Program-made: the position numbers and the translations under genes
Assembly: GCA_002150815.3 (NCBI GenBank)
Contig: NDFF03000013.1
Coordinates: 868,001 to 932,000, forward strand
Source of the DNA: Grammothele lineata
Taxonomy: Eukaryota; Basidiomycota; Agaricomycetes; Polyporales; Polyporaceae
DNA length: 64,000 nucleotides
Direction of reading: 5' to 3'
Notes under the pieces: generated by a model
Seen by the model: only the letters and a program-made list of their open reading frames with translations
Databases searched by the model: none
What the model was told of the DNA's origin: nothing
Part shown: one piece after another, positions 1 through 64,000 of the stretch
Layout: the number at the start of each line of letters is the position of its first letter
How positions within the stretch are numbered: position 1 is the first letter of the stretch

Positions 1-1355
1 TTCAGGGGCTGGGCACGGCACTGGTAATCCTTTTGGACTGGGGGCAAGCACTGCTGTGTTCCTCCTGTTCCTTCAATTCTTCCGGTTGTTTGCACCCCCG
101 CAATATCTCGTTGGCGTTCTCCTGAGCGGTGTGAGTATTCCGACATAATGTCTGCATCCTATCTCACCCACGTGACGTCCATCAGGCTACGTTTGTCCTC
201 ATTGTAGGATATTCGTGGATTGACGGAAATCTTCCAGGTCTTTTTCAAAACATCGGCATCGGTTGGGACGTCACCTGGAGACGCTGGGTCATGGTCATGG
301 TTGGTACGTAACATACTCCCAACGCACTTTCGCCTATGCATTCTCATTGAAACTCCAGGTTCCGCCGCCTCTTTCATCGTGATGATGCTCCCGCCGAAGT
401 CTGGCCGCAAAGCCGTGCGCCTACGGAACGCATCCGCCCTCTCCGGAATATCTTATCTGTACTCCCACCTCATGTCCATCTGGCTCAGCCCGGGCGAGCC
501 ATTTGACATGCACGAGAAGGACAGCGGCTCGCGCGTGCCGCCGCGCGTCTGGCCTCAGCAGCTGCGCGAGAAGTTCATCTACATCGCAGAGCAGGTCCAA
601 GACCTTCGGATGCGCACGGCGATGTCTAAGTGGGAGGGAAATATCCGCGGCGTGTGGCCGTACGAAGATTACAACCGCTTGGTGGAGGTCCAAAACGACA
701 TGCTGAGCAGCCTCATCCTGGTACGTACTTCGACGACGTTATGTGCGACATCGGGTTGACGGTCATGTCAGGTTGGGGGCGCCTTGGTGAACCTCGACCC
801 GGAGATGAGGAAGTCCACGCTGCCGCACACATACGTGCTTAACCCCCACTTCGTTCGTGCTCCCTTCTCGCCCCTAGTAAACGGCCGGTCGGGTCTCTGA
901 TCGCTTCTCCACCCACACAGATCAGCGACGTGATCTCGACCTTCTTCCTCGTCGCCCAGTCACTCCGGACGGGGGAACCGCTACACGAAGCGCAGTTCAA
1001 AAATCTCATCGACCGGCTACACTACCACAGCAGCTACGTCTACGTACCGGACCCGGCGGCGTCGGGGTCCGGGGGCGTGAGCCCGCACACCAAGGCGCGC
1101 AACACGCTCCGCCAGGCGCTCACGGACTACGAGTACATGTCGTACGCGACCGCGGTCGTGGGCGTGCTGCAGCTGACGCATGTGAGTCTCGTCCCTTACG
1201 AAATGGGGATCTGGTTATGCTGGGCGCTGACGATGGCATGGCTGCAGAACCTGGCTGAGCTCCGGACGATCGTGGCGGACCTTGTTGGGGAGGTCCCCTT
1301 AGAGGGGTTCACGGCGTGGAGGGACGCATACGACCGCTCGCGTGTCCCCGTCTGA
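1..1355 (+). CDS. DUF2421 / ArAE_2-type membrane protein, 3' part
   Basis: This is the C-terminal part of a fungal 'putative ER transporter, 6TM N-terminal / DUF2421' protein, a family related to yeast Bre4 and aromatic-acid exporters; the start lies left of the window. Exons by splice consensus are 1-128, 208-303, 359-720, 772-852, 921-1181 and 1248-1355, all in frame to a TGA. The first exons carry hydrophobic segments with FLLFLQFFRLF. The middle exon gives the conserved cytosolic stretch (SGRKAVRLRNASALSGISYL, then WEGNIRGVWPYEDY), and the next exons give LVNLDPEMRKSTLPHTYVLNPHF and ISDVISTFFLVAQSL, the region I know from this family. The physiological substrate is unknown. No sign of breakage apart from the window edge. 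Family assignment is firm; transport function is inferred. Confidence 0.85.
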
Positions 1356-2194
1356 CGAAGAGTTACGCTCCGCGGATGCATGTAATGGTGTGCGTTATTT
1401 GTTATCTATCTTCTTGATTCTTCATGATACGCGCTGCGCGATGAGGACTATCATTCAAGTGGCGCGCTCTTGCACTCAGCGGTCAGCGGTCAGCGGCCAG
1501 TGTTCCGTTACTGCATCCGCCCCACCAGCATCCAGCCTGCTACTCGCTCGTGGCGTAGACGCACCCCGCATGCATGACGCCAAAGTGGGGGCACACTCGA
1601 ATCCTCAATGGCGCTCTGATATCCCATGCTCCGACGTGCTCCTCCACGCCATGCCTGTGCGGCGTAGTGGAGCTCGCCGAGCGACCGTCGGATTATCATT
1701 GTCATACATACCCGCGCCCACGGTCCGACGCGTTCCACGACGCTCCGGCTCACGAGGCCGTGGCGGTACGCCCGTCCCTTACTCTTGCCCTGCTTTCCCC
1801 TGGCACTAGGCGGAGCCGCTGAGCATCGTTATCAAGGTTCACGCCTAGTCCGCGATTCCGTCGTACGGAACCAAAGCCCGGATCCAGAGTTGGGCAGAAC
1901 GGCCGGAGCCTCCGCCGTGTCCGTGCCGACGGCAGCGTCTGTGTACTTACATACCCCCAGTGTCCCGCACCCACGCGGAGAGGTCTTGGGCTGAAAGGCT
2001 GAAACCCGAGTCGGTCGGGGTGGACGCTCGTCGTTGTCCGAGCGTGGCCGTGGCCCACACTGCTGCTTTGTCGGTCGGAGGACGACATGGAGGAGCAGTC
2101 CGTCGTGTCTGTACGAGTTATCGTCTTGCGGGGGCGAGAGAGCAAGGCCGTGGTCAGCGATGACGTACCCGCACGCCCTGCCGCCGCTCGTGCC

Positions 2195-2258
2195 GACAGC
2201 GCCCGGTCTGCTGCTTCAAAGCAGGAGCGACGGGGTGGACGGCGTACCGGGCGCTGTC
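2195..2258. repeat. Perfect 12-bp inverted repeat with inner hairpin
   Basis: GACAGCGCCCGG at 2195-2206 is mirrored exactly by CCGGGCGCTGTC at 2247-2258. The spacer holds a second small perfect inverted repeat (CTGCTT-CA-AAGCAG near 2210). Such a nested structure could fold as RNA or DNA. No adjacent gene or Pol III signal is evident, and its role is unknown. Confidence 0.6.
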
Positions 2259-3532
2259 AGTACTGAGGCGCACCGCGCACCGCCGCACCATGCCGGTGCC
2301 CACTCATACAGTACTACCTAATACCCACACACCAAAAACGAAGCGCACCGGACACAATTTGCGTACGAGCACGCGCGAGGGGAGGCCGAGCGGCAGCCCG
2401 ACAGCGTGCCGCGCGCCCGCACGAACTTCGCGCCTGGCGCGGTGGCACGGGCGGGGGATCCGCGCGTCGCGAAGGTGAGGAAGGCGGCTGGCCGTTATAG
2501 GTACTCAAATAGCTCGTTGAGCGACCCGGGTGCGCAGAGATCCGCGTGGCTCGCGGGGTGTCAGTGCGCCCAGCGTACGCGTGATGATGATGATGTATGT
2601 ACATGCTCGCCACCGCGCGCGGGCGCGACGGTGCGCGCCGTGCGCGGAGGCGAGGGTGAGGAGAATGCGAGGGGGCTCGCGCCCCTGGAGAGCTCTGATA
2701 GCAGCAGCGTGCGCATGAGATGGCTGCAGTAAATAACCGACTAGTGGTGGTGCGGGCAGATCGCAGTTCATGTTTATGGCACATGCCATGGTGTTGAGCT
2801 TGTTGACGAGATACGCGTGCAAGTGTCCAAGAGACCAGGACGTTCTCACCGCGGCGTGTGAACCGAGGGGCGCGCTGTTGACTAACAGGCACACTTATTG
2901 TGCTTCCAGATAGCGCGAATCTTGGAGAAATGAAGAAGACAGATGGCGAGAGAGGTGCTGCTCTGTGCAGAGTAGGAACCGAGAATACGAAGGTTCGCGG
3001 CGTTGAATGGGCGCGTTCCTGACGTCCAAGCAAGAGTGGAGAAACCAAAAATAGTCCCCGTCGTGCAGGCGCTTCTGCCGCGTCTGCGGCTGGAGAGAGA
3101 TGGGGCGCGCCGCTCACGGCGACGCAAAAATCTGCGGTAACGAGAGGAGCTGAACAATTTTCCTTATCTCTGTCAGCGCAGCGAAAATGAAGCCGCCCCA
3201 AAGGTGCCCAACGCCTGGACGTCGCGGCGGGCGCAACTGGGGCTCGGGACGACTCGGATGGCGGCGAGGACGCGGGCCGGGGAAGGGCGGGTTTAGGCGA
3301 GAGAGGGGACAGCCGAGGCGCGATCGAGGACTGATCGCGATCGTGTGTTTGGCGATCTCGCCACGACGGGCTCGATCGCGCGAGTTTTGCTCGCCGGTCG
3401 CGTGCGCCGAGCCAGGCCGAGCCGCGGACCCGCGCAGTGTTCGCGCGCGACCGGGTCGCGCGAGCTCGCGACGGGGGCCGACGCGCGGGGTCACCAGTGA
3501 ACGACGCTGCGAGGGCGGGCGAGGGCGGGGCT

Positions 3533-3538
3533 GATAAG
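3533..3538 (+). promoter_or_regulatory. GATA-factor site upstream of PTR2
   Basis: A GATAAG hexamer lies about 360 bases upstream of the peptide transporter start, with a reverse copy near 3173. Fungal nitrogen-catabolite genes, including di/tripeptide transporters, are commonly controlled by AreA/Nit2-type GATA factors at such sites. The role here is inferred from motif and gene type only. Confidence 0.3.
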
Positions 3539-3896
3539 GTCAGGTGCGGGAGAAGCGGCGTGGAGCTGCCAATGCGTTGATTGAATTTGGAGAAGAACCA
3601 CAGGTGACAAGCTCGCGATGGCAGAGGAGCCAGGCCCGGGGACATGAGCGTGGCCGAGGGCGAGGGTGAGAAAGAAGGCGAGCGAGGCAGATGGTCCCGG
3701 AGTGTGATCGGGCGCAGGCTGGGATGGGCCATATGCTCCTCTCCCACAAATAAAAGCCCTATCCCTCTTCCGTCGCGCCTGCCCCAGGTCCTCCCTCCGA
3801 CTCCATCCCCGAGTCCCCCTCGCTCGCCGTCTCTCCCGGCCACGCTCCGCTCGCTCGGTTCATTCCAGAGTACAGCACGCGCGATCTCAACACAAC

Positions 3897-6012
3897 ATGG
3901 CCGGTCTCCAAGCCGACAGGGACATCATCGCCGGCCTCGCAGAGGCAAAACGCGACGAGTTCGAGCTCGAGAAGAAGGGCATTGCTCCCTCCGAGACGTC
4001 CCATGAACACGACCTCGACGGCATCCATGACGGCCTCGAGTTCCCCACCGAGGAGGAGAAACTCACCCTCCGTCGCGTCTCCGACTCCCTCCCGTGGAGC
4101 GCGTACCGTGAGTTTCTCTTCATCTGCTCGACATGAGCACGCTATATGCACCATCAAACCATGCTAACAACTCTCCGCGTGAATCGCAGTCGTTGCCGTC
4201 TGCGAGCTTGCGGAGCGCTTCTCGTACTATGGTTGTGCCGTCGTCTTCGTGCGTACTCTCCGCATCATCGCTTAACCGAGAGTCAAAATCACTGATCGCG
4301 TGGCCCCCTGTTTCAGACCAACTTCATCCAGCAGCCTCTCCCTGAGGGCTCGCGAACCGGCGCGTCCATCCTCCAAGCTGGTGCGCTAGGCCTCGGACAG
4401 CGCGCCTCCACCGGTATTGGCACGTTCAACACCTTTTGGTACGCCACGCCCGATAACCACACCTACGTCACTCGCTCATGACCAATCGGAAACAGGGTGT
4501 ATGTCATTCCCCTCTTTGGCGCGTACATCGCCGACACCTACTGGGGGCGCTACAAGACAGTCTGCGTCTCCGTCGCCATTGCGCTCCTCGGTCACGTCCT
4601 CCTCGTCATATCAGCCGTCCCCGGCGTCATCGACAACAGCCACGGCTCGCTGGCATGCTTCCTCGTCGCGATCATCATCATGGGTCTCGGGACGGGCGGC
4701 TTCAAGGCGAACATTTCCCCGCTCGTCGCCGAGCAGTACAAGCGGAGCAAGCTGTTTATCGGTCACACCAAGACCGGCGAGCGTGTCATCGTCGACCCGA
4801 TCATGACCACCTCCCGTATCTACATGTACTTCTACCTCTTCATCAACGTTGGTGCTCTCATTGGCCAAATCACCATGGCCTACTCTGAGAAGGTATGTCG
4901 ATAGCACCCAATTGTGTGAAATGATTGGCTGACGCGCTACTTGCAGTACGTCGGCTTCTGGCTAGCATACACCCTGCCGACTGTCGTCTTCCTCATCTGC
5001 CCCTTCGTCCTCACCGCGGGCTACAATATGTACACCCGTTCTCCGCCGACCGGCTCCGTCCTCGGGAAGTCCATGCGCCTCTGGCGCGCGGCGATGAAGG
5101 GCCGTTGGTCGCTGAACCCGATTCAGACCGTGCGGAACTTGACCGCTGCAGACTTCTGGGAAAACGTCAAGCCCAGCCACTTTAAGGCTGAGGACCGCCC
5201 CGCGTGGATGACGTTCGACGACGAGTGGGTCGACGAGGTCAAGCGCGGCTTCAAGGCGTGCAGCGTCTTCTGCTGGTACCCTATCTACTGTGCGTACTGT
5301 CGGCTCGCTCTTCGCTACTCGGGTGCTAACGCTGGGCGCGCACACAGGGCTCACGTACAACCAGCTGAACAACAACCTCGTCTCCCAGGCCGCTACGATG
5401 GTCACGAAAGGCGTGCCGAACGACGTGCTTTCCAACCTCGACCCCTTCGCACTCATCATCTTCATCCCCATCTGCGACCTCCTCGTCTACCCCGCCCTCC
5501 GCCGCGTCGGCATCAACTTCACTCCGCTCAAGAAGATCACCCTAGGGTTCTTCACGGGCGCGGCCGCGATGGTCTGGGCCGCCGTCGTCCAGCACTACAT
5601 CTACAAGCGCAACCCGTGCGGGTACCAGGTCGGCACGTGCGAGGACGCGGACGGCAACCCGCTCACGTCGGACCTGAACGTGTGGATCCAGACGGGCGCG
5701 TACGTGCTCATCGCGTTCTCCGAGATCTTCGCGTCCATCACGGGGCTCGAGTACGCGTTCACGAAGGCCCCGAAGAACATGCGCTCGCTCGTCATGTCCG
5801 TCTTCCTCTTCATGTCTGCGATCTCGGCGGCGATTGGGGAGGCGTTCGTGTCGCTCTCGGAGGACCCGTTGTTGGTGTGGAACTATGGCGTGATGGCGGT
5901 GCTCGCGTTCGTCGCGGGGTGCTTGTTCTGGCTGCAGTACCGTCATTTGGACGAGCAGGAGGACGAGCTGAACCATCTCGCCGACGGCCAGTACGAGGAG
6001 AAGAAGCACTGA
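3897..6012 (+). CDS. PTR2: PTR2-type proton-coupled di/tripeptide transporter (copy 1)
   Basis: Imports di- and tripeptides with protons at the plasma membrane (POT/PTR family, MFS fold). Exons are 3897-4107, 4190-4248, 4317-4438, 4496-4892, 4947-5289 and 5348-6012, giving 598 residues, a normal length. The ExxER motif is visible as E76-x-x-E79-R80 in ELAERFSYYG. TNFIQQPLPEGS follows, and the PTR signature GLGTGGFKANISPLVAEQY falls at about residues 193-211. The polar hydrophilic N-terminus (FPTEEEKLTLRRVSD) and the C-terminal hydrophilic tail are also typical. The start is the first ATG after a CT-rich leader ending AACACAACATGG. An inverted paralogue at 18244-20336 has exons 2-5 of exactly the same lengths (59, 122, 397, 343). 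Upstream GATA sites suggest nitrogen control (inference). Confidence 0.95.
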
Positions 6013-6596
6013 GGTGCTTGCTCTCCGATTCCCTCCTCTTCCTCCCGCTCGCATCACCCACCTGCCCCTCACAGACCGCCCCATCGCGCCTGTTGTACAC
6101 CACTTAACGCTCCTCACGCACATCTCCCTCGACGACCCGTACGACGATGTAGCACCGCCACCACCGCCACCACCCCCGCCGTTGCTCTCCACACTGCTGT
6201 TGTGCCACGATTATCTGTAGCAGGGCTAATCGGTAGTTAGTTATGTAGTTAGTCCGTTCCCATAATCTCGCAGAAAATGTCTTGCTTTTCCTCTTCCTCC
6301 AAAAGGCGTGCCCGTGAAGGTTTGGGCATATGGAGCACTGTCGATGCTTTGGAAGACACATCCCAGAGAGCAAGCCCGCTTTGACCGAGATGGCCGGGGT
6401 ACTTATTCACCAAGCTCGAAAGTTGGAAACCTAAGTCCAAGTCCACACTACAAAATCTCGTGTTCGTTCCATCCATGAGCTGGCATAAATTTCCTTCCTG
6501 ATGAATTGCGTTACCGTGCGCTCTTCGACGTCTCTGGACGTTATGGCACCACAGGTGTTTTCTACTGCAGGCGCCAGGCAGAGGCCAGTGGAGGAT

Positions 6597-6767
6597 CTGT
6601 TTTGGGAGGCGATCTGAGAGTTACTGCCGTTCCTCCACACTCTAGAAAAATTTTCTGTGATATCTTTGAACCCTGCTGGTTATTCTGAGAGGTGAATATG
6701 TCTCAAAAGGTGTAAAACCATAAAAAGGAAGTCCCTCGAGCCGGGGTCGAACCAGTGACCTTGGTCC
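6597..6767. repeat. Copy A of a ~170-bp duplicated segment
   Basis: This matches 8612-8783 in order: GGGAGGCGATCTGAGAGTT, AAATTTTCTGTGATATCTT, then a 30-base identical run from GAGAGGTGAATATGTCTC through the following AAAAGGTGTAAAA, and finally the 3' half of a tRNA-Tyr on the minus strand. Identity is high in blocks, with small indels between. The copy ends inside the tRNA, so the right border of the duplication falls near the tRNA intron. Confidence 0.8.
6732..6767 (-). pseudogene. tRNA-Tyr 3' half (fragment)
   Basis: Read on the minus strand, this has the T arm GGTTCGACCCCGGC and acceptor strand TCGAGGGA of the nearby tRNA-Tyr, followed by a T-run like a Pol III terminator. Nothing upstream supplies the 5' acceptor strand or D arm, so it cannot make a tRNA. 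It belongs to duplicated copy A. Confidence 0.75.
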
Positions 6768-7400
6768 TAACATACCCCCATCGTCTCCACTCTTCGGCCG
6801 CCTCGTTCGCCTCCGCTCCTCTTTCTTCGTCCATCGACCCGGTCCTGCGCTTATGGCGCCGCCCAGCGAGCGGGCCTGTCCTCTTCTCCGCACGGCACGC
6901 GCAAAAGCCCTCCTCCCGCTCCCTTCCCGCCTACGTCCCTCGGTCCGCGAGCCCCCTCGAGCTCGCCTGCACTGTCTCCGTCCACCCCACCCCAGGTTCT
7001 CCCGGCAGCACTCGGCGACGTCCTGCGCGCGTGCGGCGCTCGATGTTTCCCTTTCCGTTCGCCTTCTCTTTCCCTTGCTCTTCGCTCTTTCAAATTTCTT
7101 TCCGCCGTCTCTTCCGTCGGAGCTCGCCCTCGCCCTGATGTCACATGCCAGCCCATGATGCAATGTCGTCCACGATCGTTCAACGCCACCCTCGAGCATT
7201 TCGTCGCAAAGGCTCGACGCGCCCCTCGCCCGCTCAGCTCGCCCGCACGTCTGCGCGTACGCTCGTGGCCTCTCAGCGGGTTTGTGCATACGCGTACACC
7301 TCCGCGCGGGGTCTTGTAGGCGGCATAAATACCACCCACTTTTTCTCTCCATCTTCAACCTCCCGTCCTTCCAAGCTCGCCTCTCACCACAGCCACCGTC

Positions 7401-8711
7401 ATGCAGTCGAAGCTCAACGTTCAACTTCGCGTCCACGTCCGGGTCCGCCTCGCTTGGCCAGCTCGCGAGCCGCGCTAGCGCCAAGGCTTCGGGCGGTGCC
7501 ACCGCTGCCTCCCGCCGCACGGGCAGCGCACAGTCTTCGCGCGACAACAACGCCATTTCGAGCCATCTCCGTGACCCGGCACCGGGGTAAGCGACAACGA
7601 TCACGCCGCGCTCACACCAGTGCTCACCCTCCACCACAGATTCGCCCACCTCCGCGGCCCCGCCGGTCTGCCTCTCGTGACGGGCTTCCAAGATGCCGAT
7701 GCAGTTACCTCCCCGCCTGCAAGCGCGTCCACGGCTTCTCCTCCACGCGCTTCGACCTCCAAGAGTCTCGCCCCGCGCCCCCGTGCCACGGTATGTACGC
7801 TCTCTTGAACCGACAGGCTTAACTCAATCGGCGGCTTGCTTGGGTTCTCTAGGCGGTGGCCGCTGCTGCCAAACCTCCCACGCACGCGAAGCCCGAGTGC
7901 ATTCTCGTCGATGATAACGACGGCGACAAGGACATCAACGACGACGGTAAAAACGTCATTGCAATTGACAGCAGCCACGCCAGCGACAGCGAGTACCGTG
8001 ACAGTGACGGGGACGAACCGGTCGCTGTTAGCAGCGCTACCACCGCGGGCCTGGGCGCCCGAAGAAACTTGAAGCTGACGCGCCACTGGCAGCCATCTCG
8101 GACGAGCTCTCTCTGGAGCTAGTCCTGGGGCAGATCGCCCCTGCGGAACTCAAGGATCGCCTCCGCGTCGTCACAGGGCACCTGATGAGTTCAAAGACGC
8201 CGCCTTCCGTGACGTCTTTTTCCGCGGTCTCAGCACTCAGACTGGTCTCGAAGCCAACACCCTTGCCGCGGCCAAGCTCGCTCACGACGAACTCGTTCGG
8301 CACACTGACCGCCTCGAGTCGTATGAGTCTCGTGGTCTCGATCCGTCCCAGGTGCCCGACGACGTCCTTCTACTTCCCGACACGACCGTCGCCTCTTACA
8401 TAGAGTTCATCAATTCCGCCTTGTACCCGCCCATGCAGGCTCTCAACGGCGCGTTCCATCCATCTACCACCGAAGCCAAGCTTCACACTTTGATGCGCGA
8501 CTCTCTTCGTATGCCCCCTGGTACTGTATCCCACTCTCGTCTAATGTGCATTCTCCCAGCTGCGACCTCCCGCTCGGTCCGCATTTCCAACTTATTTCAA
8601 GGCAAAGGTTTTGTTCTGGGAGGCGATCTGAGAGTTCTTCTGAACTATGGAAAATTTTCTGTGATATCTTCGAACCCTTCCGGTTATTCTGAGATAGTTT
8701 TTGAGAGGTGA
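7401..8711 (+). pseudogene. Unrecognised, probably decayed spliced gene
   Basis: Basidiomycete-like coding pieces appear to be linked by introns (about 7589-7639, 7798-7852, possibly 8021-8064, and 8519-8559). The pieces are a Ser/Ala-rich N-part (LASRASAKASGGATAASRR), then GPAGLPLVTGFQDADAV, an acidic stretch (VDDNDGDKDINDDG), and a helical C-part with DEFKDAAFRDVFFRGL and LLPDTTVASYIEFINSALY. The ATG at 7401 is out of frame with the good frame, and a second shift is needed near 8190, so I call it a pseudogene; a different splicing is possible. Its tail (GGDLRVLL...) runs into the segment that is duplicated at 6597-6767. No family recognised and no function proposed. Confidence 0.35.
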
Positions 8712-8783
8712 ATATGTCTCAAAAGGTGTAAAAACAATAAGAAAAGAATCCCTCGAACCGGGATCGAACCAGTGACCTTGAGA
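8612..8783. repeat. Copy B of the duplicated segment
   Basis: This is the counterpart of 6597-6767 and contains the complete order: gene tail, spacer, then the intact tRNA-Tyr. Because this copy carries a whole tRNA and the other only a 3' half, B is likely the source. Confidence 0.8.
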
Positions 8784-8857
8784 TGCCTAAGTTATTGGGG
8801 TTTAACCCAGGTTTATCCAGTTACAGTCTCACGCTCTTCCAACTGAGCTATCGAGGG
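8749..8857 (-). tRNA. tRNA-Tyr (anticodon GTA) with intron
   Basis: The acceptor strands CCCTCGA and TCGAGGG pair, with discriminator A. The D arm is TAGCTCAGTTGGAAGAGC-like, the anticodon stem TGAGA/TCTCA encloses a loop with GTA, and the T arm is GGTCACTGGTTCGATCCCGG. An intron of about 35 bases sits directly after the base 3' of the anticodon, the canonical place. Downstream on the minus strand is TTCTTTTCTTATTGTTTTT, a Pol III terminator. Eukaryotic tRNA-Tyr genes regularly carry such an intron. Confidence 0.93.
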
Positions 8858-9022
8858 CTTGCAACTGTGGGATGTCAAAGCAGCCATATTAAGAAGCAAG
8901 CCTTGCCTCGGAAGGCATGGCGGTCCGTCGGACCGACGGTCGCGAATGTGCAAGGCTGGCTCCGAAACGAAAGCACGCTTACTGTCGACTCGGAGGACTC
9001 GAGGTTCGCGTCCGACCAAAAC

Positions 9023-11150
9023 ATGCTGTGGCTTTGGACGCTCTCTGCTTTCTACCCTGCTCTTCCTACTGCTCTCTCTATAGCCAACGATGGACAAATT
9101 CCTCTCACCTACGGCCCGAACGCAGGCTCGGAGGCTGTTTTGAGGCGGATTCCCCTTTCGCATGTAGCGGGAGGGCTGGGTAGCACTGATGAGGTGCTTA
9201 GGGCAGCGGAGGTGCGCACCATGTCTCTTGCATAGTATCAGGAGGCTCATGTACAGTAACTTCCGCTTTCATGCAATCTCAGCTCGCCGGCGCACATGTC
9301 TGGAACATTGGTTCCTCTCATATCGACGTCCTCTTCGACCACGCATCGCAAACCCTCCCCCTCGCACCCCCACCATCCTACCCTACTCTCCTATCTGACG
9401 CTGGGACTCTCCCACTCCTTAACAATCCCAATGGCTTCGCACCAGATGGACACTGGGCCGCGGGCGCAGGCGCGCTCGCGAACTCGACCTTCCACGCGCT
9501 CTACCACCCGCTCGCGGAGATCACGGACTTCATGGGCGACTTGGCCGCCGCGCACCCGGACCTCGTCGAGCTGATCAATCTCGGGCACTCGGGAGAGGGC
9601 AGGGAGATGATAGCCATGAAGATCTCGAGTACGCCGTCGGGAGAGCTGAAGAATGCGGGGGCGGGGGCGGGAGCGGCGAAGAAGGCGGGGTTCGTGATCA
9701 CGGGCGCGCAGCACGCACGCGAGGTCGGTGAGGTTTGCTTGTGCCCTTGGCGGCGTGTTGCGCGTGTATACTTACTGCGCGGGTTGGGTATTATAGTGGA
9801 TCGCGACATCAACAGCACTGTACCTCGCGCACTCGCTAGTGTCAGACCCTGCAGACGAGTTCTCGCTGTACCAGTGGTTGGACTACTTCGTAAGTGCACT
9901 TTTAAGTTACCGCTCGTACTGCTGCGTATTCAACTCTCGCGCAGGATTTCTATATCGTTCCGGTACCAAACCCAGACGGTTATGTCTATACCTGGGAATA
10001 CGATCGGTTCTGGTACGCCCGTATTGCTTGCTCGGCTAACGAGGCGCTCCTCATTCATGTCGTGTGACAGGTACAAGAACAGACAAAACGTCGGGTCTAC
10101 GGAGAAGTGTGTTGGAATAGACATGAACAGGTCAGTGCATGATGTGTATCTTGATTTTTTCTCAGCGCCGCTGACAAAACCCTATAGGAATTGGGTTCGT
10201 TCTTTATGTTCACGTATGGAGCGCAACTAAGCTTTCCTGCTCGTGCAGGGATACAAATGGCGAGCACGCTCGAAACTCCCCACAAAGGAGGACGCGCCTG
10301 ACGGAGACGAGCACGCATGGTTCAAACCCGGCCGGGGTGCCGACGCGGACCCGTGCTCGACGTGGTATCCGGGCCACCGCGCGTTCGAGGCCCCCGAGGT
10401 GAACAACATCGCCAACTTTGTGACGACCCTCCCTGGGCTCAGAGCGTTCCTCGACCTCAGGAGTTATGGCCAGATGCGTATGTATCAATCTCTTTTGCTT
10501 TTTGCTGTGTCTGTTGCTGACTGTCGATGTTGGACCCCAGTCTCGACGCCATACTCCTTCTCGTGCAAGAAGACGCCAAAAGACGCGGAGGACCAGCTTG
10601 AGGCCGCACTCGGTGCCGCCAAGGCAATAACACAGGTTCACGGCACGGCCTACACGGTGAATTCAAACTGGCGGACCTGACTGAAGTGACCTGACCTTTC
10701 TTCCTTCTCTTTCGCCTCTGCATGTACGCAGACTGGCAGTCTTTGTGAACAACTATACAAGTGAGTCGTTCCCTCTATGCCAGACTCGCTGCTGACAGGT
10801 CCATGCAGGGCGTCCGGAAACGTTGTGGATTACATGTACAAGCTCCAGGGTATCAAGTTCTCGTATTCCATTCACCTTCGCGACACTGGCACGGTGCGTC
10901 CACCCTCAGATTCTCACCCCTCCCTTGGTGGTCGCTTACTGGGAGCGTTTTGTCTCCCTTCGTCCATTTAGTACGGCTTCTCCTTGCCCGCAGAGTGGAT
11001 CCGGCCCGTCGGCGAGGAGACTGCGAACATGGTCCGCTTCCTCGCAAGCTTCATCTCCAAGCAGAAACGTGTGTCACTTTCCGAGCTCCCTCCCTCCTCT
11101 ATGTAGCCCATGTTCACGACTCACTCTTACCCTCCCGCTTCACAGTCTGA
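9023..11150 (+). CDS. Secreted M14 carboxypeptidase-like protein, probably catalytically inactive (Ecm14-like)
   Basis: M14A metallocarboxypeptidase fold. Exons are 9023-9211 (signal peptide [19 protein letters not shown] and propeptide start), 9283-9723, 9797-9889, 9945-10012, 10071-10130, 10188-10194, 10249-10477, 10541-10656, 10732-10760, 10809-10893, 10972-11068 and 11146-11150, giving 472 residues. If the last intron is not removed, the stop is at 11106. Zinc ligands H207 and E210 (HAREW) and the substrate-binding NRNWG are present. However, the third zinc ligand, usually HSYGQ, is R357 (LDLRSYGQM), and the catalytic Glu before LRDTG is H433. This points to a pseudo-enzyme like yeast Ecm14, a cell-wall-related protein (inference). 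A 7-nt exon encodes part of NRNW. The signal-peptide exon was chosen because it splices in phase into the propeptide. Confidence 0.88.
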
Positions 11151-12280
11151 CTGTGAAGCCGGTCTCACTTATCCCTGTTGTCTACCCCCATCGCTATCGT
11201 ATCGTATCGTCAATTTCCGCCTGGTCCCACAACCTCGTGTATACTCCTGTCTCCATCTGTGATGGCCTTGGGCTGTCATGTACCAATACATTACCCTTAC
11301 CACCCTTACCATGCATCCCTTATGTCGACTCGCAGGCCCGCTTCTTCTACTCTGTCGCCCTGAGTAGCACACTGCAAACCCTCGTCTAACGATCTGTAGC
11401 CCAATCGTACGAAGAGAGGTGTGGGGTGTATTGGTATATGCGTCGATGATGTACAACTGGCAGCCGGTCCTGGGGGCTAGTAGCTGGGAAACAATGGTGA
11501 GGTCTCGTCCGAAGCCCCTAGTATCTACACGAGTCCACGGAGCCCAGTATGCTCGCGGGACGACGTTGCGGAAAGGAGGAAGGCTGCAAGTGATGAGGGT
11601 TGAGGGAGAAGATGTGGTAGGGGGAGGGGAAGCATGAGAGCAGTTCGGAGGATGCGGGCTACGGGCATGTACAGATATGAGTGAGAGAGACGGAGAGAGA
11701 CGGAATATACGACAGTGGACACACACGCAAGTGCGCTGCGCTCGTCAGCAGCGACGGAAGGAAGACACGGGGGATATTGTGGGGTGGTGAGGCTAATAAT
11801 GCAACAGGTGGGCGCGGAGGGCGTCCGCGGAATAAGAATATATGCGTGCATGCTACATAGGGCGGGGGTCCGGGGGAGGCGATAATATGTGTCAAGAACG
11901 GCAGAGGACAAACAGAGAGCTCCGAAACAGCGGCGAGCGCCAGAGTGGGATGAAGCTACATGTGAGGACATGGGGTTGCGGAAGACGAATGTGGGGGAGG
12001 GGTGAACGGGAAAAAGGGGAAGGGAAGGTGGGGTTCGTAGCAGTGAGAGCGAGTATAGCAGGGTCATTGAGGGCTTCCGCAAGCCGAGGGGTCCAACGCA
12101 CAGTAACTCCCGATTCCACCCTCCCGCCCCCGCTGTGTCCGGGCCGCATCCTGCCACATCTTGCAGGGGGCCCACGACGATCCAACAGACAACAGACCAG
12201 CATACCACAGTATTACAGAAACACGTTCTCGAGCGGGCCCCGTACGGCCTACTTGCCCCGTCATCGAGGATCAACATCGC
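11151..12280. other. Convergent intergenic region
   Basis: Lies between the 3' ends of the M14 gene and the Atg13 gene. Contains both 3' UTRs; AATAAGAATATAT near 11830 may be a poly(A) signal area. No coding frame with family resemblance and no RNA gene recognised. Confidence 0.5.
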
Positions 12281-15153
12281 TCATCTCTCCCTGCCCAGCG
12301 GGCCCCTGCTCTGCCTCCGCTCGTCAGAGCCAGTCACCTCGGGATCCATGCGCCCGATGACCTCCTCCGACGCGATGCTGAACCCGCTCCCAGTGGATGC
12401 GTGCCTCGAACGCGTGTACGCCCGCGGCAGCGGCACGCCAGCAATCCCGAGCCCCACCACGCCCACGCCCGCGCTCGCGTCTGGGCTCTCCCCGTCGCCG
12501 TCGCCGACGTCGTCGCCAGCGTCCAGCGCGGAACCCGAAGACGCAGACGTGAGCGGGCTCTCCCTCCTACCCGCCCCGCTCCCGCTCCCGCTCCCCCCAC
12601 CGAGGCTGCTGGGGTAGTACCGCACCGTCTGCGCGCTCTGGCGCTCCGTGCGGTCCGTCGAGCCCGACGCGTTGCTGCCGCTCGTGCTCGCGGTGCCCGT
12701 GCTGGGCTCGGCGCGCAGCTCGCGCCTGCTCCGCCCGAAGGTCTGAAGAGACGCGAGGAAGGTCTCGTTCGCTCGCCGTAGGACCTCGTCCACCGCACCC
12801 TCGGTTGCGAGCATAGGCCCGATACCGGGGGAGGACACCGTGCGCTCGCGAAGCGTGAGGGGGGCAGCGCGAGCAGATGAGGGAGGTGGAGATGACGACG
12901 GTGATGAAAATGATGACAATGGTGGTTCTGCGCGTACAGTCGCCTCTCGCTCGAGCGGACGAGGTCGGGGTCGAGGTGCCGAGGTTCCGGGGGCAGGAGA
13001 GGCGGAGCCCTCGCGTGTAGCGCCCGTGAGCGGCTTGCGCGCGTCGATGTCCTGCATAAACGCGGAGATGTCGTCTTCCTCGGTATGACCGCTCATGAAC
13101 GACGCGCCCTGCGGGGCACGGTGACGTCAGCTCTCGTCACCGGAGACTTCCAGAGGACGAGAATGAAATCAAGAAGGCTCACCTTGTCCACGTCCTTCGG
13201 CGCGCTCCGCGGGCTGCTCTTCGGGCTCGCTTCGCCCACCACACCCGCACTTCCGCTGCCACTGCCACTGCCACCCTGGGGCACATACTTCTGCCCGAAG
13301 CTGCTCGAATACCGCTTCCCCTGCATCCGCGGGCTCCCGGCCATGCCCGTCGTCGTTGGGCTCGCAGACGATCCCTCGCCCGGGGACGGCCGGCCCGAGC
13401 CGAGGCCGGATGGCACGAACGTGGGCGACGGTCGGAAAGGCGTGACGGGCGACGACGGAGGGAAGTTGGTGAGGCCCGTTGCGGTGGGCGATGCGGGTGC
13501 GCGCGAGGATGTGGGTGACTGCGCTGGGCGGCCAGGGAGAGAGGGGCCCCCTAGGCCGCCGGTGGCGAGCGGAGAGGGCTGTCGGAGGGACGGGGAGGGC
13601 GAGTGCAAGGAGGGAGAGCCGGAGGAGATGGTGGAGGACTTGAAGACGGGGACGGAAGTAATGGGGGTGCGGCGAATGGGGACGCCGGTAGGCGAGTCCT
13701 GTAGCAAATGATGTCGAGTGTTAGCACGGACGGTCGCTATATGCGCACGATAGTCACTTACCGTCCCGCGACCTTGCAGGCTCTCGCGGCGCATACGCGC
13801 ATTGAACTCTTCTCTTGACCCGATGGATGCGCCCTGCCTCGACGACGTATCGGATACACCTGACGTGCCCATGCCCGCCCCAGAGAGGTTCCGTGACACG
13901 GGTAGGGGGACGTTCGCAAGTCTTGGGCTCCCACTTGGGCTGCCAGTACCCCTGGGCGCCTGGCCGGACGAAAACGAGGGCGAGCGGCCGTGAGCAGACG
14001 GCTGCGGGGGAATCACGAAGCGCTCCGCGACGGAGCGCGGGGGCGAGCGAGGAAGCGAGGCACGTTGGGGAAGAAGACTGGCTCGGCTTCCTGGGGAGCC
14101 AGTGAGGCTGTCTCGCTGCTGATTCTTGACAAGCGTCGGGGTGAAGTCGGGGCCCTCTTCAAGGGAGAGCAGGCGCGAGGAAAGCACGGCCTCGAGCGCG
14201 TCGAGACGGAAGTCGGGCGTGGTCAGATAGGTCACCGAGACGGAAAGCTCGCCCCGGGAATGCATGATCGAGGACAGGGTCTGTTGTTCATGATGTAGTG
14301 GTGAGGAGCCGGGCGCAGCAGGTGTACCTAGTTTTCGAAGCGCAAGATGAATCGATTGTGTCAGTGATTGCTGCTGCACAATGGGTGGGAGCCAGATGAT
14401 AGAAGGCGAGAAGTGTGACAGGAGTGCGGTAGGAACGTGGTAGGGTGGCATGATTTTGATTGTGGATGCCATGTGGAAGAGGACAGCCAGCGGAACAGCG
14501 GACATCACACTCACCAAAATCGAGGATGTGGTCTGCGCTTATGCGGCCGCTCGCGTCGCCGTCGACACGCAGCTGTATGCTGAAGTTACCGTTGCGTCCA
14601 CCTCTGCGGAGGCGCCGGGCAAGTTTCCAGGCGGGTAGAATGCGGAGGAGGGTGAAGAGGCTCCTGAAGAGGAGGATGCTGTACTTGTACATGGTGGGAG
14701 CCTGGAAGTCCTGGGTATGGTCGTTGGGGGCGTAAGATGCAAAGGAGAGAGCCCAGGTCTCGAGGACGATATAGCGCGGGGTGGGGTCGATGCGCACACG
14801 AGAGGAATCTGGGGCATGATGGACGAGCACCTGGTTGGTGGCTAGCTCCGGGATGGCGAGCAAGACCTGGAGCTGGAAGGCGGGGACGCTGGGAGCGGTG
14901 GAGATGGCGCGATAAGTAGCGCGAATGTGGTCCTTGAACAGCTCGGGGTCGGGGAGCTCCAGATTGAACTATCACGGGAAGGATCAGTGCCCCCGTCATG
15001 ATGCGGTATCAAAGAAGAGGAGCTCACCCATTTGTCCAACTTGGTGCTGGGCGGGGACTCGAGGGTAGCTCGTGCATGGTTGACGACTAGGGAGAGTTTA
15101 GAGTATAACTTGTAGGCTATCTGGTCGGCCCTGGAGGAGGGGTCATTGGACAT
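12281..15153 (-). CDS. ATG13: Autophagy-related protein 13
   Basis: Regulatory subunit of the Atg1 kinase complex that starts autophagosome formation under TORC1/PKA control. Exons (high to low) are 15028-15153, 14515-14968, 13762-14327, 13183-13698 and 12281-13108, giving 829 residues. The first ~195 residues form the HORMA domain: DQIAYKLYSKLSLVVNHAR, then FNLELPDPELFKDHIRATYR and RYIVLETWALSF. The rest is a long Ser/Pro-rich disordered tail with many SP sites, as expected for the kinase-regulated region. A short acidic C-terminal block reads TEEDDISAFMQDIDARKPL. The start at 15153 matches the family's MSND...ADQIAY beginning, although the frame is open further upstream. The tail is longer than in yeast Atg13 (738 aa). 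Confidence 0.95.
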
Positions 15154-16044
15154 GGCAGGGGCGAGGGCAGGGGCGTTGTATTGAGTGGCGACTAGGGCGA
15201 CATTAGGACGTATATCTAGCGGGTAGGCGTGGGCTGTGATGGACGTGCGGAGGAGAGGAGTGGGCCGTCGAGTGACGCGCCTCCTCTCCCTCACGCCCTC
15301 GACCCCGCGCTGCCGCCCGCAAGACGCCCGCTTCCGCTTCCCGGATTCCGTCGGCTGCGGTGCTTTCCCTCGGCGCTCTTCCGGCGCTATGTGCTGCAAC
15401 TCCGCTACTTGCCATTTCTCGCATCCTCGAGTCCCTCTATCGCGCCTTCTCGTCCACCCATCAGCCAGAATGGCTCTCGCTCGCCCGGGGCCGCGTCGCA
15501 TGATTCCCGCAGCTGCACAAGTCAAGTCACATCTGATACTCATCCCGGTCCCGGCGCTCCCTTCCTGCTGCAGCTTGCACCTCGTTCCCGCACCGAACCC
15601 AGCCCGCAGCGTCCGCGATCGATGACGGACACGTACACACGCTGCAGCCAGCCCTCGCCGGCCACGCACTGCGAATTCTACCATGCATGCATACTGGCGT
15701 GCTGCTAGGGAATGGTCTACACACCCGGTACGCGCACGTTCATGTGCCTGCGACAAACAGCCTACAACCTATAGCCTCTTCGAAGCGCGACCAAGGACCC
15801 CCTCGGCTCGCGTCTCGTGGCTCGAGTACGTACACAAGGCCCAGACCCTTGCCTCCCTGCGCCCCAAATACAGCAGAATGAGTCCGAACATCCAGATATC
15901 CCTCCCAGCCAATCGTGCTCGCGATCGTCTTCCCCTTCGTCTTCCGTCCAGGGCCGCCCGGTCGCCTGATACCAGCCCGTGCCAGTCCGCCAAGTTCTCC
16001 CGCTGTGAAGCCGCTCCCAACGGGGCTCAAGGTGTGGCCACTCA
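15154..16044. other. Upstream region of ATG13 and 3' flank of JmjC gene
   Basis: About 890 bases between two minus-strand genes. The CT/GC-rich sequence gives long but unsupported frames (Pro/Arg-rich on the plus strand, Gly-rich on the minus strand). No motif, repeat or RNA gene recognised. Confidence 0.5.
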
Positions 16045-17462
16045 TCATCGTGGGCTCCGCGGCAGGAACCACCAGCCCACCCCCGCGGTCCATCCTCGCC
16101 CGCGACGGCTGTCCGAGTCATCCGCGTTCGCGCGTGCGGCGGTCGTTGTAACGTTCTCGACGCGGTGCCACCACCCCCGCGGCACGAAGACTGTCTCTCC
16201 CTCGCGTAGGACACACGCCAGGGCACGGTCCGAATTGAGCACCGCCTGCGATACTCGGCTTGGAGCGGACGTCGGGTCGACTATCGCCTCGAAACCCGCG
16301 TTTGGTCTTGAATTTCTGCGGAGAGCGACATCAAGTTGTGCGGTCCCGCGAGACAATGGTCCATCCGCATCCGTCACGAGTGCATCTGACATGGACGGCG
16401 GCAGGAAGAGGAAGTGCTTCGCATGCGCGCGCGGGGCCGACGACGCGAGCAGCGTGTACAAGTTGCAGTACGGATCCCGGTGCAGCGGCGTGATCTGGGG
16501 TGATAGGCCGCCGTCCACAATCCAGATCCCAGAATCCAGGGTGCGGGGAGAGAGACAATGGGACCACAATTAGCGCGGAGGGCTCGGTGCGTGTTTCTAA
16601 CCAAGTATGACTGGGGGTGTACTCACCGCCGCGCCGGGGCCCACAAAGAAGCTCGATTGATACAGGTCCGCCTGCCCGTTCTCCAACAGGCTCACCAGGA
16701 CGCGTGGAGGGCGCACCATTTCCGACAGACCGGGGACCTGCAAGTGGTTCGACGATCACCGTCAGCTGAAGGCTTCCACACACAACAAAACCACAGAAGT
16801 CCACTCCCCGCCGCGGGAGGGGCCCCGATCGTGCGGGCCACCATGATTGTTGTGGTTGAACGTTGAACGACTGCCCCGTCACGCACCTCGTCCCGTGCAC
16901 GCCACTGCGCGAGGTAGAGCGGTTCCATGTCCCTCGCCCCGCCCTCCCCGTGCTCCACCATCCAGTCCAGGTACACCCCCAGCGGGACCTCGAACCTCGC
17001 CGCCTCAGGCGCCGCGCGATCGTACCGCCCCGCCTCGACCTCGACGACGCAGCTCCCCGCGGTGCGAAATGCGCTCAGGAGCGTTTCCGCGCGCCCGAGC
17101 ACTCGCGCGCGGCTTCCCAGGCCCGTGTCCATGTGCGTGGCGGCGGAGGGCCCGCGGAAGACGAGCGGGCGTGCGGTGGGAGAGCGGGCGTAGGCGAGCA
17201 ACGCGTGCGGGGAAGCAAGCAGCTCGCGGGGAGCGGGGGGAACGGGGCGAGTGGGGAGGCGCCAGGGAGAGCTCGAGTGTGTGAGCGTCAGGTTGGTGCT
17301 AGTGCTAGTGCTGCTTACGGCGAGAGTCTGGACGTTTGGTGGGGTCGTCGTGAATGTCCTCTGCGTGTTCATTGACGTTGAAGGGCCATGCCGGATGAAA
17401 GCGTTCGCGGATCGTCGGTGGACGGTCGCTGGCCTGGGGCGGGATGGTGGCCGGAGGAGCAT
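16045..17462 (-). CDS. JmjC/cupin-type 2-oxoglutarate dioxygenase domain protein
   Basis: Probable Fe(II)/2-oxoglutarate-dependent hydroxylase of the cupin_8/JmjC class. Exons are 16887-17462, 16627-16737 and 16045-16494, giving 378 residues. The iron-binding facial triad is visible as H234 and D236 in ITPLHRDPYCNLY and H339 in VFVPRGWWHRVENV. VGPGAA just before the HxD is the usual strand. Cytosolic or nuclear protein-hydroxylase relatives (JMJD5/JMJD7, FIH-like) act on protein residues; the substrate here is unknown. The first ATG at 17462 adds about 30 Arg-rich residues that resemble translated leader or a weak mitochondrial presequence. The ATG at 17372 (MNTQRTF) is an alternative start. 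Confidence 0.82.
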
Positions 17463-18243
17463 GGTGGTCGCGTCGATCGAGCTGAGTACTGCTATAGCTT
17501 AATATTCAGTTTCGTGGGGTGTGCGAGTCCGACGACCACGCCTATATGCGCCTGTACTTCTGGTCTCGTTCGAGGACATCTCTAGTAATCCATGACGTCA
17601 ACACTAGCTTCCCGAAGCACTTGGTGCCCGCGCCCCATTCCCCAACCGTCAGTCGTAAGACTCTTTTGCACCAGCGTTGGCCCACACTACGTTCACCACC
17701 ATACAACCAACGCACGCAGCAGGCTCTTATCGAGAAGCACCGGTGGGCGTTGTAGGCTTTAGAAAGCTAGCTGCGGGCGCCGAAATTGGGCGGTGTCGCA
17801 CGCACGCAACATCGTGTCATAACGGAAGCCCGCAACTCTAATACTCCCCAGAGTCGTACTTGCCCTGGGGTATGCCGTTGAGCCCCTGTTTCAAAGGTTC
17901 AGGTGACGAGACTGGAGTTAGAATAGCGTCTTTGAGACGGTCATAAGGTCGTGCATTGGGTCGCAGCCTGAGCCCCTCCATGTCCTGGGGACTTGCCACC
18001 ATAACACTACGAGGCGACCGCTCGGAAACATATCTTGAGAAGTCGCACGCATACAGCCTCCGTCGGCCACACTCATGGACGTCAGGAGATGAATCGTGAT
18101 TCATGGCTGATGCGCGGTACGTTACAAAAACATGAGAGCCCAGATGATAATCCAACACCGATACCCTGCTGCGCGTTGAATCTTAGACAGACAGACGAAA
18201 ACGCGTAGGCCAAAATGTGATAATCATAGCACACTACACGTGC
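17463..18243. other. Intergenic region
   Basis: Holds the JmjC promoter (A/T-rich TTAATATTCAG near 17500) and the 3' flank of the second PTR2. No gene, RNA or repeat recognised. Confidence 0.5.
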
Positions 18244-20336
18244 TCAATGCTTCTCCGACTCCGAGTACTGGCCCACGGCAAGCTCGTTCAGCTCCTCCTC
18301 CTGCTCGTCCAGGTGACGGTACTGGAACCAGAAGATCGTGCCCGCCACGAACGCCATCACCGCGAACACGCCATAGTTCCACACGAGCAGCGGGTCCTCG
18401 GCGAGCGCGACGAACGCCTCCGCGATCGCGGCCGAGAACGCGTTCATGAACAGGTACACAGACATGACGAGCGAGCGCATGTTCTTCGGGGCCTTCGTGA
18501 ACGCGTACTCGAGCCCCGTGATGGACGCGAAGATCTCGGAGAACGCGATGAGCACGTACGAGCCCGTCTGGATCCACACGTTCAGGTCCGACGTGAGCGG
18601 GTTCCCGTCCGCGTCCGTGCACGTGCTCGCTTGGTACCCGCACGGGTTGCGCTTGTAGATGTAGTGCTGCACGACGGCGGCCCAGACCATCGCCGCGGCT
18701 CCGGTGTAGAACCCGAGGGTGATCTTCTTCAGGGGCGAGAAGTTGATGCCGGCGCGGCGGAGGGCGGGGTAGATGAGCAGATCGCAGATAGGGATGAAGA
18801 TGATGAGCGCGAAGGGGTCCAGGTTCGAGAGCACGTCGTTCGGGAGGCCGTTCGTGACCATCGTCGCGGCCTGCGAGGTGAGGTTGTTGTTCAGCTGGTT
18901 GTACGTGAGCCCTGTCAAAAAGCCCCCGTCAGTGAATGACCTCGTTCATCAAACACGGCAGACGTACAGTAGATGGGAAACCAGCAGAACACGCTGCACG
19001 CCTTGAAGCCGCGCTTGACCTCGTCGACCCAGTGGTCGTCGAACGTCATCCACGACGGACGTTCCTCGCCCTTATAGTTGCTCGGCTTGATGCGCTCCCA
19101 GAAGTCGGGGGCGTTCATGTTCTTGACGGTCGTGATGGGGTTGAGGGACCACCGACCCTTCATAGCAGAGCGCCAGAGGCGCATGGATTTCCCGAAGACG
19201 GAGCCGGTGGGGGGTGAGCGGATGTACATGTTGCGGCCGGCGAAGAGCACGAAGGGGCAGAGGAGGAAGACGACGGTGGGGAGGGTGTAGGCCAGCCAGA
19301 AGCCAACGTACTGTAAGGTTCAGGTGAGCCAAGAATGTCAAAATGAGGCTTCCTGAGAACGTACCTTCTCAGAGTAGGCCATGGTGATCTGACCGATGAG
19401 CGCGCCGACATTCGTGAAGAGGTAGAAGTACATGTAGATGCGCGACGTCGTCATGATCGGGTCGACGATGACGCGCTCCCCGGACTTTGTCTGCCGAATG
19501 AAGAGCTTCGTCTTCCTGTACTGCTCCGCGACGAGTGGGGAGATGTTTGACTTGAACCCTCCCGTTCCGAGACCCATTACGATAATCGCGATGATGAAGC
19601 ACGCCAGGGAGCCATGGCTGTGCTCAATGACCCCCGGGACTGCAGAGATGATAAGTAAGACGTGGCCGACGAGCGCGATGCCGACTGCGACGCAGACTGT
19701 CTTGTAACGACCCCAGTAGGTGTCCGCGATGTATGCACCGAAGAGAGGAATGAGATAGACCCTGTAGACGACGGCGCGTTCAGTACTCTTGAATCAGGAA
19801 ACTTAGGGTACTCCGCACGCACCAGAACTGGTTGAAGGTGGTGATACCGGTTGATGCGCGCTGGCCAAGACCGAGCGCTCCAGACTGCTCAATGTCCGCG
19901 CCAGTGCGCGAGCCTTTGGGCAACGGCTGCTGAATGAAGTTGGTCTAAAGAGCGAACGCACAACGGGTGAGCGTCGCGGAAAGGAAGCAGAACCGGAGAA
20001 CGTACGAAGACGACGGTGCAGCCGTAGTACGAGAACCGCTCCGCCATCTCGCAGACCGCAATCACTGCCCCGCGCAGGCTCGTCAGCAGATGCGCGAACA
20101 GCAAAACGGTTGATACACTCACGGTATGCCTTCAGCGGGAGCGTGTCCGACACACGGCGAAGCGTCTGCTTCTCCTCCTCGGTAGGGAACTCGAGGCCCG
20201 CGTGGACATCGTCAACCTCGTCCGACTCGTCGTCGCGGAGCGAGCCCGCAAGCCCCTTCTTTTCGAGTGCGAGTTCGTCCTTCTGGGCCTCCGCGAGGCC
20301 CGCGAGGATGTCTTTGTCCAATCCTTGGCCTGCCAT
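18244..20336 (-). CDS. PTR2: PTR2-type proton-coupled di/tripeptide transporter (copy 2)
   Basis: Paralogue of the transporter at 3897-6012 in opposite orientation. Exons (high to low) are 20123-20336, 20006-20064, 19823-19944, 19365-19761, 18968-19310 and 18244-18911, giving 600 residues. Exons 2-5 have exactly the same lengths and phases as in copy 1. The motifs CEMAERFSYYG and GLGTGGFKSNISPLVAEQY are intact, and the last exon is nearly superimposable (SLDPFALIIFIPICDLL-type region, LNVWIQTG). The N-terminal tail differs most (acidic DDESDEVDDVHAGLEFP). A GATAAG at 20610 and CGCGCGA-rich DNA upstream resemble the promoter of copy 1. Both copies look functional; the difference in role is not readable. 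Confidence 0.95.
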
Positions 20337-21701
20337 GTCGCTCGATGGGTTCTGTGCACTTGCAGCACCTGGACCTGGATGGGGGCGATGGGGGGAGCGA
20401 GTGCGCGAGGCGCTAGGCGCAAGGGGCTCTCAACGAACAGAGAGAAGGGTCCCTGGGGAAAGAAGAGCTCGCGCGGTCGCGCGAAGAGGGCTTCTTATGA
20501 GATCGCGCGCGACAATCTGCGCAGGGGCGCGCTCGCCCGTCGCGCGCACGCGATCATCAGTGATCCCTCGGGTGGGTCTATGGGTCCGGGGGCTTGGCAT
20601 GAAGGGGGAGATAAGTTGCCGTGATGCTACACGTGCAATTGACCATAGCTCTATAGAGTTCGGCGTGGTCGTTTGGAAGCGCCCAGAGAAGTTGCTCAGT
20701 CTGCGCTGGCTGTGCCCTCGAGGCACCACGAAAATTGTGGAAAGACATCTGCTGCAGGCTTAGCAGGGGCATTATTATTGATTTCAGGACTTGCCTAGTA
20801 GGCGTAGGTCTGCCTCGTGCAAGATGTATCGTATGCTTATCGTCCGCCCTGAGCCGACAGTGCATATGGTTGAGCGTTCCCGCGAGCTTGGCGAACCCAC
20901 CTGATGTTTTGCGCCGCCTTCTTCTGTCGTAAGTAGTTTGCGAGATCGCAGCCTCCCCGTCCCAACCGCGTGCGGCACAAATTGAAACGTTCCAGTGCCG
21001 ATGTTAGCTCGATGTGTGCACCGAGGTCCAGTGGAGAATGAGACGGCCACCGTGCATTGCCAAGGGGCCTGTCTAAACAGATCGTTGAATTCGGCCGGGC
21101 AGAAACCGGCTACTGCGTCAAACGAGGAGATCGAGATTGATGTGAGCAGTTTTGTCAGCTACCCACCGCTGCAGTACAGCCCAGACAGATCAATATCCGT
21201 GTCGTGTAGGCTCCTGCGTACATGCAGGGGCTAAGGTAGTGTCCTGGAGATGCCCCGAAAACGTGACCCTAGTCGGGAGAAAGAGGTACGCTGAACGGCG
21301 TAGTAGCTCACAGCTAGCGGCGTCTGGTTGCAATGTTGCTAGCGCTCCGGCACGGAAGCTATTTTGCATCATGCTTCCCCATGCTTCTTCTTCAGGCACT
21401 CGCATTATACTCTCCCGAGGCGGCGACCCCGACCCGCCTTCGCCAGCCAAATGCCGAAATCACTGAAGGAACGTCCGAATGTTCCTAGATCAGTTACTGT
21501 ATCACAGACCACACTGATGTCATAGGTAGAGGACAAACGCGACAGCTAACAACATTTGCGTGCCAATTCGCACTTACCAGACCCCACTCGCGCCCTGCTC
21601 GCGACAGCAGTTCACATACATAGCATTGGTATCTCCAAGTTGCTTCTTCAAATCCGATAAGGGATATCAGGGCATAGCGTTGATAACGATAGCGATGTAC
21701 T
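20337..21701. other. PTR2 copy 2 promoter and intergenic DNA
   Basis: The first 250 bases are rich in CGCGCGA words as in the promoter of copy 1, with a GATAAG at 20610-20615 and a further one reversed near 20837. From 20900 to 21700 nothing is recognised. Confidence 0.5.
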
Positions 21702-23661
21702 TTAGGATATGTTGACAGACGCCCCGGGGAGCGTGACCCGGAATACCATGAATTGGTTGTCGTTGTCCAGGCCCGCGTCGAAAGGCTGGCCAAGAGAAAT
21801 CCCCTGTGTGCTGATGAAGTCGTTGTCGGCCTAGAAGTAAGGCGGGTAACCTCAGATGTCAGGAGGCACGACACACCGTGCGAATATGGAGAGAGGACGT
21901 ACGGCGGTGAAGAGAAAGTAGTCGTCCGGGAACGAAGGGTCCATGCAGGGCGCGAGCGCGAGCGATTCCCATTTGGCGTCTATGAGCGTCTGATTCGCGG
22001 GCTTGCCTGGACAGAGGAATGCATCAGGAACAACGGTACGGCTCGCTGGAACGGTGGTGCTGATCCACTCACCGTTGTGTACGCCAAAGCGGCCGAGCTG
22101 AGTGCTGTCGATGAGGCTCACGAAGCCGACATACGTTGCTGGGGTGATGCTCTTGTCGAGTTTGCCGTCATCCGCGATCGGGTTGCTGGGGTCGTCGAAC
22201 AGCGTCCCGTGGATGTCGGTGGCGTTGGAGATATCGAAGAGGTCGGCTTGCCTGTCATCAACATAAGCATGGGCCACTCGCTAGAACCTTGACGAAGGGT
22301 GGGCGGCATACTTGTAGCTCGACTTATCGTCGTCTCCCCCATGACCATCGCCGTCGCGTGCCAGCGCGAAGAACACGTTGTCGCTCACAAAGTGAATCTC
22401 GCTCTGCGCAAGCGTCTTCTCCTTGCTGGTCTGCGGAAGAGGTACGATCCACTCCCCAATCAATTCGGGAGCGTTTGTGGTGGCAGAGGAAACATCGTAG
22501 GCGAGGAGACGGGTGTATCGTGATGTGTCCTTGTCGTCGCCCCCGTCCTGGATGGTTGCGGACTGCAGCATGGCGTAGAGCGTGTTCCCAGTAGGATCTA
22601 GCGTGAGACCCTCGAAACCTATTCACCTGTTAAGGAAAATGTATGGCAAGTATGAGGAAGATAGACGCAAACCTTGGTTGCCTGCACGGCCGGTGTCTGG
22701 GTCTTCTTCGGAGGTGAAGTTAATCTTGCCTTTGACCATAGGAAGAATGGCTTCGGGAGGCTGGATCGCCTTGATCAGTGCTCCTTCTGCACTCATCAGG
22801 TAGATGTAAGGTCCATATTCGTCGCTCATCCAGAACCTGTGGGCACGAACAATGAGCTGGTGATATCGCGTAGACATCCACACAAACGCACGTTCCGTCA
22901 GAGTTGAGCGCGAGACCCTCTGCGTCAATGCTCAAGTGGCCGTTCGACGGGGCAATGGGCATGACAGGATCTTCAGAGGTTGCAGCTCGAACTCCGAGCG
23001 CATCCAGCCCAGTGGTTTTTTGGTCGTTGCGCTCGATGTAGAGGAGAGTGCTGCGATATGTAAGCTTCAAGGTATCCAACCCGTCTATGAAGGCGAGTGC
23101 GTCCGAGGCGTAATATGGAGACATTACGAAATCGATCTGGTGCGAACGAGCTTGCCAGTCGATCGTTCCGTCGCTGGAGAGAGGTTCGCGGATCAAAGAT
23201 GGTGAATAGCCAACATCAGAACAAACTCACACGTTGAATCCTCTGTCGGGTTGGGCTATGATAGTCCCGGAGAAAGTACCATCTGGGTTCTTGACGAACG
23301 TGCCTCGCTTAAGAGCGATGGCGCTTCCGATACCCCCGATGGTGTCGCCTACGCCAGGACGATAAGTGAGCAGCGAATGATAAGATTACACAAGGAGGCG
23401 TACCGGTAGATTCAGTAGCGTTCGACGGAATGAGACCAAAGGCTACCAAACCCTAGTGGGTTCCATGGAACATCAGCTCTGAGTCGGTGACGAGAGTGGG
23501 TATATCCAGACCTTGTTAGTGTACGTCTTCCCACCTAGCGACACATTAACAAAGAAGGACGGATCAGGCTCCGTGGGGCTGACAAGAGGGCGGAGCAGAC
23601 CAGCGAGGGAGCCGGCTGCATAGAGGGAAAGAGCAGCGAGGATCCACTGCGCGAAAGCCAT
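21702..23661 (-). CDS. Secreted esterase-like-of-phytase domain protein
   Basis: Belongs to the 'esterase-like activity of phytase' (phytase-like beta-propeller) family, extracellular. Exons (high to low) are 23512-23661, 23404-23452, 23231-23348, 22892-23173, 22673-22836, 22312-22618, 22073-22251, 21903-22006 and 21702-21830, giving 443 residues. The N-terminus MAFAQWILAALSLYAAGSLA is a signal peptide. Family blocks appear in order: GDTIGGIGSAIAL, PDRGFNVDGTIDWQARSHQI, LSIDAEGLALNSDGTFWMSD, GPYIY, NQGFEGLTLDP and KWESLALAP. Several N-glycosylation sites are present. A TATAAAG lies about 55 bases upstream. Enzymatic activity on phosphoesters is attributed to the family but not proven for fungal members; I infer only a secreted propeller protein. 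Confidence 0.88.
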
Positions 23662-23710
23662 CTGTGTCTGGTGCTGTACAGAGCAATCATGCTTCATAAC
23701 GCCACGCGCC

Positions 23711-23719
23711 CTTTATAAG
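23711..23719 (-). promoter_or_regulatory. TATA box of phytase-like gene
   Basis: CTTATAAAG on the minus strand, 50-58 bases before the start codon and well placed for a core promoter. Confidence 0.5.
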
Positions 23720-25402
23720 GCGGCCGCAGCGAGCGCGTCGATCGTGCGTTCGGGCCGCTCGAGTCTTTCTGGCGTCGACGGCGGCTTGACGGAGAGACGG
23801 CGCAACCACGCGGGAGCCGGCGCACGTTCCTTCCTGAATGGGCGTCTATCCCTCACGGAGCGGGCGTATTTGGTGACCAGGATCCTGGGTAACTCGCACG
23901 GCCGACACCTCGCGAGTGGGCCTGGCACACGACCGCGAATTGCGAAGATCGGCAGTTGGAGCATGCACATGGCTGGGCCGATACCTAGAATATCCTGTGC
24001 TGAACAGCCTGGGGAGCATCATCGGGAGAAGAGGAGTTGACGCGGACGTGGCGGGAGAAGACTAGCGGCGCGCTGAGAGCAATACAATATATTAGTGTTA
24101 TACTCCGCGGGTGGAGTTAGTGCGATACTCTGTCAAGATTGAACCAGTCGGCGACCTCTCCGTGACACCGCTCAAAGACAGGGGGCAGCACCTGTGCGAC
24201 TAATTTTGAGCCAGGATGATCAGCTGTGCCATGTAAACTGTTCTTTATTAAGTACAATCAAACCATAATATACAGAAGACGCGTACTTGATGTATTCCAG
24301 GTCCTCCAGGGACTCATTGCTAAGTCAAGAACTGCTTCTTGTGCTTAAATGAGTCTTTGCTTGTACCTGGCGGGAGTATACGGCGGTTTCTCGTCTGGGA
24401 CCGTTGATAAAGAAGAATATGTTGAGACATCCAAGGCTCAAAAAGTTGAAATGATCGCACTACTGCAGTAGAAGCATCTTGTGGTCAGAGCCTTTTCGCA
24501 AGTCTGCAAACCTAGCCTAAAGAGCATGCGGCATACCGACAAGATAACAAAGAGACCCTGTGATGGTTATATGCACGAAGAAACCTCTGTTAAAAGGCAA
24601 TAGTTCTGCATCTTGTTGCTTGGGAGGGGTCTCAGCGTGGCTGGTCACTAAACGGTGGCACTGACAGTGACTATCAGTAGTAGTTTGAAGACGAGATAGG
24701 ACGGGAGTGAAAGCGCCTACAAGATTCCCGCCGCGGAAATTTCCGGAGCTTACCAAGACTTCTGGCGCTTGCCATCCAACAGGCCTGGCACTTCGGAGTG
24801 CCACCCACAAAAGCCCCACAACCATTCATATAGCGCACGCCATCCCCTCCCTTAGTAGTGCGCGGCATTGGTCTGCCTAAGTAATCCCCGCCGTGCGCAC
24901 TACGGACAAAGGGGACCGGCAGATGCCGGTACACGCTTGTCACGTGAGCTCAGCGAAGAGGCCATCACGGCAAAGATTCCCCGTGCATCTATGATGTATC
25001 GATTCCTTAGGGAATCAGAACTTGTAGGGTGACTACACCCGACCCGACCTACCGAGACCGGTCAGTGTTCGTGCGCGGATACCGTCTTATGATCTGAAGC
25101 GATCCACTAGCAGCTCCGACGCCGACTCATCGGGCTATCGGGTGAGCCTCAGGAGCTGCCGAAGGACTCCGTAAACTTGGCTGAAAAAGCTGGCTTGTTT
25201 CCAAGAGTAAGCTCACATGTTATCCACAGTGATTTCAATACCATGCCGTGAGGATGAGATGGTGACGTGTCGACCTGGCAGTGCTTCTGTTGCAGTGGAC
25301 GAGTCCGTGCCCTAGGCTGAAGAGGCCCACCAGTATAAAATGACCGGCCGTCGTGGTGCAGCTGCCCCTCAGCATCCCTAGTAGCCCTCTTTCGTGCACA
25401 AC
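23720..25402. other. Divergent intergenic region with SDR promoter
   Basis: About 1.7 kb between the phytase-like gene (-) and the SDR (+). No coding frame or RNA gene supported. The right end carries the TATA box of the SDR gene. Confidence 0.5.
25334..25340 (+). promoter_or_regulatory. TATA box of SDR gene
   Basis: TATAAAA lies 63 bases before the ATG at 25403 and is followed by a short CT-rich leader, a classic fungal core promoter layout. Confidence 0.6.
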
Positions 25403-26460
25403 ATGTCAGTTACATCTTACGCAATTGTCGGCGCATCTCGAGGCATTGGTCTTGAATATGTTCGTCAACTGGTGAGTCTCGTCATTCATTACTGCCATCA
25501 TGATACTGAAGGTTTGCGCTTTTTGGCCCCAGGCCGCACGACCGAACACCATCGTATTTGCCCTTGTCCGCAACAGTCGCACATCGACTCATCTTCAAGA
25601 TGCAGTCTCTAGTCTCAACAATGTTCATGTTGTTGACGCGGACGTTGCTGATCCAGACTCCATGGAGGTGAGCCGAGTCGTGGCACGGCCCAGTTACATG
25701 CGCGGCAGAACGATGAACTGAAACTGTACTGAAAGCGCGCCGCTAAGCAAATAGGCCAGATCTCTGGTGGCTCGTTAGACTGCTTGATACATAACGCGGC
25801 CCGCATGGACCCGGCTACCTTCTTCAAGGGGTTCGACGCATTGTGCGTTTCTTTAAATCCTCCTCAATGGACATTTGCTGATACTTCCCTAGCGAAAATA
25901 TGCAAGAGCTCGACGCCGACTTTATTGAAGCAGTGAGAATTTCTTCGCGTTTTGGCAGAGTTTCAGGGTATTGCTGACATACAGTTCAGTTTAAGATCAA
26001 CGCCCTTGGGGTAGTTCACAGCTTCCATGTTTTTCTCCCACTCCTCCGTGCCTCCTCCGCGCCGCTCAAGAAGGCCGTCGTCATCTCCACTGAGGGTGGC
26101 ACGGCGGATTTCGTGCGCATGACAGGCATGGCAGATGCAGCAGCATACGGGATGACCAAGGCCGCCTCCATCATCGCAGTGACCAAGTGGGCGGTCAAGC
26201 TGGCCGCGGAGCCGTTCACTGTCGTGAACGTCAGTCCCGGGCTCGTCGACACCTTGGACACCCAGGAGCTTGCTCGTGACCCAGCTGCACTTGCGGCAAT
26301 GAAGAAAGAGCTTCAGGCGTTCGTGGACGAGGGGCAACGGCGTGGCTTCCCAGTGCGCATGCTCACGCCCGCGGAATCGGTCGAGGTGCAGCTGAAGACG
26401 ATAGATGGTTTGACGAAGGAACAGAATGGATTGTTCCTGTCACCGACGCACGGGACGTGA
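25403..26460 (+). CDS. Short-chain dehydrogenase/reductase
   Basis: Cytosolic NAD(P)-dependent oxidoreductase of the classical SDR fold, closest in look to the C-factor/sniffer-like carbonyl reductases. Exons are 25403-25471, 25533-25667, 25736-25842, 25893-25932 and 25990-26460, giving 273 residues. The cofactor motif is GASRGIG (residues 10-16), NAA occurs in CLIHNAARM, the catalytic Ser is S150 (VVISTEGG), and the Tyr-x3-Lys pair is Y170/K174 (AYGMTK). VNVSPGLVDT follows at the usual place. The third exon starts at 25736 because this supplies RAAKQIGQISGG in phase. The substrate is not deducible, and the gene is not obviously part of a cluster. Confidence 0.92.
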
Positions 26461-26953
26461 TGGACGAGGCACGCGTGCTGTATCTGGAACACTGTAGTTG
26501 GGGGCTCCGGTCACGCTGTAGATGTAGACTCTAGTCAAGTAGAGGCTACTCAGCCAATGGCGTACCGGGCATCATAATTACGTAATACTTACTGCCGTTG
26601 TCAACGACCGGAATCATATAGGTATCAGTGCCACAGTCAAGTTGCGACCTTCTAGTACGACTCTTCGCCCATTGTGCGCCCTGGGGTCAACTTGGGGCTA
26701 TTGCTAATCCCTCTTTCCTCAATCAAGCGCGGTATATTGCGGCGCTATAATAGCTCGAAATTGCGCAACTTCTTCGGACGGTCACCTTCAGTTGTGTCAT
26801 GTGCAACATACATCCACGGTCCTGAGGAGGCTTCCCACCGTCTGACACATTCGATTCCCAGCTGTCCTTCTAAGCACCTCTTTGGCTCTCTGCGGGGACT
26901 TGTCTTGTCACTAGGTATCTAACCCTCATCACATTTACCAGGCGGCGGCAACG
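26461..26953. other. Intergenic region
   Basis: Contains the SDR 3' UTR and the promoter of the interrupted methyltransferase gene. A TATA-like CTATAATAG is near 26744. Nothing else seen. Confidence 0.5.
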
Positions 26954-27589
26954 ATGAACAACCCCGAGAGCGCTGTCGAGCCGGAGCTCATTCCTTCGCT
27001 TGATCCCACCCTCCTCACCTTGACAGAAGAGGAGCGAGCATTCCTTCGCGAGGCGATCTCGCCAGAAGAAGAAGTTTTCCGTGACCGGATTCTCGACTTG
27101 CAGAAACGGTGTGTCAAATTCGCCCTCCGAGAACATCTGTTTGATAGCTGATATCGTCGAGCCATTAGAGCGTAGTACGTCACGCATGCCAACCTAGGGA
27201 TATAATCGACATGATTAACAGAATGGTGTTACTTTGATCAGCGACAAATACCCATATCCTTGCATCCGCGCTTTCCACTTCGTCAATCTCATGATGTCGC
27301 GCAACGCCATATACCCGACTGTGCTCGAGGCGGGCAGGACTGGCCCCACCCTCTTCCTCGATCTTGGATGCTGTAGTACGTGCCGTCTTATCGTGCCAAA
27401 CGCTGTTGACAAACGTGGCTTTTCCAGTGGGAACGGATGTCCGCAAACTTGTGCGCGACGGTTATCCCGCTTCACGGGTCCTCGGATGTGACCTCCGCCA
27501 CGAATACATCGAGCTCGGCTACGAACTCTTCGGCGACAGCCCGGCCTCCAACCGCATTCGATTCTTCACCGGCAACATTTTCGATCTTT

Positions 27590-27597
27590 CGCCCAAC
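27590..27597. repeat. 8-bp target-site duplication, left
   Basis: CGCCCAAC, identical to the eight bases at 29360-29367 on the other side of the element. Confidence 0.9.
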
Positions 27598-29359
27598 CAG
27601 TGTTGGCACTGACCGGTCAATGACGGGGTCATAGACCGGTCAAGGTCAAACGGTCAAACGACGGGGCAATGCTTATTAATCATTGACCGGTCAACGGCAC
27701 GCTCGGCACCGTGTCATCAACATGACTGTACAGCACCCCAATGACCTTCACCTCCTCTGGAGGCCGACTTGGAGTCGCAGAACTTGAAGTTGCAGGTAGC
27801 TAGCAGCCTTAGAGTATGTTGAACGCCTGTACCTGTTCATGGCCAAGTTTAGGCAAGTGGAATAATTCGGAGCTGGAACGCTGGTCACTAAGACCAAGCC
27901 TGAGAGAGAGGCTGAGATGAAGAGGTTGCGGCTCGGATGGACGATGGGTACGCACAGGGGCGTGTAGTACAGTGTAACATACTCAAAATCCAACTACGAT
28001 GCTGAGAGGGAAAGGCGAAGTTGAGCAAAGCGAGACAAGACGAAAGCACGCGAGAGAGAATGTATGAGGGAGCAAGAAGCTGCCTTTCGAGGTCGCGAAC
28101 TACAACCTCAAATACGTCGAGACTGGCAAACATTGAAGAGCAAGAAAAGAATGAAACATGATAAACATACCCAACCTGTAAGGAAGGCGAAAATCTAGAA
28201 CAGAGGGTGAAGAAAGAGGGAGGATCGATGCGACGGCTCGGAGAGGGACTCATGCGGGGGTGGCTATATATGCGGCCCGGCTCTTCGGAGTGGGTTCAAT
28301 ACGTGAGTACGGCTCATGGGGCTACTAAAGGGCAAGTGTGTACCGTAGAAGGCAGCCTAAGTAGGAAAGAGGCATGGAAAGAATTGTAAACGTAGGAAGA
28401 ACACGACAAGGGGGATGCGCGAGCTCGACGAGCTCGGCCCGCAGAAACTCGAAGAGGCGCAGTGCGGCGCCGCCCAATATGCATTAGAATCTGGTCGAGG
28501 GAGCTTGAGCGTGGGGAGACTGCGCGCGCCGTCGAACAGCGTCGGAGATTCGTCGCTGCATGCTCTGGACTTGTTTTGAGGTGTTTCCAGTCTTACGCAG
28601 AGACCGGAGAGGCTGCGGCGGGCCCGCAAATGTCAGGCGTAGGTCAGATCGCGATTGACTCGGTGGTCGCGGTCGCGGGAACGTCCACGATGATGGCGAG
28701 GTCGCGTTCGCGTTCGTGTTCGTGTTCGCGGCCGTATTCGCGTTCGCGTTCACGTTCGCTTTCACGTTCGTGTTCACGCTTGCGATGACGGATAACGAAG
28801 AAAGCGTCGCGCCGAGTTGCACTGTCGTCCTTCCTGCAGCGCTCTTGTCTTCGCGTTGCTTCGCTCGCTCGTGATCTGCGTTTGTAGATTTGAGCTTGGC
28901 TCTGCCTACTTTGATACCTATGTTCGCGTCCCTTGACACGGCGAGCGCGAGCGTTTTGCATACTCCCTCATTAAACGACCGCTCGCCATCTAAGTTGGCC
29001 TTCTCTCCTCCGAGTCCCCGCGATTCAAACTTGACGAGCCCGTGATATTGTCCCTCGTGTCCCCTCTGATTGGGGCCCGGGGTCGACATTGTAAGCGAGT
29101 TATGGGAGAGGGCAGCTTCAAGTTCTCACCGGTGTCTGCTCGCCGAGCCTCGCTCTGCCACTTAATCCCAACAGCTATCTTCACGGTCTTTCAAGTCTTC
29201 CACTGCTGCCAAACTGCCGCTGCACAGAGCTTCGCCGGCGGCCCCACAGGTCATGTGCGCTTTGACCGGTCAATCGACCGGTCATTGACGGTAGTCAAGC
29301 TTGACCGGTCAAAACCTTTGACGCGTCAAAGGTCAATGACTTTGACGTCGCCAACACTG
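27598..29359. mobile_element. Non-autonomous hAT-like DNA transposon, 1762 bp
   Basis: The terminal inverted repeat CAGTGTTGGC/GCCAACACTG is a perfect 10-mer, flanked by an exact 8-bp target duplication (CGCCCAAC). Both features fit the hAT superfamily, whose ends start with CAG/TG-type bases. Subterminal regions carry repeated palindromic TTGACCGGTCAA words (27683-27694, 29262-29273, 29301-29312 and partial copies near 27610 and 27634), probable transposase binding sites. The interior shows no recognisable transposase, BED finger or hATC dimerisation region. It holds a CGTTCG-type short repeat (28701-28781) and a TATATATG promoter-like patch near 28265. It is therefore non-autonomous and would need a transposase encoded elsewhere. 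Confidence 0.85.
28701..28781. repeat. Imperfect hexanucleotide repeat (CGTTCG/CGTTCA)
   Basis: About 80 bases of tandem six-base units with changes mostly at one or two positions, inside the hAT-like element. On the minus strand it would read as Asn/Ala/Thr repeats, but no supported gene contains it. Confidence 0.7.
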
Positions 29360-29367
29360 CGCCCAAC
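29360..29367. repeat. 8-bp target-site duplication, right
   Basis: CGCCCAAC, exact copy of 27590-27597. The interrupted methyltransferase frame resumes directly after it with Pro-Val-Ser-Val. Confidence 0.9.
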
Positions 29368-30116
29368 CCGGTATCTGTTCCAGTAGAACTTTCAGACTCA
29401 GAGGCGGTGACGGACCTCGGGCAACTACGCGGCAGTCTGACGCACATCTACACGGGCGCGCTTTTTCACCTATTCGACGAGGAAACGCAACGTGCGCTCG
29501 CGCTGAGGCTCGCGGTTCTTCTCAAACGTGAGCCTGGCGCTGTGATTTTCGGACGGCACCAGGGTTTGGAGGAAGCTGGCATGATCGACGACCATCTCGG
29601 CCGGTGAGTCCGTTGATAGCACAAATCCACATTCACCTTGCTAACTCTTACTCGGCGAGGATAGGAATAGGTACGGCCACTCGGAGAAATCGTGGCCACT
29701 CCTTTGGAAGAGCGTGTTCGCGGAATTGGAAGGGGCAGCGTTTGCGGAGCGTGTTGTGGTACATGCCCAACTCACAGATGGCTTCCAGCGACACGTATTC
29801 CAGGCGAAAGGAATGACGCACATGCTATACTGGAGTGTCCAGATTGTATGAGTTGTATGATGAGGATTGGGCACAGCGGATAGAAAAATGTATTTGCTAA
29901 ATTCTCAGACGATAAGAAGGCCGTTCCGAGATATCCGGAAGATCAGAAACCTCTTTCAAGAAGATAGTATCCATAAGGCCGCATTTATGCCTTCTTGGCA
30001 AAATATACAGGTATAGCCGAGCACCCTTCCATAAAGATGATCCCCGTAATACATAGATGCCAAACCGTATGGATCATGGATGCGCTTCTGGGGAAACGCA
30101 CCCGTTCTTCAAGATT

Positions 30117-31572
30117 TCAGGGGACGATGACGGCACGGAAGCGTGCCCCAGCGTTGCACCGTTCGTACGCCTCCTGGGCCTTGTGCAGTGGGAAGCGCTC
30201 CACGACGGCCCTGACGCCCCGCGCGCGCACGAACGCGAAGCAGTCCTCCGTCTCCTTTGGCGAGCCGGCCGGCCAGCCCCGGATCGAGAGCCTCTTCACG
30301 AGCAACGACACTGTAACGCAGCCGTAGCCAGAATAGATCCTCGGTTAGCATGTACTGCTACCCGGCCCAACTGAGGGGTGAACCGCGACATCGAGCACAA
30401 GTACTCACGAGGAGAGATGTGCATCGGCGCGGGCTCCGCTGCGAGCACGAGGAGCGTGCCGCCGACGGCAAGTGAGTCGATAAGACTCTCGGTTGCGGCT
30501 GCATTCACCGCCGTAGCGACGACGACCTTTGCCCCCGCCCCGTCGGAGAGCTCACGGAGGGCGCTGACGGGGTCTGGGCCGACACCGCCGTTGGAGGTGG
30601 CGGAGGAGGGTTGAAAGGGAGTGTGTATGAAGGCGTCTGCCCCGAAGGCGAGAGCGGCGGGCTCCTTGGAGGCGTCCGTCGAGAGCGCGACGGTGCGGAA
30701 GCCCATGCTAGCGGAGAACTGGAGGGCGAGATGGCCGATGCCGCTAAAGATCGGAATAAGAGGACAGTGCATATAGTCAGCGTTCTAAGCACAGAGTACG
30801 GGGACGGGAGGATTTCTTACCCGATGCCTTGGATAGCGACTAGCTCGGGAGCGGAGATCGACATGCTGCGTAAGGCTTCTATTCAGACATTATGTCAGGT
30901 CTGGACATTTGAGAAACTAAGCATGGTGCACTCACGGAAGGCTGAAACTCCAGCGCATAGCATCGGTGCTGCCTCGGCGGGGTCTATGTCCTCCGGGACT
31001 GCAACAACAGCCTCAGACCTCAGGGTAACATACTCTCCATACCCTCCGTCCCAGTTGGAACCTAGCATCACCGTCAATCAGCAAAACCAAAAATCCCCTG
31101 CTCGAGCTATCCCAACGCACCCATGACAATGTGGTTCTCGCACGTAAGGAAGTCGCCGGCGCGGCAGCGCGTGCAGACGGAGCAGTGGCCGCCGTGCCAG
31201 CCCGCGCCGACGCGCTGGCCGACGCGCCACAGGCGCTCCTGACACGACACGGAGACCACGTCTCCGACGATCTCGTGGCCTGGCACGCGCGGGAAGGTGA
31301 TTGGCATAATCTCGTTTGCGCAGGCCTCGTCCCTATAGTAGGTAGGACCAGGAGGCGGTCATCGAGTCAGCGTCCTGGGGTAGAACAGGTAAAGCTGAAT
31401 AAAAGGAAAAGACTCACGTCCCGCACACGCCGCACGCGAGCACTTTGACGACGATCTCGCCTGCGCGGGGGTACCTCCACGGCACCTCGATCTTGCGGAG
31501 CACCCCGCCCGGCTCGAAGAGCGCATAGGCGGTGTACGAGGTTGGGTGCTGCATTACGACGGCGGGTGACAT
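30117..31572 (-). CDS. Zinc-type alcohol dehydrogenase (MDR family)
   Basis: Cytosolic NAD(P)-dependent alcohol/aldehyde oxidoreductase of the medium-chain zinc family. Exons (high to low) are 31418-31572, 31121-31332, 30936-31061, 30821-30878, 30409-30743 and 30117-30310, giving 359 residues. Catalytic zinc ligands are visible: C50 (CGVCGTD), H71 with E72 (PGHE) and a later Cys in PMLCAGVSAF. The structural zinc lobe is C102, C105, C108 and C116 (HCSVCTRCRAGDFLTC). The Rossmann glycine motif is GIGGIGHLALQF. The tail VERFPLHKAQEAYERC is typical. A TATATAAAAG lies about 75 bases upstream. The donor after the first exon was taken at AC|gtgagt to keep TDEACANE in phase. The physiological substrate is unknown. 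Confidence 0.93.
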
Positions 31573-32753
31573 TGTGGAGGGTAGGAGAAGTGTTGAGAGA
31601 TGTCGACAGAGGTGTTGGAATATGAGGATGAGCGATGCGCAGTGTCTTTTATATAGTTATGAGTTGACCATGCTCTCCGAATAGGATGACCGTGGTTTGC
31701 GGCGTGTGCGATGAAAAGTTGGGAGTCTCGGTTTGATTGACGAGAAAATAATCGGCCGCGGACCCGAGGGCTGACGATGAGAGAGAAAGGCTCGATGAGA
31801 GTTCGTGTCAGGTGGCACCATGGAGCAAGCAGACCTTGAGACCATTTATCATGGAGGCCTGTCAAAGGATATTTCGTCTTAGCGGCTAAAAGCATGGAGC
31901 TCTAGCAAACAAACCACGCTCCGCGATGAGAGACTGTTGCCGCAACACGGAGTTATCGAGGATAGCGCGGGCCGTTGGACCAGCTCTGTCGCGCAAAACC
32001 GAGTGTGCGTCAGTGAGGGGGCTATGGGACGTCCGATTTCTTGGGCGCGACTCACGCCTTGCAATCCATCGTGTCTTCTCATATGTGGATAGTGATCTGA
32101 GCGAATGCTAGGCGACCTAGTAGAGTAGACTCCAATCCGTTCGATACGCTTCAGTTCCGGTAAGGGGCTAAGGGTTGTCGTTATTCCGAACATGTTTTTG
32201 CGAGCGATATTGAGCAGCTCTAAAGCGTCCCGAGATCCGAACGCAATAGCCATCCTGTTGATATTGCGAGCAACTCGAGTTCCGCGCCGCCGCCGGGCGT
32301 TGAGTTGCACGTTGCACACCGCCGAGGCAATCACAAACTATCGCAGCCACAGCGCGAGCGCAGAAAGAGCCTTTCCATATGTGGAACTGCCTGGAGGATT
32401 TCACCCGAACGAGGGGGCGGCGCGGCTGAAGACGGCGTGCGGGGTGAGAAGCTGCACATGACGTGTCTTCGGTCGATGCAGGCCTCTTTCTCGGTTCCGC
32501 CACGAGCCGTCGCGATTGTCCGCAGAGAGACCGCGGGGCTCGGTTTCTTGTGATTCCTGACGTGACGGCGCTGGGCAGTATATCCACGAGCCTCGGGAGG
32601 AGTGTCGAGCCTTTTTCTCCGCGGAGTTGCCACATGCACAAAGATATAATGATAATCACAACCATGGCCTGTTTAATATCATCCAGGTCTGAGCGGAACA
32701 TAGCAGGGCCCCACATGAAGAACCGAAAAAGAAAAACGCAACATACGCGTCAC
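31573..32753. other. Intergenic region with ADH promoter
   Basis: TATATAAAAG (minus strand, 31646-31655) is the ADH core promoter. The remainder, to the 3' end of the HNH gene, has only short unsupported frames. No RNA gene or repeat recognised. Confidence 0.5.
31646..31655 (-). promoter_or_regulatory. TATA box of ADH gene
   Basis: TATATAAAAG on the minus strand, about 75 bases before the ADH start codon. Confidence 0.55.
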
Positions 32754-33993
32754 TCACACACGAACCAGCCCGATCGGCGTCACGGCCATCGAGGTTTCGC
32801 CCGTCCTGACCCCCTCAGAACCCCCATCCCCACCATCCTGCGTTAAACGGTGCTCGAAGAGCCTCTCCTCGAGCTCAAGCTCCAGGCGCTCCTTCCCCTC
32901 CTCGGTGCCCCACACGGCGTCGTCGGAGAGGTCGAACCGCCCCAAGCCGAATGTCCGCGCGTAGTCCCACTGCCGTTCCCCGGCGCCCTTGACGTGCTTG
33001 AGCAGACCCTGGCGGAAGTGGTCGCGGAGGAGCTGGTCGAGCGGGCGCGTCGTTGGATCGGCGATGTGGTCGAGGAGGAGAACGCGCCCGACGACGCGGT
33101 CCAGCCCGGGCACGAAAGCCGTGATACGGTAACCGTCCTGCAGGCGTCTTTGCATGAGCACGAGTGGACTGTGTCGGAGTATCATACGGAGGAACATACG
33201 TCGATGTCCACGCCGAACTGGTGGTCGCTCCATGGACCGTGCAGGTCTGCACTGAGTAGCAGGAGGTTTTGCACCGAGCCAATCTTCGAGAGCCCGCCCA
33301 TGAAGAGATTCGATGCCGTGTCGGTAATGAGTGCCCCGTCCCCCGCCGTGTCCCACTGAGTGTCGACGCGTCAAGACATAGCGCAAATTCAAGACACGCG
33401 AAAAGAGCTCACTTCTGACTCGTGCGCCCGGGGGAAGATGTGGGAGGCCTGCAGGTCACCCCACATTTGTCCGTAAACCATGCATTTTCCGTCTCGCGCG
33501 GAGATGCGAGGAAGACCTCTGCTCCCCTGTTGCGCCCGGACAGGCGTCGGCTGCCGTCGACGCGAGCGGGAGGATGTAAGGTCGATGTGCAAAGGGGAGT
33601 TGTCTGCGTGTATGTGACGCGTGGGTTGGCACGGCGAACGCAGCGGAACAGGGGTGAGAGGAGGGACTTGCCTGAAGCGAGGAGCGTGTATCTACCAGGC
33701 ATGACGACCGCGTCCGAGGGCAGATATCGCTCAGATTCAAACCGGTCCCCTCGCATAATAATCCATGTTTCTGTGGTTTCGAAGAGGACCGAGAGCCACC
33801 GGAAGAAGGTTGCCCATGTGGTTGTGCCGTACTGGAAAAATCCTGGACAGCGCTTACGTGAGTACTCGCGCGCATACACTGTACGCGAAGAGGACTGGAC
33901 GCTACCTGCCAGCACGTTCCCGTAGTAATCCAAAAGCACGACGTTGCGTTTGCTAGAGAGTATTGGGCGGGGAACAGCGCGCATAGAATGCAT
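32754..33993 (-). CDS. Basidiomycete HNH nuclease-domain protein
   Basis: Member of an expanded basidiomycete family with an HNH_2-type domain, probably metal-dependent nuclease-like; biological role unknown. Exons (high to low) are 33906-33993, 33672-33842, 33413-33603, 33200-33355 and 32754-33137, giving 329 residues. The N-terminal part has the family's VVLLDYYGNVLAG and RYTLLASG segments. The HNH core is ISARDGKCMVYGQMWGDLQA then SHIFPRAHE, with IGSVQNLLLLSADLHGPW and H in DHQFGVD. The C-part carries LLDHIADPTTRPLDQLLRDH and LLKHVKGAGE. Intron 2 uses a GC donor (CAG|GCAAGT). The start is the first ATG in frame, with a second ATG nine bases on. No transposon or phage context is seen. Confidence 0.87.
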
Positions 33994-34598
33994 GGAGGAG
34001 ACCGGGCGTAGGGGGGCGGGAGGAGGCAAAAGCCATGGTCGACCGTTCCCTGCTCTGCGAAATAGCGTTTATCCCGGGACGCGGCACAACCCCGCTTGAC
34101 AGCGGGACCAGATTGGGATAGGAGTTACGGCGCTGGGAGGGCCGCGCGGACCAGGCACGTTGCTCCCGATGCGGCCCCGCCAACGGAGCCCGGCCTCAGC
34201 GCGGACTGATGTCGGGCCGCAGTGGGATACCAAAAACGTGGGTGCGCGAGATAGGCTGCCATGGAGAGCACGGCGAGAGAGGAACTCGATGCAGGATGGC
34301 CACGATGCTGGCGAGCGAGGCAACCACCGCGGACGTCAAGTGAGGATGGCGTTCAGTACATACGTCACTCGCCGGCGGACACGGCGTGGCGGGCGGCCGG
34401 GCGCTCGGGGGCGGTCCGGACGTCCAACGCGTCCCGGGCGCTCGCTCTCGTACTTCCACGCCGACTGGCGTCTCCTCCCGTCCGACCTCGACGACGGTCG
34501 AGCATCCTCCTCCGGCCTCCGCAGCCTCTCCTCGCAGCCTCTGCGCTGCACACCTCCACATCTCTGTTTGCGACGATCTCTACCGCACACAGCTTGTC
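33994..34598. other. Divergent promoter between HNH and VHS-GAT genes
   Basis: About 600 GC-rich bases between divergent start codons. The right half is CT-rich before the VHS-GAT ATG. No other feature recognised. Confidence 0.5.
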
Positions 34599-36609
34599 AT
34601 GCTGCCCTCCTCCGCCGCTTGGTCCAATGTCTCCCAGCTCGAGATGCTCATCTCTCGGGCATGCAACCCGACCATGGGCGAGCCCAACTACGCCGCCCAC
34701 CTCGAGGTCGCGGACTACATCAACCAAAAGAAGGCGAACACGTACGCCGTCGTACCCGCTTCCTCCTACCTCGCACGCTGATCCCCCGCCTCACCCTCCA
34801 TCGCTCTCCTCCGCTACCGCACGACATTGATCACCCGCGCTCCGCCCGTCCGCCGCCCAGTCCGCGCGAGGCAGCGATGACGATCGCCCGGCTCGTGAAC
34901 CACCGCAACCCGCACGTCGCGATGCTCGCGCTCGCGCTGCTCGAGACTCTCGTCCAGTCATGCGGGTACCCGTTCCAGCTGCAGATCGCGACCAAGGAGT
35001 TCCTCAACGAGCTCGTCCGCCGCTTTCCCGAGCGCCCGCCCCCGTTCCCGGGCCCGGTCATGCAGAAGATCCTCGACCTCGTGAACTCCTGGAAGGAGGG
35101 CATTTGCGTCGAGTCTCGCTGGAAAGACGACTTTGGCAATATCCGCGACATGCACCGCCTGCTCACCTTCAAGGGATACCGCTTCCGTGACAGGCCCCGC
35201 CAGGAGGCGCAGTCCGTATCTGCTGCTGCAACGGCGGTAAGTAGCTCTTCTCGCGAACGAATGCAGGTTGCCGTACGTGGATCTCGAATGAATGCCTAAT
35301 CTATGACGTTATCTTTCTAGAATATCAAGTCTGCAGAGGAGCTGGAAGCGGAGGACAGGGAGGCCCAGTCTGCGAAACTCCAGGAGCTCATTAGGAGAGG
35401 AACACCACGAGATCTTGCCGCTGCACAAGAGCTCATGAAGACCCTCGCGGGTGCCAACCCCGACGCGAAACCGGATTACCGGACACAAGCCTTGACCGAG
35501 CTGAATAAGCTCGAGAGCAAAGTCATTCTCTTGAACGAGATATTGGATAACGTGGATATGACGAGGGGTGAGAAGTTTGTACAAGGAGATGTGTATGATG
35601 TGAGTGCATCGCCTTCGTCTCTGTTTCAATTGTGCCAATAGACGGGATTCTGGTAGCAAGTTGCATCAATATTGCGAGACGCGCGGCCGAAGATCCAGAA
35701 GTGGATATCCAACGCGGAGACGGACGATCCAGAATCATTAGGTCTGTCTTCCCTCCTCCCCTTTCCTCTCCTTGCCTCCTTGGGGTTCACACCGCCCCCC
35801 GCATAGACACCTACCTTCAGATCAACGACCAGATTAACACCGTCCTGAACCGCTACGAAGCATACAAGAACGGTGACTACAGCGCCGCCGCGAACCCCAT
35901 CCCCCCCGAGCTCTCCAACGGCGGCAGCAGCGCCGCGGGCGCGAGTCTCATCGACTTCGACGATCCCCCAGCAGCGTCTGCCCCTGCTAGTGGGGCAACA
36001 GGAGGGATCGACGACCTCGCAAGCCTGTTTGCCGCGGGGCCGTCGCAGAGCCAGAGCCCACCACAGGCTCAAGCTGCGCCTGCGATGATGGGTATGGGTA
36101 TGGGTAACGGGATGGGCATGGGCATGGGCATGAGCATGGGTGGGTACGGCACGCCTCAACACCCGGCCATGGGTATGGGTATGGGGATGGGGATGATGGG
36201 CGGGATGGGCGGAAGCCAGCCCGCAACACCCTCCTACCAGTCCCCTCCACCCTCAAACGGCTCCCCCGCGGGGAACCAGCCCCCACGCACGGGCATGGTC
36301 TCGCCTTCGTCCGCCATGGCCATGGGCTCGATACGGCTCGGCACGCCCCAGCTCCAGCCGCAAATGCAGAGCCCCCCACTACACCAGCAGCAGCAGCAGC
36401 ACCAGTCTCCCTCCCCGGCCCCGGGTTTCTTTGCCCAGCCCATGCAGCCCCAGCAACAGCAGCAGCAGCAGCAGTTCGGGGCGTTCCAGCAACAACCGAT
36501 GCAACCAATGCAGCCGCAGCAGCAGACGCAGACGCAGTCGCCCCCAGCGCCCGCACAAGCGCAGGGGCAGGGAAAGGACCCGTTCGCGGACCTCGTGGGG
36601 CTGTTCTGA
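34599..36609 (+). CDS. VHS-GAT domain endosomal/Golgi sorting protein
   Basis: Clathrin-adaptor-like protein sorting ubiquitinated or Golgi cargo (Tom1/GGA-related). Exons are 34599-34741, 34861-35236, 35321-35599, 35657-35741 and 35807-36609, giving 561 residues. The VHS domain spans about residues 5-150: ISRACNPTM, ADYINQKKANTPREAAM, LVNHRNPHVAMLALALLETL, SCGYPFQLQIATKEFLNELV. The GAT three-helix region is about 190-320, with LNKLESKVILLNEILDN and NDQINTVLNRYEAYKNGD. The tail is low-complexity: acidic LIDFDD, Met-Gly repeats (GMGMGMGM), polyQ runs, and the end DPFADLVGLF. No GAE ear domain is present, unlike true GGAs. The Asp-Pro-Phe end may bind endocytic partners (inference). Confidence 0.92.
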
Positions 36610-36997
36610 GCGCAGGGGTGACGCTGAGGCCGAGGCCGATGGGGCTGGAGCTGGGAGAGTGCGCTGTGGTCGGACGTTCTTGTTGTAGTTCTGTTTCGGT
36701 ATTATATGCGTCTGGAGGGATGTAGGTTAGGTGGACAGGCTGGATGCGCGCGATGAAGATGCTCGTATGGCGTGCAGCGTTCGTGTTGGGATGCTTGCTT
36801 AACCTCATCCCGACGATCCCTGAATCTCAGAGGACGGGAGAAAGGAGGTGTGTGCCGATGCCCCACGAAGTCATAAATGACACGAAGAAGCGACGTTGCA
36901 AGTGAAGGCGTATGTGTATGTACAGGTAAGGTTCTGGTTTCATTGTCCGCACGAGCAGAGGCCGGGTGGGTATCACGCTGCTCCGCAATGCGCACGC
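36610..36997. other. Convergent 3' UTR region
   Basis: Between the 3' ends of the VHS-GAT gene and the V-ATPase E gene. Nothing besides UTR-like sequence is seen. Confidence 0.5.
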
Positions 36998-38161
36998 TCA
37001 TGTGTAGAACTTCCGGTTGGGGTTCGCGCCGAACAGGTCCGCACGGATCTCCGGGAGCATCTATAGAGGGGGGTAGACAAGGGGTAGGAATGAGTGACAC
37101 GCGTAGCGGAAATCGAGACAGTAAAGGACGCCCGTACCCGGTCCTCTAGTAGTCGTAGCCGTTCGTCTAGCGTGTTGTCAAGCGTGATGCGTTGCGTGCC
37201 GCTGACAAGCTTCACGCCACCAGCACTAAACCATAGACAGTCAGCATTGAAGTCCTACAACATCATCCCGCCCCTTCCCAGCAAACTGCAAGGGATGAAA
37301 CGCACATATCGTTGCTCAACGAGCCCACCACGGTCGGCTTGATCTCGCGCCCGCTAATCCCCGTGTATTGCTCCGCAGCCGCGGCCGCCGCACGCTCGAC
37401 GAGCGCGACGTCCTTCTCGCGCGCGTGCACGGTCGCCTCGGGCTCGAGGAGGTTGAGGAAGCCCTGGACGATCACGCCCTGGAGGAACTGCACGTAGCGG
37501 GCCTCGTCCTTGGCGAGCGCCTCGACCGCGGCGCGTGCGGCGCCGAAGAGGTCTTGGAGGTGCTCCTCGCGCTGTTGGAGGAGCTTGAGGCGGGACTTGT
37601 TCGTCAGTGTCGATTGTGCGCTGCGAGAACGGAGGATCAACGACACAAAAGAGCATGGGGGATCGGGGGTAAGTAGATTTGGACCGGGATAGTGCGAATG
37701 TGGAGAGAAACGGACGGTTGTACGGGTCGTTGTTAGATGTCTAGTAGACTGAGAGGCGAGCCGGAGACGTACATCTTCTGCGAGACCTCGGCACCCTTGC
37801 GCTTCTTCTCGTACAGCGCATCGATCGCCTGCTGCTCCTGCTTTACGAGCTTGGCCTACACAACATCAACGCTAGGTTGAGCTGATATCCTCCACCATGT
37901 CGGCCGAGAGGATCCGGGCTGCGCACCTTCTCAATGGCGAACTCCTCGTCCGCCTTGACCTTGATCTCACGAGCCTTCTCGAGAGCCTCCTGCTTGATGA
38001 ACGCCACCTGAAGTCATCAAACATGTCAGAGCCGACTCATGTTACATTCCCGTGATCTCTGGGCTGCATTCCAGCCCAAACGCAGGCACGTCCAAGTCAA
38101 GACATACCATCTTGTTCATCTCGCTGAGGACCTCATCGTCGTTCAGCGGCCTGCTCGCCAT
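36998..38161 (-). CDS. VMA4: V-type proton ATPase subunit E
   Basis: Peripheral-stalk subunit of the vacuolar H+-ATPase V1 sector, pairing with subunit G to hold the catalytic head. Exons (high to low) are 38108-38161, 37927-38007, 37773-37855, 37306-37620, 37138-37225 and 36998-37060, giving 227 residues, the family length. The long N-terminal helix (AFIKQEALEKAREIKVKADE, FAIEKAKLVKQEQQAIDALY) is typical. The C-terminal globular part has GGVKLVSGTQRITLDNTLDE and ERLRLLEDRMLPEIRADLFG, with the conserved end NPNRKFYT. The start matches the family's short charged N-terminus (NDDEVLSEMNKM). Housekeeping gene, intact. Confidence 0.96.
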
Positions 38162-40649
38162 GATGGGTAGGTATTGCTGGCGTTAATGACTGGTGTAAGG
38201 GAGCCCGAAGAGTGCGAAGTCGGCAATGGAGGCTTGAGCAACGAAGGAGGCCCGTTGGATCGTGCCGCTTTCGGAAGTGGCGGCGCGACTAACGTGCCGC
38301 TAAAAGCGTGACTCACGCTTGCATAACGCCTGTGTGACTACTATGTCACTGAGGAGGTTGGGCGCCTGAAGCGCATTAAAGCTGCAGTTTGCTTTGACGT
38401 CGTGGACTCCGTCCGTAGCGAACATCGTTGGATTTCGATCCTGGTCATTCTAGCTGGAGCATACTCGGATGATACGAACATATAGTCTCTTTGGCTGACT
38501 TGTCATACTTCTCGGATAGAAGTAAGTTCTACGCATCGTAAGTATTCGATGGTTACCAAGAAGCAAACTAACAACGGTCCTAAAGATCCGACAGGGTCGT
38601 GCTTGTTCAGAGGAGTCATCAACTTCTCCCGTCAGTGGAGGCTCCCATAACCCGCATCGTGCGGTTCAGGCTGTCATAATATTCCATCGAACATCTGCCA
38701 GCGTTGTCGAGAGCACAGGTGGTGGTAGACACATTGACCTACGTCCATGGAAGTCGAAAAGTTTCGGCTGCTACCTGAGCGAGGTATTCCTGACACTCTT
38801 ACTGTCGTATTTAGCCATCTCTTGATGTTCTTTCACAGAAATACAGATACATATACACATACGGATCATCATCAGTCCATGGGGTGTAAGATACACACGT
38901 ATCGCCCCCAGGACCGTGTGAGTGATCTACACGACACCGTCGCAACGTCGCTTCACACGCACACACACTGCAGCAAGTATGACTATTCGTGCACTGGTAC
39001 GGATGCGTCTAGGCACAGTCTGCGGTCACTGGTACCCCACACATATCAGGAAAGTTGCCAACTGCGGAGATCTCCCCGCCGAGCGTAGGTTCCGACCCCG
39101 CGCGATGGTTATGCTGTGGCGTCGCTTTCGCGACTAGGCGTTATTAGACTTTCCTTACAACCGTCTGTGCTCGATGCTCCACGGCACTTGGAAACTCACC
39201 GGTGAGTAGTGTTCTACGACCCGCAGCATTCTGTCGCTCACTCTCCAGCACTGGCAGCTCATCGTGCGCTGAGTTGACTCTCGTATCGAACAGTGTAATA
39301 TAATGCCGGTACTATTGACTTGGTTGTAACACTAGGATCGACGCCATCTCAACATCTCCCACTATCGGAGTTGTTGAAAGCCCTTGTCCGTGATGCGGGT
39401 GGACATCAGATCGGACGACGTTTCCTGATCTCGGCCCATTCACCCATCCGTAGCCCATCGGCGCTCCGGAGCCCTATTAGTGAGAATCTGTCATTCCCGC
39501 CACTGAACTTTCTCGCCTCAGAACAGAGTTGTATTCGAACACTACTCAACCACGACATTGTCAATTCGAAGTTCTCAGTCTGGTCAACATTTGTAACTCG
39601 ACAGATATGAACGGCGTGAAGCATGACGGTTGTAGCGTAGGACCCTGGCCGTCATGATTGCCGGTGTCCAGCTCGTGCATGGCCAGTGCGGGGCAGGATA
39701 GGGCAGGATGGCCCTCTTCAGGAGAGAGGCGTGAGCAGACGTGGGCTCAGTTCGATCATGATGCCCTTGTCATCGTCTACTCTTCCTTCCCAGCTTCGCG
39801 GTTCTGTGATTGTCGGGTGCGTGGAGACGAGTTGAGCATGTCGACGGAGGCACGGGGCCTTTTCCCGAGCCTAGGGTCACGGTCTGGCGGTGCAGAGAGC
39901 GAGAAATGCGATCGACAGGACAACTCAGGGGCGCCGGTCTCTGTGAGTGTCGGGACGAAGGCTGATTGGAGTCTCCCCTGGCGAATGGGCGTCGCCGTTT
40001 CGTCGCTGTTGCAAGTACAACTCGGGCACGTGGTCGAGGCCAACACTGGTTCCAACTTCCGCGCGTGTCGCTACGCGTCTCAGCTCGCTTTCGCGCGGAC
40101 CGACCCCTCGCGCGACCTCGTCCTATTCCTCTCGCTCCTTCTCGTTCAAAGACTGCGCCGCGAGATGACCTCGTCATCGAAGCACCCGCAATAGCACATC
40201 ATGAGAAAGGAGGGGCTTGTGGGACAGCTGGTTGGTAGGCGATTGGGTGACTGATCGTTGGTGGCGATGTGGGATCAGCGCAAGCCTGCAGCCTGGCGAC
40301 ATCACGCTGTTGGTCGTCTGTTGGCCGCTGTTGGCTGCTGTTGGCTGGAGCCAGTCCGGAAGCGCACGAGCAATGCGCGCGGCCGAAGGCTGCCGTGCGG
40401 ACAACGGCGGGTGTGACAACCGACCGGTGCGCGCCCCTCAAAGCCTCGCGCGCGAGCCGTCCGTTCTCTGGTTCCCTCCCACCTTCTTCCAGTGGCCAAC
40501 CTTTTTCTTCGCACATCGCAGGTCGATTGTAACGCTCCTCTTATTCTTCATTCTTCTTCATATTCCACTTCCGCTTCAAGGAGCTTACAGTCACTTACGC
40601 AACGCAAATCCTAAGCATCGCACGCTCACGACTCTCCGCGCACGCCGTC
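38162..40649. other. Long gene-free stretch (2.5 kb)
   Basis: No frame in this region resembles a family or splices into a convincing model. The longest plus frame, at about 39658-40194, lacks coding character. A short GCTGTTGGC-type tandem lies at 40306-40345. The final 150 bases are CT-rich and act as leader of the next gene. Confidence 0.5.
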
Positions 40650-41673
40650 ATGACCGCTAAGCTCGCCTCCGTCCCCCGCAACGTTATGGAAGCCTCTGCA
40701 CCAGCTGCACGCCCGTCGCTTTCCGTCCGCTGTTCCATCGCCCCGCCTGAAAAGGCTGCCATTACCGAGCTCGCCATGACGATCGCCGAAGAGATCGCCA
40801 GTCTCTGTCGTTCCCCCCAACCCATCGGGATCGACATGCCTCTCAAACACACAGGCCTGGATCCCAAGACCCTCTCCAGGTTCACCTCCTGGCTCAAGTC
40901 CGCCCACGAGTATGACGTTAGTCTCACCCGGATTCTGGAGGATGATACCACGTCGGAGGTCCTCGCTACCGATATCCTTGGTGCGTCTACATTGTGATAT
41001 CATGCGTGCTCTGTGTTTATGGTATATCCTCTCTATTCCTCAAAGCGACCCCCCGGACGCGTCGAAACCGCGCGCTCCCCAAGCCCCCTCCCCAGGTGGG
41101 CTCCGGGTCGTTCGCTTCCAGGCGCGCCCGCCGTGCTCCGCGCGCCCCCATGTCCGTCGATATCTCGACGGAGCCCGAGGAGGTCCCCATAGCTTCCGCC
41201 GCCGTGAGGCAGTACGCCGCCGACATCGGCATGGCGCCGTACGACTCCTGGGCGGGCAAGAAGACGGGGTAAGTCAGCGGTTCTCTCCTACAGTCCGGCT
41301 CCCGGGTCTCAGCTCGTCGCTCATCACGCCCCAACACCGCTGACGCGCCAATCTCTTACGCAGGCTCATGTATGGCCTACTCGCCCTCGGGCTTGTGGGT
41401 TCGCCCCTTTCCCCGTCCGCACGGGTGAACGTCAAGTCGCCCGCTGTGGCCTCGCCGCTCCCCGCCGGCGCGCGCCTGCGTCCCATTGCACCGCTCGAGG
41501 ACCCTCGCGCCGTGATGCCGACGCGCACGCCGCTCTTTGCGTCCTTCCTGGACTCCGTGCGCATGCCCGGCGTCGACTTCGTGCAGTCGCCGGTCGTGCC
41601 CGACTACCAGTACGCCAGTCTGGACGGCGTTTTCGCCGAGCTGTCCTTCCCCCAGACCCCCAAGAGCTTCTAA
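40650..41673 (+). CDS. Unrecognised basidiomycete protein
   Basis: A three-exon gene is supported by phase and codon use: 40650-40980, 41046-41268 and 41364-41673, giving 287 residues. No domain recognised. Visible features are an N-terminal helical part (EKAAITELAMTIAEEIASL), an amphipathic segment LSRFTSWLKSAHEYDVSLTR, and an Arg-rich linker (RRARRAPRAPM). A conserved-looking mid part reads AAVRQYAADIGMAPYDSW, then MYGLLALGLVGSPL. The Pro-rich tail ends LDGVFAELSFPQTPKSF. There is no signal peptide; the short hydrophobic LLALGLVG is too brief for a secure membrane helix. The strong CT-rich leader suggests an expressed gene. Nuclear or cytosolic location is open. Confidence 0.6.
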
Positions 41674-42772
41674 GCGTCTCCTTCCGCCTCGCGGTGGCGA
41701 CCGCGTGGGTCTCGGCTCACAAACGCATACTCCGCTCTTTCCCGCCCCGATTTATTGAGGGCGGCTGGAGGAGCATGTCTACACATTTAGAGTGTGTTGT
41801 AGGTTTTGTTGATGAGAGTTCATGGACTCGGACCCTTTGGATATGCGGACCATCCTTTGCATAAGTGACGTTTATCATGACCCCATTCATTCCGTGTTCT
41901 CGCTCGCTGCATTCTTCCACTCGTTTCGCACTTGGCACCTTACCTGCACATGCATCCTGACACTTGCACATCCGTCGTCTCCCCCTCATTCTGCATCCCC
42001 GCATTTATTCCCGCATCATACCCCCGCATTGCTCACCCTCATGCTGCATCTGCTCGTTCATCCTCCGTCATACGGTGCTGCCTTTTTTCACAGTTGAGTT
42101 TCGTTGTTGTCGTCTTTGCTTTCGTTTCGCAGTGCGCCCCCTTGTATCAGTACGTACGGTTCATGCCCTCCCAGCACGTTGTACCTGCCTGTCCATGCAC
42201 GCGACGCTCACGACTAATTGATGCAAGGGGTTTTCTTGGTGTCAGGGAACCCACCCATATAGACCTCTCCTGGTGTGCCCTTGGCTGCGTCTCCGTTGTT
42301 GGTTTGTTTGTGGTTCGAGTGCTGACTGCACCCTGGTTAATAGGTGTTCCCAATTCTGGGCATGTGGGGGCGAGCGAGAACTCTAACACGCGCATACAGT
42401 TCACCATCGCGTTGTTTATGCGGACTACGGTGATGGGCGACGGCAGGCCCGACGCCTACCCTTTTCGGTATGGACCGTCGGCTGAGATAGTCGGATGTGC
42501 ACACTGCGGTTGTCTGGGTGGATGCCATGGTAGCCCACAAGAGGCCTACTAGGAGCTTCAATTTGTCTTGTCGATCGCGCCACCTCCAGGCGACTCGACA
42601 TATCGTTGATCTTCTGACCAAGCTTTGATCAGACAGGTGGGCAATATCAAACTTCGGCCGCATCCCAGACTCATAACGGTACCTCCCTAGAATGCTTGCA
42701 TTCTCTTCTCTCTCCTGTCCGTCTTCCTATCACATAACCGAGGCTACCTTCGCCATCCCCTCCTGGACATCT
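41674..42772. other. Intergenic region
   Basis: About 1.1 kb of CT-rich then mixed sequence. Open frames have no family resemblance and no RNA gene was found. The right end is the leader of the glycosyltransferase gene, where an in-frame ATG at 42692 would extend that protein by 27 residues. Confidence 0.45.
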
Positions 42773-44696
42773 ATGCCCAGGGCTCTCCTTGGAGTGTTCT
42801 CTGGTCGCTCACGATCCCCATACTACGACGTTCTCCCACCGTCAAGCACGAGCTCAAGCCCAGCAATCCAAATCAAACAGCTCGCACCGCTCCCTCACTA
42901 TGCCAGCCAGTTCTGCTGGCCGCGCTGTACTCGGCGCCGCCTCCGCGCCCTCCTCGTCGTGGTAGGATTGCTCGTGACGCTAGGTGTGGCCACCGCGACG
43001 TACGTCTTCAACTACCCCCTTCCTCCACTATACGAGCGGTTCCACACGGCAGAGCTCGCGCTCCCCCAACACGACGCGTCGTTGCCGCTGCCGGAGGGAA
43101 GGCATGGCCGCTATCTGTGGATTGCCAACCATGCTAGCAGTGAGCACAGCCTCCATATCTGTGGCGCGGAGGAACAAGACTAATTGCTGAGCTTTCTTGG
43201 CGCTTTCCTTCCTATACGCAGAATGCGGATGGGGAAACGCAATGCAGGAGCTCTTTCTGAATGCGTACCTGGCGTATCGTACTGAACGCGCGTGAGTATC
43301 GCTGTCCAGCGCTCTTCCCACTACCCTCCTCTCTCGCCTGTGCGTCTCGGCGATGCTCCGAAGCTGAGTCAGGCGCTAACAGCAGTGTTATATTACAGGT
43401 TCGTATTTGATAACTACACTTGGAGTCGGGGCGAGGCGGACTATTCGCTCTACAATTTGAAACCCATCCCTTCACGGATACCGCTCAGCGCGCTCATCAG
43501 AGGTTAGTCTCCGCCGGGTTTCTCGCAGGACTTACCGGTGTTGAACGTTGAATGTTGAACGGCGAGTCCGGGGATCGAGGGCTGATCTGTTCCGGAAATG
43601 TTGGCTGACTGGAAACGCACCGCTCGCTCTAGGTCCAATTGTTGGGGAAAGGCCCTCGGAAGGATCTCGGTCGCCAAGGGCTGTGGTCCCGGAGTACTTC
43701 TACGAAGTGTGTCAAGACCGCGCCCTCATCCGGAGCGACGAGGTTAACGGTGCTCTCACTGATCCATCAGCTGAGACATTGATCCAGACGTGGGCGGAGA
43801 AAACGGCAGCCCATCGCTGCGTGGAGGTGGTGGCAAGCCCGCCAGAGATATTCGACGAACAGTAAGTTCTCTGTTAAGTGTTGGTGTCGGCGCGCTCATG
43901 ACTAGGGGTATAGCTTGTTCGCGGACGCGAATCGACTACTGGATATTTGGCCTCATTTCTCTAAGTCGCCTATTGTCCAAGACTTCGGCTGGTCGACCCT
44001 CGTAGAGCTCGCCTTCGATAATAACAGACACGTTATCTCGCCGACCTCTCCTTACGATTCTCCGCTAGCCGCCTCTCGCACCGAGCCTCGTCTCTCCCGG
44101 TATACTCAAATTCCAGGTCTGCTCGTTTTACACATCCGCCGTGGTGACTTCGAGGGACACTGTTTCGACGTCCTCGCCCGTCGAGAACTTGGCTTTACCG
44201 GCTTCAACTCCTTCCCTGCCCTCCACGACCGCTGGACTCTCCCGGAAGGTACACCTGACAGGGAGAGACGTTCACTTTACGCGCGCCGCTGCTTCCCGGA
44301 TATCAGCGATATCGTAGCTCGGGTAGAAGAGGTACGGCGTGCGGAAGAGCATGCCGGCCGGCCTCTGAACAAATTGTATGTTATGACGAACGGCTCGCCG
44401 CGATGGGTGAAGCAGCTTGAAGGGGCCCTGCGGATACAGAACGCATGGACACACATTGGAAGTAGCCGGGAGCTGATGCTCACTCCGGAGCAAAAATATG
44501 TCGCGCAGGCAGTGGACATGCTCGTTGCGCAGAGGGCGCAAGTATTCGTTGGGAACGGGGTAAGTTCTCTGAAGATTCGGCGAATTTGGAATAGCTGTGT
44601 TAATGTGGGTGCGTGTAGTTTTCAACGTTGAGTGGAATGGCTATCATGCTTAGGATGGCCAATAATGTGCCGCCGCATGCGTCTCGTCATTGGTAA
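42773..44696 (+). CDS. O-fucosyltransferase-like type II membrane protein
   Basis: Golgi-type glycosyltransferase related to GDP-fucose O-fucosyltransferases; donor and acceptor are inferred only at superfamily level. Exons are 42773-43139, 43222-43291, 43399-43502, 43633-43861, 43914-44559 and 44619-44696, giving 497 residues. A short cytoplasmic N-terminus is followed by one membrane anchor (LRALLVVVGLLVTLGVATAT). The luminal part has the basidiomycete-family blocks YLWIANHASS, CGWGNAMQELFLNAYLAYRT, FVFDNYTW and IPSRIPLSALIRG. The O-FucT signature lies near residues 330-336 (HIRRGDF), and GNGFSTLSGMAIMLRMA near the end matches the donor-site loop. The ATG at 42692 in the same frame is an alternative start, but the added residues look like leader. 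Confidence 0.8.
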
Positions 44697-45663
44697 AGTG
44701 ATGAGCGGTCACACTTCCCACTGCAGTCCCACTACCCGCATCTCTCATATCACGAAGTATTACTATATAGTATCTTTCTAGTACGTTTTCTCCACCCATT
44801 CCACAATATATCCGATCACAATGACTTGAATCTGCCAACGTCTAGTGAGAGGTCTTCAAGACCGCTCTAGCTAAGTACAGGCTTGAGCTGGATTATTGGG
44901 CTGAATCACTGCATAGCGTGTCTTTAGACGCCCAAAGTGATTTGTCATGGCGCGCGAAGCGCTTGACCCTCGTGGCTCAACTTTTCCAACAGCTCTCGGT
45001 CACTGGGGCATGCTTCTACACCTTTTGCTGTGTTTTCCGGCGTGTACTCGAGATTACTGCACTTCTAGGGCAATCTCAATCCTCGTTTCATGGCAGCAAC
45101 TACTCTCACAACACCAGCCCTGCAATTAATCACCGGAGTCACCCTCTAGCTTCAACGCCTCCCACCGCGGTGAGAGTGTTTCTGCTAGATCTACATGTTC
45201 ATTCCGCTATTTTATGCTATTCAGTCGAAAATAGCATGATACGTCTCTTTTACTCCACCTGATGCTACGGTGAGGTAAGGAATTACAAGTCTCGGCGAAG
45301 TAACCTCAACGCAACACCTACTCTTAAGCCGGCCGATCAGGGGCGGGCGTAGTTCCGGACCGAAAGGCGCATCATGCGCCACTTCCGAACACCGAATATG
45401 GCATACGAGCAAGAACGCCGGCGGGCACAAGTTTTCGCTGAAGGGCTCGGCCGGTCCATTTCAGTCCATTGCGCGATCTGAGACTTTTCGTACGCGACCG
45501 GTACGGTCCTCCTTTTACCTTTTGACTTTACAGCGCCAGGATACCGTTCAAAAGACCCCTAGTGGTCATTCAGGATCTTCAACTTCTCCGTAGCTACTAC
45601 GCTCGGGTCTCTGATCTCCTTTACGGACAGAAGTACTCCTCAGAGCGACGACCGGTGGACTAC
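44697..45663. other. Intergenic region
   Basis: About 970 bases without a supported gene or RNA. TATATAG occurs near 44763 and 46 bases of purine/pyrimidine-mixed leader precede the MFS start. Confidence 0.45.
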
Positions 45664-47527
45664 ATGGCAAACACGATCGAGGAAAATGCTAGGCCATCGC
45701 CAGCCGGGTCGCAGTATGAACTATCCGTCATGACCCCTCCATCTGTCGGTTCGGAAGCACAGTTGACGGTGCTCGAGCGTTCTGAGCCTGTCGAGGGGAC
45801 GACCTTCCAAGAACTGGCACCCGTCGATCGAGGCATCGCGGCGTGGACATTCTGTGCCTGCGGATTTGTTGCCGAAATGTTCATATGGGGTTTCCTCTTC
45901 AGGCAAGTCCCCTATGTTCCATCATAGTGCTCAGTGCGTGAATTGATACCATACTGTAGTTACGGTATCTTCCAAGGTGACGGCAACTGCTTGCGTCACA
46001 TTCGTATATTGAAGTTCGAATGCATCAGATTATTATACGAGTCATCCGCCGTTCAATGCAGCTTCCCAGGTCGCTGTGGCAGCTGTGGGTACAGTAGGCC
46101 TGGGGATACAGTACGGCGAGGTTGGTGGCCTTCCTGAAGTCCCAACCCCTCCACTCCTACCCACCTGGTTCTCAATGACGTTTCCCGTAGGTGTTGTTCT
46201 TGACCGTACTATTCCGGAGATACCCGGAATACATGAAGACAGCAATGTGGTGTGCGTTGGCACTGTACTTCGTTTGTCTATTCTGCTCGAGCTTTGCGAC
46301 GCAGGTGAGGTTGAGGTATAGACGATTATCTAAGTGCGCTGATGTCGCTTGTGTATAGGTGTGGCATCTCATCCTCCTTCAAGGAGTAGGATTAGGATTC
46401 TGCGGAGGAATAATGTATCTTCCGGTGATGATCCTTCTCCCACAATGGTTCTCTGAACGCAGAGGGTTGGCGGGAGGAATTATCTTTGCAGGGACCGGTG
46501 TCGGAGGCAAGTTAACGTCAAGCATCGAAATATCACGGGATCTAACTATGTCTCACAATGACCATCAGGATTTGTATTCCCATTTATGCTTGATTCGCTC
46601 CTAAACAACGTCGGGTTGCGCTGGACACTTCGCATATGGGCGATCATGACTTGCGCGGTCACGGGCATTGCATTCCTCGGCGTCCGTCCGCGTGTCCCTA
46701 TCGCGAAGCGGCACCCCGGACAGAGCCGCCCGCGTCTCATGGTCCCTCAGATGCAGTACTTCAAGAGCCCGCTTTTCCTCATCTTTGTGAGTCTCCCTTC
46801 TCGTCGTCTCTCGCTAATTCTGAAACCGAAGCTAATTGACGTCAAATAGTCTCTTACCTGTCTTGTTCAAGGTCTCTCCTACTTCCCTGTCTCCCTCTAC
46901 ATCGCGTCCTTCACGCAGCAAATTGCCACGCCGCTCGCTGCAACCGTCGTGCTCTCCCTTTTCAATTCCGCTGGGGTGCTCGGCCAGGTCGTCCTCGGTG
47001 CACTCACGGACCGGGTACCCTACCCGTGGGTGATGGGCGCGAGCGCACTCGGCAGCGCGCTCGCCGCATTCCTCCTCTGGGGCTTCGCGGGTGCGGGGTC
47101 CACCGCGGCATTGGTATACCCCTTCGCAATCATCTTCGGCGCACTGGTAAGTCCCATCCGCAGTAACGTCAATAGAAGTCTCTCGAGCTAACCAATTCCT
47201 TGCGTGCGTGCGTGCGCGTGGCTAACGCCGCAGAGCGGCGGGTTCTCCTCCGTCTGGCCGAACGCCGCAGTGGACTGTGCAGGCAGCAAACCGGAAAACG
47301 CGGACGTGACGTACGCTGGCTCTGCCGCTTTCAAAGGCGTCTCTGCCGTTGTCGGCCCAATCCTCTCCGGTATCCTCCTCGAGGCGGGCAAGACGTCGTC
47401 AGGCGCGAATGCTAAATACGGCGCGGCAGGATATGGGGCGGTGGAGATTTTTGTAGGCGCGTGCGCTCTCGCGACGGGATTGGGCAGCGTTGGTGTGGCG
47501 GCGGCGAGGAGGCGGATCCCGTCGTAA
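45664..47527 (+). CDS. MFS monocarboxylate-transporter-like protein
   Basis: Major facilitator of the fungal monocarboxylate porter group (Mch-like), 12 predicted membrane helices. Exons are 45664-45902, 45960-45976 (17 bases), 46029-46120, 46191-46304, 46359-46506, 46569-46786, 46850-47146 and 47234-47527, giving 472 residues. Family blocks: GFVAEMFIWGFLFSYGIFQD-like start, YYTSHPPF, RRYPEYMKTAMW, WHLILLQGVGLGFCGGIMYL, PQWFSERRGLAGGIIFAGTG, then NSAGVLGQVVLGALTDRVPY and VWPNAA. The starting Met was chosen because upstream frame has no ATG. Introns 1 and 5 use GC donors (AG|GCAAGT). It neighbours the P450/UbiA cluster and could export its product, but this group also moves carboxylates, so that is speculation. 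Confidence 0.9.
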
Positions 47528-47913
47528 GGATCTGTCGGATGGGGATAGACGTTGAGTTATGAGTGCGCAGGAGCTGAGCGTGCATTAGTCCCCGCGCGCG
47601 AATCCCAAAAGAAGGACTGTAAGTACCGAGGACGCCTGTAGAATCGAGCTAGCGAGAGACTGTTGAGAAGCAAACAATCACTATAGTCATAGCGACCTCA
47701 CGCCAGCTATATTTTACACCATTACAAAAGCAAAGAACAACCCTAGTCATATACAAGTTTGAGGAACACTGAAAGAATACTTCGAGTCGAACTGTGAAGT
47801 CCTGTTCGATAGAGACAGCCCTTGCAGCGATGTCATAATCGCGCTGCTACACTACAAGAGGCGGGAAGCCTCCAATCGTGGGTTCAACTGAGCTACGATC
47901 GTATTGGAATACG
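47528..47913. other. Convergent 3' flank
   Basis: Between the 3' ends of the MFS gene and the first P450. A tRNA-like D-arm word and a GAGGC/GCCTC hairpin near 47860-47900 do not amount to a tRNA. Nothing else seen. Confidence 0.45.
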
Positions 47914-50415
47914 TCACAACTCGTCGACTTGCACGGGAAGACATGCACCAAGTTCTGGCTTGTCTACAACCCACGCTTGAAGGCTTGACGCGATCTTGAG
48001 GGTGATGTCCAGATTGGCCGAAGTGAATCGGAACTTTTTCATGAGCGCTGTTAAGATCACCTAAAACCTATGAGCACTGGCTCGTTCTCATACAAGTACC
48101 AGCATACCTTATACTGAAACACCGCTATGTAGGAATATGATACAGTCAGGATCCAGTAAGGGTGCAGAATGCGTGAGTGTAGACTCACCGAGTCGGGTAC
48201 CAATACAGTTACGAGGTCCATCACTGAATACGAGCAGATTTCCCCATCCTTGACACAAGAGCTCATGGGGTGGGAGCTCTTCAAGCCAGCGCTCCGGTCT
48301 GAACACGTCAGGGTCCTTCCACACGGACTCCATACGTTGGATTGCAATGATAGGGATAACGACGACCTACATTTCTATGGTCAGTGTTGAATGAGAATGA
48401 TGAAGGATAGGGATCTCGAACCTGTCCGGGACTGACGGTCACATGTGTAATTTGGTGGCCATTTATCGTCGAGATGCCAGGTTCACCAACGGGGATGGAG
48501 TCCGTGGTTTGCGCGACTCGTTCCATGTATGGCAAAGCGGGATACATTCGCAGACTACGAAAAAGTATAAGCGCATCGTCGGGCAGTGTTTCACACTTGC
48601 ACGATGACTTACGTCTCTTTCAGTACAGCGTCGAGGTAAGGCAGGCGAGTCTGGAAGTCGTCATACGTAGGCTCGCTAGGGAAAGAACAGATCTCCTCGC
48701 GAAGCTTCTCTTGAATCTCAGGGCGCCTTGAAAGCTCGAATATAGTAAAGCCTAGCGTTTGAGTGGTGGACTCGTGCCCAGACACACTGACAGTCTTCAG
48801 AAAAAGAGCACGAAGAATATAAAACACTTACATGAAGGTTGAAATCTGGGACACAGGGTCATGCTCATAAATCCTCTGCAATAACATACGGAGAGCACTC
48901 GGCGTACCTGTTCAAATAGTTCCTCTCGAGAGATCTTCCCATTCGAGTAAGCAACGACTAACCGAGGTTCAGAGTTTCTCAGATCGGATGATATTGCGTA
49001 AGCTACCCACCTAGTCTACTGAGTAGATCCCTCTCTGTCTTCGGAGTAGCGCCTTTCGAACTGACGATGTCCTGGTTCCTCTTCACCAGCTCGCGTGCGA
49101 CTCCGGACTGAAAAATAACCATTGAACAGAGGATGACAGGTCGCTGACGTGAATAACTCACTTGGATTGTCAATTTAGCGAGGCCTTGACTCTGTATAGC
49201 GTTGATAGGCAACCGATTGAGGATAGGAAAACGTCTCAGGAGCATCAACGTCTGGTAGTAGGAAGGGCCGTTAGAAACGAGCGCGCTCGAAATTCGAGTG
49301 CTTACGAGAAACCCTGCATACTTCGCTGCAGGTGACACGCCACGACGTCGAGCGTTGAGGATCTGTTTCGCGTCACTGCTCTTGCCTCCTTCGAAATCGT
49401 GTAAAAAAGCAGCACGCCCTATGACATTAAGCCTGCGGAGAGCTGAGGATGTGTGTTGATACACGGGACACGATTTACTTACGTTGCCCTTGCAGTCCAG
49501 TCCAAGATGTTGACGTTCTCACGGAGCTCTCGAGATTGAACAAAAGCTAATAGGTCATCCACCACCTACCGAGGGATCAACTTTCCAGAAGTAATACAAT
49601 TATATCAACAAGACAAACCTGGTTCGCAGCTAGTAGAACGTCATCCGTCATGTTCTTAATGTTCGCCGCTCTGACAGTTAAGCTGTCAGCGTGACAATGC
49701 AGTAAAGAGGAAGTATATAGAACGTACGACAGCGAGGGGCTGACTAGATGGCGCATCCGTTTGTGCTCAGATTCGCCTTCAATCCAACCAAGGCCTTTAC
49801 CAAGAAGACGGGATACCCGTGGGCGGACCACGTCGCTATGATCTACCACTCTGCGGTGAGTTACTCTGAGAAGGCAGCATCCAAGGTTCGACTACGTACG
49901 ATAGTCGTATATCTTCTTCTGGAGTATATACGCGATCGCGGTTGGATCGTTCAGACATAACTGCATTTATGACTCAATGAGACTGGCCGTAGGTGATAAG
50001 CGTAAGATGCTACTTGCAATGTCTTTAGCCTGTGAGATATGTCTGAGTTTGTGCCGTGAAGCGGAGGAAACTGAGTGCTTACGCCAAAAGCAGCCTTGAT
50101 ACGGTAGACAAGTCCTAGCTCCTTGCTCCACTGTCTGAACGCGATGCCAGGCTCCTGTTGATGCACCAGCTTCTCATGTCCCCACAAGCCACCAGATACA
50201 GGCTGAAGAACCGGAATTCAAGTGTTGACGAGCGTGCTCTGCAGACGATAACTCACCGGAGCAGGCAAGAGTTCGACATCCGAATTGCGCCTAGTAGAGC
50301 GCAAAACGCGAGCAACAAAAGAGTGTGTGATATTCACCACAAATGCAGCGAAGAGGAAGGCGGCAAGGGTAGCAAAAGGCTCGACATGGGACAAAACATT
50401 CAAGCGTTGGTGCAT
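47914..50415 (-). CDS. Cytochrome P450 monooxygenase A
   Basis: ER-anchored haem monooxygenase. The seventeen exons (high to low) are 50257-50415, 50083-50202, 50014-50022 (9 bases), 49900-49960, 49728-49848, 49619-49670, 49483-49565, 49306-49432, 49162-49251, 49011-49107, 48908-48957, 48832-48875, 48613-48786, 48422-48554, 48189-48366, 48108-48124 (17 bases) and 47914-48060. They sum to 553 residues. The N-terminal anchor (FATLAAFLFAAFVVNI) precedes LPAP...WGHEKLVHQQEP. The I-helix motif is SGHESTTQ, ExxR is E395-R398, and the haem loop FSDGPRNCIG has Cys C494. Head-to-head with a second P450 across about 1 kb. The acceptor of exon 5 (49848) and the 9-base exon are the least certain joints. 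Substrate unknown; oxidation of the cluster scaffold is inferred. Confidence 0.88.
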
Positions 50416-51465
50416 AACACGTTCGACGACAACGACGAGCGAAGAGAGGTTGTCAGGAGATTATCAAGGAGAGAAACCAGGGGAACTTTTCTTACCACCT
50501 CACAACGCTAGCAAATTTAGAACCTTCGGGGAGGCATCTTCTGTCTTACAGCGCTTTACAGAATTCAGGGCGAGAGAAATCATGACTTCGTTCACGAGAA
50601 AGACGCCGCGATTCAAGGGAGCGGGACTCCGGAACATGATGGGCGTGATCAAAATTTAAAAGGCTTGGGGCGGCGTCTGAAATCCGTGATTCGTGACGCT
50701 TAAGTTACACCTTGAACCCAAGCGCACGCGCAAGACTCCCAACTCGTCTGGTATCGAAACATACTCACTTTCACAATCGTTGCTAATACAGGTCAGTGTC
50801 GTGTCAGGACTCAAGAATGACTTCCGCGTTTTCATTAACATGTCACCTTCTGTCTTCAAGCGCGAATCTGCGATCTCGATATTGGTTGAACATGAACGTT
50901 AATTCCTTGACCTTCAAGCCCAGTGACCCCGGACACTGTCCAGCGCTGTTGTGATTGAAGTTGAGCTCGTGTCCTAGGCTCAGCCGTCACCCCAAAAGAT
51001 TAGGTTGTTCGCTATACCATGCTCCGAGGAAGTTCGCTGCCATCTGCGTATCCACATGAAACTCAAGTTGATACGTGGCTTCTATCTATCAGGCGAGAAG
51101 TCGTCGAAGGATGGCTCACCACAACTTGTACATCTTGAGTACGTACCACCGCGCAACAAATTCATCATCTCATCGGAATTGTGGGCGTCCTATCCCATGA
51201 GCCAGGTCATATGTGGTATCTTGGGCGCCCATGTTCACACGGCGGACAACGGCATCGTCCAGCATAAACTCAAACCTTGTCACTGTGTACCGACCGACGA
51301 CTCGGAGGAACGCTCCGTGTTCTGGGGGTTGCGACTATCTCGCTCAATAGGCCGTTGGAGCGTGAAACGAATCCCTCCGAGCGCTGTCATATCTTCCCAG
51401 GGTATCGCGCTCCCTCCCCCACTGTCCCTGGCATGCTCGGGACGACATATCTCGTCGCTCCAGCT
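50416..51465. other. Shared divergent promoter of the two P450 genes
   Basis: About 1.05 kb between head-to-head P450 start codons, with no supported gene inside. This layout allows joint regulation. No clear palindromic activator site was identified by eye. Confidence 0.5.
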
Positions 51466-53650
51466 ATGAGCACCATACTCGCTCTCAGCATTTCGATATG
51501 CGCACTGTACGCATGTCGTATCTTATTTTTTTCTCCTAGATTTCCTCCTGGTCCTCCCGTGTGGCCCCTGATCGGCAACATCTGGCGAGTTCCGCCTCAG
51601 GGAGCATGGATCAAATTCTCAATGTATCGGAGGAAATACGGTATATCGGACGATCTACGTAGCTAGACACAGCTGATGTTGACTTTTTTCAGGCGATCTC
51701 GTATTCTTCCGCGGTCTTGGAAACTGCATTCTTGTCCTGAACTCCATGAAGGCTGTTCAAGATCTTCTTGAGCAACGCAGCGCCACTTACTCCGATCGTC
51801 CTACGTTCACCGTTGTCGGAGAACTTATGGGTCTTGGCCAAGTACGTGCTCAGTAGCAGTCGATGTCACTATCTAACGATTGTACAGAGCATGCCACTGT
51901 TACCCTGCGGAGACGAGTGGCGCGCTCATAGACGACTTTCACATACCGCTCTCAGCCCCTCTGCGGTGAAACGCTACTACTCCATCCAAGAGGACCTCGC
52001 CGTGCTCATGTGCAAGGAGATTCTTACGAGGCCCGCGGATTTCTTTAGCCATGTTAGAGTGTGAGCCTATCCAGTCCCTTCCTCTTCGAATGCTGATAAT
52101 CGTTATGTTGGCAGAACAGCTGCGAGGCTGATCTTGACCATCACTTATGGATTGTCTGTGAGCACTGCTGATAACGAGGTATCCATCGAGATGCATACAT
52201 GGAGTGTGCTCGCACAAACTCACTTCCCCCGTAGTATATCTCGCACGCGGAGGAAACTATGTACATGATCAGTCGTGCTACGGTTCCAGGCGCATTCCTG
52301 TGCGACTTCTTTCCCCTTCGTACGTACGCATTTTCTTAGGATTTGAGACATACCTTAATATTCTCTCACAGTGAAATATCTTCCGCCATGGATACCGTTC
52401 CAGCGCGAAGTTAGAAAAGGTTATAAGATGATAGACACACTCGTGTCTAGACCATACGAACACGTCAAGCGTGAGATGGTAGGTTCTAATATATGTTGTT
52501 CAACTTTAACACAATATTTCACCTTACACAACTCATCTCGGGACGTCTAGGCCGCAGGAATGGCCCCACCCTCTCTCGTCCAAGACCTTCTCTCTACAGA
52601 TAGTTCCAGTGTCAGCAATACCGCCCGCGAGCATCAGATTAAATGGACGGCGGGTGCGCTATACGGAGGTACGTCTATTAACGCCATTGCCTAGTGTTGT
52701 CCTTGACAGATCTTGGTGCAGCTGGGGCAGAGACGGTAAGTTAAACATAGCTAGGCTTCTTGAGCGCGCCGCCATAATGAGTTGATATTGTGGATAGACA
52801 TACGCAACCATATTGACTCTCATCATGGCTATGGCACTCCACCCAGAAATACAGCGCCGCGCTCAGGCTGAGCTTGACAGCATCGTTGGTTTGGACAGCT
52901 TACCAACCATCTCGCACCGAGAACTCCTTCCGTACGTCAACGCGGTCATTAAAGAAACTATGCGTTGGCATCCCGCACTGCCCTTGAGTATGCAATCTTT
53001 GATACCGCGGAAGCGCGTTCACAGTACTCATATAGCCGTCTCTAGGTATTGCCCGTTGCACTTCCGAAGACGATGTTTACGAAGGGTATGTCATTCCTAA
53101 GGGTACCATCGTAGTGCCGAATGTTTGGTGAATTGTAATCTACAATTCGCTGTTGATTCACGCATTGATCACCGCGTCGATTAGGTCGATAGCATTCGAA
53201 GAAGATGGTCACGGCGACCCTCTTTCATTTGTTCCCGAGCGGCACTTATCTCAGTCAAAAAGTGAGGAATACCTTGACCCTGCTTCGTGGGCGTTTGGAT
53301 TCGCACGTCGGTGAGCAGATCTACCTTCCCTGTCAAACTTCAGTTCTCGTTATGACAAGGCTTTCTATAGTGTCTGCCCTGGGAAATATCTAGCGGAGAA
53401 CTCTATTTTCATTCTGGCTGCGACGATCTTGACCTCTTTCGACATCTATCCTCCCGAAAATGGGCAGCTGCGCACGGAGTTCACGAAAGGTCTCGTCAGG
53501 TGAGCTATGTCCAGAATTAATTCGGCGCCCCGATGGGACTGATTGTTACATGATATCAGTTACCCGGAACCCTTCACATGCAAAATCATCCCTCGAAGCT
53601 CCTCTCGTGCTTCTCAAATCACCTGGAAGTGTAACCTATCAAACCTATAG
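51466..53650 (+). CDS. Cytochrome P450 monooxygenase B (CYP64-clan-like)
   Basis: ER-anchored P450 resembling OrdA/CYP64-type and basidiomycete CYP5144-type enzymes. Exons are 51466-51640, 51693-51841, 51888-52060, 52115-52178, 52235-52319, 52372-52478, 52551-52668, 52722-52735 (14 bases), 52798-52987, 53046-53127, 53185-53310, 53371-53499 and 53560-53650, giving 500 residues. A membrane anchor is followed by the [14 protein letters not shown] hinge. AGAET (291-295) is encoded by the 14-base exon, ExxR is E348-R351 (KETMR), and PERHL comes before the haem loop. The haem loop reads FGFARRVCPG with C430; the usual Gly of FxxGxRxCxG is Ala426, which may alter haem environment. All exon phases agree, so the gene looks functional. 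Neighbours suggest a role in the UbiA cluster. Confidence 0.88.
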
Positions 53651-54139
53651 CGGGAGCTAGCCTCTCTTAGGCAGAACTATACCGCGCAGTCCTGACGGGC
53701 GGATGATATCGAGTTTCTGAACGGGTACTCAGATGTTCGACTAGCACGAAGAGAACGCCTTCGAGTGGTCTGCGGCTCGCGTTCATTGGACCGGGCTTTC
53801 TTTATATGACCGTAGTGGATGTGCACTCCTGGCCCTGACTTGTAGGACGCCTCTTATGTGAGAGCTCCCAATGTGAAGGGCACTCTTCCGAGATGCCTGA
53901 GCGCCGAGTGAGCAGGGCGAGTGACAGGGCAGGGAACCCTAATTTTCTGTACCCCTGGGAGACTAATCGTGATTACTACGGGTATTCGAACCGCTGATAG
54001 ATTTCGATGGATGCGACGAAACATTCGCGGTACGTAACAGCCGGCCCGCATGATGCTGTACTAGAGGAACGAAGTTCTTCCTTGTTCTGCATACAGAAGA
54101 AAAACCAGCCTGGCGCACCCACAGAACTTGGATTCGAAG
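53651..54139. other. Convergent 3' flank of P450 B and UbiA genes
   Basis: About 490 bases of 3' UTR and spacer, with no gene recognised. A GGTATTCGAACC palindrome near 53980 looks T-arm-like but is not part of a tRNA. Confidence 0.45.
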
Positions 54140-55211
54140 TCACCAGGAAAATGCACCGAAGCGTTCACGTAAAGGCAGCATATGAGCGAAAGATAGCCAT
54201 ACCTATGGCTTCGATGTTTAGAAGGCATCGTGATGATACGGCAGACAGTCCTTACGTTGAATAATACGTAGGAGAACTTATCCGCCTTCGGGGTCCTCAA
54301 AAAGAAGAACCGTAGGCCTACGAATGTGCCTAGCGCTAGGAAGCTCGCGCCGCACCTCGGCCCAACGCCCCAGAAGCCGCTGAGAAAAAGCGACCAGGAT
54401 ACCATGGCGCCCAAAGTCGTGGCTCTCGACACTTCAGGAGCGTATATGGGGAACGTAACGCGTCCTCGGCACCTATCGCCATCGACGTCGGAGAAATCCT
54501 GTGCCTGGATGGTGGTAAAGATGAGTGCGCCGCTGATGCAGATTGCGGTCGTCGCGATCGCATCCAACTTCGAAGACGCGCCTGGTGGACGTGAGCGCAC
54601 TGATCAGTGTAGTAGGGGTACGAGATGAGGACGCACCGACGAGTATCGTTGAGCCTAGTTCAAGTGACGTATACCCTCCGATGTTACAGAAGTTCTTGCC
54701 AATCGGATGTTCGGACCAGCCGAGCTCGTCGTATACGAGGGTCGTCAACACTATCCCCACAGAAGCCGGAAGGACAGAATCGCCAAAGACCGCGGGACTA
54801 CACAGGCACAGAGCCACAGTGAGCCATCGTAGTGCCTTAGCTTGCGCTTGAGTGACACGACCGGCGGGAAGTGGTCGCCACGGCTTGTTGATCAGGTCCT
54901 CCTCGCGACTTCTCGCCTGGTTCGAGATATTGCACATGAGTTGGTGCAAGTATAGCCATGCCATGCCGGCAATGAAATGACGGAGAGAGTGCAGTGGAGC
55001 AGTTGCGCCGGCGAAAATAGTCTAGTAATTTGGTTAGTTAGAGCTATCTGTCTCTCAAAGTCGGACGTACGATCGGGAAGAAAACCGTCTTCATATCAGA
55101 GATGGTGAACAAGAAGATGGTTCGTGCTTGATAGACCAGGAAGCGAGTCACTGAGGAAGATACTTCAGTGAGAGAGTCAAGAGTGGGTGGTGAGAATGTT
55201 GTGATGAGCAT
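54140..55211 (-). CDS. UbiA-family membrane enzyme (prenyltransferase or terpene cyclase)
   Basis: Intramembrane enzyme acting on prenyl diphosphates with Mg2+. Exons (high to low) are 55071-55211, 54637-55021, 54256-54581 and 54140-54202, giving 304 residues with several hydrophobic helices. The first Asp motif is N81-x3-S85-x3-D89 (NQARSREED) followed by LINKPWRPLPAGRVT, the fungal EboC-like signature; the middle Asp of the classical NxxxDxxxD is Ser. The second motif is D204-x2-D207-x-D209-x-D211 (QDFSDVDGD), then RGRVTFP. The short last exon NVWLSFAHMLPLRERF gives the usual final helix. UbiA-type terpene cyclases are reported with a replaced middle Asp (from memory), so cyclisation rather than aromatic prenylation is plausible. 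Position among two P450s and a methyltransferase makes it the likely core of a cluster. Confidence 0.85.
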
Positions 55212-56758
55212 CGAAGTTAGCAGGTTTGGCAAGGATGTGATCTACCTCTTTATATTGAACAAGTCGCACGGGCGAACTGTCCCCATACTACTCTCAGCAC
55301 GTCAGATAGTGCTTCAACCAAGCGGCGTTTCCAGAGCTGCAAGCTTCATATTCCACGGTCGATGAGCATCTCGCGCATCCTATCAGAAGGCGGATCCATT
55401 GAGTAGCCTCAAGCCATAGACATGGGCCATCCGTCCGAGTTTATGGAACAGTGGTCTAGCTATTTCCACGCTGGGGATTCAGCCTCAGTAGATGCAATGA
55501 AGACTTACCCCGTAACGTCGGGACGACGGTTACGCACTCCTTCCGACTGGCGAGTAGAGTTGATGAGAATCGTCGCGCGCATCGATAAGGAAAATGTGCG
55601 AAAGGAGTGTTATGATTTGTGTGCGCGTGTAGTCGCATTCTGGGCCAGATGAGAATGAAAACTGCCTCGCGGCAAGGCGTCTGTGCGATTGAGAACCTGG
55701 AGAATCCTGGAAGTGCCATTCAATAAGCTCCGACTTGATGAACTCTCTCGATAGTCCCAACGCTGCCGTCAATATCTAGTTCTAGAGCCTCGGCCTCTTC
55801 ACAGTGGTGCCTAGATCGCATGTCAACGGGAGTCGCTGATGAAAAACAGTCAAGAATTACTGTCAGCAAAATGGACCTGGAAATGCGAATCCAAACGTAC
55901 CTATTTGGTGCTTTTACGATGCACTCTAATCGATAGTTCGATAATCGAGGCCCAGAGGTCGAAATTTACTCTTGACATTGCCGGCAGCCTTAACGGTCAG
56001 GTAAATACTAAACGTAGAAGCTGGACGCACTGCGCGGTTCTTCCACAGCTACTAAGTGGCATCATATTGTCTCACTTTACGTGGTAGGCTCCGCGGGGCA
56101 CTAAGTCCGTAGAAAGCTTGGGCGATAGGCCTCGTAACTTGTTACAGTAGCTACGTTAAGTTCTCAGCTTGGCTGCCGACACTGAACCAACTAATACTAA
56201 AAGCTCACAGTGCTGAGTCATGCCGGCATTCCGCCTGGCGCCACCGCCCGCAGTGCCCCTCCCTGGGTCATTTGTTTGTGCCGTTGTCAGGACGGTTGCC
56301 GTCCCTCTTTCTTCATCGGCGTGTACTGGTAGGCTGGCCCGACGGGGTTGAAACTTTGAAAGTTAACCGGTAACTGCCAGTGACGCCGGTCACCACATAA
56401 GAGCTCATGGAGAGCTGACATAAGCGGAGCGCTCACTCTTCACATTAGCGCTTCCGAGGCCAAGTTCGACCAAGTCACCGCTCAGGTCCATTGTTACTAG
56501 CGATCAACGTTACCCACAGCGCTCGCAGTACGTTTCTACGCCAGAACTCAATCTGATGGCTATGATCCATTGGAACCGAAGTGCCGCTGGCTTTCGCAGC
56601 GCTGCAGCCTAAGGGAAACTGCATCTTATGATCTTTTTAGCGCGATACCTCTTGTGGTAGCATACTTCACTAGCAGCTCCAAGCGTACCCCCCACTGGCA
56701 TATAAGTCCCTCATCGCAAGCCTTCCTGTCTGCTTCGTGGAGGTAATGTGTTAATGTC
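55212..56758. other. Divergent intergenic region between UbiA and methyltransferase genes
   Basis: About 1.5 kb with no convincing gene on either strand and many stops in all frames. It must contain the promoters of UbiA (-) and the methyltransferase (+). The right edge carries a TATA box at 56701. Confidence 0.5.
56701..56706 (+). promoter_or_regulatory. TATA box of cluster methyltransferase
   Basis: CATATAAG lies about 55 bases before the ATG at 56759. It supports that start and the otherwise hard-to-see first exon of 33 bases. Confidence 0.5.
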
Positions 56759-57997
56759 ATGTCGTCCTCTTATGAGACGTACACCTTCAAGGTGGGCCCC
56801 AGCCTTGTTCCGGTTATACTGATCTTGCAAATAATCTGAGTCTACTTATCTCTAGCCCGCGGATACGAGCACTGAGACGGCACGGTTCGTCAACAGAGGC
56901 TTACTGAACAACCCTCACACACGTATTCTCACCGGATCTGCGCCAGCCTCGATGACTTATACTCAGGTCTCATGGGATTCCTCAAGAATCGTATCGCTTT
57001 TGCTTCGTTGGAGTCTACATCCCCCGCTTCCATACTAGAGATTGGGTATGTCCCGTGAACGCCGATCTTTGAACCACGCTAATCCGTCCAGGTACGGGAC
57101 TGGGGCTTGGTAGGGCCCGTATGTCTCGACCGGCTCTTAGTGAGATCTGACTTTTCTTAGGGCGAACGATGCCGCTATACAGTTTCCCGCTGCCCAGGTA
57201 GTCGCGATCGACCTCAACCGTCCTCCTGAAAAGTTTGTAGTCCCCATAATCATGCTCTTACTAGTGTACACTGATGTCTCTGTTTAAACAGAAGTTTTCC
57301 ACCTAATGTGAAGTTCATGCAAGCGGACATCACTCAGCCTTTCCCATTTCCTGAAGAGAGCTTCGATGTCGTCCACGCTCGTTTGGTCCTCGTGCATGTA
57401 CGTCTACTATTACGGCTACCGGTGATATTTTGTTGTTCTCAACCAGTCTAAATGCAGATATCTGATGGCGAACACGCTCTTCGCCGCATTGTGAAACTCG
57501 TAAAGCCTGGCGGGTGGTTGCTTGTCGAAGAGCCAGACATGGAGGGCATGACAGATGGGGAGAAACCCCTTGGCCCGGGCATGACCACATTCATTCAAAC
57601 TTGGCTACGACTAGTGCGAGCTCGTGGAGTCAACCCCGCGTTGGGCCGTGAGCTAGAGCGTATCATTACATCGACTGGCGTCTTCAGTGACGTGAATGTG
57701 AAAAAAGTCGTCATCCCTGTATCAGGAAAATGCGACGGCGAGTCCTGCCTTTCTGTAGTATTGCTCATGCCACTATGTTGCTAATGGATGAGTCGATCTT
57801 CAGACCCAGCGTTGAACAACTTGGGAGAACGTTGGAGGAAGACCATGGAGCACGTTGCTTGTGACCTGCCCGCCCGATTTGCTGACCTTGGGATTACCGG
57901 AGAAGTTGTCGAGAACCATCTTTCTGAATTGCGAGACCCTATCCGAAACATAACGGCAGATATGTATTTCTCTTGGTCGCGCAGAGGTTATGACTGA
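56759..57997 (+). CDS. Class I SAM-dependent methyltransferase (cluster)
   Basis: Cytosolic small-molecule methyltransferase of the UMTA-like type found in fungal specialised metabolism. Exons are 56759-56791, 56856-56884, 56947-57045, 57092-57109 (18 bases), 57161-57232, 57292-57397, 57458-57737 and 57804-57997, giving 276 residues. The short N-part is SSYETYTFKPADTSTETARL then DDLYSGLMGFL. SAM motif I is LEIGYGTGAW (E52-G58), the acidic end of strand 2 is VVAIDLN, and then come FMQADITQPFPF, FDVVHARLVLVH and KLVKPGGWLLVEEPD. The second and third exons were joined by a 62-base intron, which alone restores ETARLDDLY in phase. The last intron appears to use a GC donor (ACG|GCGAGT). Probably O- or C-methylates the cluster product (inference). 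Confidence 0.85.
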
Positions 57998-58314
57998 AAC
58001 TACACAATGATAAGTGCTCTTTTCGCAACTTGACTTCCGCGCTTTGCGCCTTCGAAACGTAATCAGTGAACCAGCTTGATCCTGCCTGGGTGAAAACAAA
58101 TGCTATATCCATTCATTAAACCTTCCGGTCCATCGCGCACTAGTAGTAGAAACACCGTGCGCGAAACTGTGAGGATAGAAAAGCCGCGACTAAACCGATC
58201 CCAAGGCTCTAGGTGTGGATGCGGAGCGCCGTTCACGGATAACGATGGCCCTGAATCTCATACCTATGGGAACGTAGTGAACATGGAGGTGCGTAATGCA
58301 GGTAAAGACGAGCC
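57998..58314. other. Convergent 3' flank
   Basis: About 320 bases between the methyltransferase and the aldo-keto reductase 3' ends. Nothing recognised. Confidence 0.45.
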
Positions 58315-59749
58315 TTACAGTTCCTCCAGATACTTGATCTCCTCCTTGGTTAGCGTCTTATCCGTAATTATGTTATCCTGGAGTCGCAAGGGCTGTGTGC
58401 AGTACGTGGTCAACATTCAGCGTTCAACTAAGACGACCACCCCAGTTGCGCCTAAAGCCAGTCCCTACGCACTGTATTCGCGCCGACTATCGGGCTCGTC
58501 GCCTTCGCCGCTACCCACGCAAGTGCTACTTGACACATAGCCCAGTTCTTCTTCTTCGCGAGCTCCTCCACCCGCCTAATGATCTGCTTGTCCGACTCGC
58601 GTCGAGGCTTCTCAAAGAACGACCCGGCGATAATCTTCGTACGCGCTGTCTCTGCTCCGACTGGACGGGCTAAGTGGCCGTCCATCAGCGGAGAGTACGC
58701 AAGGACGCCGATTCCCTTGAAGTTGCAGTAATCGATCATTTCCATTTCCTGAAAAGGAGCCACCGATCGCGCCAGTTGTCAGAAGGAGTGGCAGACGGGA
58801 GAGGAGACGGACGCACCTCAGGGCGGTACAGGAGCGAGTACTCGATCTGGACGCTCACAAACGTCGTCCAGTGGTTCACCTCCGCGACACGATTCATCTC
58901 CGCGACCTTCCACGCCCGCATGTTGCACGCCCCAAGGTACCGCACCTTGCCCATCGTTACAAGGTCATGCAGCGCCTTCATTGTCTCTGTGATTGGTGTA
59001 GTCGGGTCGAAGATATGCACCTGGAGAAGGTCGATGTATGACGTCTGGAGACGGGCGAGGGACGCATCGACCTGGTTAAAGAGAGCGCCGCGGGAAAGGC
59101 CACCCTGGTTTACATATTCGCGGGTGCTGCCGAGCGGAGGATTGAGCATGGTCTGGGTGGCGGGATCGTCTGCCACAAGGAAGCCGGCCTTGGTCAAGAG
59201 GACGATCTTCTCGCGGGGAATCGAGTACTACGAAAGGCGTCGGATGTCAGCAGTGTGTTATTCGTGCATTGTATTAGGGAATAGACCTTGTTCATGAATG
59301 CAGCAATAACCTTCTCTGATTCTCCGTTAGAGTAGGTATTGGCCGTATCGATGGTGTTGATGCCGAGATCCCAGGCAGCCTTGAGGAGGGGAAGAGCCTG
59401 GGGGGGGGATCTTGAATATCCGGCTATGGGCAATATGCGGAGTACTGACTTTGTCTTCCGTGAGGCCCCAACGCTATTCGGAGACGACATGTTTGATGGC
59501 ACCGAGCGAGTGGCGAAGCAACGCGGTAACGTGCGGAAAAGTACATGCCAGTCAGAATGCGAGAAGTGGGGAGTAGAGAAGAATGGCGGAGACCGACAAT
59601 CCATTGATCGTTCCCGACTGTCATCCCGCCAAACTAAAGCGCAGAAACGCGCGGTGAGCGTGGGTGCACGAGTAGTCGAAGTCCGGTTCACTCACAACGG
59701 GAACTGAGATGCGAAGTCCAGAACTGCCGAGCTGGCGGTATTCTGCCAT
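58315..59749 (-). CDS. Aldo-keto reductase
   Basis: Cytosolic NADPH-dependent carbonyl reductase of the (beta/alpha)8 AKR family, aryl-alcohol-dehydrogenase type common in wood-decay fungi. Exons (high to low) are 59696-59749, 59598-59633, 59450-59473, 59287-59397, 58817-59227, 58473-58748 and 58315-58392, giving 329 residues. The catalytic tetrad is complete: D55 ([15 protein letters not shown]), Y60, K88 (LLTKAG) and H146 (LLQVHIFD). YSPLMDG, VALAWV and SPIVGAN follow, then the C-terminal [13 protein letters not shown]. Exons 2 and 3 are tiny (36 and 24 bases) and supply [11 protein letters not shown] and RWGLTEDK; without them the gene would seem broken. The intron before exon 4 ends in a run of nine C followed by AG. 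It sits between the methyltransferase and a hydrolase and likely belongs to the cluster. Confidence 0.85.
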
Positions 59750-61764
59750 GATGGGCTCACGGGCGGGATGTAATGCTTTGAGAATCAGACGTGAATGCCT
59801 ATAGTAATGTGTGTCTGGCAGATACAGTCGGGATGGAACTTGGGCTGCGTGGATCTGAACCACAGGCTAAGTAATCTCCAGAGAGGGGACAACCTGAAAA
59901 TCCGGGTGAACACAAGTTTGCGCTTGGAAGAAGCCGCGCTCGTTCGACCGCCAGTATTGTTGCCGGGAAGCGGAATGAGGTTCGCGGGCGAGACGCACGG
60001 CATGCACCAGAAGCGGCGTTCGCTGGCAGACGAGCGTGATGTGTGGACAAATGGATACATATCCGTCTCAACGATCATATTCTGTGTGTGCTATAGAATG
60101 CGTCGGCGGTCTTGAGAAGGCGCAGATTGATGCAGGCCAGAACCTCTTGGTACGACTTGGGTATGATGATCAACGTGCCCGTCGACCACGGATGAGGGGC
60201 GCTCGTGCCGCCTACTCGGAGTCGGCGGGGTCGGAGCAAGGCTCCCCTACGAAGCGTGGGTAACTTCAGTGTACTTTTTGCAAGACTTTTTGATGGCTTG
60301 TCCCATATTCAGTCCCTCGATGTGGATACCTACAAAATGGTATGTATCAGCGGGGGAGTAACTCTACGATACCTACGGAGGATCTGGATGGAGGCCGAAC
60401 CAGTTCTTTACCATTTGCGTTGGGCGCGAAGGAGCAGTGCTACCGCCCCATATATGTCTACAGATTGGACTCTTGGTTTGTTGAGGAGTTTGTCTTCAGG
60501 TATTCCGCTATCCCTACACTATTTAAGTTGGGTTCGCAAGTTGTCTGACCAAGCTGTATACATGAGTTACTGTCGGTACAGAGTCCACGAAGAACAAGGA
60601 GAGTAAACGTACCAGACACCCCAACTCACGAGCGGCTCCCAATTTCAAAATTACGTACCATGTATGTGTTCTTCATTGGACGCCGCAAAAGTGGGCATGG
60701 TGCTCCTGCAACGTAATTCAATGCTTCTCAGGCACGCCGCGGCTCACGTTGAAGTTAGTCTGAAAGCAGCCACGGCGTGTGCGTGAATTGAGACTGGTGC
60801 GTGCGCCGATAGCGGAAGATTTCGGGTGAATAGTCCTGTTGAACTCTGCGTGTACCCTCCATCTTTTCTCAGAGCCTGGTTCGCGGATATCTGATCCACT
60901 CGATGGGCGTGATATGACGCGCGCGCCGGGAGTCGGGACCCACAGACACACTCGCCATCTAGCAGCGCGTTTCAACTGCGCCCGAACCGAGGCCTCACCC
61001 TGCCGGTAGATAGTATCCACCAGAGATCGTACCTATTGTAGACCAAACATGCAACCACGAGTCAGTGGAATTCCGCACAATGCTATATCATCGAGCTTGA
61101 GAGAAGCATCAGCACTTACCGAGTCGCACGTGTGAGCACTTGCCCATGCCCTGTGTGAGCCGAGTCCTCCAAGTCCACATACTCACAATTGGCCCTTGGA
61201 TATCCTTACTATGCACAAGAGACACGTCGCTTCGCTTGGAACGTTGTGTCTAGTGTTGGGACACTGAGCGTTTGATTACCCTATATTACCATCTTCTCGC
61301 GCAGTTTGGTGGGTGCGCAGCATTGCAGCGACGTTAAACGCAAAGCTTGCCTCAAGAGTCCAACTCGGGTAACGTCTAGCAGAAGGTCAAGAAAGGCTGG
61401 AGTTTCAGAGTCACTGCGCGAGCGGGGGACCCTGCGCTGGGGAGTCGCGACTCGCGAGGCTACGGCACTTAAGAGACGCTCGTGCCAAATAGAGACAAAC
61501 GAAGTCCTGCGAAAAATTAAACTGTTCAGTCGGCCATCATTAATTAAGTATTCTCTGCTACTGATTCACAGGTAGAGCGTGCATCGCTATATGCGTGAGG
61601 TGAAGGCTATAATGATACATAGCAATAGTGTACACTGTGCTGCACTCTGCACAAATCCAAGAATACTCGTACATATCGACAAAATCAGATGGGGAGTTGA
61701 ACTGACGATTGCAACGGCAGGTTCAATGGTAACCCTGCTTATTGCATAGCGTCGAGGAAAAGCT
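59750..61764. other. Gene-free stretch inside the cluster (2 kb)
   Basis: Contains the AKR promoter (-) and the 3' flank of the hydrolase (-). One short frame at about 60342-60548 ends in a protein-like stretch (YRPIYVYRLDSWFVEEFVFR) but has no support from splice sites or a known family. Many stops elsewhere. Confidence 0.45.
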
Positions 61765-62939
61765 TCAATGCGAGCTCGGGCTCCGCAAGATGAACCTGAA
61801 GGGGAGATGGATGAGCTCAGAGTCACCGTGTGGTTCATTTTGCCCACGTACGAAGTGATTAATACCGGGAATCATCTTGAAGTCGATGTGACTGCCGCCA
61901 CGGGCCTCGTCGTCCTCTTGCATTTTCCAGAAAGCAGGTATAGCGAAGGGGGGTGAAGCGTCTCCGGCAAGCATCGTGATTTTCGCATGAGGAATCATCT
62001 CTCGGATCTGCTTGCTGTAGCAAGCCTTCTTGTAACTTGCGTTAATCGAAGATGCGGAATGAACCATGAAGTCCATGTCCGAATTCATCGCCGGTGGTTC
62101 GTATATAATACGATCCACATCCTCTTCCGACATACCATAGATAGAGGGCGCGCGGGAAGACGTGGGGACGAGGAACGAGAGAACGTTGGTATCGCGCTTG
62201 CTGAGGTCTCCGTGCTTGAAATAAGACGTGATCCAGTGGTTGAAGAATGCGACGCGGCGGTCCTCGGGTATAGTATCGTCCGTGAGCGGACTCCACAATC
62301 CTTCAACTAAAGGTGTCCCGACGGCGACTGTTGGGGGTTCTGCACCGCGGGTTCTGTTATCAACATTATGGCATCTTACAGTGTGTGGAGAAAAAGCGTA
62401 CCGTAAAGAATGAGTGCTCTAAAATGGCTTTTCCACAACGTTCGAGAAGACGAAGGGATAGCGTCCAGGTGAGCCACGGCAGAGATGGCGAAGGCGTTAC
62501 CCAGAGACCACCCCAAAAGCGCAAACCCGCCGGATACGCCATCGATGGGGTGGATAGTATTCCTCTCAGCAAAACGTTCAATGAACGTAGACACTTCGAC
62601 ACCTCTTGCCCGGAGAAATGCGACCTTCTCCGCTTCGGAGCCGGACTTCAAAGCTTCCTTCTCCTCATCGGACAGAGGAGTTGATCCCGGATAGTCGCGG
62701 CGGTTTATAGCGACAATGCGGACGCCGAATAATGCGGACAGAGCCATGACCTTCTCAAAGATGACTGCGTGAGACGAAGATGAGACATGCCGTATGTCAA
62801 AGCAGGGTAAGACATTACCATTGGTGAAGACAGTACCGTGAATAGCAAATATAGTGATGTAGGTTGTCCCAACGAGGGGAACACCACTGTCGATGTAAGC
62901 GAGTTTTGTGCCTTTACTGTCGACAACGATAGAATCCAT
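61765..62939 (-). CDS. Alpha/beta-hydrolase fold protein
   Basis: Soluble serine hydrolase of the alpha/beta fold. Exons (high to low) are 62819-62939, 62402-62764 and 61765-62339, giving 352 residues. The oxyanion strand IFAIHGTVFTNG is followed by NRRDYPGSTPLS. The nucleophile elbow is G-W-S127-L-G (ALLGWSLGNAF), the acid probably D288 (LAGDASPPF), and the base H323 (IPGINHFV). No signal peptide. A TATAAA lies only 20 bases before the ATG, so either the leader is very short or this box is not used. The acceptor of the last exon was taken at GCAG|AACCCC to keep EPPTVAVGTPLVEG in phase. At the edge of the cluster it might hydrolyse an ester or epoxide, which cannot be told apart here. Confidence 0.85.
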
Positions 62940-64000
62940 TGTGCAGGAGTGGGACCGGTTTATAGACAGTAACACGAGATGGGGATGAGAGTTCCGGCAT
63001 CTTGGATTATTGGGGCATTCTTATACTGGCTGCGTTGCTGTTGGCGATGACGAAAGCCGCACGTTTAACTTTCTTAACTAGGACGTGTCATTGAGGAACC
63101 GCATGCTGGCTTGCCGCTGAGGCTGTAACTTCATGAAGGCTCTACTACTAGCCTATTGTTCCGTTTCCGAAACGTCCAGGTAGGTACTGGCTCCCGGTGT
63201 GCCCGAAAGATGAAGCGTTTGGCAGTCTTGTAGCGATTGCGCTCGAGACAAACTGGCCGCTACCGAACAACTTTTGAACTTAGCGTGGCGCCCGGATCCG
63301 GGGCGAGCCTGTGGCGCTTCGGCGCTTCCACGGTGGCGTCAGCCTGAGGTCCGATCCCTCATACCACATGTTTGAGGAATCCTCAGCCTCAGCGCATAGC
63401 ATTACTAGTAGCAGGACTGGTATCCTATGCAGACACGACTTGCGAGGCCATTCCCACAAGCCCGTAGCGGATCTGATGCCTGCATCTGACGTTTGACGTC
63501 CTAGTCGCTAACTTTAAGTACGTCCAATGCTTTCACGCAGCGACGAGGAGTCACCCAGACTCGATCCCCGCAGGTTTTCGAGTCCGACGCTACTGGCAAC
63601 ACTGCCCCAGAGTTGACACGTCGATGCAAACATCCTCATAGAACAGCCTAAGAAGACGTCTCCCTGAGGACTCTTTCTGAAGGATTCATGTGGCTGTCCA
63701 TGCGAGGCCGACTATAGCAGGTACATTCTCCGCAGGACCGCTGGACGCTCGTGGTCAAGGATTGTGTACACTCGCTGCATTCCTGCCAGGGCTGCTCCTT
63801 CGCGCAAGAGCATCAGAGCAGTGGACGTTGAAATGAAGCGTTACCCAGGCAAGGGCCGCGAAACATTCTGTAGGGCCTACAGTCCGCTCTCCGAGTTACC
63901 GTAGCCTATGAGTATGTAAGTATGAGGGGTCAGCGGTAGTCCAGTTGAGGGTTAGAAGGACACATGAATTCTGTTGTACGGATACAGTGTGCGATGCTAG
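62940..64000. other. Right-end non-coding stretch
   Basis: About 1 kb to the window edge with no supported gene, tRNA or repeat. It may hold part of the next gene's flank. Confidence 0.45.

What the first reader, a model, noticed from the sequence alone, without database searches (positions are those of the whole stretch)
47914..62939. Candidate UbiA-centred biosynthetic gene cluster
Six consecutive genes are all specialised-metabolism types: two P450s, a UbiA-family membrane enzyme, a SAM methyltransferase, an aldo-keto reductase and an alpha/beta hydrolase, with an MFS transporter at the left edge. No PKS, NRPS or class I terpene synthase is present. That leaves the UbiA protein as the only plausible scaffold-forming enzyme, and routine cluster finders may miss such a locus. 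Base composition looks lower in GC than in the left half.
Basis: partly seen in the sequence, partly recalled or inferred. Interest (0 to 1): 0.8.

Follow-up and report, generated by a model that had tools for sequence, protein, structure and literature searches.

The report
Polypore UbiA-type sesquiterpene gene cluster
A wood-fungus genome carries a compact set of six genes that very probably makes an oxidised, methyl-esterified sesquiterpene using an unusual membrane-bound cyclase; the same kind of gene set has already been characterised in the medicinal mushroom Antrodia cinnamomea.

Summary
Six genes lie at 47914-62939, each spliceable into an uninterrupted frame: P450A(-), P450B(+), UbiA(-), methyltransferase(+), aldo-keto reductase(-), alpha/beta-hydrolase(-). 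They fill a low-GC block, 51.3% against 58.7% left and 58.6% right. The UbiA protein is of the terpene-cyclase type: it keeps all five residues whose mutants were dead in the alpha-bisabolene synthase Tps1A of Antrodia cinnamomea. It is 58% identical to Taiwanofungus AcW1_003222, whose residue numbers fit Tps1A; the methyltransferase's best hit is AcW1_003216, six tags away on the same contig. UbiA and P450A relatives share a contig in 15 of 25 species (15 of 29 with weak P450 rows put back), UbiA and methyltransferase in 6 of 10, against about 1 and 0.4 expected. So the UbiA-centred cluster holds, but the kind is known: Hewage 2023 expressed the tps1 cluster (cyclase, P450, methyltransferase, giving a bisabolenoic acid methyl ester). 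The MFS gene is not shown to belong. Product, expression and the roles of P450B, reductase and hydrolase are inferred. New member of a known kind.

The parts
47914..50415 (-). P450A, 17 exons, 542 aa, including a 12-nt micro-exon and one GC-AG intron; candidate first oxidase (Tps1H-like role inferred)
   Evidence: models; PF00067, on the earlier 538-aa version; relatives share a contig with UbiA relatives in 15 of 25 species
51466..53650 (+). P450B, 13 exons, 500 aa, member of a family with many paralogues in this genome
   Evidence: model; PF00067; paralogues
54140..55211 (-). UbiA-type terpene cyclase, 4 exons, 304 aa; motif I N81..D89, Y144, motif II QD204xxD207xxxD211
   Evidence: (model)
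56759..57997 (+). SAM-dependent methyltransferase, 8 exons, 276 aa, one GC-AG intron; probable Tps1D counterpart (carboxyl O-methyltransferase, inferred)
   Evidence: model; 257-aa core 57% to AcW1_003216; 152 of 276 identical; domain, on the core
58233..59749 (-). Aldo-keto reductase, 8 exons, 338 aa, with the Asp, Tyr, Lys and His patterns
   Evidence: model; PF00248; PDB relatives
61739..62939 (-). Alpha/beta-hydrolase, 4 exons, 342 aa, GWSLG nucleophile elbow
   Evidence: model; PF12697, just below cut-off
50416..51465 (.). Divergent spacer between P450A and P450B
   Evidence: gene starts; no shared promoter word
55212..56758 (.). Divergent spacer between UbiA and methyltransferase; 55300-56740 matches only itself in the genome
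45665..47527 (+). MFS transporter at the left edge (approximate span, not modelled exon by exon); membership in the cluster not shown

Best explanation
The locus is a tps1-type sesquiterpenoid biosynthetic gene cluster. The membrane-bound UbiA-fold cyclase ionises FPP with Mg2+ held by D89 and D204/D207/D211 and closes it, most likely to an alpha-bisabolene-type hydrocarbon. A P450 (P450A favoured) oxidises a methyl group to a carboxylic acid and the methyltransferase esterifies it. P450B, the aldo-keto reductase and the alpha/beta-hydrolase then tailor the product by further oxidation, carbonyl reduction and ester or epoxide hydrolysis. Shown here: gene content, uninterrupted frames, motif conservation and linkage in relatives. 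Inferred by homology: the cyclisation, acid and methyl-ester steps. Guessed from enzyme class: the last three steps and their order.
For: UbiA: the five residues whose mutants were inactive in Tps1A (D100, Y155, D215, D218, D222; PMC9835599) sit at exactly those numbers in P0009 (T. camphoratus AcW1_003222) and align with D89, Y144, D204, D207, D211 here. 58% identity over 90% of the query by BLAST; 165 of 301 aligned positions globally. Tree: in one group with Tps1A and 19 other rows, support 82/88. QDF.D..GD in 118 of 120 listed homologues. Four other UbiA loci of the genome (three on C43, one on C233) show ND..D...D and no cyclase pattern. Methyltransferase: best of 110 hits is AcW1_003216, 57%, on the contig of AcW1_003222. 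Linkage: UbiA with P450A 15 of 25 species (0.97 expected), UbiA with MT 6 of 10 (0.37), MT with P450A 4 of 6 (0.14). In Hohenbuehelia grisea one annotated protein holds UbiA and a P450A-type P450. Ganoderma adspersum has close tag numbers: 002414 UbiA, 002415 P450A, 002417 MT.
Against: No expression or chemistry data. The product could differ: 55-58% identity does not fix a terpene product. The group with Tps1A has only moderate support (82/88, below the tool's 95/80 mark), and 99/95 unites this protein with 19 others to the exclusion of Tps1A. The published motif I has G or A where this protein has S, although S is the commonest letter in relatives (50 of 84). 10 of 25 species, or 14 of 29 with weaker P450 rows put back, do not have UbiA and P450A relatives on one contig, among them the close relative Phanerochaete carnosa; 4 of 10 lack the UbiA-MT link and 2 of 6 the MT-P450A link. 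Linkage of P450B, reductase and hydrolase was not tested. No shared promoter word was found. The nearest solved structure by sequence is a prenyltransferase-like enzyme, digeranylgeranylglyceryl phosphate synthase, 30 bits. Which T. camphoratus P450 is Tps1H could not be settled.
Confidence: 0.75

Rival explanations
1. The UbiA protein is an aromatic prenyltransferase and the locus makes a meroterpenoid.
For: PF01040 is shared with prenyltransferases. Nearest solved structure by sequence is digeranylgeranylglyceryl phosphate synthase. UbiA prenyltransferases are active in basidiomycetes, e.g. H. grisea HGRIS_000139 (PMC11574748 passages) and Laetiporus LaPT3 (PMC12790560, part 1 of 5 read).
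Against: No NDXXDXXXD motif here, whereas four other UbiA loci of the same genome have it; two more (C107, C206) showed none of the patterns tried. Motif II is QDXXDXXXD. The relative best tied to an experiment is a cyclase.
Confidence: 0.08
2. The UbiA protein is a diterpene cyclase acting on GGPP, like EriG, and the locus makes a diterpenoid.
For: EriG belongs to the same non-canonical class (PMC9835599), and Termitomyces UbiA proteins were tentatively labelled diterpene cyclases (PMC8751386 passages).
Against: No prenyl-diphosphate synthase match on contig C13. Tps1A gave no extra product when a GGPP synthase was co-expressed (PMC9835599), and the MT linkage follows the tps1 cluster.
Confidence: 0.1
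3. Only UbiA, P450A and MT form a pathway, while P450B, reductase, hydrolase and MFS are bystanders.
For: Linkage was tested only for UbiA, P450A and MT. P450B and reductase families have many other members in the genome. No shared promoter word.
Against: All six share one low-GC block with edges on both sides, and tps1 of A. cinnamomea also holds several P450s and reductases (PMC9835599).
Confidence: 0.25

Closest known systems
tps1 gene cluster of Antrodia cinnamomea (Taiwanofungus camphoratus), Hewage et al. 2023, PMC9835599
   Same: UbiA-type cyclase with the same catalytic residues; a methyltransferase whose apparent counterpart is six locus tags from the cyclase on the same contig; several P450s and reductases
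   Different: Six genes here against ten expressed there; a hydrolase is present here and not named in the four of five parts of that paper that I read; gene-by-gene correspondence of P450s and reductases not established; no chemistry here
Fma-TC, beta-trans-bergamotene synthase of the fumagillin cluster of Aspergillus fumigatus
   Same: UbiA-type sesquiterpene cyclase with QDXXDXXXD (as stated in PMC9835599)
   Different: Tps1A is only 36% identical to Fma-TC according to that paper; Fma-TC was not compared directly here; the fumagillin cluster carries polyketide synthase genes (recalled)
EriG, cyathadiene synthase of Hericium erinaceus
   Same: Basidiomycete UbiA-type cyclase (PMC9835599)
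   Different: Acts on GGPP (recalled); no prenyl-diphosphate synthase match on this contig; not compared directly
UbiA cluster 10 of Irpex lacteus Y1 (PMC11677564, passages read)
   Same: UbiA-class terpene cyclase with several P450s
   Different: Four P450s and one GMC enzyme; no methyltransferase mentioned in the passage; sequence not compared; a different genome despite the same 41.83 Mb size (55 contigs and 49.82% GC there)

Membership tests
UbiA-type terpene synthase (Tps1A/Fma-TC/EriG class) | Motif II QDXXDXXXD | tested here: met
   QDFSDVDGD at residues 203-211
UbiA-type terpene synthase (Tps1A/Fma-TC/EriG class) | Motif I ends: N and the catalytic D (Tps1A D100) | tested here: met
   N81 and D89
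UbiA-type terpene synthase (Tps1A/Fma-TC/EriG class) | G or A in the middle of motif I, NXXX(G/A)XXXD | tested here: inconclusive
   S85 here. Among 84 of 120 listed homologues with a readable motif: S 50, G 15, T 14, A 2, others 3, so the published letter choice is too narrow to decide
UbiA-type terpene synthase (Tps1A/Fma-TC/EriG class) | Tyrosine equivalent to Tps1A Y155 | tested here: met
   Y144
UbiA-type terpene synthase (Tps1A/Fma-TC/EriG class) | Cyclises FPP in an assay | not testable with these tools
   Needs expression
tps1-type cluster | Tps1D-like methyltransferase beside the cyclase | tested here: met
   MT start lies 1548 bp from the UbiA start; best relative AcW1_003216 lies on the contig of AcW1_003222. 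That AcW1_003216 is Tps1D is inferred from position; the paper's main text gives no accession
tps1-type cluster | Tps1H-like P450 making the C14 acid | tested here: inconclusive
   The P450A relative listed for T. camphoratus (AcV7_005936, 66%) comes from another strain's assembly, so it could not be placed relative to Tps1A
tps1-type cluster | Product 14-bisabolenoic acid methyl ester | not testable with these tools
   Needs chemistry
UbiA aromatic prenyltransferase | NDXXDXXXD motif I | tested here: not met
   NQARSREED here; ND..D...D in four other UbiA loci of the same genome, three on C43 and one on C233
Class I terpene synthase cluster | Terpene_syn_C_2 domain in the locus | tested here: not met
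   None of the 31 PF19086 matches in the genome lies on C13

The most novel reading that the evidence does not exclude
UbiA-type cyclase plus P450A is an old, widely kept biosynthetic module of mushroom-forming fungi (polypores, Mycena, Pleurotus, Termitomyces, a bolete), and in polypores the added methyltransferase, P450s and reductase turn it into a pathway to juvabione-like, insect-juvenile-hormone-mimicking methyl esters; this locus is one compact instance with a hydrolase added.
Probability: 0.2. Interest if true: 0.6.

Novelty: new member of a known kind. Interest (0 to 1): 0.4.

Why it matters
UbiA-type cyclases build terpene skeletons without the usual terpene synthase fold, and cluster finders may pass over UbiA genes: in Hohenbuehelia grisea no UbiA-like prenyltransferase gene was found in the 21 fungiSMASH clusters (PMC11574748 passages), while a survey of Irpex lacteus does mention a UbiA-class cyclase cluster (PMC11677564 passages). 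This locus gives a small six-gene test case for the missing later steps of the tps1 pathway, and the recurring UbiA-P450A pair gives a handle for finding more such clusters.

Tried and rejected
Irpex lacteus Y1 as the source genome: its size matches (41.83 Mb) but it has 55 contigs and 49.82% GC, against 252 contigs here and a window mostly above 50% GC; rejected.

A broken methyltransferase: I first read its N-terminus as frame-shifted and used only the 257-aa core. Comparison with P0121 showed a missed intron; the gene is uninterrupted. P450A was likewise first modelled without its micro-exon (538 aa) and corrected to 542 aa.

A duplicate of the cluster elsewhere in the genome: none seen, but searches scored only 80 of 233 and 86 of 509 candidates. 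The nearest UbiA paralogues are three genes on C29; no listed P450A or MT match lies on C29, and one hydrolase-family match lies there at 147 kb, some 200 kb away. Repeats in the spacers: 55300-56740 and 60100-61700 match only themselves. Shared promoter words in four upstream regions (two cut at 1 kb): no excess over 60 shuffles; the test is weak.

Families for the methyltransferase and hydrolase in NCBIfam: nothing over a cut-off; best methyltransferase match BioC, 45 bits against 185. The genome-wide P450 profile search scored 92 of 546 candidates and did not list the two cluster P450s; not used. No structure was predicted: by its description the fold tool takes window sequences only as the DNA gives them letter for letter, which a spliced protein is not, and I did not fold a relative.

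Limits of the linkage count: same contig is judged by organism name plus contig length, typed by hand from the listed rows (120 of 146 hits; 110 of 110; 120 of 229). Only NCBI-named rows were used. For P450A I left out rows under about 44% identity, one Postia row at 47%, and rows without a contig; putting the NCBI-named ones back adds four species, all unlinked, giving 15 of 29. For MT, 16 fungal rows of 110 were kept, leaving out four Aspergillus rows at 26-27% and bacterial or unnamed rows. The chance figure assumes 40-Mb genomes. The T. camphoratus P450A row (another strain) and the H. grisea row were not counted. The tree used 42 of the 120 listed UbiA hits, the UbiA half of P0265 and four rows of this genome.
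Full report
Observation. Exon models were assembled by hand from the sequence and checked by script: P450A 50415-47914 (-), 17 exons, 542 aa; P450B 51466-53650 (+), 13 exons, 500 aa; UbiA 55211-54140 (-), 4 exons, 304 aa; methyltransferase 56759-57997 (+), 8 exons, 276 aa; aldo-keto reductase 59749-58233 (-), 8 exons, 338 aa; alpha/beta-hydrolase 62939-61739 (-), 4 exons, 342 aa. Introns are 45-124 nt, GT-AG except one GC-AG each in P450A and the methyltransferase. No transcript data support the splice sites, so single junctions may be off.

Boundaries. GC is 51.3% in the cluster, 58.7% over window 1-45000 and 58.6% over the 29 kb to the right, so the AT-richer block is an island that matches the cluster. 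To the right lie a Pil1-like frame (26.0 bits, cut-off 27) and an elongation-factor GTPase frame (108 bits); to the left two MFS exons and an O-fucosyltransferase-like frame, all under their cut-offs. Nothing found ties the MFS gene to the pathway. The two spacers tested match only themselves.

The UbiA protein. The 16 PF01040 matches in the genome fall at ten places. With this protein as query only C13 and C29 answer, and a profile of the family finds three C29 genes within about 16 kb. Its listed hits named by a source are fungal, the best dozen or so at 53-60%: Phanerochaete, Trametes, Ganoderma, Fomes, Taiwanofungus and others. I read four of five parts of PMC9835599 and passages by search. 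There, Tps1A and Tps2A of A. cinnamomea, given as 50%/68% alike, both make (+)-(S,Z)-alpha-bisabolene from FPP, and Tps1A mutants D100A, D215A, D218A, D222A and Y155A lose activity. P0009, T. camphoratus AcW1_003222, has D or Y at exactly these five numbers, so I take it as Tps1A; the main text gives no accession. The window protein aligns with it at 165 of 301 positions (54.8%; BLAST gives 58% over 90%) and keeps all five residues. The tree of 47 rows groups it with Tps1A and 19 others at 82/88, moderate support; 99/95 unites it with those 19 without Tps1A; many forks are open. ND..D...D, the prenyltransferase pattern, occurs at four other UbiA loci of this genome (three on C43, one on C233) and not here; the C107 and C206 loci showed none of the patterns tried, and the C29 genes show NQxxDxxxD with the cyclase patterns.

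Partners. The methyltransferase core's best hit among 110 is AcW1_003216 (57%), on the 1,406,655-base contig that holds AcW1_003222. In tps1 the methyltransferase Tps1D esterifies the C14 acid made by P450 Tps1H; AcW1_003216 as Tps1D is my inference from position. P450A's hits often lie on the same contigs as the UbiA hits. Unlinked: Amylostereum, Artomyces, Athelia, Collybiopsis confluens, Dichomitus (mixed strains), Paramarasmius, Phanerochaete carnosa, Stereum, Stygiomarasmius and Tetrapyrgos for the first pair; Amylostereum, Mycena epipterygia, M. olivaceomarginata and Trametes sanguinea for the second; Amylostereum and Favolaschia for the third. Putting back the weaker P450A rows that I had left out adds Trametes sanguinea, Pisolithus tinctorius, Peniophora CBMAI 1063 and Obba, all unlinked: 15 of 29. 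Same contig is not adjacency, and small contigs can hide it; the G. adspersum tags 002414, 002415 and 002417 and the joined H. grisea annotation point to adjacency there.

Mechanism. Most likely FPP to an alpha-bisabolene-type hydrocarbon (UbiA), methyl to acid (P450A favoured because of its linkage; P450B was not tested), acid to methyl ester (methyltransferase), then P450B, reductase and hydrolase. The first three steps rest on homology to experimentally shown steps; the last three on enzyme class only. I put about 0.5 on alpha-bisabolene itself and 0.85 on a sesquiterpene.

Rivals. Prenyltransferase and diterpene cyclase readings are disfavoured by motifs, by the absence of a listed prenyl-diphosphate synthase match on C13 and by the tps1 linkage. 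A smaller true cluster of UbiA, P450A and methyltransferase with bystanders remains open. The promoter-word test found no excess and is too small to count for or against.

Novelty. The kind is known. In the library searched, PMC9835599 is the only paper I found that characterises such a cluster (searches; listings, apart from the papers named as read or as passages). The recurring UbiA-P450A pairing was not met in what I read, which is not proof that it is unpublished.

Noticed in passing
G000 C29:347811-363378 (in L012, L013, L014): Three further cyclase-type UbiA genes sit within about 16 kb near a contig end, in a branch apart from the window gene (long branches, place unsure). By eye, P450-like frames lie beside the first of them at about L012 7692-9682; not family-tested. 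No P450A-like or methyltransferase match was listed on that contig.
   Followed up: partly
P0265 (Hohenbuehelia grisea HGRIS_014587): One annotated protein of 852 aa carries a UbiA cyclase followed by a P450A-type P450; probably two neighbouring genes merged by annotation, possibly a real fusion.
   Followed up: partly
window 50018-50029 and 57738-57803: A 12-nt micro-exon followed by a GC-AG intron in P450A, and a GC-AG intron in the methyltransferase; automatic gene callers could miss both.
   Followed up: yes
window 48000-64000: Low-GC island (0.50-0.53 per 4 kb) with edges matching the cluster, both flanks near 0.587 overall; cause unknown.
   Followed up: partly
G000 C11:688459-691318: Relatives of the cluster hydrolase, apparently two adjacent genes, up to 48% over the longest stretches and 65% over a short one.
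   Followed up: no
Ganoderma adspersum tags V8D89_002414 to 002433: Two P450A relatives and two methyltransferase relatives within about 20 tags of the UbiA gene, suggesting an internally duplicated version of the cluster.
   Followed up: no
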